Origin: Oscillospiraceae bacterium
Lineage (GTDB): Bacteria > Bacillota > Clostridia > Oscillospirales > CAG-272
Direction of reading: 5' to 3'
NCBI GenBank assembly: GCA_015063535.1
Contig: SVTY01000015.1
Span: forward strand, 1-34,727
DNA: 34,727 nt
Shown: piece after piece, positions 1 through 34,727 of the stretch
How positions within the stretch are numbered: position 1 is the stretch's first letter
Layout: each line of letters starts with the position of its first letter
Made by a program: the position numbers and the translations under genes
The notes under the pieces: generated by a model
Told to the model about the DNA's origin: nothing
The model's database searches: none
The model's input: only the letters and a program-made list of their open reading frames with translations

Positions 1-147
1 TTTCTAAACGAAAAGAATCTTTTAAATCAAAATAAACGGTTCGTTTCTATATTAGATTCTGTACGTCAGGCGATCTCCTCATCCGTCACTCGCAAGGCTC
101 GTGCCACCTTCCCCGCTGGGGAAGGCTAACAGAGTGTGTGCGAACAT
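1..147. repeat. Palindromic repeat family A, right half (cut by window edge)
   Basis: It contains the shared family A core (AATAAACGGTTCGTTTC near 31-47) and the right inverted arm with CCTTCCCCGCTGGGGAAGG, ending in GTGTGCGAACAT at 147. Complete copies lie at 2732-2989 and 3284-3536. The element has no coding potential and resembles a MITE or large REP-like hairpin. Confidence 0.75.
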
Positions 148-167
148 GATGGGATTTACTACAAACT

Positions 168-195
168 TGTAGGGACAGGCGTCCCCGACTGTCCG
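168..195. repeat. Family B terminal repeat, solo end
   Basis: This is a 28-bp solo copy of the family B terminus (TGTAGGGACAGGCGTCCCCG then ACTGTCCG). The same solo end recurs at 3557-3584. Complete 119-bp elements with two such ends in opposite orientation are at 2994-3112 and 9712-9830. Confidence 0.7.
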
Positions 196-251
196 AGTAG
201 ATTGAAATTTGAATCGGCTTGAATTATCCCACAAACCCATCGCCCGCCAAA

Positions 252-289
252 AAAACGAACACCGCAGAAACATCTGCGGTGTTCGTTTT
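252..289 (-). terminator. Rho-independent terminator of the DUF262-HNH/methyltransferase operon
   Basis: A perfect 17-bp inverted repeat (252-268 with 273-289) has a 4-nt loop. Read on the minus strand it is followed by a run of seven T (positions 255 down to 249). It starts 17 bp after the stop codon at 306-308. Confidence 0.85.
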
Positions 290-305
290 GCTATGTATGA
301 TGGCA

Positions 306-1469
306 TTATTTGTTGCCTTTTGCACGGTTGTGGGTCTTGCAGAGCATTTGGCAGTTTTGGATATCGGTCGCCCCGCCCTTACTCCAAGCGGTGACATGGT
401 CGGCATCCATTTCGGCAAGCTTCCACATGCGGTTTTTGTTGTTGTCCGCTCCTATCGCACACAGCGGGCAATTCGACACGCCCTTCGCCTTTGCCTGTTC
501 GGTCTGCCGTGTGTAGACCGTCTTTTTGGTCGGCTCGTCAAACATGCGGATCGTCAGGAGCTTCGGCTCCACGCAACCGCCGAGAATGTACTCATACACG
601 CCCTTTTTGTCCTTGACATAAAAATCGGAGTACAGCTCCTTGAGCTTTGCCGATACCTCATCGGGAGCGTAGGCGTTCGTGTGATACTTCTCGTAAAACT
701 CGCCCCACGGCAGTCCCCGCATTTCGCTTTCCACGTCGGTAAAGACACTCGATACCCAGTCGATGACACTGGTAAAATAGGCTTTCAGCTCATGGATATT
801 GTCGTCATAGCGGTGCTTGCTCATGTAGTCGTCGATATTGCCCTTGCTGACCCAAGACAGAGCGGTGCGGAGATAATCCTGTCGGATGACACTGCCCGAC
901 AGATAGGCACTCCATTTTTGGATATTGGCGTTTTGGCTGTTGGAAAATTCCTCTTTTGCCCGTGTGACGAAGGGACCCGAATGGATGGCGTTGGAAAGCT
1001 CCTGCTCGTTGAGGGGGATCCCCGCAATGTTGATGGTCTTAAACCACTCCTTGATCTCGCTTTCGGTTCCTTCGCAGATATAGACGGTGAGCTTGGTCTG
1101 CATGATCTTGTCCTGCAAATCCTTGGCAAGCCCCGAAAAATACCGTGGGATACCGTTTGTGTCATGGATGGCGAATTTGCCCGTTACATACCGTCCGAAG
1201 CTGGTAATACGCTGTTGTCCGTCCAGCACCTCATACGCATCCGCTCCCACCTTGGTGAAATAGAGCAGACCGAGAGGATAGCCCTTGAGGATGGACTCGA
1301 TGACCGCCACATCCCGTTTTCCGTCGGCATAGATATAGTTTCGTTGGTATTCGGGCTGAATGGTGAGCTTGCCCGACAGACCGAACAGCCCCTTGCCCTC
1401 ATATTCGTTATAGACAAACCCTTTGCAGATGTCCGCAACGGTGATGTCGGTTCGTAAAGTGGAGATCAT
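306..1469 (-). CDS. DUF262 domain protein with C-terminal HNH nuclease (GmrSD-like)
   Basis: The protein has 387 aa. The N-terminal ~200 residues are a DUF262 (ParB/Srx-fold) domain, with QPEYQRNY near residue 38 and the hallmark DGQQR at 83-87. In GmrSD-type enzymes this motif belongs to an NTP-dependent regulatory or nuclease subunit. The C-terminus is a treble-clef HNH nuclease: CPLC at 334-337, DADHV at 355-359, N372, C373 and C377, and H380-N381. This is a classical HNH rather than the DUF1524 version usual in GmrD. Its ATG overlaps the methyltransferase stop as ATGA, so translation is probably coupled. The likely role is DNA cleavage in defence, acting as restriction partner of the methyltransferase. 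Domain identity is confident; target, cofactor and whether it senses modified or unmodified DNA are unknown. A standalone type IV-like enzyme is the alternative. Confidence 0.85.
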
Positions 1470-2629
1470 GCTTGTACTCTCTTTCTTATCAAAATTCTTT
1501 GATAAACCTTGTTGCCGTTCACAACGCCAGAAGCATTGAGGTCATATGTTCCTTTTTTGCCAAACAACTCAAAATAACGCTTTTGACATTCTTGGGTTGT
1601 GTAAACTTTTGTTTTTAATCCGTACAAATCAAGATTTTCACACATTCCTAAAATTTCGAATTGTTCGGGGCTGTATTTAGGCAAAAAAGAAATCGGAACA
1701 CCCATGATTCCATCATAGTCACTCGGGATAGCGTCCGTATAAGGGATTTCTATGGCGTCATAATTGTCGTATGTTTGATAACCAAATTCTCTAATCTCTT
1801 TATGTTTGCTGAATTTCAAATTGTCAGCCATAGTCATAAGGCTTAAAGGTTGATGTCGTCTGCCGTGGTCAATGTTGGTAAACCAGTTTGAATTACCAAG
1901 CCTTGTGTAATTTCCTATATATCCAAGTTTGGTCGCTTTTTCTCTGTCCTTTGGTGCAATGTCAGTCCCTTCCGGAACGCTAAATACCATATCTTCACTA
2001 TTACAAGTCGCTCCAAGCCATAACTTATTGTCTTTAATCAAGGGGAAAATTTCTTTATAAGTAATGGCGTTCTGGTTTCCGATTATCAAAAAATTCTTAT
2101 CAGCCTCAACAATCCAAGAGACAAATTCTCTGAATAACGAGAAAGGCGGGTTGGTGATGATAAAATCTGCCTCGTCTCTTAGAGCTTGGATTTCATCACT
2201 TCTAAAATCTCCGTCGCCCTCTAAATACTGCCATTGTAAATCGTGAATGTCAATTGCATTCGATTTGTTGTTGTCTCTTGTGAGGGTAAATATTTTGCCG
2301 TTTGCCTTTGATTTTCTCTCGTCATATCCCGTTTGATTTAGATCGAAAATTGAAAATTGATAGCCGACAGGATACATTTTCTCTTTCTTTTCCTTGGAGA
2401 AGCTCGTGCTGATGAGCTTTTTCAGACCCAAGCTCTCGAAGTTCTGTGCAAAAAACTTTGTGAAATTGCTCCATTCGGGGTCGTCGCATGGAAGCAGAAC
2501 CGTCTTGCCTCGGAATACATCGGGGTTGTACTCCAAATAGGCGTTGACTTCTTTTTGGATAAAATCATATACGGTATAAAATTCGTCGTTTTTTGCATTT
2601 TTCGCTTTGGATAAATTTTCGTTAGCCAT
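1466..2629 (-). CDS. EcoRI-family adenine-specific DNA methyltransferase
   Basis: The protein has 387 aa and should transfer a methyl group from S-adenosylmethionine to adenine N6 in a specific DNA site. Family-typical stretches are visible: [12 protein letters not shown] near residue 17, a [10 protein letters not shown] motif near 47, the catalytic NPPF at 160-163 within [30 protein letters not shown] after it, and a C-terminal [20 protein letters not shown].EcoRI has about 326 aa, so this homologue is somewhat longer. The ATG at 2629 is chosen because GGGAGAG lies just upstream and a promoter lies at 2661-2689. A longer in-frame TTG start at 2689 would sit inside the -35 box. The gene is visibly more AT-rich than its partner and than the core genes, which suggests acquisition by transfer. 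No EcoRI-like endonuclease is present; the next gene carries the nuclease domain. The recognition sequence cannot be read from the sequence. Confidence 0.9.
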
Positions 2630-2660
2630 GGTTCTCTCCCAAAATACAATTCTTTTCTCT

Positions 2661-2689
2661 ATTATACCATATTTTTCCGCCTTTTGCAA
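2661..2689 (-). promoter_or_regulatory. Promoter of the methyltransferase operon
   Basis: On the minus strand the -35 is TTGCAA (2684-2689). A 17-bp spacer follows, then the -10 TATAAT (2661-2666) preceded by an extended TGG. The leader to the ATG at 2629 is about 25 nt. Confidence 0.75.
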
Positions 2690-2731
2690 CCATTCCTGCG
2701 GATTTTGGCGAAGGAGAGGGGATTTTTTGTT

Positions 2732-2989
2732 ATGTTCGCACGCACTTCGTAAGCCTTCCCCAGCGGGGAAGGTGGATTGCCGACAGGCAAGACGGATGAG
2801 GAGATCGCCGTTTGCAGGGCAGATTAAGGTGTGGGTATGCTTGTTTTTAACCGCAAAGAATCTTTTGAATCAAAATAAACGGTTCGTTTCTATATTTGAT
2901 TTGTACATCAGGCGATCTCCTCATCCGTCACTCGCAAGGCTCGTGCCACCTTCCCCGCTGGGGAAGGCTTACGAAGTGTGTGCGAATAT
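2732..2989. repeat. Palindromic repeat family A, complete copy 1 (258 bp)
   Basis: The left end (ATGTTCGCACGCACTTCG) and the right end are inverted repeats over about 44 bp with two mismatches, including a CCTTCCCCAGCGGGGAAGG palindrome. The pairing continues inward through GACGGATGAGGAGATCGCC. The middle holds the AT-rich core with AATAAACGGTTCGTTTC. It has no ORF of its own, so it is probably a MITE or a folded intergenic repeat. Confidence 0.85.
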
Positions 2990-2993
2990 GGAA

Positions 2994-3112
2994 CGGACAG
3001 TCGGGGACGCCTGTCCCTACAACAAAATAAAAGCGAAGCCGTTTTGTTGGTACAACGGGCGAGCTTGCTATGTTTTTACAAACCCGTAGGGACAGGCGTC
3101 CTCGACTGTCCG
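2994..3112. repeat. Palindromic repeat family B, complete copy 1 (119 bp)
   Basis: The ends are ~26-bp inverted repeats: CGGACAGTCGGGGACGCCTG on the left and its near-complement ending CGACTGTCCG on the right. The interior includes GCGAGCTTGCTATGTTT. A second full copy of identical length is at 9712-9830, so this is a discrete repeat unit. Confidence 0.85.
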
Positions 3113-3170
3113 AAAAACAATGAAATTCGAATCGGCTTGGAACACCCCGCAAACCGTAGGGCATTTCCGC

Positions 3171-3270
3171 CATTTACGCCGCAGGCGTAACATCATTTGC
3201 CCACAGGGCAAACATCATTACCGAAGGGTTCATCATTTTGCGAAGCAAAACATCATTTGCCGAAGGCAAC
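3171..3270. repeat. Family D: tandem CATCATT-headed mini-hairpins
   Basis: Five consecutive units of 18-22 bp lie at about 3171-3190, 3191-3212, 3213-3230, 3231-3250 and 3251-3270. The last four begin CATCATT and the first CATTT. Each is followed by a different small stem-loop, such as TTGCGAAGCAA, TTGCCGAAGGCAA or TTACGCCGCAGGCGTAA. The header is constant while the stem sequence varies but keeps its complementarity. Confidence 0.7.
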
Positions 3271-3283
3271 CACGTCCTCCTGT

Positions 3284-3536
3284 ATGTTCGCACGCACTTT
3301 GTAAGCCTTCCCCAGCGGGGAAGGGGGACCACGAAGTGGTGGATGAGGAGATCGCCGTTTGCAGGGTAGATTAAGGTGTGGGTATGCTTGTTTCTAAACG
3401 AAAAGAATCTTTTAAATCAAAATAAACGGTTCGTTTCTATATTTGATTTGTACATCAGGCGATCTCCTCATCCGTCACTCGCAAGGCTCGTGCCACCTTC
3501 CCCGCTGGGGAAGGCTAACAGAGTGTGTGCGAACAT
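3284..3536. repeat. Palindromic repeat family A, complete copy 2 (253 bp)
   Basis: It has the same architecture as 2732-2989: left arm ATGTTCGCACGCACTTTG with CCTTCCCCAGCGGGGAAGG, core with AATAAACGGTTCGTTTC, and right arm ending GTGTGCGAACAT. The left inner arm carries ACCACGAAGTGGT in place of the copy 1 sequence. Confidence 0.85.
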
Positions 3537-3610
3537 GATGGGATTTATTACAAACTTGTAGGGACAGGCGTCCCCGACTGTCCGAAAAACAATGAAATTC
3601 GAATCGGCTC
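3391..3610. repeat. Long direct repeat, right copy
   Basis: This matches 1-220 at roughly 95 percent by eye and in the same orientation. It spans the right half of family A copy 2 plus a solo family B end (3557-3584). The distance between the two copies is 3390 bp, which contains the whole methyltransferase/nuclease operon. Confidence 0.85.
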
Positions 3611-3613
3611 AAA

Positions 3614-3690
3614 CGGGCGAACACAGTTCGCCCCTACGGAGAGGAAGGAAAATCCTCCATACCCGTAGGGGCGTTCTGCGAACGCCCGCC
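3614..3690. repeat. Palindromic repeat family C, copy 1
   Basis: It contains two internal hairpins, GGGCGAACACAGTTCGCCC and GGGCGTTCTGCGAACGCCC, and the CCCCTACGG/CCGTAGGGG pair facing each other. A second copy follows 105 bp later at 3719-3795. Confidence 0.8.
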
Positions 3691-3718
3691 GAACGAATAA
3701 AATTTGAAAAGGTTTAAA

Positions 3719-3795
3719 CGGGCGAACACAGTTCGCCCCTACGGAGAGGGAGAAAGCCCCTCCATACCCGTAGGGGCGTTCTGCGAACGCCCGCC
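3719..3795. repeat. Palindromic repeat family C, copy 2
   Basis: This is a near-identical direct copy of 3614-3690, differing mainly in the short central spacer. The two copies are separated by a ~28-bp AT-rich linker. No coding sequence is present here; 2690-3843 as a whole holds only repeats and a terminator. Confidence 0.8.
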
Positions 3796-3829
3796 TAAAA
3801 AACCCGTTGCGGTTTCAACCGCAACGGGT
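3796..3829 (-). terminator. Rho-independent terminator of the foldase/membrane-protein operon
   Basis: The inverted repeat ACCCGTTGCGG / CCGCAACGGGT (3802-3829) has a 6-nt loop. On the minus strand it is followed by a run of T (positions 3802 down to 3797). It lies 15 bp after the stop codon at 3844. Confidence 0.85.
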
Positions 3830-3843
3830 CAAATAAATATTTC

Positions 3844-4776
3844 TCAATGCACAAATTGCCAATTGTGAAAGCCTTCCTTTTCCACCGCCTCGATCAACGC
3901 CGCTTGCGTGGCGTCATCCGATACGGGAAGAAGCAATCGCATGTGATACCGAAGCAAATGATACCGCAGATCGTGGATGGTCTGTGCCGTTTGCGCAACG
4001 GGATCCCCCTCGTTACTCGGCACCGCCTCTATCGCCAAAAAGTCGAAGCTTTCATATAAACGGTCGATCACAGCGGCGGCATTCTCGGAGGAATAGATCG
4101 TCTCGGACAGCGTAAGCCCCAACTCAAGCTCGGGAGCCAAATGCCGAACTTGCTCTGCAAAGTAGATCGCCTCCTGTACCTGTTCTTCGGTCATGTCGGG
4201 AACGGTCAGTAAAGCCTCATCCAATCCTCCCTCCGCCGCCTCCGCTAACATGGCGGCGCTTTGCGACAGCCGCACCGAGCGGAGCAGGGCATCCTCCTCC
4301 GAAAGAGCCGTCAGATAAAACACTCCCGAGGTGTAGCGCTCCCCAATGGATGACAGAGCGGATGCCACCGTGACCGTGTATGCCCCCTCTGATTGCAACC
4401 CAAGCCGAAGGGCAATGGGCGAACGGTACAGAGGCGTACCCTCCCTGTCGGTCAGCGGAATGCTCACCGCAGAGTCGCCGTCAGGCAGAGCCGCCACACG
4501 GTCGGCAAAGGAGCCTTCATCCAAGGTTTCTAACAAGACCGAATAAGCAACGATCTCCCTGTGGGGCGTCCGCTCCTCCGAAATAGGCGGGAGGGTCTGT
4601 TCCTTCGTGTCTGTTTCCGCTCTCTCCTCACTTTTATTTTGGAGCAGATTACCGATCACAAGAAAAGCGACCAGCAGAACGACCAACAGCACCCCTACCG
4701 TTATCAGGATCGTGCGAAGCTTTCTCCGTCGATATACACTTTTTCGATACTGTAAATGGCGGTTTCGTCCATTCAT
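3844..4776 (-). CDS. Single-pass membrane protein of unknown function
   Basis: The protein has 310 aa. A very basic cytoplasmic N-terminus (about residues 1-21, rich in R and K) precedes one membrane segment at about 22-44. An extracellular domain of ~260 residues rich in acidic and alanine residues follows. Stretches such as LGLTLSETIYSS and FDFLAIEAVPSN loosely recall TIM-barrel glycosidase-like or deacetylase-like extracellular domains, but I do not recognise the family. The start at 4776 is chosen because its ATG overlaps the stop of the upstream foldase gene as ATGA; a start 36 bp further up would overlap more and lacks a better ribosome-binding site. The coupling implies a job at the same membrane surface as the foldase-like lipoprotein. 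It is followed by a strong terminator. Confidence 0.7.
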   Translation of the reverse strand: MNGRNRHLQYRKSVYRRRKLRTILITVGVLLVVLLVAFLVIGNLLQNKSEERAETDTKEQTLPPISEERTPHREIVAYSVLLETLDEGSFADRVAALPDGDSAVSIPLTDREGTPLYRSPIALRLGLQSEGAYTVTVASALSSIGERYTSGVFYLTALSEEDALLRSVRLSQSAAMLAEAAEGGLDEALLTVPDMTEEQVQEAIYFAEQVRHLAPELELGLTLSETIYSSENAAAVIDRLYESFDFLAIEAVPSNEGDPVAQTAQTIHDLRYHLLRYHMRLLLPVSDDATQAALIEAVEKEGFHNWQFVH

Positions 4777-5969
4777 GAACGTTTTCCGTGTCCCTTTCTG
4801 TCTTGCTTGCAAGACGCATCTGCATTTTTCTTTTTATGCTTGCTCTTGATGAGCAGAATCGTAACGATCAAGCCCGCAACGATCAGCGTGCCTCCTCCGA
4901 TACCGACCCACATCCATACCGTCCGTGCGCCCGAGGTCTCATCGGGCGGAAGCAGAGAGGTAAGGTCTAAGGAATCGTAAAACTCGTTCGGCGTAAAGCT
5001 CAGCTCCTGCCGCACGTCATTCATATCCGAATAGATCACACTGCCGTAATATTCATTTTGAAGCTCGATAAAGTGCGTGTTGATATAGCTGTCCTCAAGA
5101 GGGAACCTCTGAAGGATATAGAATGCGTCCACCAGCTGTCCCCCGTTGCTTTCTCCTTTTGCCTCCACAATATCGCTGATCTCATTCATGCTCAACGCAA
5201 AGGCGGCATCCTCATAGGGGGCATCCATGGTTCCCTTGGTGATGTAGTAGCCGTTTCCCGCAGGATCGAAAAAATCCTCTGTATATCCCGCCTTGATCAG
5301 ATCATACATCGACCTCTCTCCCGAGCGAAGCAGGGAAAGGGCTTCTTCCGCCCGCTCCCGATTGGCTTCGGTCTCCTCCTCGGTGTCGTTGAACAGAACC
5401 AAATGGTACACATGCACAAAATTTTCTTCGATGTATTTCCGCACCGTCGCCTCGTCTCCCTTGACCAGTCCCTCTTCGGGATACCGCACCATTAACTCGG
5501 CATACAACAGATCCAATCCAAGGGTAAAACGCAGATACCGCTCGGTCAGCCCATGCTCCGCCATGCTCTTGGCAAGCTCCACTTCGTCTCCGCCGAAATC
5601 CTCATTCAACAGCTCCTCCAGCTCCTCATCCACCGAATCCGAAAGCTTTCGTTCGCTGTATTCCAGCCCCACCGATTCGCACAGTGCGAGAATGGCATAG
5701 TTGGATACGATATTTTCCTTTACCAATCGATCCAGCTCCGCACCCAATTCATCGGGACGGTCGGCACAGCTCTGCTTTGCCGTCTCCATGTAGTTTTGCA
5801 CCAAAAAATACAGCTCATCATAGTATACGTCCTTGCCGTCTACCGTTCCCACCACGGTCTTTTCATACACCGAGGTCTTTTCCGCCTGCGAGCAACCAAC
5901 AAGACACAGCCCTGCCATAAGCAAAGCCACCAAACAGGCAACCGCTCTGAAAAATAACGTTCGTTTCAT
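4773..5969 (-). CDS. PrsA/parvulin-like foldase lipoprotein with C-terminal membrane anchor
   Basis: The protein has 398 aa. A signal peptide with lipobox LVGC predicts lipid attachment at C26. Residues ~38-180 resemble the SurA/PrsA N-terminal chaperone region (VVGTVDGKDVYYDELYF). Residues ~183-295 follow the parvulin rotamase pattern (VYHLVLF, GNGYYITKGTMDAPYEDAAF, AFYILQRFP), though several catalytic-core positions look degenerate. Unusually, a second membrane segment lies near residues 348-372 (TVWMWVGIGGGTLIVAGLIV), followed by a lysine-rich tail. Parvulin lipoproteins assist folding of secreted proteins at the outer face of the membrane. The ATG at 5969 is preferred because AAGGATGG lies five bases upstream; the alternative ATG at 5978 has no room for it. 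The gene is transcribed divergently from hprK. Peptidyl-prolyl isomerase activity is uncertain. Confidence 0.8.
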   Translation of the reverse strand: MKRTLFFRAVACLVALLMAGLCLVGCSQAEKTSVYEKTVVGTVDGKDVYYDELYFLVQNYMETAKQSCADRPDELGAELDRLVKENIVSNYAILALCESVGLEYSERKLSDSVDEELEELLNEDFGGDEVELAKSMAEHGLTERYLRFTLGLDLLYAELMVRYPEEGLVKGDEATVRKYIEENFVHVYHLVLFNDTEEETEANRERAEEALSLLRSGERSMYDLIKAGYTEDFFDPAGNGYYITKGTMDAPYEDAAFALSMNEISDIVEAKGESNGGQLVDAFYILQRFPLEDSYINTHFIELQNEYYGSVIYSDMNDVRQELSFTPNEFYDSLDLTSLLPPDETSGARTVWMWVGIGGGTLIVAGLIVTILLIKSKHKKKNADASCKQDRKGHGKRS

Positions 5970-6003
5970 AGAATCCATCCTTATGTTAGAGTATCAACTT
6001 CTA

Positions 6004-6009
6004 ATTATA
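6004..6009 (-). promoter_or_regulatory. Probable -10 box of the foldase operon
   Basis: TATAAT lies on the minus strand 35 bp before the ATG at 5969 and is preceded by TG. No good -35 hexamer is seen at the expected distance, so this is tentative. Confidence 0.45.
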
Positions 6010-6090
6010 CAGGAATTTTGTGACCGCAATATGAATAAATCGATTTTTGAAAGTTTTTTGAAAAAAAATCATGAAAAATCAAAAAAGTTC

Positions 6091-6119
6091 TTCCATTTGG
6101 AGGAAGAGTATGGTATAAT
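6091..6119 (+). promoter_or_regulatory. Extended -10 promoter of hprK
   Basis: TGGTATAAT (-10 at 6114-6119 with the extended TG) lies 31 bp before the hprK start. The -35 region (6091-6096, TTCCAT) is poor, which is typical of extended -10 promoters. Confidence 0.65.
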
Positions 6120-6150
6120 GATTCTATCAACCGTAGAAAAGGAGAAGACT

Positions 6151-7083
6151 ATGCAATCTCAATACAGCATTCCCCTTGGAAATTTAATCTCGGAATTTCA
6201 ATTGGAGACTTTGGTTCTGCCCGAAGGTGGGGAAGCCATACACATCGAAAGTCCCGAGATCAGCCGTCCGGGGCTTACTCTGTCGGGCTTTGTCGAGGTG
6301 TTCGAGCCCTTCCGAATTCAGGTGATCGGCAAAGCGGAGCATATGTATCTTTCCAAGCTTTCTCCCACCCAAAGAAGCATCCGTTTGGAAAATTTCTTCA
6401 AGCTGAAGCCGGTGGCAGTGGTGCTTACCACCGACCTTTCGGCGTTTGATGAAATGATATCGGGAGCCGAGACCTACGGGATCCCCCTGTTGCGAACCGC
6501 CGAGCGTACCAGTGCCTTTGTCGCCGCCGTTATTGCGTTTCTCAACACCAGCCTTGCCCCTCGCATCACCCGCCACGGTGTCCTTGTGGAGGTGCACGGA
6601 GAGGGTATGCTGATCCTTGGTGACAGCGGCATCGGAAAGAGCGAGACAGCCATCGAGCTGGTCAAGCGTGGACACCGCCTCATTGCCGACGACGCCGTGG
6701 AGATCAAACGGGTCTCCGCCAAAACTCTGGTCGGCTCCGCCCCCGAGCTGATCCGCTATTACATCGAGCTGAGGGGAATCGGTATCGTCGATGTCCGCCG
6801 TCTGTTCGGTGCGGAATCGGTCAAGGATACCGAACGGATCGACCTTGTGATCAATCTGGAGCCGTGGGATTCCGAAAAGATGTACGACCGCTTCGGTCTT
6901 GACGAGGAGCATGTCAATATTTTGGGAATTGATATTCCGTCCATCACCATTCCCGTCCACCCCGGCAGAAACCTTGCCGTGGTCTTGGAGGTTGCCGCTA
7001 TCAACAACCGCCAGAAAAAAATGGGCTACAACACAGCGGAGGAATTTAACCGTCGCCTGATGGAGCAGGAGTTTGACGAATAA
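6151..7083 (+). CDS. hprK: HPr kinase/phosphorylase
   Basis: The protein has 310 aa, the usual family length. It phosphorylates and dephosphorylates Ser46 of HPr (and Crh where present) in the cytoplasm, linking glycolytic state to CcpA-type catabolite repression. An N-terminal domain covers ~1-130. The catalytic domain shows RHGVLVEVHGEGMLILGDSG with the Walker A GDSGIGKSE at about residues 157-165, DDAVEIKR after it, and the family signature RGIGIVDVRRLFG near 207. The ATG at 6151 has AAAAGGAGAAG upstream and its own promoter; a long in-frame upstream extension is ignored because it crosses that promoter and the divergent foldase gene. A sugar-phosphate isomerase-like gene follows after 48 bp. 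No other PTS gene lies in the window. Confidence 0.95.
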   Translation: MQSQYSIPLGNLISEFQLETLVLPEGGEAIHIESPEISRPGLTLSGFVEVFEPFRIQVIGKAEHMYLSKLSPTQRSIRLENFFKLKPVAVVLTTDLSAFDEMISGAETYGIPLLRTAERTSAFVAAVIAFLNTSLAPRITRHGVLVEVHGEGMLILGDSGIGKSETAIELVKRGHRLIADDAVEIKRVSAKTLVGSAPELIRYYIELRGIGIVDVRRLFGAESVKDTERIDLVINLEPWDSEKMYDRFGLDEEHVNILGIDIPSITIPVHPGRNLAVVLEVAAINNRQKKMGYNTAEEFNRRLMEQEFDE

Positions 7084-7131
7084 TCGAAAAAATTATAAAT
7101 TTTATATACAGAACAGAAAGGAAATTTTATC

Positions 7132-8100
7132 ATGAAACTGAGTGTACTTGCTAATTTGTACGGAGCAAAATCCCTTGACGAAACCCTAAAGATCCTGACG
7201 GGTCTGGGCGTTCACACTGTGGAGATCGGTGCGGGCGGCTACCCCGGAAAGGCGCACTGCAACCCCGCCGAGCTGCTTGCCGACAGCAAAAAGCTGGACG
7301 AATTCGTCGCTACCTTCAAGAAGTACGATGTGGAGATCTGCGCATTGGCTTGCCACGGCAACCCTTTGCACCCCAACCGTGAGATTGCCGAGTCCTACGA
7401 CCGTGACTTCAAGGATGCGGTTCTGCTTGCCGAGAAGCTGGGCATCGACACGGTCATCACCTTCTCGGGATGTCCCGGCGATCATGAGGGAGCCAAGCTG
7501 CCCAACTGGGTCACCTGCGCATGGCCCGACGACTATGTGGAGATCCTCAACTGGCAGTGGGAGCAGAAGGTCATTCCGTACTGGAAAAAGACAGGAGCCT
7601 TCGCACTGGAGCATGGCGTGAGCCATATTGCCTTTGAAATGCACCCTGGCTTCTGTGTCTACAATCCCGAAACCCTCCTGAAGCTCCGTGCCGCCGTCGG
7701 TGACGTCATCGGTGCCAACTTCGACCCCTCCCACCTCATCTGGCAGGGCATCGATCCCGTGGCAGCCATTCGTGCGCTGAAGGGAGCCATCTATCACGTC
7801 CACGCCAAGGATACCAAGATCGACAAATACAACACCGCCATCAACGGTGTGCTGGATACCAAGCATTACGGAAAGGAGCTGGAACGCTCTTGGGTGTTCC
7901 GTACCGTTGGCTACGGCAACAACGAAAGCTACTGGAGAGATCTGGTCTCCAACCTGCGTCTCTGCGGCTATGATAAGGTTCTTTCCATCGAGCATGAGGA
8001 CAGCGTCATGTCCATTGATGAGGGGCTCTGCAAGGCAGTATCCTTCCTGAAGGATATCGTCATTTACGAGGAAAAGCCCACCACCATGAGCTGGGCATAA
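7132..8100 (+). CDS. Sugar phosphate isomerase/epimerase (xylose isomerase-like TIM barrel)
   Basis: The protein has 322 aa, a single AP-endonuclease-2/xylose-isomerase-like TIM barrel, probably metal dependent. Candidate metal and substrate ligands are visible: CHGNPLHP near residue 79, FEMHPGF near 168, NFDPSHLIWQG near 196, HVHAKD near 222 and SIEHED near 284. Such proteins isomerise or epimerise keto sugars or inositol derivatives; the substrate cannot be assigned. AGAAAGGAAA provides the ribosome-binding site. Codon choice is strongly biased toward C-ending codons, more so than most neighbours, which hints at high expression. It may be co-transcribed with hprK (48-bp gap) and ends at a clear terminator. 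The pairing with hprK suggests carbon metabolism, by inference only. Confidence 0.85.
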   Translation: MKLSVLANLYGAKSLDETLKILTGLGVHTVEIGAGGYPGKAHCNPAELLADSKKLDEFVATFKKYDVEICALACHGNPLHPNREIAESYDRDFKDAVLLAEKLGIDTVITFSGCPGDHEGAKLPNWVTCAWPDDYVEILNWQWEQKVIPYWKKTGAFALEHGVSHIAFEMHPGFCVYNPETLLKLRAAVGDVIGANFDPSHLIWQGIDPVAAIRALKGAIYHVHAKDTKIDKYNTAINGVLDTKHYGKELERSWVFRTVGYGNNESYWRDLVSNLRLCGYDKVLSIEHEDSVMSIDEGLCKAVSFLKDIVIYEEKPTTMSWA

Positions 8101-8112
8101 GCCAATATTCCC

Positions 8113-8140
8113 AAAGGGTCGGAAAACTCCGACCCTTTTT
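8113..8140 (+). terminator. Rho-independent terminator after the isomerase gene
   Basis: A perfect 11-bp stem (AAAGGGTCGGA with TCCGACCCTTT) has an AAAC loop and runs into T residues. It is 12 bp after the stop codon. Confidence 0.9.
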
Positions 8141-8170
8141 GAATTTTTTTGAAAGCCTTCGGGGAATTGC

Positions 8171-8199
8171 TTGACAAAATACGAAATTTGTAGTATAAT
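8171..8199 (+). promoter_or_regulatory. Consensus promoter of the miaB-mutSL operon
   Basis: TTGACA (8171-8176), a 17-bp spacer and TATAAT (8194-8199) match the sigma-A consensus in all 12 hexamer positions. Two further TATAAT strings follow at 8202 and 8211, so start-site use may be heterogeneous. Confidence 0.9.
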
Positions 8200-8262
8200 A
8201 TTATAATTGGTATAATTCTGCTTATTGTGAGCAAAACAGAGGATGAAGGAAGTGAAGCAAGG

Positions 8263-9699
<1,437 letters not shown>

Positions 9700-9711
9700 A
9701 TCCGATGGGGA

Positions 9712-9830
9712 CGGACAGTCGAGGACGCCTGTCCCTACAAAAAATTGAGTGCAAAACCATTTTGTCTGTACAACAGGCGAGCTTGCTATGTTTCTGCAAA
9801 CCCGTAGGGACAGGCGTCCTCGACTGTCCG
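9712..9830. repeat. Palindromic repeat family B, complete copy 2 (119 bp)
   Basis: It has the same length and ends as 2994-3112 (CGGACAGTCGAGGACGCCTG at left, mirrored at right) and shares the interior GCGAGCTTGCTATGTTT. It lies 12 bp after the miaB stop and 47 bp before the ylbF-family start, inside an otherwise compact operon. The ~26-bp terminal arms can pair in the transcript. No T run follows directly, so termination is not obvious. Confidence 0.85.
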
Positions 9831-9877
9831 AGAAAAATAAAATTAAAAGAGAAATCAATCACAGGAAGGTAAAAACC

Positions 9878-10276
9878 ATGGAAACCAACAATATTTTTGA
9901 GCTTGCCGCCAACCTTGGCAAGGCATTGAAGGAAGATGAAAAGCTGATCCGTTTGGAGAACGCCAAGAAGGCATACGAGGGCGACGGCGATCTGCAAAAA
10001 ATGATGGTCGAGTACGAGGTTCAGCAAAAGGCGCTTCAGGGCGAGCTGACCAGAGACGAGAGAGATACCCTCTTTATCGACACCATTCAGAACCGCATTG
10101 ATCTTTTGTACCGAAAGATCATGGAGCATCCCGTTTTTATTGAGCTGAACGAGGCGCAGGCAGAGGTCAACGAGCTGATGAATGCCGTCAATAATACCAT
10201 CACCTTCCACATCACAGGGGAGCAGCCCTCCTCCTGTACCCATAACTGTTCGACCTGCGGCGGAGGCTGTCACTGA
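9878..10276 (+). CDS. YlbF/YmcA-family (RicA/RicF-like) regulator
   Basis: The protein has 132 aa, mostly alpha-helical, as expected for the DUF964/Com_YlbF family (about residues 5-110). In Bacillus, YmcA, YlbF and YaaT form the Ric (Y) complex, which binds iron-sulfur clusters and affects RNase Y-dependent mRNA maturation and development. The C-terminal tail holds four closely spaced cysteines (CTHNCSTCGGGCH), consistent with metal or cluster binding. Position also supports the call: in Bacillus subtilis ymcA sits between miaB and mutS, as here. The ATG at 9878 has AGGAAGG upstream; a longer in-frame start would run through repeat B and is rejected. mutS follows after 28 bp. Whether it is RicA or RicF is not resolved. 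Confidence 0.85.
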   Translation: METNNIFELAANLGKALKEDEKLIRLENAKKAYEGDGDLQKMMVEYEVQQKALQGELTRDERDTLFIDTIQNRIDLLYRKIMEHPVFIELNEAQAEVNELMNAVNNTITFHITGEQPSSCTHNCSTCGGGCH

Positions 10277-10304
10277 TTTTTAAGGTTTTACGGAGGAACT
10301 CGCT

Positions 10305-12893
10305 ATGACTCCGATGATGGAGCAATATTTCGAGATCAAAAATCAATATAAGGATTACCTGCTGTTTTATCGACTTGGCGACTTTTATGAACTGTTTTTC
10401 GATGATGCCATTCTTGCCTCCCGTGAGCTGGAGCTGACACTGACGGGACGGGATTGCGGCGAGGAGGAGCGTGCCCCCATGTGCGGTGTTCCGTTCCACA
10501 GCTCCGAGGGATATATCGGCAGACTCATCGAAAAGGGCTATAAGGTCGCTATTTGTGAGCAGACCGAGGATCCCGCACAGGCAAAGGGACTGGTACGGCG
10601 GGAGGTCATCCGTGTGGTGACCCCGGGAACGCTGATTGAGACGGGTCTGTTGTCCGAGCAGAAGAATAACTATCTCTGTGCTGTATATCGGCAGGAGTTC
10701 GAGTGCGGCGTAGCCTTTGCCGATGTTTCCACGGGGCAGGTCTATGCCACCGCCTTTTGCGGCGATGAGATCGACAGCCGCTTGAAAAACGAATTGGGAA
10801 CCTATTGCCCCAGAGAGGTGATCGCCAATCTCGGCGCAGGGAAGATGGGAGATATCGCAGAGTTTGTGCGAGGAAGACTCGGAGCCATGCTGACCGATAA
10901 CCGTCCCACCGATTTTGAATACGGCAACGCCCTTGCGGCAGTGAAGGAGCAATTTTCCGAGGAGCTGCGGGAGGGAATGGAGGAGAACCGTCCTCTTGTG
11001 TGCGTGTTGGGCGGTCTGCTTTCCTATATTCGCCAAACCCAAAAAAGCGACATTTCGTATATCAAGGACCTTACGGTGTACGCCGAAGGGCAGTTCATGG
11101 AGCTGGATATCAACACACGTCGCAATCTCGAGCTTACCGAGACCATGCGCACGAAGGAGAAAAAAGGCTCTCTTTTGTGGGTGCTGGATAAGACCCGCAC
11201 GGCGGCGGGGGCGCGCCTTCTGCGCCAATGGGTGGAGCATCCCCTCCTGAGCGTGGGGGGCATCACTCGCCGTCAGAACGCCGTGGAGGAGCTGGTCGGC
11301 AATTATATTTTGCGGGAGGAAGCGGGTGCGCTTCTGGAGCATGTGCTGGACTTGGAACGCCTTGTGGCAAAGATCGTCTACGGAACGGCAAACGGAAAGG
11401 ATCTCCGTGCCGTTGCGGCGACCGTTTCGGTTCTTCCCGAATTAAAGACCATGCTTGCGGCTTGCCGTTCCGATGAGCTGTCCGAGCTTTGTCGGGACAT
11501 CGACCCCTTGACGGATATTTTCGAAAGGATCGACACGGCACTTTGCGAGGTACCTCCGTTTTCGGTCAGAGAGGGCGGCATGATCGCCGATGGCTATCAT
11601 CACGACGTGGATGAGCTTCGCTCCATCATGCACGACGGTAAGGGCTGGATCGAACGGGTCGCCGCTGAGGAAAAGGAAAAGACGGGCATCAAGACGCTGA
11701 AGATCGGCTATAATAAGGTGTTCGGATACTATATCGAGGTGTCCAAATCCTTTATGTCGCAGGTGCCCGAGACCTATATCCGCAAGCAGACGCTTGCCAA
11801 TTGCGAGCGGTACATTACCCAAGAGCTAAAAAATATGGAAGCCACGATCCTTGGTGCCGAGGACAAGCTCTGCGCCTTGGAATATGAGCTGTTCTGCGAG
11901 CTGAGAAGCTTTGCGGCGGACAACAGCGCCCGCATTCAAAAGGCGGCGGCGCTGATGGCAAGACTGGATGTCTATCTGAGCCTTGCTTCGGTAGCGGCAA
12001 AGAATCACTATGTCCGTCCCGAGGTGGATACCTCCGACGGCATCCGTATCAAGGACGGACGGCATCCCGTGGTGGAGCAGTTTGTCAAGGATACATATTT
12101 TGTGCCAAACGACACCGAGCTGGATACGGGACGGAACCGCCTTATGCTCATTACGGGACCGAATATGGCGGGAAAATCTACCTATATGCGGCAGATTGCC
12201 GTGATCTGCGTCATGGCGCAGATCGGCTCCTTTGTTCCCGCCGCCGATGCCCGTATCGGCATCATCGACAAGCTCTTTACCCGTGTGGGAGCCTCCGACG
12301 ATCTGGCATCGGGACAGTCCACCTTTATGCTGGAAATGAATGAGGTGGCGTATATCCTGCGAAATGCTACACGGCAAAGCCTCATTATTTACGATGAGGT
12401 GGGACGGGGAACCTCTACCTTTGACGGCATGAGCATCGCACGGGCGATCATCGAATATACGGCAAGCCGAAAGATCGGTGCCAAGACCCTGTTCGCTACC
12501 CACTACCATGAGCTGACGGTTATGGAGGAGGAGCTGGAGGGTGTGGTCAATTATAACATCGCCGCCAAAAAGAGAGGGGATAGCATCACCTTTTTGCGGA
12601 AGATCGTGCGAGGCTCCACCGATGACAGCTACGGCATCGAGGTGGCGAAGCTGGCGGGTCTGCCGAGCGAGGTCATCCGTCGGGCGAAGGAGGTTTTGGC
12701 AACGGTGGAAAAAACTGCCAAGGCACTCAGCACCTCCGATATCCAACCCGAAGAAAAGGACGACACCCTGATCACCTTCGACGATTGTGTGAACGAACAG
12801 GTCATCGAGGAGCTGAAGGCGGTGGATATCAACACCCTGTCCCCCTATGAAGCCATGAGCTTTTTGTTTGATCTGAAAAAGCGGCTGAAATAA
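10305..12893 (+). CDS. mutS: DNA mismatch repair protein MutS
   Basis: The protein has 862 aa, the full length for bacterial MutS. It recognises mismatches and small loops and recruits MutL with ATP. The N-terminal mismatch-binding domain contains the Phe-x-Glu motif within GDFYELFFDDA near residue 26. Connector, lever and clamp domains follow (~130-570), with EVSKSFMSQVPETYIRKQTL in the clamp/core region. The ATPase domain has Walker A GPNMAGKST near residue 617, then DELGRGT-like DEVGRGTSTFDG, and the FATHYHEL motif. A short C-terminal region ends in KAVDINTLSPYEAMSFLFDL, typical of MutS C-termini. GGAGG lies eight bases before the ATG. mutL follows after 62 bp. No truncation or missing motif was seen. 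Confidence 0.97.
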   Translation: MTPMMEQYFEIKNQYKDYLLFYRLGDFYELFFDDAILASRELELTLTGRDCGEEERAPMCGVPFHSSEGYIGRLIEKGYKVAICEQTEDPAQAKGLVRREVIRVVTPGTLIETGLLSEQKNNYLCAVYRQEFECGVAFADVSTGQVYATAFCGDEIDSRLKNELGTYCPREVIANLGAGKMGDIAEFVRGRLGAMLTDNRPTDFEYGNALAAVKEQFSEELREGMEENRPLVCVLGGLLSYIRQTQKSDISYIKDLTVYAEGQFMELDINTRRNLELTETMRTKEKKGSLLWVLDKTRTAAGARLLRQWVEHPLLSVGGITRRQNAVEELVGNYILREEAGALLEHVLDLERLVAKIVYGTANGKDLRAVAATVSVLPELKTMLAACRSDELSELCRDIDPLTDIFERIDTALCEVPPFSVREGGMIADGYHHDVDELRSIMHDGKGWIERVAAEEKEKTGIKTLKIGYNKVFGYYIEVSKSFMSQVPETYIRKQTLANCERYITQELKNMEATILGAEDKLCALEYELFCELRSFAADNSARIQKAAALMARLDVYLSLASVAAKNHYVRPEVDTSDGIRIKDGRHPVVEQFVKDTYFVPNDTELDTGRNRLMLITGPNMAGKSTYMRQIAVICVMAQIGSFVPAADARIGIIDKLFTRVGASDDLASGQSTFMLEMNEVAYILRNATRQSLIIYDEVGRGTSTFDGMSIARAIIEYTASRKIGAKTLFATHYHELTVMEEELEGVVNYNIAAKKRGDSITFLRKIVRGSTDDSYGIEVAKLAGLPSEVIRRAKEVLATVEKTAKALSTSDIQPEEKDDTLITFDDCVNEQVIEELKAVDINTLSPYEAMSFLFDLKKRLK

Positions 12894-12955
12894 CCGAAAA
12901 AGCGCCAAAATATGTAACAAAAGTGTAAACATATCGTGAAAGAAAGGAGACTGAA

Positions 12956-14983
12956 ATGGGAAGAATCAATGTCCTTTCCTTTGCCGTAGCCAATCTGATT
13001 GCGGCGGGAGAGGTGGTAGATCGCCCCGCATCGGTGATCAAAGAGCTGGTAGAAAACGCCATCGACTCAGGCGCAGACCGCATAACCATTGAGCTTCAGA
13101 ACGGCGGCGTGACCTATATGCGTGTCGCCGATAACGGCTGCGGCATGGCACCGGAGGATCTTCCTGTCTCCATTCGCCGCCACGCCACCAGTAAAATCAA
13201 GGATGCCAAGGATTTAGAAAGCATTCTGACCCTCGGCTTCCGCGGCGAAGCCTTGGCGGCGATTGCCTCGGTCTCTGATTTGCGGATCATTTCAAAAACA
13301 AAGGACGCTGAGGTGGGTGCGATGCTTGAGGCACACGGCGGAAATATTTACGGCGTGACCGAGCGGGCTTGCTCGGACGGTACCACGGTCATCGTGGAAA
13401 ATTTATTTTCCAACGTGCCCGCCCGCCGAAAATTTTTAAAAAAAGATGTGACCGAAGCCATGGCGGTCATAGCTTTGGTGGAAAAAATCGCTCTTTCTAA
13501 GCCTTACATTTCTTTTCGTTTGATCTCGGACGGGAATATCCGTTTGGAGACGGTCGGAGACGGTAATTTGAAAAATACTGTGTATTCGGTGTTTGGCAAG
13601 GATTTTGCATCTCGCTTGATCGAAACTCGGCTGACCTTGGACGGAATTGAGGTGTTTGGCTTTGTGGGACGTTCGGATAATGTACGAGCCAACCGAAATT
13701 ATCAGAATTTCTTTATCAACGGTCGCTATGTAAAAAGCAAAACGGCAGGAGCGGCACTGGAGCAGGCGTATACCTCCTATATCCCGCCTGAAAAATTTCC
13801 TTGCTGTGTGTTGTTTTTGAACATCCATCCTGCGGCGGTGGATGTCAATGTGCATCCTGCTAAGCTGGAGGTCAAATTTTCAAACGAAAAGCCTGTGTTT
13901 GAAGCGGTCTATTATGCGGTCCGAAATGCATTAGAAACAAATAGTACCCGTCCAAATGTTTCTTTACAGCCGGCGAGCAAACGATCCGATCGGATCGAAG
14001 CCAAGCTGTCCGATTCTACCCGACCGATTGAAGAAGGAAAGGGAGAATCTCTGAAAAAAAGACAGCTCGTGGGCGACTTATATACGGCGGCTCCGAAAGA
14101 AAATCCCTTGTCTGACAGCAAGGGTGGCTTTGCACGGATGAGCGCCGAGGAATATTTGGCGCAGTATTTGAAATCCATTCCCAAGGAGCCGCTGCCAAAA
14201 GAAGCCAAGCTCGAAAGCAAACAAAGCGAAACGCAACAAAATCAATTAGAAAACAAACAGCAGAGAAGTAGGGAGAAAACGCCCGTTGCTGTGCCGAAGT
14301 CAACAACCGTCACTCCTGTATCAATAGCGCCTTCCGTTGCCTCTGCGGCGATTGAGACAGCTTCGGCGAAGGAGGAGGCGATTGTGCCTGTACCAACGGA
14401 ATCCTTACAGTATCGGATTCTCGGAGAAGCGTTCCATTCCTACGTTTTTGTAGAAGTGGGAGACAAGGTGCTGGTGATCGACAAGCATGCGGCGCATGAG
14501 AGGATCCTGTTTGAGGGCTTGAAGGCGGGAATGAATGACAGAAATAAAGCATCGCAGCTGTTGATGATACCGCTGGAGATCCTCATGACTTCCGACGAAA
14601 TTCAGATACTGTCCGATTACCGAAGCGAGATCGAGGCGGTGGGCTTTGCCTTTACGACGGGACGCTATACCGTCAGTGTGACCGAGGTTCCCGAGGGAAT
14701 TGCGGGAGAGGCGGTGGCGGATATGCTGACGGTGATTGCCGAGCGGCTTCGGAGCCATACCGGTTCTGCCAAGCTGACACGGGATATCCTGTTTGAAAAG
14801 GCATTGTATCAGGCATCCTGTAAGGCGGCGATCAAGGCGGGAAGAGAGTACCCTGAGGGGCATATTCAGTGGCTTGTAGCAAAGCTGATGGAGCTGCCTG
14901 ATATTACGGTCTGCCCTCACGGACGGCCCGTAGCTATGGAATTATCCAAGAAACAGTTGGATCACCAGTTTGAACGAACATAA
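12956..14983 (+). CDS. mutL: DNA mismatch repair protein MutL
   Basis: The protein has 675 aa. The GHKL ATPase domain (about 1-330) shows LIAAGEVVDRPASVIKELVE, ENAIDSGAD, DNGCGM and the TLGFRGEALA stretch. The proline-, glutamine- and lysine-rich linker (~330-480) is more AT-rich and poorly conserved. The C-terminal dimerisation and nicking domain carries DKHAAHERILFE, matching the DQHA(X)2E(X)4E endonuclease motif except for Q to K, followed by ACKAAIKAGRE and CPHGRPVA. These motifs point to a latent endonuclease MutL, as in bacteria without MutH. AAGGAG lies before the ATG at 12956. It works with MutS from the preceding gene. Confidence 0.96.
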   Translation: MGRINVLSFAVANLIAAGEVVDRPASVIKELVENAIDSGADRITIELQNGGVTYMRVADNGCGMAPEDLPVSIRRHATSKIKDAKDLESILTLGFRGEALAAIASVSDLRIISKTKDAEVGAMLEAHGGNIYGVTERACSDGTTVIVENLFSNVPARRKFLKKDVTEAMAVIALVEKIALSKPYISFRLISDGNIRLETVGDGNLKNTVYSVFGKDFASRLIETRLTLDGIEVFGFVGRSDNVRANRNYQNFFINGRYVKSKTAGAALEQAYTSYIPPEKFPCCVLFLNIHPAAVDVNVHPAKLEVKFSNEKPVFEAVYYAVRNALETNSTRPNVSLQPASKRSDRIEAKLSDSTRPIEEGKGESLKKRQLVGDLYTAAPKENPLSDSKGGFARMSAEEYLAQYLKSIPKEPLPKEAKLESKQSETQQNQLENKQQRSREKTPVAVPKSTTVTPVSIAPSVASAAIETASAKEEAIVPVPTESLQYRILGEAFHSYVFVEVGDKVLVIDKHAAHERILFEGLKAGMNDRNKASQLLMIPLEILMTSDEIQILSDYRSEIEAVGFAFTTGRYTVSVTEVPEGIAGEAVADMLTVIAERLRSHTGSAKLTRDILFEKALYQASCKAAIKAGREYPEGHIQWLVAKLMELPDITVCPHGRPVAMELSKKQLDHQFERT

Positions 14984-14997
14984 AAGAAGAGGTTATC

Positions 14998-16134
14998 ATG
15001 TTTGAAATCATTACCACAGACGGACGGGCAAGACGAGGCGTGCTTCATACGGTACACGGTGACATTCAGACCCCCGTATTTATGAATGTCGGAACCTGTG
15101 CCGCCATTAAGGGGGGCGTTTCCAGCCGAGAGCTGATCGATTTGGACTGTCAGGTCGAGTTATCCAATACCTATCATTTACATATTCGTCCCGGAGACAA
15201 GCTCATCTATGAGATGGGGGGACTGCACAAATTTATGAACTGGGAAAGACCGATTCTGACCGATAGCGGCGGATTTCAGGTATTTTCTTTGTCGCAGCTG
15301 CGTAAAATAACCGAGGAGGGCGTGCGATTTGCTTCTCATGTAGATGGGAAGAGAATCTTTATGGGACCGGAGGAGAGTATGCAAATTCAGTCCCATCTTG
15401 CCTCCACAATCGCAATGGCGTTTGACGAATGCGTGGAAAATCCCGCTCCCTATGACTATGTAAAGCAGTCCTGTGAGCGGACTGCCCGTTGGTTGGTTCG
15501 CTGTAAGACCGAGATGGACAGGCTCAATTCGCTCCCCGAAACCATCAACAAAAATCAGCTTTTGTTTGGTATCAATCAAGGCGGAACTTATGAGGATCTT
15601 CGGATCGCTCATATGCAACAGATTGCTGAGCTTGACTTGGCGGGCTATGCCATCGGCGGACTTGCCGTGGGAGAGGAGACAGAGGAGATGTACCGTATCA
15701 TTGATGCGGTAGAGCCTCATATGCCGAAGAACAAGCCTCGGTATCTGATGGGTGTGGGAACGCCGTGTAACATCTTGGAAGCAGTTCATTTGGGCGTGGA
15801 TTTTTTTGACTGTGTAATGCCCAGTCGAAACGCCCGTCACGGCAATCTCTTTACATGGCACGGAAAGATCAATCTACTCAACGAAAAATACGCCAAGGAT
15901 CCCCGTCCCTTTGACGAGGGGTGCGGATGTCCCGCTTGCCGTCATTACAGCCGCTCCTATGTTCGGCATCTGATCAAGGCGAAGGAATCCCTTGGCATGC
16001 GTCTCGCCGTGGCGCACAATCTTTATTTTTACAACAATCTGACCCGAAAGATCCGAGAGGCATTGGAGGGCGGATATTTTGAGAGCTTTTATCAGAAATA
16101 CAGGACAATTTTGGGAGAGAGATGCCAAGATTGA
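14998..16134 (+). CDS. tgt: Queuine tRNA-ribosyltransferase (tRNA-guanine transglycosylase)
   Basis: The protein has 378 aa. It exchanges guanine-34 of GUN-anticodon tRNAs (Tyr, His, Asn, Asp) for a queuine precursor. The TIM-barrel enzyme shows ELSNTYHLHIRPG, the substrate-binding DSGGFQVFSL near residue 89, GGLAVGE near 220, and the zinc site CGCPACRHYSRSY with a downstream histidine in AVAHNLYF. It starts 14 bp after mutL with AAGAGG upstream. queA and other queuosine genes are not in the window, so precursor supply must come from elsewhere. The same window encodes tRNA-Tyr(GTA), one of its substrates. Confidence 0.95.
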   Translation: MFEIITTDGRARRGVLHTVHGDIQTPVFMNVGTCAAIKGGVSSRELIDLDCQVELSNTYHLHIRPGDKLIYEMGGLHKFMNWERPILTDSGGFQVFSLSQLRKITEEGVRFASHVDGKRIFMGPEESMQIQSHLASTIAMAFDECVENPAPYDYVKQSCERTARWLVRCKTEMDRLNSLPETINKNQLLFGINQGGTYEDLRIAHMQQIAELDLAGYAIGGLAVGEETEEMYRIIDAVEPHMPKNKPRYLMGVGTPCNILEAVHLGVDFFDCVMPSRNARHGNLFTWHGKINLLNEKYAKDPRPFDEGCGCPACRHYSRSYVRHLIKAKESLGMRLAVAHNLYFYNNLTRKIREALEGGYFESFYQKYRTILGERCQD

Positions 16135-16158
16135 CCGTTTTGTCGGGGAGAAAAAACC

Positions 16159-17541
16159 ATGATGATACAACAATCGCTTTTGGAGGAGCTGCTCGGCGTG
16201 GCAATGTCCACGGGTGGAGATTTTGCCGAGATCTATGCCGAGCATACACGGAACAACAGCGTACAATTTTTAGACAGACGCATTGATCGGATCACCGATA
16301 CAGTTTTGTCGGGTGTGGGAATCCGTATCTTTTGCGGAGAGCGGACGGTATATGCTTCTACCTCCGATCTGACAAGAGAGGGCTTGCTTGCGTGCGCCCG
16401 CTCGGCAGCAGCGGCGATGGGAGAGGGATCTGCTCCCTTGGCGATCCGTTTGTCTTCGGTAGCGCATGCCGATGCGCACCCTGTGCGGATCGACCCGAAT
16501 GCCGCTCCCATGAAGCTACGGACGGATATTCTGAAAAGCGCCTGCTTTGCCTCGCAGGAATGCAGTGAGCTGATCACGCAGGTACAGGGAACCTTGCTTG
16601 GCGTGGATCATGAAATTCTTGTCGCCAACAGTGAGGGGCTTCTGGTGCAGGATCGCCATGTTCGTACACGGATCGTGGTCAATGCCGTGGCATCGAAGGA
16701 CGGAGAAAATCAATCGGGCGGCTGTGCGCCCGGACGGGGAATGGGGCTGGAGCTGTTTGACCTGTACGACCCCGCCGAGGTGGGACGGCATGCGGCAGAA
16801 ATGGCACTTGTCAATCTCCGTGCCGAGTATTGCAAGGCGGGACAGATGACGGTCGCCATTGAGAACGGATTTGGCGGCGTGATATTCCATGAAGCCTGCG
16901 GGCATTCCTTGGAAGCGACGCAGGTGGGCGTGGGAATGTCGGAAATGTGCGGAAAGCTGGGACAGAAGATAGCCAATGAGAAGATCACTGCCATTGACGA
17001 CGGAACCATTCCCGGTGCGTGGGGTTCGGTGAATATAGACGATGAGGGAACGCCTACACAGAGAAATGTACTCATTGAAAAAGGAATTTTGAAAAGCTAT
17101 ATGGTAGACCGTCTCGGCTCACGCCGCTTGGGGCTTCCCATGACGGGCAATAGCCGCAGACAGGGATACACCTATGAGCCTACTTCTCGGATGACCAACA
17201 CGTTTATTGATAACGGTCCCGACCGCAACGAGGATATCATTGCCTCCATCGAATATGGGCTGTATGCCAAGGAGATGGGCGGCGGCTCGGTCAATCCGCT
17301 GACGGGTGCGTTCAATTTCTCGGTCAGAGAGGGATATATGATCCGCAACGGAAAAATTTGTGAGCCTGTTCGGGGTGCATCTTTGATCGGAACGGGATCG
17401 CAGATACTTCAGGATATTGACATGGTAGGACAGAATCTTGCCACGGGGCAGGGCATGTGCGGCTCTGCCAGCGGAAATGTTCCCACCGATGTGGGGCAGC
17501 CGTTGATCCGTGTGAAAAAGATCACCGTGGGCGGACGGTGA
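16159..17541 (+). CDS. tldD: Metalloprotease subunit TldD
   Basis: The protein has 460 aa, of the TldD/PmbA family (U62). The zinc-binding HExxxH is present in IFHEACGHSLEAT near residue 240, identifying the catalytic subunit. The C-terminal GTGSQILQDIDMVGQ and GMCGSASGNVPTDVGQP stretches are family typical. With TldE it forms a heterodimeric protease for unfolded peptides, known in other bacteria for microcin maturation and CcdA degradation. It starts 24 bp after tgt (GGGGAG upstream of the ATG) and is followed 13 bp later by its partner gene. No antibiotic-peptide or toxin gene is adjacent, so a housekeeping role is more likely. Confidence 0.95.
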   Translation: MMIQQSLLEELLGVAMSTGGDFAEIYAEHTRNNSVQFLDRRIDRITDTVLSGVGIRIFCGERTVYASTSDLTREGLLACARSAAAAMGEGSAPLAIRLSSVAHADAHPVRIDPNAAPMKLRTDILKSACFASQECSELITQVQGTLLGVDHEILVANSEGLLVQDRHVRTRIVVNAVASKDGENQSGGCAPGRGMGLELFDLYDPAEVGRHAAEMALVNLRAEYCKAGQMTVAIENGFGGVIFHEACGHSLEATQVGVGMSEMCGKLGQKIANEKITAIDDGTIPGAWGSVNIDDEGTPTQRNVLIEKGILKSYMVDRLGSRRLGLPMTGNSRRQGYTYEPTSRMTNTFIDNGPDRNEDIIASIEYGLYAKEMGGGSVNPLTGAFNFSVREGYMIRNGKICEPVRGASLIGTGSQILQDIDMVGQNLATGQGMCGSASGNVPTDVGQPLIRVKKITVGGR

Positions 17542-17554
17542 AAAGGAGGGAAAA

Positions 17555-18898
17555 ATGAAGTTTGATGCGGTAAAGGATCGCTTGATCGCAGAAGCGGAGC
17601 AGGCGGGAATCGCAGAATATGAGGTGTATTTTATGGAGTCCACGGGAGTCAATGCCGAGACCCTGAAGGATGAGATTTCCTCCTTTTCGTCAGGTGTCGG
17701 CGGTGGTGTATGCTTTCGTTGCATTGTGGACGGGCATATGGGAAGTGCATCGACCGAGCTCTTGACCGAGGAGGAAATGCGTGCTTTGGTCAGACGGGCT
17801 GTCGATCATGCAAGATACATTGAAAGCGATGAGAAGGCGATCTTGTTTGCGGGTTCGGAGCGGTATGCCACTCCCTCTGTTCCCGTTGCTTCCTCTGCCG
17901 ATGCGGCGGAGTTGAAGGCACTTGCTCTTTCACTTCAGAGAAAGGTCTATGCTGCAAGTCCGTATGTGGCGGATGGCACGCAAACAGCGGCGTTTGCCGA
18001 GGAGATCCGCATGGAGCTGTTGAATTCTCACGGCTTGCGGCTGTCGGGACAGGGTACGGTGAAGGGCGTCTATGTTCAGGCGGTGGTTCAGAAGGACGGA
18101 GAATCCTCCGATGCCTTTGATTTTACCTTGGAAAGCGAGGGGGCGGCACTTGATGCGCTTCCCGTATCGACGGTGGCGGAAGCCCTGTCGAAGCTGGATG
18201 CCAAGGAAATAGAATCGGGCAAGTATGATGTGATCATTTCGGGAAAGGAGATGCGGTCTCTGCTGTCTGCCTTTTCTTCGGTTTTTTCGGCAAAAAATGC
18301 TCAAATGGGGCTTTCCTTGCTGAAGGGGAAGGAGGGAGAGCCGATCGCCGCTGAGGGGGTCACTCTTGTTGACGATCCGATGCGGGAAGGATGTCCCATG
18401 CAGACTGCCTTTGACGGAGAGGGCGTGGCGACCTATCGAAAGAATGTGATCGAAAATGGCGTGTTGAAAACTTTGCTGTATGACCTTGCTACCGCCGACA
18501 AGGCAGGGGTTGCCACTACGGCGAACGGTCAGCGGCTGAGCTATGCCGAGCCTGTCAGCATCCGTCCGTACAGCTTTTATCTGGCGGCGGGAATGATCGG
18601 GGAGGAGGAGCTGAAGCAACGTCTTGGCAACGGCTTGTATATTACTGAATTCAAAGGCTTGCATGCGGGCTGTAACGCAGTGACGGGAGACTTTTCCATT
18701 GAAAGTGCCGGATATGTGGTACGGAACGGAAAATGCTGTGAGGCAGTCAAGTCTTTTACCGTGGCGGGGAACTTTTTTGACCTGCTTCGGGAGGTGGAGG
18801 CACTCTCAGAATGCGTGAAATTCGGGATCCCTTCTGGCTTTACCTGCTTCGGCTCGCCCGATGTGTTGCTTCGCAATATGAGTATTGCGGGAAAATAA
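17555..18898 (+). CDS. tldE: TldE/PmbA-family metalloprotease partner
   Basis: The protein has 447 aa, of the TldD/PmbA family, but without the HExxxH motif, as expected of the regulatory TldE partner. Recognisable stretches are VGGGVCFRCIVDGHMGSAST near residue 48, KYDVIISGKEMRSLLSAF near 224, and GLHAGCNAVTGDFSIESAGY near 367. AAAGGAGG precedes the ATG, 13 bp after tldD. It is the last gene of the long miaB operon; no hairpin terminator is seen before the glyS promoter. PmbA/TldE is the best identification, although some clostridial paralogues carry only the generic family name. Confidence 0.92.
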   Translation: MKFDAVKDRLIAEAEQAGIAEYEVYFMESTGVNAETLKDEISSFSSGVGGGVCFRCIVDGHMGSASTELLTEEEMRALVRRAVDHARYIESDEKAILFAGSERYATPSVPVASSADAAELKALALSLQRKVYAASPYVADGTQTAAFAEEIRMELLNSHGLRLSGQGTVKGVYVQAVVQKDGESSDAFDFTLESEGAALDALPVSTVAEALSKLDAKEIESGKYDVIISGKEMRSLLSAFSSVFSAKNAQMGLSLLKGKEGEPIAAEGVTLVDDPMREGCPMQTAFDGEGVATYRKNVIENGVLKTLLYDLATADKAGVATTANGQRLSYAEPVSIRPYSFYLAAGMIGEEELKQRLGNGLYITEFKGLHAGCNAVTGDFSIESAGYVVRNGKCCEAVKSFTVAGNFFDLLREVEALSECVKFGIPSGFTCFGSPDVLLRNMSIAGK

Positions 18899-18908
18899 TA
18901 AATGGGTG

Positions 18909-18937
18909 TTGACAATCGGTGCGGATTGTGATACAAT
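18909..18937 (+). promoter_or_regulatory. Promoter of glyS
   Basis: TTGACA (18909-18914), a 17-bp spacer and TACAAT (18932-18937), preceded by an extended TGA. The leader before the ATG is only ~45 nt, so there is no room for a T-box. Confidence 0.85.
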
Positions 18938-18988
18938 ATGTAATATAAAAATCGACAAATTATGTGTGAAGAAAAGGAAGGAACAAAT

Positions 18989-20392
18989 ATGCTGAATACT
19001 GAAAAGACAATGGACAAAATTGTTGCTCTTTGCAAAACCAGAGGATTTATTTTCCCCGGCTCCGAGATCTATGGCGGTCTTGCCAATACATGGGATTACG
19101 GTCCTCTTGGCGTGGAGCTGAAAAACAACGTCAAAAAGGCGTGGTGGAAAAAATTCGTTCAGGAAAACAAGTATAATGTAGGACTGGACGCCGCTATTCT
19201 GATGAATCCCCAGACATGGGTGGCTTCGGGCCACTTGGCGGGATTTTCCGATCCGTTGATGGACTGTCGGGAGTGCCATGAGCGCTTCCGTGCCGACAAG
19301 CTGATCGAGGATTGGTGTGCGGAAAACGGCTTCGCACTGCCCAAGCCCATTGATGCATTTTCTCAAGCGGAGATGAAGGAGTTTGTGGAGGAGCACAACA
19401 TTCCTTGTCCGACCTGCGGCAAGCACAATTTTACCGATATCCGTCAGTTTAACCTGATGTTCAAGACCTTCCAGGGCGTGACCGAGGATGCGAAGAATAC
19501 CGTGTATCTGCGTCCCGAGACGGCTCAGGGAATCTTTACCAACTTTGTCAGCGTACAGCGTACCACTCGGAAAAAGCTGCCCTTCGGTATCGCTCAGATC
19601 GGAAAATCCTTCCGTAACGAGATCACACCCGGTAACTTTATTTTCCGTGTTCGGGAATTCGAGCAGATGGAGCTGGAGTTCTTCTGCAAGCCCGGAACCG
19701 ATCTGGAGTGGTTCAATTACTGGCGTTCCTTCTGTCGGGATTGGTTGCTTGCCATCGGCTTGAAGGAGGAGAATATCCGTTTGCGTGATCACGATCCCGA
19801 GGAGCTTTGCTTCTACTCCAAGGCGACCACCGACTTTGAATTCTTGTTCCCGTTCGGCTGGGGTGAGCTGTGGGGCGTTGCTGACCGTACCGATTACGAT
19901 CTGACCCAGCATCAAAATACGTCGGGTAAGGATCTGACTTATTTCGATCAGGAAACGGGCGAGCATTACATTCCGTATGTCGTTGAGCCCAGCCTTGGTG
20001 TTGAGAGAAGTGTGCTGGCGGTTCTGTGCGATGCGTACGACGAGGAGATCGTGGATCCCGAAAAGAACGATGTGCGTGTGGTGATGCATTTGCATCCCGC
20101 TTTGGCTCCCTTCAAGGCTGCCGTTCTTCCCCTGTCCAAGAAGCTGTCCGAGGGTGCGGAGAAGATCCATGAGGAGCTGTCCAAGTACTTCAACGTGGAT
20201 TACGACGAGGCAGGCTCTATCGGTAAGCGGTACCGCCGTCAGGACGAGGTGGGTACGCCTTTGTGCATTACGTACGATTTTGAGTCCGAGACAGACGGTT
20301 GCGTGACTGTGCGTGATCGGGATACCATGGAGCAGGTTCGCCTTCCGATCGCCGATCTGAAGGCATACGTGGAAAAGGCAATCGAATTTTAA
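18989..20392 (+). CDS. glyS: Glycine--tRNA ligase (alpha2 type)
   Basis: The protein has 467 aa. This class II aminoacyl-tRNA synthetase of the single-chain homodimeric type charges tRNA-Gly. It begins with [20 protein letters not shown]. Motif 2 is in [25 protein letters not shown] (quoted in part), and motif 3 in [17 protein letters not shown]. Two CxxC pairs (CRECHERF and CPTCGK) in the insertion region may bind zinc. The C-terminal anticodon-binding domain starts near [15 protein letters not shown] and contains [20 protein letters not shown]. The ATG at 18989 follows GGAAGGAAC; an earlier in-frame ATG at 18962 lacks a ribosome-binding site. It is probably co-transcribed with the small membrane protein 13 bp downstream. 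Confidence 0.95.
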
Positions 20393-20404
20393 GGAGGAAC
20401 CGTT

Positions 20405-20725
20405 ATGGCAGGCAAGAAAAATGTCACGAAAATTTTAGTCAGCATTATTTTCATTGCATACGGAATCAGCTCGGTATTTGATGCTTTTGCGGCATTGCTG
20501 GAGCTTGACTTGGGCGGTGTTCTTGGATGTGCTTTGGGCTTGCTGATGTTTGTGACCGGTATTTTCGGTTTTTTTAAGAATCAAATTACGGTTTGCCGTG
20601 TCCTCGGTGTGATTATTTGTCTTTTGTCCGCTCTGAGCTTTGCGCTTTCTTTGGCGGGCGGAGCCTTTGCGGTTCAAGCACTGGTTCAGGCGTTGCTTGC
20701 TTGGATCTATTTTGATTGCACCTGA
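20405..20725 (+). CDS. Small multi-pass membrane protein, function unknown
   Basis: The protein has 106 aa. Three to four hydrophobic segments (about 9-30, 38-58, 64-80 and 85-102) separated by very short loops suggest a small integral membrane protein. The N-terminus is lysine-rich (MAGKKNVTK), predicting a cytoplasmic start. It has a strong AAGGAGG before the ATG and lies 13 bp after glyS, so it is translated from the same message. I do not recognise a family. The pattern is reminiscent of small DUF-type membrane proteins common in Clostridia. Confidence 0.7.
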   Translation: MAGKKNVTKILVSIIFIAYGISSVFDAFAALLELDLGGVLGCALGLLMFVTGIFGFFKNQITVCRVLGVIICLLSALSFALSLAGGAFAVQALVQALLAWIYFDCT

Positions 20726-20806
20726 TCCATACATAAAAATCTGTTTTCTATGCGGTGCACTCTTAAGGACAGCTTTAAAAATTAAAACTTGGGAGCATTG
20801 CTTAGC

Positions 20807-20851
20807 AAAGAAAAACACGAGAACATTTCGGTGTATCTCGTGTTTTTCTTT
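20807..20851. terminator. Terminator-like hairpin after the glyS unit
   Basis: A perfect 16-bp stem (AAAGAAAAACACGAGA with its complement) has a 13-nt loop. The stem ends in a T-rich tract on the plus strand and an A/T tract on the other, so it could work in either direction. Confidence 0.75.
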
Positions 20852-20930
20852 TTGCATATTTGCCAGTTTTTCAGATGCGGAAATTTACGGCTTTTAGCTC
20901 GGAGAATCATAAAATAAATGGTAGAAGCAC

Positions 20931-20959
20931 TTGATTTTTTCTCCCAAATCGTTTATAAT
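20931..20959 (+). promoter_or_regulatory. Promoter of the phosphatase-fold lipoprotein gene
   Basis: TTGATT (20931-20936), a 17-bp spacer and TATAAT (20954-20959). A second TATTATAAT string follows about 20 bp downstream. Confidence 0.75.
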
Positions 20960-21010
20960 GTTAGATGGAGACTATATTATAATCAGTTTTTACGGAACAG
21001 GAGAAATCGT

Positions 21011-22306
21011 ATGAAGGTTATTTGTCGTTTGTTTTGCTTGCTCCTTGCCTGTGCTTTGACCATAGGCATCCTTGCGGCGTGCCGTAGGATAGAGGAGCCT
21101 GTGGAGACAGAAACGGAGGCGGTGACGGTTACCGCCGAGTCCGAGTGTGAGGTTGCCGAGACCTCAGAGGATGTTTATGACGGTTATACTCTCAACGGCA
21201 CGCCTATCGGAGAATATGCCGTAATCTTTGCCCAAAGCTCCGGTGTCGGGGGAAAGGGACTTGCCCAATCGCTGGTGGATGCGATCAAGGAAAAAACAGG
21301 AGAGACGCTGCGATTGCTGAATGACAACAGCGAGGAGGATGGGCGTAAGGAGATCGTTGTGGGGAATACCAAACGGACATTGCCTTCCGTCAGTCCTTCT
21401 TATCAAAACGGCGATGGGTATGTGCTTGCCGCATCCGAAGGTCGGGTCTTCGTTTTCGGAGCAAACACGGTCTGTACCGTGAAGGCAATACAAGCCTTTG
21501 AAGATTTGCTGTTTTCTCTGAAGGAGGGGGAGCGGGAGCTTTCCATTGAAACCAAGAGCTATGCCGATCCCGACACCTCTTTGGTGGCAATGAGCTTTAA
21601 TGTGTGGGTGAACGCAGCATCATGGCAACAGCGAGCTCCTTCGGTGCTGTCTGTTATCAACAGTGCATGTCCTGATACCTTCGGGGTGCAGGAGGCGGAC
21701 GGCAAGTGGATGACCTATCTGTCCGAGCATTTGCCCGATTATGCCTATGTGGGAGAGGGAAGAAACGGAGGTACCTCGGGAGAATACAGTGCGGTGTTTT
21801 ACCGCACCGATGTGTTTACTCTGTTGGAGAGCGATACGAAGTGGCTCTCCGATACGCCCGATGTGGTATCCAAGTATGAGGAATCCTCCTACCGCCGAAT
21901 TTTTACCTATGCGTTATTGGAACGAAAGAGCGACGGAAAAAAGATCATGCATGTCAACACCCATCTGGATCATACCTCTGCGGAAGCAAGGAAAAAGCAG
22001 ACTGCCGTGTTGGTGAGCTTTTTGAATCAGCACAAGGATGTTCCCGTGCTGGTGAGCGGAGATTTCAACGCAACACTGTTTGCTACGGATATTGCGGGAA
22101 TGCTCAATGCGGGCTTTGAGACCTCTGCTAAGGTCGCTTTGAGCAGTGACGGCATGGCGGCAACCTTTTCGACCAAGGTCATCGACTATATTTTTGTGAG
22201 GGAGAAAACGGTAAAGGTTTACGAATATCGGGTGGATCGGTCAAAGCCAAACGGTATTCAGCCCTCCGATCACAATCCGATCTATATTCGCTACGATTTG
22301 GCATGA
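21011..22306 (+). CDS. Lipoprotein with endonuclease/exonuclease/phosphatase-fold domain
   Basis: The protein has 431 aa. The signal peptide and lipobox LAAC predict export and lipid attachment at a cysteine near residue 24. An acidic linker follows. Residues ~55-175 resemble an N-terminal alpha/beta domain found before exported carbohydrate-active enzymes (KEIVVGNTKR). The C-terminal ~240 residues are the EEP fold: MSFNVWVN, FGVQEADGKW, VNTHLDHTSAEARKKQ, VLVSGDFNA, DYIFVR and SDHNPIYIRY. These cover the metal-binding Glu, Asp/Asn and terminal His of the family. Substrates of EEP enzymes range from nucleic acids to phosphoinositides and sphingomyelin; the substrate here is unknown, but the location is extracellular. 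The ATG at 21011 follows AGGAGAAA; the longer in-frame start overlaps the promoter. Confidence 0.85.
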   Translation: MKVICRLFCLLLACALTIGILAACRRIEEPVETETEAVTVTAESECEVAETSEDVYDGYTLNGTPIGEYAVIFAQSSGVGGKGLAQSLVDAIKEKTGETLRLLNDNSEEDGRKEIVVGNTKRTLPSVSPSYQNGDGYVLAASEGRVFVFGANTVCTVKAIQAFEDLLFSLKEGERELSIETKSYADPDTSLVAMSFNVWVNAASWQQRAPSVLSVINSACPDTFGVQEADGKWMTYLSEHLPDYAYVGEGRNGGTSGEYSAVFYRTDVFTLLESDTKWLSDTPDVVSKYEESSYRRIFTYALLERKSDGKKIMHVNTHLDHTSAEARKKQTAVLVSFLNQHKDVPVLVSGDFNATLFATDIAGMLNAGFETSAKVALSSDGMAATFSTKVIDYIFVREKTVKVYEYRVDRSKPNGIQPSDHNPIYIRYDLA

Positions 22307-22333
22307 TTTTATTTGAGTGAAAAGTGAAGAAGC

Positions 22334-22371
22334 AAAAAAGGACAGGATTCGCAGGAATCCTGTCCTTTTTT
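22334..22371. terminator. Bidirectional terminator between the lipoprotein gene and tRNA-Lys
   Basis: A perfect 17-bp stem (22334-22350 with 22355-22371) has a GCAG loop, with six A on one side and six T on the other. It can terminate the plus-strand lipoprotein gene and the minus-strand tRNA. Confidence 0.9.
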
Positions 22372-22446
22372 GGTGACCCACCGGAGACTCGAACTCCGGA
22401 CCCCTTGATTAAAAGTCAAGTGCTCTACCGTCTGAGCTAGTGGGTC
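22371..22446 (-). tRNA. tRNA-Lys (anticodon TTT)
   Basis: The 76-nt cloverleaf reads on the minus strand. The acceptor stem GACCCAC pairs with GTGGGTC, discriminator A, and CCA is encoded. The D-arm is AGCTCAGACGGTAGAGCA, the anticodon stem-loop CTTGACTTTTAATCAAG gives TTT, and the T-loop is TTCGAGT. It has its own promoter upstream. Confidence 0.95.
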
Positions 22447-22469
22447 GTGCGCTTTTGCGCTACCTATAT

Positions 22470-22498
22470 ATAATACCACATTTTTGTAGCTTTGTCAA
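22470..22498 (-). promoter_or_regulatory. Promoter of tRNA-Lys
   Basis: On the minus strand TTGACA (22493-22498), a 17-bp spacer and TATTAT (22470-22475). It lies 24 bp upstream of the mature tRNA 5' end, with a small GCGCAAAAGCGC hairpin between them. Confidence 0.8.
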
Positions 22499-22587
22499 GT
22501 TTTTTTCTCTTTTTTCTAAAAAATATCTTGGACAAATCTTATCGATTCTATACAGAAAAATCGGGTAAAACAAACAAAATCAGCGAA

Positions 22588-23106
22588 TTATTCCTTCAGG
22601 TTCTCAATTTTCTCCGCCAAAAGGGCAATGTTTTCGGGCAACAGCTCAGGCAAGTCGTGTTGATCCTCCCTCGGCTTTTCAAAATCCTGTGAGAGGATCG
22701 AGCTTCTGACGATCCGAACAATCAGCTTATCAAAGCCCTTCAGCTTTTCGGGCTTTAGCTCGCCGCCGAAGCAATGCAGACCGAGAGAGCAGTACAGGTC
22801 CTTCGGAAGCTGGGTCTCGGTGTATTCCTCAAATTGCTTGGGAAATCCGCAGCAAAAAAACACCGCCGTGTTTCCCTCGGACAGTCGTTCCTTGTGTTCC
22901 TTGATATATCGCTTCAGCTGTTTGTTCATTTGCCCCATGCGGATGGAGCTGCCGATCGCCACGGCATCAAATTCCTGCGGAGCGGGAAGTGCATGAGCAG
23001 CGTTGCAAAGGGTCACCGTGTGATGCTTCTCAAGGCGTTGGGCAAGCAGCTCGGCGCAGACTTGGGTGGCACCGCCACGGGTGGCGTACAGGATCAAAAT
23101 CTTCAT
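22588..23106 (-). CDS. Flavodoxin-domain protein
   Basis: The protein has 172 aa with a flavodoxin-like fold. It starts MKILILYATRGGATQ, where the T-R-G-G-A-T loop corresponds to the FMN phosphate-binding loop. AVAIGSSIRMGQMNK near residue 55 and FFCCGFP near 85 match the Flavodoxin_5/HemG-like group. It is probably a cytoplasmic FMN-dependent electron carrier or oxidoreductase. HemG-type protoporphyrinogen oxidase is only a family resemblance, and no haem genes are nearby. The ATG at 23106 is chosen because it begins the conserved beta-strand, with GGAG ten bases upstream; an ATG at 23127 is possible. A strong separate promoter precedes it, so it is not dependent on hpf. Confidence 0.8.
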   Translation of the reverse strand: MKILILYATRGGATQVCAELLAQRLEKHHTVTLCNAAHALPAPQEFDAVAIGSSIRMGQMNKQLKRYIKEHKERLSEGNTAVFFCCGFPKQFEEYTETQLPKDLYCSLGLHCFGGELKPEKLKGFDKLIVRIVRSSILSQDFEKPREDQHDLPELLPENIALLAEKIENLKE

Positions 23107-23145
23107 CTTTTCATATTCTCCGATCATCGGTCTATGCTTTCTATC

Positions 23146-23174
23146 ATTATACCTTGAAGTTCCGAGTTTGTCAA
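23146..23174 (-). promoter_or_regulatory. Consensus promoter of the flavodoxin-domain gene
   Basis: On the minus strand TTGACA (23169-23174), a 17-bp spacer and TATAAT (23146-23151). All hexamer positions match the consensus. Confidence 0.9.
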
Positions 23175-23184
23175 GGGCTGTTGC

Positions 23185-23220
23185 AAAAAAAGGTGGGGCA
23201 GTTGCCGCAGCAACCGCCCC
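23185..23220 (-). terminator. Rho-independent terminator of hpf
   Basis: The 11-bp stem GGGGCGGTTGC / GCAACTGCCCC has one G-T pair and is followed on the minus strand by ACC and seven T. It lies 16 bp after the hpf stop. Confidence 0.85.
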
Positions 23221-23236
23221 GATTTTAGAAAGGAGG

Positions 23237-23767
23237 TTATTCCTCGTCCGCAGAAATCAGACCGTAGGTCTTGTCATGGCGTTTATATACCACGCAGACC
23301 TTTTCGGTGTCATCATCTTTAAACACGAAAAATTCGTGATCCAAGAGATTCATTTGCATGATGGCTTCTTCGACCGACATGGGCTTGAGCGTAAAGCTCT
23401 TGCGGCGGACGGTAAATTCCGCATCCTCCTCGAACTCCTCGCCCGTCTCGATGATGCCTTGGTCGAAGGCACCGCTGCGCAGTCGCTTGGCAAGGCGAGT
23501 CTTGTTTTTGCGGATCTGTCGCTCTATGGTATATACAGCTCGGTCAAGAGCGTTGCGGAAGGTCTCGTCCTGTACCTCGCTTCGAAAGATCGTTCCCGCA
23601 TAGACGATGGTGACCTCCAAACACTTTTGCGTGCGTCTTGTGCTGAGCGTGACGGTGGCAGTCCCTTCATCGGAAAAATACTTGTCCAGCTTGGCAAGCT
23701 TCGCTTCGATGGTAGCTTTCATTTCGTCCCAAACGTTCATTTGTCTGCCTACAATGGTAACCTTCAT
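23237..23767 (-). CDS. hpf: Ribosome hibernation promoting factor, long form
   Basis: The protein has 176 aa, the long HPF type of Gram-positive bacteria, which dimerises 70S ribosomes into 100S particles when growth slows. The N-terminal domain (1-~100) is the YfiA-like fold (MKVTIVGRQMNVWDEMKATI, KLDKYF, EVTIVYAGTIFRSE). The C-terminal dimerisation domain (~120-176) shows VRRKSFTLKPMSVEEAIMQM, LDHEFFVFKD and VVYKRHDKTYGLI. AAGGAGGAAGAACAC stands before the ATG at 23767, which fixes the start against a longer ORF. It is monocistronic with its own promoter and terminator. Confidence 0.95.
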   Translation of the reverse strand: MKVTIVGRQMNVWDEMKATIEAKLAKLDKYFSDEGTATVTLSTRRTQKCLEVTIVYAGTIFRSEVQDETFRNALDRAVYTIERQIRKNKTRLAKRLRSGAFDQGIIETGEEFEEDAEFTVRRKSFTLKPMSVEEAIMQMNLLDHEFFVFKDDDTEKVCVVYKRHDKTYGLISADEE

Positions 23768-23816
23768 GTGTTCTTCCTCCTTGAAAGTAGATGCTGAGGA
23801 TCGCTTCCTCATTTTT

Positions 23817-23845
23817 ATTATACCACAGTTGTTTTTCTTTGTAAA
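23817..23845 (-). promoter_or_regulatory. Promoter of hpf
   Basis: On the minus strand TTTACA (23840-23845), a 17-bp spacer and TATAAT (23817-23822) with the extended TGG before it. No sigma-B-like boxes were recognised. Confidence 0.8.
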
Positions 23846-23988
23846 TAGTATAGAATAATATTTTTTAAAAAGGGATAAAAACAGTTAAAATAGCCAATTT
23901 TACTGTCAGCTTTTTGACAAAGCAAGCAGAATTTGAAGGGAGTGGGGAAGGGAGAAAAATCCATTTGTAAATTTATTGTGATATCCGT

Positions 23989-24016
23989 GGAAATTTCCGT
24001 TAAAATATGTTATAAT
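23989..24016 (+). promoter_or_regulatory. Promoter and possible operator of the TetR gene
   Basis: TATAAT (24011-24016) is preceded by an extended TGT. The -35 position is occupied by the perfect 10-bp palindrome GGAAATTTCC (23989-23998), which could be the binding site of the TetR product. The operator role is inference. Confidence 0.55.
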
Positions 24017-24060
24017 AAAAAAAGTCATGTGAAACGAGGCTCGGAAAAGGAGGTGACAGC

Positions 24061-24633
24061 ATGGCATCCTTTACCAAAAAAGCGATCGTAGAGAGCTTTC
24101 TGAGGCTGAGTGCCAGAAAGTCACCCGATAAGATCACGGTGCGGGATATCGTGGACGATTGCGAGATCAATCGGAATACCTTTTATTATCATTTTCAGGA
24201 TATTTATGCCGTGATGGAGGAGATATTCTGTCTGTGGACGGCAGAGCTTTGTGCGATTTGTCGGACGGACGGAGACATCGAGGAGGGCTTGCGGTCGGTT
24301 GCCCTTTGGGCGCAGGAGCATAAAAAAACGGTGATCCGTTTTGTTTTGTGCTTTGACCGAAGCATGCTAGAGGAGTATTGGCTCCGTGCTACGGAGGATG
24401 CTTGGACGAAATGGGTGGCGTACCGTTCGGAGACGGCAGGCGGCACAGAGGAAGCGGTTCGATATCTGGGAACGGGCTATGCGGTCAGCTTCTTCTCGAT
24501 CCTTTGCCGATGGATCCGAGCCTCCATGCGCGAGGACGCTGAGGGAATGGTCCGCCGATATGCGGTATGGTTGTCCTGTGCAGGGCAACTGCTCACGGCG
24601 TATGATCGGACCGTCGGGGACGGTCGACTGTAA
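24061..24633 (+). CDS. TetR/AcrR-family transcriptional regulator
   Basis: The protein has 190 aa. The N-terminal helix-turn-helix (about residues 1-50) is KITVRDIVDDCEINRNTFYY followed by HFQDIYAVMEEI, the canonical TetR DNA-binding pattern. The remainder is an alpha-helical ligand-binding and dimerisation domain of the divergent clostridial type, often annotated DhaS-like. AAAAGGAGGTGACAGC precedes the ATG. The DUF308 membrane protein gene follows after 51 bp in the same direction, so this protein probably controls it and itself. The ligand is unknown. Confidence 0.88.
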   Translation: MASFTKKAIVESFLRLSARKSPDKITVRDIVDDCEINRNTFYYHFQDIYAVMEEIFCLWTAELCAICRTDGDIEEGLRSVALWAQEHKKTVIRFVLCFDRSMLEEYWLRATEDAWTKWVAYRSETAGGTEEAVRYLGTGYAVSFFSILCRWIRASMREDAEGMVRRYAVWLSCAGQLLTAYDRTVGDGRL

Positions 24634-24684
24634 CGGCTCCGAAATTCAACGGTAGGTTAGTTAGATAGAGCGAGGAAAACAGAG

Positions 24685-25263
24685 ATGAATGTAGTAAAGC
24701 AAGCGAAAGCGATCTATATTGTGGCATCGGCTGTGTTTTTGATCTTGGGAGTCGCCCTGTTGATCGGAAAGCCGACGGCATTGGTGTTGCGGATCTTACT
24801 GGGGTGTGCCTTTTTGCTGGTGGGCGCTTCTAAGATCTTCGGATTTTTTTCCAATGATCTGTATAAGCTGGCATTTCAGTTTGATCTGGCAATGGGCATT
24901 CTTTCGGTTTTGGTCGGGATCGTTCTGCTGGTTCGGGGAAGCCTTCAGCCTCAAACCGTTTCCGGCATTGCGGGGCTGTATGTGATGGCAGAATCTATGT
25001 TCAAGATACAGACCGCCTTGGATGCCAAAAAGTTCGGCATGCGAAAATGGGTCTCCATTTTGGTGGCGGCGATCGTGGTGGGGGCGGTCGGTGTGTTGAT
25101 CCTGCTCAATCCATTTGAACGGCTGAACGTACGTTCCATTCTGATCCTGATGGGAATTGCCTTTGTTTTGAATGCGTCCCAGAATATCTGGACGACGGCG
25201 TATACCGTTCGGGTCAAGGCAAAAAAGAAGCATGTGGAAGAAAAATACGAGGATTATCTGTAA
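24685..25263 (+). CDS. DUF308 (HdeD-like) membrane protein
   Basis: The protein has 192 aa and is almost entirely membrane embedded, with six hydrophobic segments arranged as two repeats of three (roughly 8-27, 33-53, 64-84, 88-106, 121-141 and 145-165). This matches the DUF308/HdeD family. HdeD of E. coli is linked to acid resistance, but the molecular role in Firmicutes is unknown. A charged tail (VRVKAKKKHVEEKYEDYL) ends the protein. GAGG lies nine bases before the ATG. It is likely co-transcribed with the TetR gene and ends at a hairpin terminator. Confidence 0.8.
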   Translation: MNVVKQAKAIYIVASAVFLILGVALLIGKPTALVLRILLGCAFLLVGASKIFGFFSNDLYKLAFQFDLAMGILSVLVGIVLLVRGSLQPQTVSGIAGLYVMAESMFKIQTALDAKKFGMRKWVSILVAAIVVGAVGVLILLNPFERLNVRSILILMGIAFVLNASQNIWTTAYTVRVKAKKKHVEEKYEDYL

Positions 25264-25276
25264 GGGAAGTCCTTTG

Positions 25277-25334
25277 AAAAAATGGGCGTTTGCCATTCTC
25301 CGAACAGGGGAATATGAGCAAACGCTTATTTTTT
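25277..25334 (+). terminator. Rho-independent terminator of the TetR-DUF308 unit
   Basis: A 17-bp stem (25277-25293 with 25318-25334, including two G-T pairs) ends in six T. The loop is 24 nt. The A-tract on the other side would also permit termination in reverse. From here to 25460 the sequence is AT-rich and shows nothing else. Confidence 0.8.
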
Positions 25335-25463
25335 GTGAGAAATCAAAAATTCCGAAATTGAAATTATTTTAAAAGAAATAAAGCAAAAAATTCGAAAAAA
25401 ACATAAAATTTTTCCGAAAAAACGAAGAAATAGTCAAAAAAGATTTGCATTGTCCGTTTTATG

Positions 25464-25484
25464 ACACACATTGTGTGTTATAAT
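25464..25484 (+). promoter_or_regulatory. Promoter with operator-like palindrome
   Basis: TATAAT (25479-25484) has an extended TGT. It is abutted by the perfect inverted repeat ACACACA-T-TGTGTGT (25464-25478). The -35 is weak, so a bound protein would directly cover the promoter. The regulator is not identified. Confidence 0.6.
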
Positions 25485-25532
25485 GAGATCACAAAAGGAA
25501 CCAATTTCAGTTTTCAAAAAGGAGAATCGACC

Positions 25533-25757
25533 ATGAATGGAACGATGAAACGAAATAATATGAATGGATTTGCTTACTTGGAATCGGAGTGTCCCGCACA
25601 TTGCTTCGAGGAGGTTTCTGAAACGATGGAAAATGAGAACAATATCAAGGACGTGTTGGCGGAAAATTGTAAGTTTTCCGGATTTTCGATGGTATCGGTG
25701 GCAGGCGGATTGCTGATGTGCGCAGGTATCATTTTGTATGCGCTTCTTGGCGTATAA
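25533..25757 (+). CDS. 74-aa single-pass membrane peptide, function unknown
   Basis: The protein has 74 aa. The N-terminal ~48 residues are polar and acidic with three cysteines (ECPAHCFEE and a later NCKF). A C-terminal membrane segment covers about residues 52-72 (FSMVSVAGGLLMCAGIILYA). AAAAAGGAG lies seven bases before the ATG at 25533, and a promoter with an inverted repeat precedes it. I recognise no family. The strong ribosome-binding site, good start context and dedicated promoter make it a real gene. The following WYL regulator has its own promoter. Confidence 0.7.
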   Translation: MNGTMKRNNMNGFAYLESECPAHCFEEVSETMENENNIKDVLAENCKFSGFSMVSVAGGLLMCAGIILYALLGV

Positions 25758-25760
25758 CAC

Positions 25761-25789
25761 TTGATTTTTTTCGTATCTTGTGATACAAT
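25761..25789 (+). promoter_or_regulatory. Promoter of the WYL regulator gene
   Basis: TTGATT (25761-25766), a 17-bp spacer and TACAAT (25784-25789) with extended TGA. A small inverted repeat GTATC-TTGT-GATAC overlaps the -10 and could be an autoregulatory site. Confidence 0.75.
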
Positions 25790-25828
25790 ATTACCGAGGA
25801 AAACAGATGCGAAAAAGGAGAGAGGAAG

Positions 25829-26812
25829 ATGCCCAGATTGCCCAATCAGAAGTTGAAGCTGATCTACCTGTCCGAGATCATGAAGGAGCGAACCGACCGA
25901 AGCCACGGCTTGACCTTGGCGGAGATCTCTGCCGCCTTGGGCGAGTACGGGATCAGCGCCGAGCGGAAAAGCCTGTATGACGATATCGAGGCGCTGAAGC
26001 TGTGCGGGTATGATATTCGTGTGGTGCGGGACAGTCATGTGCGGTATTATTTGAACTCTCATACCTTCGATTCGGCGGAGCTGAGGCTGTTGATCGATGC
26101 GGTGCAATCCGCCAAGTTTTTGACGGCGAAGAAGAGCAATGAGTTGACCCGAAAGCTGGAGGGCTTGGGAAGTCGGTATGAGGCGGCACAGCTTCATAAG
26201 CAGGTCTATTCCGCCAATCGCTTGAAAACCGAGAACGAGGAGATCTATGCCAACATCTCCGCACTTCAGACAGCCATTGCGGAAAACAGGCAATTGCGGT
26301 GCCTGTATTTTGAATGGAACGCCAACAAGCAGCGTCTGCTTCGCAAAAACGGAGATGAATATATCCTCAGCCCATGGGCGCTGACTTGGGATGACGAATT
26401 TTATTATTTGGTCGCCTACGATTCCGAAGCGAAAAAGATCAAGCATTTTCGAGTGGACAAGATGCTGAAGGTGCGCCTGCTCGATGAAAAGCGGGAAGGA
26501 AGCGAGGCGTTTGAGGATTTTGATCCTGCGGTGTATTCTCAGCGGCTGTTTGGTATGTATGGCGGTGAGGCGGTGAATGTCCGCATTCTTGCCGACAATT
26601 CCTTGGCAGGAGTCGTGTTGGATCGCTTTGGCTTGAATGTCACCATCTTAAACCGAGGAGATTGCTTTGAGTTTTCTGTCAAGGTCATGATCAGCCCTAC
26701 CTTCTTTGCGTGGGTACTGGGCTTTGGTGGAAAAATGAAAATTCTTTCTCCCGACGAGGTAGCAGCGCAGGCGGCGGCAATTGCCGAGGAAGCACTGGCG
26801 CAGTATACATAA
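25829..26812 (+). CDS. WYL-domain transcriptional regulator
   Basis: The protein has 327 aa. The N-terminal winged helix (about 8-75) contains LAEISAALGEYGISAERKSL followed by YDDIEALKLCGYDI, a DeoR/HTH_11 arrangement. The WYL domain (~140-215) shows LRCLYFEWNANKQRLLRKNG, LSPWALTWDDEFYYLVAYD and HFRVDKM. The C-terminal WCX-like extension covers ~235-325 (AVNVRILADNSLAGVVLDRF). WYL proteins are thought to sense ligands such as nucleotides or single-stranded DNA. Many act near defence genes, but no defence gene is adjacent here. AAAAAGGAG is upstream of the ATG. Targets are unknown; self-regulation or control of the upstream 74-aa gene is possible. Confidence 0.88.
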   Translation: MPRLPNQKLKLIYLSEIMKERTDRSHGLTLAEISAALGEYGISAERKSLYDDIEALKLCGYDIRVVRDSHVRYYLNSHTFDSAELRLLIDAVQSAKFLTAKKSNELTRKLEGLGSRYEAAQLHKQVYSANRLKTENEEIYANISALQTAIAENRQLRCLYFEWNANKQRLLRKNGDEYILSPWALTWDDEFYYLVAYDSEAKKIKHFRVDKMLKVRLLDEKREGSEAFEDFDPAVYSQRLFGMYGGEAVNVRILADNSLAGVVLDRFGLNVTILNRGDCFEFSVKVMISPTFFAWVLGFGGKMKILSPDEVAAQAAAIAEEALAQYT

Positions 26813-26823
26813 GGAAAAAGTAA

Positions 26824-26857
26824 GTGGCGGCACTTTGGTGCCGCCACAGCTTTTTTT
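26824..26857. terminator. Terminator between the WYL gene and hsp20
   Basis: A perfect 10-bp GC-rich stem (GTGGCGGCAC with GTGCCGCCAC) has a TTTG loop, followed on the plus strand by AGC and seven T. The T run reaches into the stop codon of the convergent hsp20. It may serve the minus-strand gene as well. Confidence 0.85.
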
Positions 26858-27290
26858 ATTGGATGTCCAGCCGTCTGGGTTCATCCTTTTTGATCTCTTC
26901 TTTGGGGAGCGTGAGGGTCAGAACGCCGTCCTTATATGCGGCTGTGATCTCCTCTGCTCGGATCCCACTAAGGTCAAAGGTTCTGCGAACAGAACCGTAG
27001 GAGCGTTCTCTGCGGATATAGTTGGTTTTATCATTCCGCTCCTCCGACTCCTGCTTTTTCTCTGCGATAATGGTCAGATATCCGTTTTTGATCTCGGCGC
27101 GAATATCCTCCTTGGAGAATCCGGGCAGATCTGCTTCTAAGATATACGCCTGCTCGGTCTCCCGAATGTCGGTATTGAATACCGGCGTGCGGTGTCCGAA
27201 GAAGCGACGCTCCATCTCCTCCATTTCTTTGAACGGGTCATAGGCGGCAAAGGCTCTGCTGCCAAAATCAAAGGGTGTCAAATCAAACAT
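26856..27290 (-). CDS. Hsp20/alpha-crystallin small heat-shock protein
   Basis: The protein has 144 aa. It is an ATP-independent holdase that binds unfolding proteins in the cytoplasm. The alpha-crystallin domain spans about 37-135: VFNTDIRETEQAYILEADLP, GFSKEDIRAEIKNGYLTI, YIRRERSYGSVRRTFDL and the hallmark GVLTLTLPKEE. A short N-terminal arm (FDLTPFDFGSRAFAAYDPF) and a C-terminal tail ending RRLDIQ are typical. TAAGGAGG lies eight bases before the ATG. A perfect CIRCE operator sits 153 bp upstream within the likely promoter, so HrcA control is expected. hrcA, dnaK and groEL are not in the window. Confidence 0.93.
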   Translation of the reverse strand: MFDLTPFDFGSRAFAAYDPFKEMEEMERRFFGHRTPVFNTDIRETEQAYILEADLPGFSKEDIRAEIKNGYLTIIAEKKQESEERNDKTNYIRRERSYGSVRRTFDLSGIRAEEITAAYKDGVLTLTLPKEEIKKDEPRRLDIQ

Positions 27291-27442
27291 AACTGAATCC
27301 TCCTTACGGTTTCTTTTTTTATTATTTGTATTTTGGGAAGAGTGTATTCGGGGGCGAGCTCAAACCCTCGTTTCTTCCGTATCTATATGATACACCATAA
27401 TTATGAAATAAAAAAGTCTTTTGTGTGTACATTTTGTAAAAC

Positions 27443-27469
27443 TTAGCACTCTTATTCAAAGAGTGCTAA
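27443..27469. promoter_or_regulatory. CIRCE operator (HrcA site) of hsp20
   Basis: TTAGCACTC (27443-27451), nine bases, then GAGTGCTAA (27461-27469) is the exact CIRCE consensus. On the minus strand a candidate -35 (TTGAAT, 27454-27459) lies inside the spacer, and a candidate -10 (CAAAAT, 27431-27436) follows at 17 bp. HrcA binding would therefore block the hsp20 promoter. The resulting leader is ~130 nt. Confidence 0.92.
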
Positions 27470-27473
27470 AATA

Positions 27474-27513
27474 TTATGAAAAAAATATCAGCAAACGGAG
27501 GGTGTTTGCTGAT
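27474..27513 (-). terminator. Rho-independent terminator of ribF
   Basis: On the minus strand ATCAGCAAAC and GTTTGCTGAT pair across a 7-nt loop (27487-27513), followed by A and seven T. It starts five bases after the ribF stop and separates ribF from the hsp20 promoter. Confidence 0.88.
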
Positions 27514-27518
27514 AAATG

Positions 27519-28457
27519 TTAGCAATGAAATGATGTTTTTGCTATTATTGCTTTGGCGGTGCGGATGTCGCTTGCGATCTGAGCAGAGAGAGCCTCCAAG
27601 GATGGGAAGGGCGTTTCGGGTCGCAGAAAGTCGATCAGCTCCACGCAGAGGAGCTTGCCGTAGAGGGACTCGGAAAAATCAAAAATGTGCGTTTCGGTAT
27701 GCACACCGCAGCCGCCTACGGTGGGACGGTTGCCGATGTTGGTGATGCCCCAAAAGACTTTTTTTCGGTTTTCAATCCGCACACGGCTGAGATAAACTCC
27801 GTATGCGGGAACCGTCATATCGGGGGAGAGTTGTTGGTTACAGGTAGGAAAGCCCAGATCCCTTGCCAGCTTTTGTCCGTCGATCACCGTGCCGCACAGG
27901 GAATAGGGACGTCCCAGCATGGCGGCGGCATCCTTTGGACGGCCTTCCGACAAGGCGGAGCGAATGGCGGAGGAGCTGACGGGGATTCCGTTCAGGGTCA
28001 CGGGGGGAAGGACGGTCAGCCCGATCCCGTTTGCCTCGCACAACGCTTTCAACAGAGCAACGGTACCTTTGCCTCCCGCACCGAAGGTATAATTGTACCC
28101 GCATACGATATGGCGTGCTTGCAGCTTGTCCAAGAGCATAGCTTGAAAAAAATCCTCGGCGGAGCAGGCGGCGATCTCCTGTCGAAAGGCGGGGCAGAGA
28201 TAAAGGTCGACGCCGAGACGGCGAATTTGAGCTTGCTTCTGACGGGGATCGGTGAGCATAGTGACCGAGTTGGGGGAAAAGAAATTCCTTGGCGGTGTGG
28301 CAAACGACCAGACGGCGCACAGGCAATTTAATTCCATGGCTTTTTCCTTGGCGGCTCGGATGACCGCTTCATGACCGAGGTGTACTCCGTCAAAACAACC
28401 GAGGGCAACTACGGTTTGCTTGGGAGAGACGAAGCGGAGGGAAGAGGCTGTTTTCAT
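27519..28457 (-). CDS. ribF: Bifunctional riboflavin kinase/FAD synthetase
   Basis: The protein has 312 aa. It phosphorylates riboflavin to FMN and adenylates FMN to FAD. The N-terminal nucleotidyltransferase domain shows VVALGCFDGVHLGHEAVI near residue 17, VCGYNYTFGAGGKG near 117 and ISSSAIR-like VSSSAIRSAL near 159. The C-terminal kinase domain begins at LGRPYSLCGTVIDGQKLARD and contains LGFPTCNQQLSP, PAYGVYLSRV and ITNIGNRPTVGG. AGAAAGGAAC lies before the ATG. A consensus promoter and a short leader leave no room for an FMN riboswitch. The product supplies FMN and FAD, which the neighbouring Rnf and flavodoxin-type proteins need. Confidence 0.95.
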   Translation of the reverse strand: MKTASSLRFVSPKQTVVALGCFDGVHLGHEAVIRAAKEKAMELNCLCAVWSFATPPRNFFSPNSVTMLTDPRQKQAQIRRLGVDLYLCPAFRQEIAACSAEDFFQAMLLDKLQARHIVCGYNYTFGAGGKGTVALLKALCEANGIGLTVLPPVTLNGIPVSSSAIRSALSEGRPKDAAAMLGRPYSLCGTVIDGQKLARDLGFPTCNQQLSPDMTVPAYGVYLSRVRIENRKKVFWGITNIGNRPTVGGCGVHTETHIFDFSESLYGKLLCVELIDFLRPETPFPSLEALSAQIASDIRTAKAIIAKTSFHC

Positions 28458-28512
28458 ACGGAGTTCCTTTCTGTTTTCTGGGGGATGACCGTGTCATCTC
28501 TTTATCTTTTTC

Positions 28513-28541
28513 ATTATACCCCCGAAACAAATTTTTGTCAA
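28513..28541 (-). promoter_or_regulatory. Consensus promoter of ribF
   Basis: On the minus strand TTGACA (28536-28541), a 17-bp spacer and TATAAT (28513-28518); both hexamers are perfect. Confidence 0.9.
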
Positions 28542-28616
28542 GAAGATGGACGAAAAAAATGCACAAAGCCGATCAAAAGTTAATTTTTTGACAAGTGTTT
28601 GATTTGCTGAAACGCC

Positions 28617-28646
28617 TTGACAAGGACGCTGCGCCTATGATATAAT
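28617..28646 (+). promoter_or_regulatory. Promoter of the rnf operon
   Basis: TTGACA (28617-28622), an 18-bp spacer and TATAAT (28641-28646) with extended TGA. The leader to the rnfC start is ~57 nt and shows no riboswitch-like structure. Confidence 0.85.
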
Positions 28647-28709
28647 TATAGATGTAAGAAGCAGTATTTGTCGAATGCAGAAAAATTTGAATGATAGTGG
28701 AGGCAAGTT

Positions 28710-30038
28710 GTGTCGATTTTTCATTTGCGCGGTGTTCATCTGAAGCACTGCAAAAACACGGCGAACTCGATCCCCGAGCGGATGCCTGTTCCCGAGACGG
28801 TCGTGATCCCCATGTCCATGCACATCGGAGCGCCTGCCATTCCCGCTGTTCGGGCAGGGGAGGCGGTCAAGGTGGGACAGCTGATCGGAGAAGCCGCCCA
28901 AGGGCTTTCCTCACCCATTTACAGCGGTGTTTCGGGTACGGTAAAAGCCATTGAGGAGATGGTGGTCAGCTCAGGTGCCACGATTCGGACAGTAGTCATT
29001 GAGACCGATGGACTTCAGACCGTTGCCGAGACGGTGGCTCCGCCTACGGTCACCTCTCGGGAGGAATTTTTGGAGGCGATCCGAAAAAGCGGCATTGTTG
29101 GCTTGGGCGGTGCAGGCTTTCCCACGCCCGTGAAGCTGGGGGCTGAGGTCGGACGGGTGGATACCATCGTCGTTAACGGAGCCGAGTGCGAGCCGTATAT
29201 TACCTCGGATACCCGAACCATGATCGACAAGAGTGCCTCGGTGGCGGACGGCATTGCTTTGCTGATGCGTTTTTTGCAGGTGGAGCGAGCCATCATCGGA
29301 ATTGAGAAAAATAAGCCTGCCTGTATCCGAGCCATGAAAGAGGCGATCGCAAGCATGAACGGCGTGGAGGTACGGGTGTTGCCCTCGGTCTATCCACAGG
29401 GCGGTGAAAAGGTGTTGGTGTATCATACCACGGGACGGGTCATTGCGGAGGGAAAGCTCCCCCTTGACAGCGGTGTGATCGTGATAAACTGTACCACGCT
29501 TGCCTGTATTGCGGAATATATTCGCACGGGCATGCCGTTGGTGGAAAAATGCGTGACAGTGGACGGCTCTGCCGTGGCGAATCCGAAAAACGTGATCGCT
29601 CCCATCGGCACCCGTGTGACCGATCTGATCGAATTTTGCGGCGGCTTTTCGGAAATGCCCCGCAAAATTTTGAGTGGCGGACCGATGATGGGTGTGGCAC
29701 TGACCGATCTTTCGATGCCTGTTCTGAAGCAGACCAACGCCATTCTTGCTTTTGGCAGAAGAGAAGGCACGCCCCCTGCTGAAACGCCCTGTATTCAGTG
29801 CGGACGGTGTACGGAGTTTTGCCCCTTCGGGCTGTCGCCCGCAGAGATTGCAAAGGCATATCGGCAGAAGGACGGAGAAGCCTTGGAGAAGCTGAAGGTC
29901 AATCTTTGTATGGAATGCGGCTGTTGCAGCTATGTCTGCCCCGCAAAGAGAAATATCGTGCAACAAAACAAGCTGGCGAAGGGGATGCTGAAAACGCATC
30001 AAGCCGCCAAATCGAAGGAAAACGGAGGAGGACGCTGA
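28710..30038 (+). CDS. rnfC: Rnf complex subunit RnfC
   Basis: The protein has 442 aa. It is the peripheral subunit of the ion-translocating ferredoxin:NAD+ oxidoreductase that carries the NADH/FMN site and two [4Fe-4S] clusters. An N-terminal barrel-sandwich region is followed by the Rossmann-like NuoF-type domain (GLGGAGFPTPVKLG near residue 131, VVNGAECEPYITSDTRTM near 151) and an SLBB domain. The cluster motifs are CIQCGRCTEFCP at 361 and CMECGCCSYVCP at 400. The start is GTG with GGAGG six bases upstream. It is the first gene of a tight six-gene operon, and its stop overlaps the rnfD start by one base. The NADH-site assignment rests on the known family. Confidence 0.95.
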   Translation: MSIFHLRGVHLKHCKNTANSIPERMPVPETVVIPMSMHIGAPAIPAVRAGEAVKVGQLIGEAAQGLSSPIYSGVSGTVKAIEEMVVSSGATIRTVVIETDGLQTVAETVAPPTVTSREEFLEAIRKSGIVGLGGAGFPTPVKLGAEVGRVDTIVVNGAECEPYITSDTRTMIDKSASVADGIALLMRFLQVERAIIGIEKNKPACIRAMKEAIASMNGVEVRVLPSVYPQGGEKVLVYHTTGRVIAEGKLPLDSGVIVINCTTLACIAEYIRTGMPLVEKCVTVDGSAVANPKNVIAPIGTRVTDLIEFCGGFSEMPRKILSGGPMMGVALTDLSMPVLKQTNAILAFGRREGTPPAETPCIQCGRCTEFCPFGLSPAEIAKAYRQKDGEALEKLKVNLCMECGCCSYVCPAKRNIVQQNKLAKGMLKTHQAAKSKENGGGR

Positions 30039-30961
30039 TGGATCAAAGTGTATTGTTGGTATCCCACGGACCGCACGTGCGGTCAAAGAATACCACACAG
30101 CGGATCATGCTGGATGTGCTGATCGCCTTGGTTCCCGCACTGATCGCCTCGGTTCTGATCTTCGGATGGCGCTCACTCGCCGTGACGGCGGTGTGCGTTC
30201 TGACGTGTGTGGTCTGCGAGTGGCTGTTTGAACGCCTTTGCAAGCGGGAAAATACGGTAGCCGATCTGTCGGCGGCAGTGACAGGCGTGTTGCTTGCCTT
30301 CAACCTTCCTGTGGGGATCCCCCTTTGGCAGGCGGCATTCGGCAGCTTGGTCGCCATTGTTGTGGTCAAGCAGCTGTTCGGCGGAATCGGAAAGAACTTT
30401 GCCAACCCCGCCATTACAGCAAGAATTGTGATGTTGCTTTCCTTTGCGGGAAGCATGTCGAGCTTTTCCGCCAAGAGTGATGCGGTCAGCAGTGCCACCC
30501 CCCTTGCTTCGATGGCGGCGGGTGAGCCTCTTCCGTCCTTGCTTGATCTGTTTTTGGGACGTCATGGCGGCAGTCTTGGAGAGACCTGTGCCTTGGCGAT
30601 CCTCCTTGGCGGTGTCTATTTGCTCTGCCGTCGGGTCATTACATGGCATACGCCGGTTGTATTTATCGGTACCGTGTTTGTCTTTACTTGGCTGCTTGGG
30701 GAGGATCCGTTGGTGCATATCCTGACAGGCGGTCTGATGCTGGGAGCCTTCTTTATGGCGACCGATTATTCCACCACGCCCTCTACCAAATGGGGCAAGG
30801 TGATCTTCGGCGTGGGCTGCGGCTTGATAACGGTTTTGATCCGTGTGTTCGGCAATTATCCCGAGGGCGTATCCTTTGCCATTCTGTTTATGAACATCTT
30901 GACGCCCTATATCAGCAAATGGACGAGAAGAAAGCCCTTTGGAGGTGTGAAGCATGAGTAA
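30038..30961 (+). CDS. rnfD: Rnf complex subunit RnfD
   Basis: The protein has 307 aa. This integral membrane subunit, related to NqrB, binds FMN covalently through a threonine. The expected site is visible as SSATPL with T154. Hydrophobic segments run through the protein (around 25-45, 48-66, 77-94, 98-115, 187-205, 213-230, 236-254 and 260-295). VSHGPHVRSKNTTQRIMLDV at the N-terminus is typical. The ATG overlaps the rnfC stop (TGATG) and follows GGAGGAGG. rnfG overlaps its 3' end by 8 bp, so coupled synthesis is likely. Confidence 0.95.
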   Translation: MDQSVLLVSHGPHVRSKNTTQRIMLDVLIALVPALIASVLIFGWRSLAVTAVCVLTCVVCEWLFERLCKRENTVADLSAAVTGVLLAFNLPVGIPLWQAAFGSLVAIVVVKQLFGGIGKNFANPAITARIVMLLSFAGSMSSFSAKSDAVSSATPLASMAAGEPLPSLLDLFLGRHGGSLGETCALAILLGGVYLLCRRVITWHTPVVFIGTVFVFTWLLGEDPLVHILTGGLMLGAFFMATDYSTTPSTKWGKVIFGVGCGLITVLIRVFGNYPEGVSFAILFMNILTPYISKWTRRKPFGGVKHE

Positions 30962-31496
30962 AAAGAAAATGAACGCCTCCCTCAAGAGCTTGATCGTTTT
31001 GCTTTCGATCTGTCTGGTGATCGCTGTCGCCATGGCGGCGATCAATATGGTGACCGCACCCAAGATTGCCGAGGCGGAAAAGCAAGCGGAGCAGGAGGCT
31101 TTGCGTTGGGTGCTGAGCGATGCGGTGGAATTTGAAGCGGTAGATGGTACGTATGCCGAAAGCGTGGATGCCGTTTATCGGGATACTGCCGGAAACGGAT
31201 ACGCCGTGATGCTTTCCGCCAAGGGATATGACAGCTCCAATCCCATGAGGATCGCCGCAGGCTTCGATGCCGACGGACGGCTGTTGGGGTGTGCGGTGGT
31301 TTCCGCCAGCGGCGAGACGTCGGGAATCGGCACTAAGGTGACGGAGGAAGATTTTATCGGTCAATTCGGCGGCGGGCGCTCCGACCTTGACGGTGTGGAT
31401 ACCATCAGCGGAGCTACGATCTCCTCCACTGCTTTTTTGAATGCGGTGCAGGATGCCTTTGATGCGGTACGGCTTGCCAAGGAGGTGGACGCATGA
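30954..31496 (+). CDS. rnfG: Rnf complex subunit RnfG
   Basis: The protein has 180 aa. It has one N-terminal membrane helix (about 11-31) and an extracytoplasmic FMN-binding domain. The FMN phospho-ester attachment motif S-G-A-T is present in DTISGATISSTA with T155. AGETSGIGTKV-like SGETSGIGTKVTEEDF near 121 is a family hallmark. It passes electrons between the RnfC/B side and the membrane flavin subunits. TTTGGAGG precedes the ATG, inside the end of rnfD. The stop overlaps the rnfE start as ATGA. Confidence 0.95.
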   Translation: MSKKKMNASLKSLIVLLSICLVIAVAMAAINMVTAPKIAEAEKQAEQEALRWVLSDAVEFEAVDGTYAESVDAVYRDTAGNGYAVMLSAKGYDSSNPMRIAAGFDADGRLLGCAVVSASGETSGIGTKVTEEDFIGQFGGGRSDLDGVDTISGATISSTAFLNAVQDAFDAVRLAKEVDA

Positions 31497-32194
31497 ATAA
31501 ATTACAAAATCTCCTGAAGGGGATCATTAAGGAAAATCCCGTGCTGGTACTGGTGCTGGGAACCTGTCCCACCCTTGCCATTACCTCCTCGGTGCTGAAT
31601 GCGCTGGGTATGGGCGTGGCGGCGACTGTCGTGTTGCTTTGCTCCAATATGACCATTTCCGCTCTGCGGAGGGTCATTCCCGATCAGGTGCGCATTCCGT
31701 GTTATATCGTACTGATCGCAGGCTTTGTGACGATGGTGGAGATGGTGATGCACGCCTTTGCTCCGTCCTTGTATGAAGCACTTGGCATCTTCCTGTCGCT
31801 GATCGTTGTCAACTGTATCATCCTCGGCAGAGCCGAAATGTACGCAAGCAAGCACAATGTGCTGGATTCTGCCATTGATGCGGTGGGAATGGGAATTGGC
31901 TTTACCTTGGCACTGTTTGTCATGTCCTCCATTCGGGAGATCTTTGGAAACGGCTCTTGGATGGGGCTGGAAATTCCGATCCTGTCCGATAATCCCATTT
32001 CAATTCTGACACTGGCACCGGGTGGATTCTTTGTGTTCGGCTGTCTGATTGCCTTGGTAAATAAGATCACCAAGGGAAAGGCGATCAAAAAGAAGGATTT
32101 CGGATGTGCCGGCTGTCCGTCCGCAAAGATCTGCGGAAAGCAACCGTCTGCCTGCGGTGAGCAAGCGGCAGAAGAGAAAGGAGAGGATGCCTGA
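31493..32194 (+). CDS. rnfE: Rnf complex subunit RnfE
   Basis: The protein has 233 aa. It is a six-helix membrane subunit paralogous to RnfA/NqrD. Conserved stretches are NPVLVLVLGTCPTLAITSSV near residue 14, IVVNCIILGRAEMYASKHNV near 102 and DAVGMGIGFTLAL near 124. The RnfA/RnfE pair is known to hold an intramembrane iron cluster, and the cysteines in GTCP and VNCII fit that. The C-terminal ~35 residues form a cysteine-rich hydrophilic tail (C205, C208, C214, C221) beyond the last helix. The start overlaps rnfG by 4 bp and the stop overlaps rnfA by 1 bp. Confidence 0.95.
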   Translation: MNKLQNLLKGIIKENPVLVLVLGTCPTLAITSSVLNALGMGVAATVVLLCSNMTISALRRVIPDQVRIPCYIVLIAGFVTMVEMVMHAFAPSLYEALGIFLSLIVVNCIILGRAEMYASKHNVLDSAIDAVGMGIGFTLALFVMSSIREIFGNGSWMGLEIPILSDNPISILTLAPGGFFVFGCLIALVNKITKGKAIKKKDFGCAGCPSAKICGKQPSACGEQAAEEKGEDA

Positions 32195-32793
32195 TGGATA
32201 CGTTACGTTCCTTTGCGGTCATTTTGATGACCTCCGTGCTGGTAAATAACTATGTGCTTTCTCGGTTCTTGGGGATCTGTCCCTTTCTCGGTGTCTCAAA
32301 AAAGCTGAATCAGGCAACGGGTATGGGGGCGGCTGTGATTTTCGTCATGCTGATGGCGACTGCCGCCACTTGGCCCATTCAGCAATTCCTGCTTGTGCCG
32401 TTCGGCTTGGAATATATGCGAACCATCGTGTTTATTCTGGTCATTGCGGCATTGGTGCAGCTCGTTGAGATCATTTTGAAGCGGTATATTCCCGCACTGC
32501 ATGCTTCGCTTGGTATTTATCTGCCCCTCATTACCACCAACTGCGCCGTGCTTGGCGTGACCTTGAACAATATCAACGATGGATACAATTTTGCCGAATC
32601 CATGGTCAATTCCTTGGGTGTGGGGCTTGGCTTCCTGCTTGCTATGGTTCTGTTTGCGGGGGTACGCTCCCGTCTGGAGGAGGCAAATCCTCCCAAGTCC
32701 TTTGAGGGGCTTCCCATTACCTTGGTCTCGGCTTCCATCGTGGCTCTTTCCTTCTTTGGCTTTGCGGGGCTGGTGGACGGACTGTTTGCATAA
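32194..32793 (+). CDS. rnfA: Rnf complex subunit RnfA
   Basis: The protein has 199 aa with six membrane helices. Family-typical stretches are VLVNNYVLSRFLGICPFLGV near residue 15, YLPLITTNCAVLGVTLNNI near 109 and GLGFLLAMVLFAGVR near 143. The cysteines in GICPF and TNCAV match those that, with RnfE, coordinate a cluster in the membrane. The start overlaps the rnfE stop (TGATG) after AGGAGAGG. rnfB follows after 12 bp. Confidence 0.96.
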   Translation: MDTLRSFAVILMTSVLVNNYVLSRFLGICPFLGVSKKLNQATGMGAAVIFVMLMATAATWPIQQFLLVPFGLEYMRTIVFILVIAALVQLVEIILKRYIPALHASLGIYLPLITTNCAVLGVTLNNINDGYNFAESMVNSLGVGLGFLLAMVLFAGVRSRLEEANPPKSFEGLPITLVSASIVALSFFGFAGLVDGLFA

Positions 32794-32805
32794 GGAGGGA
32801 ACACT

Positions 32806-33699
32806 ATGAATCCGATTGTAATTGCGGCTTTGGTTGTGGCGGCGATCGGTGCGGTTTGCGCCGTGATGCTGGTTTTGGCTTCCAAATTTTTTGCCGTAAA
32901 AGAAGACGAGACCTTTCAGAAGATTCGGGAATGTTTGCCCGGTGCCAACTGCGGTGCCTGCGGCTATGCGGGCTGTGATGGCTATGCCAAGGCACTTTGT
33001 GAGGAGCAGGGGATCAAGACCAATCTGTGTATACCCGGTGCCGATGCCACATCAAAGCAGATCGCCGAGCTGCTTGGCGTGGAATTTGAGGATGTGGTCG
33101 AGCAGGTGGCGGTGATCCACTGTTACGGAGATTGTCACCATACCTCGGTGAAGATGGATTATGTGGGCATTCAAAGCTGTGAGGCGGCGAAGCTGATGTA
33201 CGGCGGTGCGGGCAAATGCGTATACGGCTGTATGGGGCTGGGCGACTGCGCCCGTGTGTGTCCGCAGGGTGCCATTTGTATCGAAAACGGGATCGCTCAT
33301 GTGGATACCAGAAAATGCGTGGGATGCGGCTTATGTGCGAAAGCTTGTCCCCGAAATCTGATTGAGATCATAGAGGATACCAAGCGTGTGTTAGTCACGT
33401 GCAGTAACAAAGAAAAAGGAGCGGTGGCAAAGAGAAAATGCTCCAACGCTTGTATCGGCTGTAAGATTTGCGAAAAGAACTGTCCCGTTGGTGCGATCAA
33501 GGTGACGGACAATTTGGCGCATATTGATTATACGCTGTGCGAAAACTGCGATACCTGCGCCAAAAACTGCCCTGTTGGATGTATCTTTATTGCCGATTTT
33601 TCGGGCTTGCACCGACACAAGGAATCTCCTTGGGAGCAGGAAAAGGCAAAGGCGGAGAAAGCTTTGGCACAACATGCGCAAAAGAAAAACAATGCTTGA
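32806..33699 (+). CDS. rnfB: Rnf complex subunit RnfB, multi-[4Fe-4S]
   Basis: The protein has 297 aa. It is the ferredoxin-accepting entry subunit. One N-terminal membrane helix (about 3-27) is followed by the RnfB-specific cluster domain (CLPGANCGACGYAGCDGYA at 43-61). Several ferredoxin-type motifs come next: CMGLGDCARVCP, CVGCGLCAKACP, CIGCKICEKNCP and CENCDTCAKNCP. This is the longer clostridial form with extra clusters. The tail is lysine- and alanine-rich. AAGGAGG precedes the ATG. As in acetogens and other Clostridia, rnfB is last in the rnfCDGEAB order. No terminator hairpin was recognised directly after it. Confidence 0.95.
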   Translation: MNPIVIAALVVAAIGAVCAVMLVLASKFFAVKEDETFQKIRECLPGANCGACGYAGCDGYAKALCEEQGIKTNLCIPGADATSKQIAELLGVEFEDVVEQVAVIHCYGDCHHTSVKMDYVGIQSCEAAKLMYGGAGKCVYGCMGLGDCARVCPQGAICIENGIAHVDTRKCVGCGLCAKACPRNLIEIIEDTKRVLVTCSNKEKGAVAKRKCSNACIGCKICEKNCPVGAIKVTDNLAHIDYTLCENCDTCAKNCPVGCIFIADFSGLHRHKESPWEQEKAKAEKALAQHAQKKNNA

Positions 33700-33734
33700 T
33701 CCTTGCTGCTGCCGATCGTAGGAATATTTTCCGC

Positions 33735-33763
33735 TTTACAAACGCCTTGGCGTATGGTATAAT
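33735..33763 (+). promoter_or_regulatory. Promoter of the DUF4177 gene
   Basis: TTTACA (33735-33740), a 17-bp spacer and TATAAT (33758-33763) with extended TGG, 50 bp before the ATG. Confidence 0.82.
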
Positions 33764-33813
33764 AGGATAGGCGGCGGTCGCCGCTCAGCGAAACTATTAC
33801 GGAGGAACAAAAT

Positions 33814-34017
33814 ATGCAATATGTAGTGTTACAGGTTACATTAAAGGAAAAATTTATCGGAACGGGCTCGAAGAATCTGGCGCAGCTTGAAGAGGTCATC
33901 AACGAACAGGCAGCGAAGGGATACCGTCTCCATACGATCTCTACGGCATCGGCGGCAAGCTCCGGCTTTGGCGGAGGGGATCGCATCCAAGCGACGATGG
34001 TTTTTGAAAAGCTCTGA
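33814..34017 (+). CDS. DUF4177 domain small protein
   Basis: The protein has 67 aa and matches the short DUF4177 pattern: YVVLQVTLKEKFIG, then an amphipathic helix (LEEVINEQAAKGYRLHTIST), a glycine/serine turn and a final strand (IQATMVFEKL). These are small soluble alpha/beta proteins of unknown function, common in Firmicutes. TACGGAGGAAC lies before the ATG, with its own promoter, so it is independent of rnf. It is followed by a hairpin at 34033-34076. Confidence 0.82.
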   Translation: MQYVVLQVTLKEKFIGTGSKNLAQLEEVINEQAAKGYRLHTISTASAASSGFGGGDRIQATMVFEKL

Positions 34018-34032
34018 TCGTTTCTGACAGAT

Positions 34033-34076
34033 GTTGCCGAGGAAGCTTACGGATTTTTTCGTGATTCCTCGGCAAC
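34033..34076 (+). terminator. Long hairpin after the DUF4177 gene
   Basis: GTTGCCGAGGAA (34033-34044) pairs perfectly with TTCCTCGGCAAC (34065-34076). The interior TTACGG/TCGTGA adds imperfect pairs. The T run (CCTTTTT) begins eight bases beyond the stem, so termination is likely but not canonical. Confidence 0.6.
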
Positions 34077-34130
34077 AGAACTCCTTTTTGAAAACTCTTG
34101 AAAATAAAACAAAAAACTTTCAAAAAGGTA

Positions 34131-34159
34131 TTGACAAACAAAGAGGGATATGTTATAAT
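34131..34159 (+). promoter_or_regulatory. Consensus promoter of the tRNA-Thr/tRNA-Tyr unit
   Basis: TTGACA (34131-34136), a 17-bp spacer and TATAAT (34154-34159) with extended TGT; both hexamers are perfect. Confidence 0.92.
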
Positions 34160-34192
34160 ATATAACGTTCCGGTGATAAACCGAGCGAAAAC

Positions 34193-34267
34193 GCTGGTGT
34201 GGCTCAATGGCAGAGCAGCTGATTTGTAATCAGCAGGTTGATGGTTCGACTCCGTTCACCAGCTCCA
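34193..34267 (+). tRNA. tRNA-Thr (anticodon TGT)
   Basis: The 75-nt cloverleaf has acceptor GCTGGTG pairing with CACCAGC, discriminator T and encoded CCA. The D-arm is GGCTCAATGGCAGAGC, the anticodon arm CTGATTTGTAATCAG gives TGT, and the T-loop is TTCGACT. It is followed 27 bp later by tRNA-Tyr in the same transcript. Confidence 0.95.
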
Positions 34268-34294
34268 ACGGTTTCGCAACGGCGGAACCGATAT

Positions 34295-34379
34295 GGGGGA
34301 TTTCCCGAGCGGCCAAAGGGGGCAGACTGTAAATCTGTTGTCACTGACTTCGGTGGTCCGAATCCACCATCCCCCACCA
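34295..34379 (+). tRNA. tRNA-Tyr (anticodon GTA)
   Basis: An 85-nt tRNA with a long variable arm (GTCACTGAC-type hairpin), as expected for bacterial tRNA-Tyr. The acceptor GGGGGAT pairs with ATCCCCC, discriminator A, CCA encoded. The anticodon arm CAGACTGTAAATCTG gives GTA. It is a substrate of the Tgt encoded at 14998-16134. Confidence 0.95.
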
Positions 34380-34384
34380 TAAAG

Positions 34385-34423
34385 AAACGAACTTTTGTCT
34401 ACCAGACGAAAGTTCGTTTTTTT
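34385..34423 (+). terminator. Rho-independent terminator of the tRNA pair
   Basis: A 16-bp stem (34385-34400 with 34104+300 to 34119+300, that is 34404-34419) has one G-T pair and an ACC loop, and runs into seven T. It lies five bases after the tRNA-Tyr CCA end. Confidence 0.9.
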
Positions 34424-34442
34424 CATCTTTTAGGGGCATTTT

Positions 34443-34522
34443 CGGGCAAAAACAAGCAGAATAAGGGTAAAACGCGAGTCGGAGCGATCATTGAGACCGC
34501 AGCGGCTCTTATTTTTTGCCCG
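34443..34522. other. Imperfect long inverted repeat downstream of the tRNAs
   Basis: CGGGCAAAAA (34443-34452) is complementary to TTTTTGCCCG (34513-34522). Inside, AATAAG/CTTATT and GAGTCG/CGGCTC can also pair. It may be a folded RNA, a decayed repeat or a second terminator. The rest of 34424-34640 shows no gene and nothing else recognisable. Confidence 0.35.
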
Positions 34523-34648
34523 CAGGAGCGCAAAAGGCGTTCACCTAAAGTTCGTTATATGCTGCTGCAAGAAACGAAGAAAAGGTGCGGACAGCAGGAA
34601 TTGAACACTGTTCACAAAAAAGATGCACGAAAAAGTACGCCTTCCCCC

Positions 34649-34705
34649 TTTACAATGGGAGGATTTTGTGATATAATTAAGAGGTATATTTATACCCAAA
34701 TTTGG
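34649..34705 (+). promoter_or_regulatory. Promoter of the next gene, with overlapping palindromes
   Basis: TTTACA (34649-34654), a 17-bp spacer and TATAAT (34672-34677) with extended TGA. The initial transcribed region carries GGTATA-TT-TATACC (34683-34696) and, overlapping its end, CCAAATTTGG (34696-34705). Both palindromes are perfect and could be an operator. Confidence 0.7.
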
Positions 34706-34714
34706 TGGGAGTTC

Positions 34715-34727
34715 GACGGAGGTGCCA
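34715..34727 (+). promoter_or_regulatory. Ribosome-binding site of a gene starting beyond the window
   Basis: GACGGAGG sits at the last bases, with only five bases left in the window, so the start codon must lie just after 34727. The gene itself cannot be described. Confidence 0.6.

Follow-up and report, generated by a model that had tools for sequence, protein, structure and literature searches.

The locus comprises two adjoining genes on the minus strand of a 34,727-nucleotide stretch of DNA from an Oscillospiraceae bacterium (contig SVTY01000015.1; hereafter the window), namely an EcoRI-type adenine methyltransferase gene (M) and a DUF262-HNH nuclease gene (R) (Table 1). The initial annotation had placed the pair at positions 306 to 2629, with an ATGA overlap and with one promoter and one terminator serving both genes, and this arrangement is borne out: the stop and start codons share ATGA, a promoter-like site precedes M and a hairpin followed by a run of T comes after R. 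Promoter-like sites are frequent in the region (9 found against 3.8 expected in shuffled sequences); the hairpin is stable (-29.1 kcal/mol, z -8.8) and is absent from the output of the pattern scan that gave the promoter-like sites. The remainder of the window, as read from the translations, encodes housekeeping genes and is not a defence island.

Table 1. Features of the M-R locus, in window coordinates.
Feature	Position	Strand	Remarks
M, EcoRI-type adenine methyltransferase gene, 387 aa	1466..2629	(-)	Pfam PF13651, PADLOC MTase_II
R, DUF262-HNH nuclease gene, 387 aa	306..1469	(-)	GmrSD_N + HNH, PADLOC REase_II
ATGA stop/start overlap of M and R	1466..1469	(-)	
Promoter-like site, TTGCAA-17-TATAAT with TG	2661..2689	(-)	Ahead of M, 10/12 matches
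Intrinsic terminator-like hairpin and T run	252..289	(-)	After R
NPPF catalytic motif of M, aa 160-163	2141..2152	(-)	Invariant in 42 M (alignment A2)
HV1, first exchangeable module of M, aa about 204-247	1889..2020	(-)	Sequence comparison
HV2, second exchangeable module of M, aa about 328-387	1469..1648	(-)	Sequence comparison
FEILG stretch of M, aa 324-328, edge of HV2	1646..1660	(-)	
DUF262 / GmrSD_N domain of R, aa 36-163	981..1364	(-)	Pfam, E 4.3e-19
HNH nuclease motif of R, aa 352-387	309..416	(-)	Pfam PF01844, E 5.1e-8
DGQQR motif of R, aa 83-87	1209..1223	(-)	Invariant in 46 R
CxxC of R, C334 and C337, first zinc-ligand-like pair	459..470	(-)	Invariant in 46 R

M is matched over its whole length by the Pfam family EcoRI_methylase (PF13651; E 1.5e-119, with a profile score of 399.8 bits against a cut-off of 26.4) and also by the PADLOC model MTase_II (E 3e-86). 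Its initial assignment to the EcoRI methylases on the basis of motifs including NPPF is thus sustained, and the mark that it makes is predicted to be N6-methyladenine. Variation in M among the relatives is concentrated in the two sharply bounded modules HV1 and HV2, with a milder variable stretch at aa 81-125.

R is matched by the PADLOC model REase_II over aa 10-387 (E 4.7e-92), and its Pfam domains and invariant residues agree with the earlier description of a DUF262 domain bearing DGQQR fused to a classical HNH domain with CxxC. Inspection of the nuclease motifs in an alignment (A1) of 46 R proteins chosen from 80 found the catalytic-type residues kept in all 46; DGQQR, DH (357-358), N372, C334, C337, C373 and C377 are invariant, indicating that the nuclease motifs of R are not decaying, and the cysteines of CxxC are putative zinc ligands. 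A Pfam scan of R (E <= 0.1) found HNH (PF01844), with HNH_5 below its cut-off, and found neither DUF1524 nor a helicase or translocase domain. The best structural match of R is BrxU, and its first domain has structural kinship with BrxU, SspE and DndI. DGQQR is described as an NTPase motif in relatives (PMC4619093; PMC11662687) and is placed at residues 83-87 in DndI as well (PMC11662687). R is presumed to be an NTP-dependent nuclease.

The linkage of the two genes was examined in relatives of R from a genome collection (the best 80 of 497 kept) and from viral contigs (the best 80 of 83 R loci added); these sets are best matches rather than a random sample and include many metagenome assemblies. 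An M match was present in 78 of the 80 genome-collection loci, R lying at a contig end in both of the others. The two sets together hold 154 full-length R, of which 16 with less than 1.5 kb of upstream sequence were left out; an intact M lies ahead of R in 136 of the remaining 138, a count in which some contigs are near-duplicates and the intactness of M in 16 viral loci was judged by hand. The adjacency of the two genes in relatives, a check proposed with the initial annotation, is therefore upheld. Among 398 genomes of the phylum, all eight full-length R (8 places in 7 genomes) adjoin M, one further R match being a fragment without M; ten M matches exceeded the cut-off, nine of them within M-R loci and one a fragment. 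The pair also occurs on plasmids and in Flavobacterium phage laban6-1, while 7 of 5,426 genomes gave matches on Escherichia coli chromosomes, and in five the match spans 80% or more of the query. M is less dependent on its partner than R. Among 64 full-length non-redundant viral Ms drawn from the best 79 loci listed, 44 have an R, 16 have none despite 1.5 kb of downstream sequence and 4 end early.

ATGA is the commonest M/R junction in the relatives, seen in 34 of the 79 loci where M was matched (one of the 34 is a second pair carried by the window's own genome), and no M-R fusion protein occurs in a set of 119 non-redundant pairs. This second pair (contig C18:87976-90137 of genome G000; L002, L004, L255) is 41% identical to that of the window in R and 50% in M. 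The two cassettes are bracketed by the same dispersed repeats, whose copies are 94% identical across 444 bp on the upstream side and 97% identical across the 148 bp left on the downstream side up to the end of the window, and they have in common a leader into M (88% identical, 185 bp), indicating that different cassettes occupy like slots. The dispersed repeat flanks the cassette at window positions 1-196, 2843-2990 and 3390-3600; 82 matches to it occur across the genome, and many of these are incomplete.

Several loci depart from the simple two-gene arrangement. Two tandem Ms stand ahead of one R in L058, L099, L113 and genome G361, those of L113 being 72-96% alike outside HV1 and HV2 and 16% and 11% within them. 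In L029, L034 and L046, M and R are separated by a short ORF (about 100 aa) that seems to be related among the three and may be an accessory gene. A predicted optrA gene separates the two in L088, an Enterococcus dispar plasmid on which a C-terminal fragment of M adjoins R, and in L261 of E. coli R is interrupted by an IS1-like element, with M intact. A Lactiplantibacillus plantarum plasmid (L087:2180-4279) encodes a fusion of an EcoRI-type adenine methyltransferase with a C5-cytosine methyltransferase, which carries only the annotation dcm and after which come two proteins without a Pfam match (E <= 0.01).

A methyltransferase gene adjoining a nuclease gene, the arrangement expected of Type II restriction-modification (R-M) systems, is thus found at the locus and throughout nearly all of the relatives, and full-length PADLOC models match both proteins and file them as Type II. 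The existence of these models means that the pairing is already known to annotators, as had been surmised. The reading that corresponds to this filing is an ordinary Type II system, in which R has a fixed target of its own that is the same as the site of M; the rarity of R without M (2 of 138), set beside the 16 of 64 listed viral Ms without R, would also be in keeping with it. The comparison of the two proteins across pairs bears directly on this reading.

In a set of 71 pairs, made up of that of the window and those from 70 of the 80 genome loci, pairwise identity averaged 75% for R and 60% for M, and R was the more conserved partner in 99.4% of 2,485 comparisons, the reverse of the usual Type II trend. 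The window itself illustrates how M varies, module identities being measured here and below over alignment segments bounded by window numbering. Compared with L005, identity is 86% in HV1 and 16% in HV2; compared with L006, it is 16% in HV1 and 89% in HV2. R of the window is about 90% identical to the R of both. By these identities, M of the window is a mosaic of two sister cassettes.

Module exchange was analysed in the 119 non-redundant pairs, the comparisons among which share members and are not independent. R is at least 95% identical in 19 comparisons; HV1 or HV2 falls below 40% in 15 of these and both do so in 10, and eight of ten R clusters contain at least two HV2 types. In the extreme case, L042 and L043 encode R proteins with 100% identity (97.6% at the DNA level) and are 94-100% identical in the rest of M, with HV1 at 23% and HV2 at 24%. 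The difference in M between L042 and L047, two Bacteroidales cassettes with R 98% identical, is almost confined to HV2; L039 and L041 have identical HV1 with HV2 at 12%, and L041 and L062 have HV1 at 24% with HV2 at 94%. These patterns indicate that HV1 and HV2 move separately, and the identities of the two modules are nearly uncorrelated (r 0.07; largest of 300 permutations 0.068). Modules are also common to diverged cores, 19 such cases being found for HV2 and 123 for HV1 (module at least 75%, core below 70%). Some exchanged tracts also take up much of the core: in L029/L034 (R 99%) the difference in M starts near aa 165 and continues from there through core and modules alike. Two near-identical R (97%) with different HV2 occur within one metagenome-assembled genome (L011/L012). 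Within E. coli, intact pairs of this clade were found in five closed genomes, in every case a short way downstream of a ccdAB pair, and three M alleles are represented. L258 and L259 have R at 98.5% and identical M over aa 1-125, with HV1 at 20% and HV2 at 30%, whereas L256 and L259 have both modules in common and R at only 96.7%, a contrast which indicates that R does not track the modules.

The same methyltransferase family partnered with R.EcoRI behaves differently. In a control of six related plasmid loci (a seventh, L248, was dropped because a PF13651-type M was not detected there), HV1 (0.61-0.95) and HV2 (0.59-0.97) remained similar in all 15 comparisons, with R.EcoRI identities ranging over 0.60-0.92. 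Among the DUF262-type pairs with R in the range 0.60-0.93, both modules reached 0.59 or more in only 24 of 5,279 comparisons. The modules are thus conserved with a fixed-target nuclease and exchanged with DUF262-HNH. An R.EcoRI query matched only L085 and L086 among the ORFs of at least 60 aa in 242 loci, the window's locus included. Few candidate residues of the M core were special to the DUF262-partnered Ms. An HV2 of the R.EcoRI-partnered type recurs (85%) in L165, an M partnered with DUF262-HNH whose HV1 is unrelated.

The retention of the R sequence while both modules of M change means that R holds no matching target, provided that HV1 and HV2 set the site. The ordinary Type II reading is therefore already contradicted unless the two modules do not set specificity; R up to 100% identical beside unrelated HV1 and HV2, and the constancy of both modules beside true R.EcoRI, make it highly improbable in spite of the PADLOC filing.

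The manner in which one module may change is suggested by a subset of the relatives. Of the 80 R loci from the viral collection, seven (L118, L124, L129, L130, L149, L151, L169) have inverted spare copies of HV2 beside M, or, in L124, upstream of R at a contig end; none of the 80 genome loci has them. A spare copy is likewise present in L249, a plasmid locus with 97% identity to L130, and absent from the window locus. Inverted repeats of 18-25 bp were located where HV2 starts in L249 and in all of the seven loci except L124 and L129; the FEILG stretch of the window corresponds in position to the site of this repeat. Positions 1878-2257 of L130 align in reverse to 3416-3792 of L118 between collinear flanks, the alignment ending at the repeats in both loci, such that the active HV2 of one is the spare HV2 of the other. 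The spare copies and repeats indicate that HV2 is switchable by DNA inversion in some relatives. A tyrosine recombinase gene (Pfam PF00589) follows R in all three loci tested (L118, L130, L249), and its product probably performs the inversion. In L130, the stretch separating the spare HV2 cassettes from R contains a gene with a Bro-N domain (2469-3317).

Inversion of hsdS is described as changing specificity in Type I systems (PMC7394358), and the HV2 inversion resembles it. This resemblance bears on the proposal that HV1 and HV2 vary under some other pressure, such as escape from phage inhibitors of M, around a single family-wide target. The search found no published methylated motif for any pair with swapped modules (REBASE lay outside the search), as that proposal would allow; the inversion of HV2, the conservation of the modules in R.EcoRI-partnered Ms and the recurrence of modules on diverged cores all speak against it, and it is considered quite improbable.

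Conservation of R follows the core of M rather than its modules. Mantel correlations over the 119 pairs are 0.66-0.81 between R and the M core segments, 0.02 for HV1 (largest of 200 permutations 0.08) and 0.14 for HV2 (largest of 200 permutations 0.10), the last being slightly above its permutation maximum, so that R and HV2 are not wholly unlinked. The contrast is smaller within the main clade of 104 pairs (M core 0.27-0.40, HV1 0.04, HV2 0.17). A Type IV nuclease, attacking phage DNA with modified bases independently of an M that is a mere neighbour or an epigenetic regulator, would share the DUF262 domain seen in R, GmrSD and BrxU. The near-obligate linkage, the frequent start/stop overlap and the correlation of R with the M core are difficult to reconcile with such independence, as is the lack in the Pfam scan of R of DUF1524, a feature of GmrSD, and the Type IV reading appears the most improbable of those considered.

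The comparisons show linkage of the two genes, constancy of R while HV1 and HV2 are exchanged, constancy of the modules beside R.EcoRI, and spare HV2 cassettes in inverted orientation in some relatives. Taken jointly, it is very probable that HV1 and HV2 are target recognition modules and that R is without site specificity independent of M. Granted both, R is rather likely to be linked to the address by docking on M and not by reading its mark. We accordingly hold, with moderate confidence and on sequence evidence, that M alone would carry the sequence address and that R would be a common effector without matching specificity. The single R that follows two tandem Ms in L113, which differ chiefly in HV1 and HV2, and the like arrangement in G361 favour this view; the lack of M-R fusion proteins, the exchanged tracts that reach into the M core, the small number of candidate M-core residues and the residual link of R with HV2 count against it. 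In the proposed mechanism, M would methylate adenine at a site set by HV1 and HV2 together; R would dock on M, either by itself or once M has bound an unmethylated target, and cut there; and a change of HV1 or HV2 would re-address marking and cutting at once. Were each module to read its own part of the site, unrestricted mixing of the two would commonly produce asymmetric sites with the mark on a single strand.

The principal alternative to docking is that R is nonspecific and that its DUF262 domain detects the methyl mark itself whatever the surrounding sequence, leaving the address of M free to change. Sensing of the mark on self DNA might lead to NTP hydrolysis and release, as in DndI, or might switch R on against unmarked DNA, as in SspE. 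The structural kinship of the first domain of R with BrxU, SspE and DndI agrees with this alternative, and it is a point against docking that SspE and DndI read DNA marks and are not docked on the modifying enzyme. A generic mark reader could, however, use any adenine methyltransferase, so the presence of an M of one family ahead of 136 of 138 R supports docking. Intact R also stands beside damaged M in three cases (L031, L105, L250), as expected if R needs M to act; the L031 assembly, a metagenome assembly that may hold an error, has no other PF13651 match, and the search for another M covered one record each for L105 and L250. An R of the DndI-like kind should do harm once M is lost, which does not fit L031 and L250, where R is intact and M damaged. 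Together with the correlation between R and the M core, weaker in the main clade, these points make docking about twice as likely as mark reading, which is regarded as possible but doubtful. The initial proposal of a hybrid defence module in which a host methyl mark protects from, or licenses, an NTP-gated nuclease is accordingly supported in part: the near-obligate coupling of M and R stands, and the sensing of the mark by R is retained only as this doubtful rival to docking on M.

The filing of such pairs as Type II implies that R has a target of its own, and the comparison suggests otherwise. Among the papers listed from the open PMC literature, none was recognised as dealing with this pairing or with the module exchange. 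The pairs may well represent a distinct and unrecognised class of R-M system, an M-addressed NTP-dependent nuclease whose partner has modules that are exchanged and, in some lineages, inverted, distributed across many phyla. If so, they would be very small re-addressable restriction systems, in which a constant nuclease is served by a methyltransferase with plug-in modules, and would add a phase-variable class beyond the hsdS inversions. Such pairs are spread over many phyla and have been found in E. coli, in phages and on plasmids. They would also make it possible to test how a nuclease without a target of its own follows a methyltransferase that shifts its address.

Among the known systems, the EcoRI R-M system has an M of the same family (PF13651), the Ms beside R.EcoRI on E. 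coli plasmids being 39.6-39.9% identical to that of the window over aa 2-334. It differs in the partner, here a DUF262-HNH protein unrelated to R.EcoRI, and in the modules, conserved with R.EcoRI and exchanged with DUF262-HNH. A nuclease with its own fixed specificity matching that of M, as in the EcoRI-like Type IIP systems, does not appear to be present here. GmrSD and BrxU share with R the DUF262 fold with DGQQR; R differs from them in having a classical HNH domain (PF01844) instead of DUF1524, a length of only 387 aa and a position nearly always after a methyltransferase gene. The pair joins the DUF262 mark-sensing nucleases with the EcoRI methyltransferases. SspABCD-SspE and IscS-DndBCDE-DndI likewise couple a DUF262-HNH-type nuclease to a DNA-marking system; their mark is a phosphorothioate made by several proteins, whereas the immediate partner of R in the loci is a PF13651 methyltransferase, for which N6-methyladenine made by one enzyme with exchangeable modules is predicted.

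In BREX a methyltransferase (PglX) determines the site for the defence system, as is proposed here; BREX is a multi-gene system and the present cassette consists of two genes. Type III Mod-Res systems hold specificity in exchangeable modules and have a constant nuclease partner. The changes in HV1 and HV2 may parallel those in Mod of Type III or in HsdS of Type I systems, a constant R with variable modules placed elsewhere being found here also, in which the modules have a putative recognition role. The present pair differs from both types in consisting of two small genes, without a separate S subunit and without a helicase or translocase in R. Inverted modules of the shufflon-like kind are lacking at the window and are found in some of its relatives. 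The Type I systems with inverting hsdS, as described in PMC7394358, have exchangeable and invertible specificity modules with a constant nuclease partner, as seen in the pairs described here.
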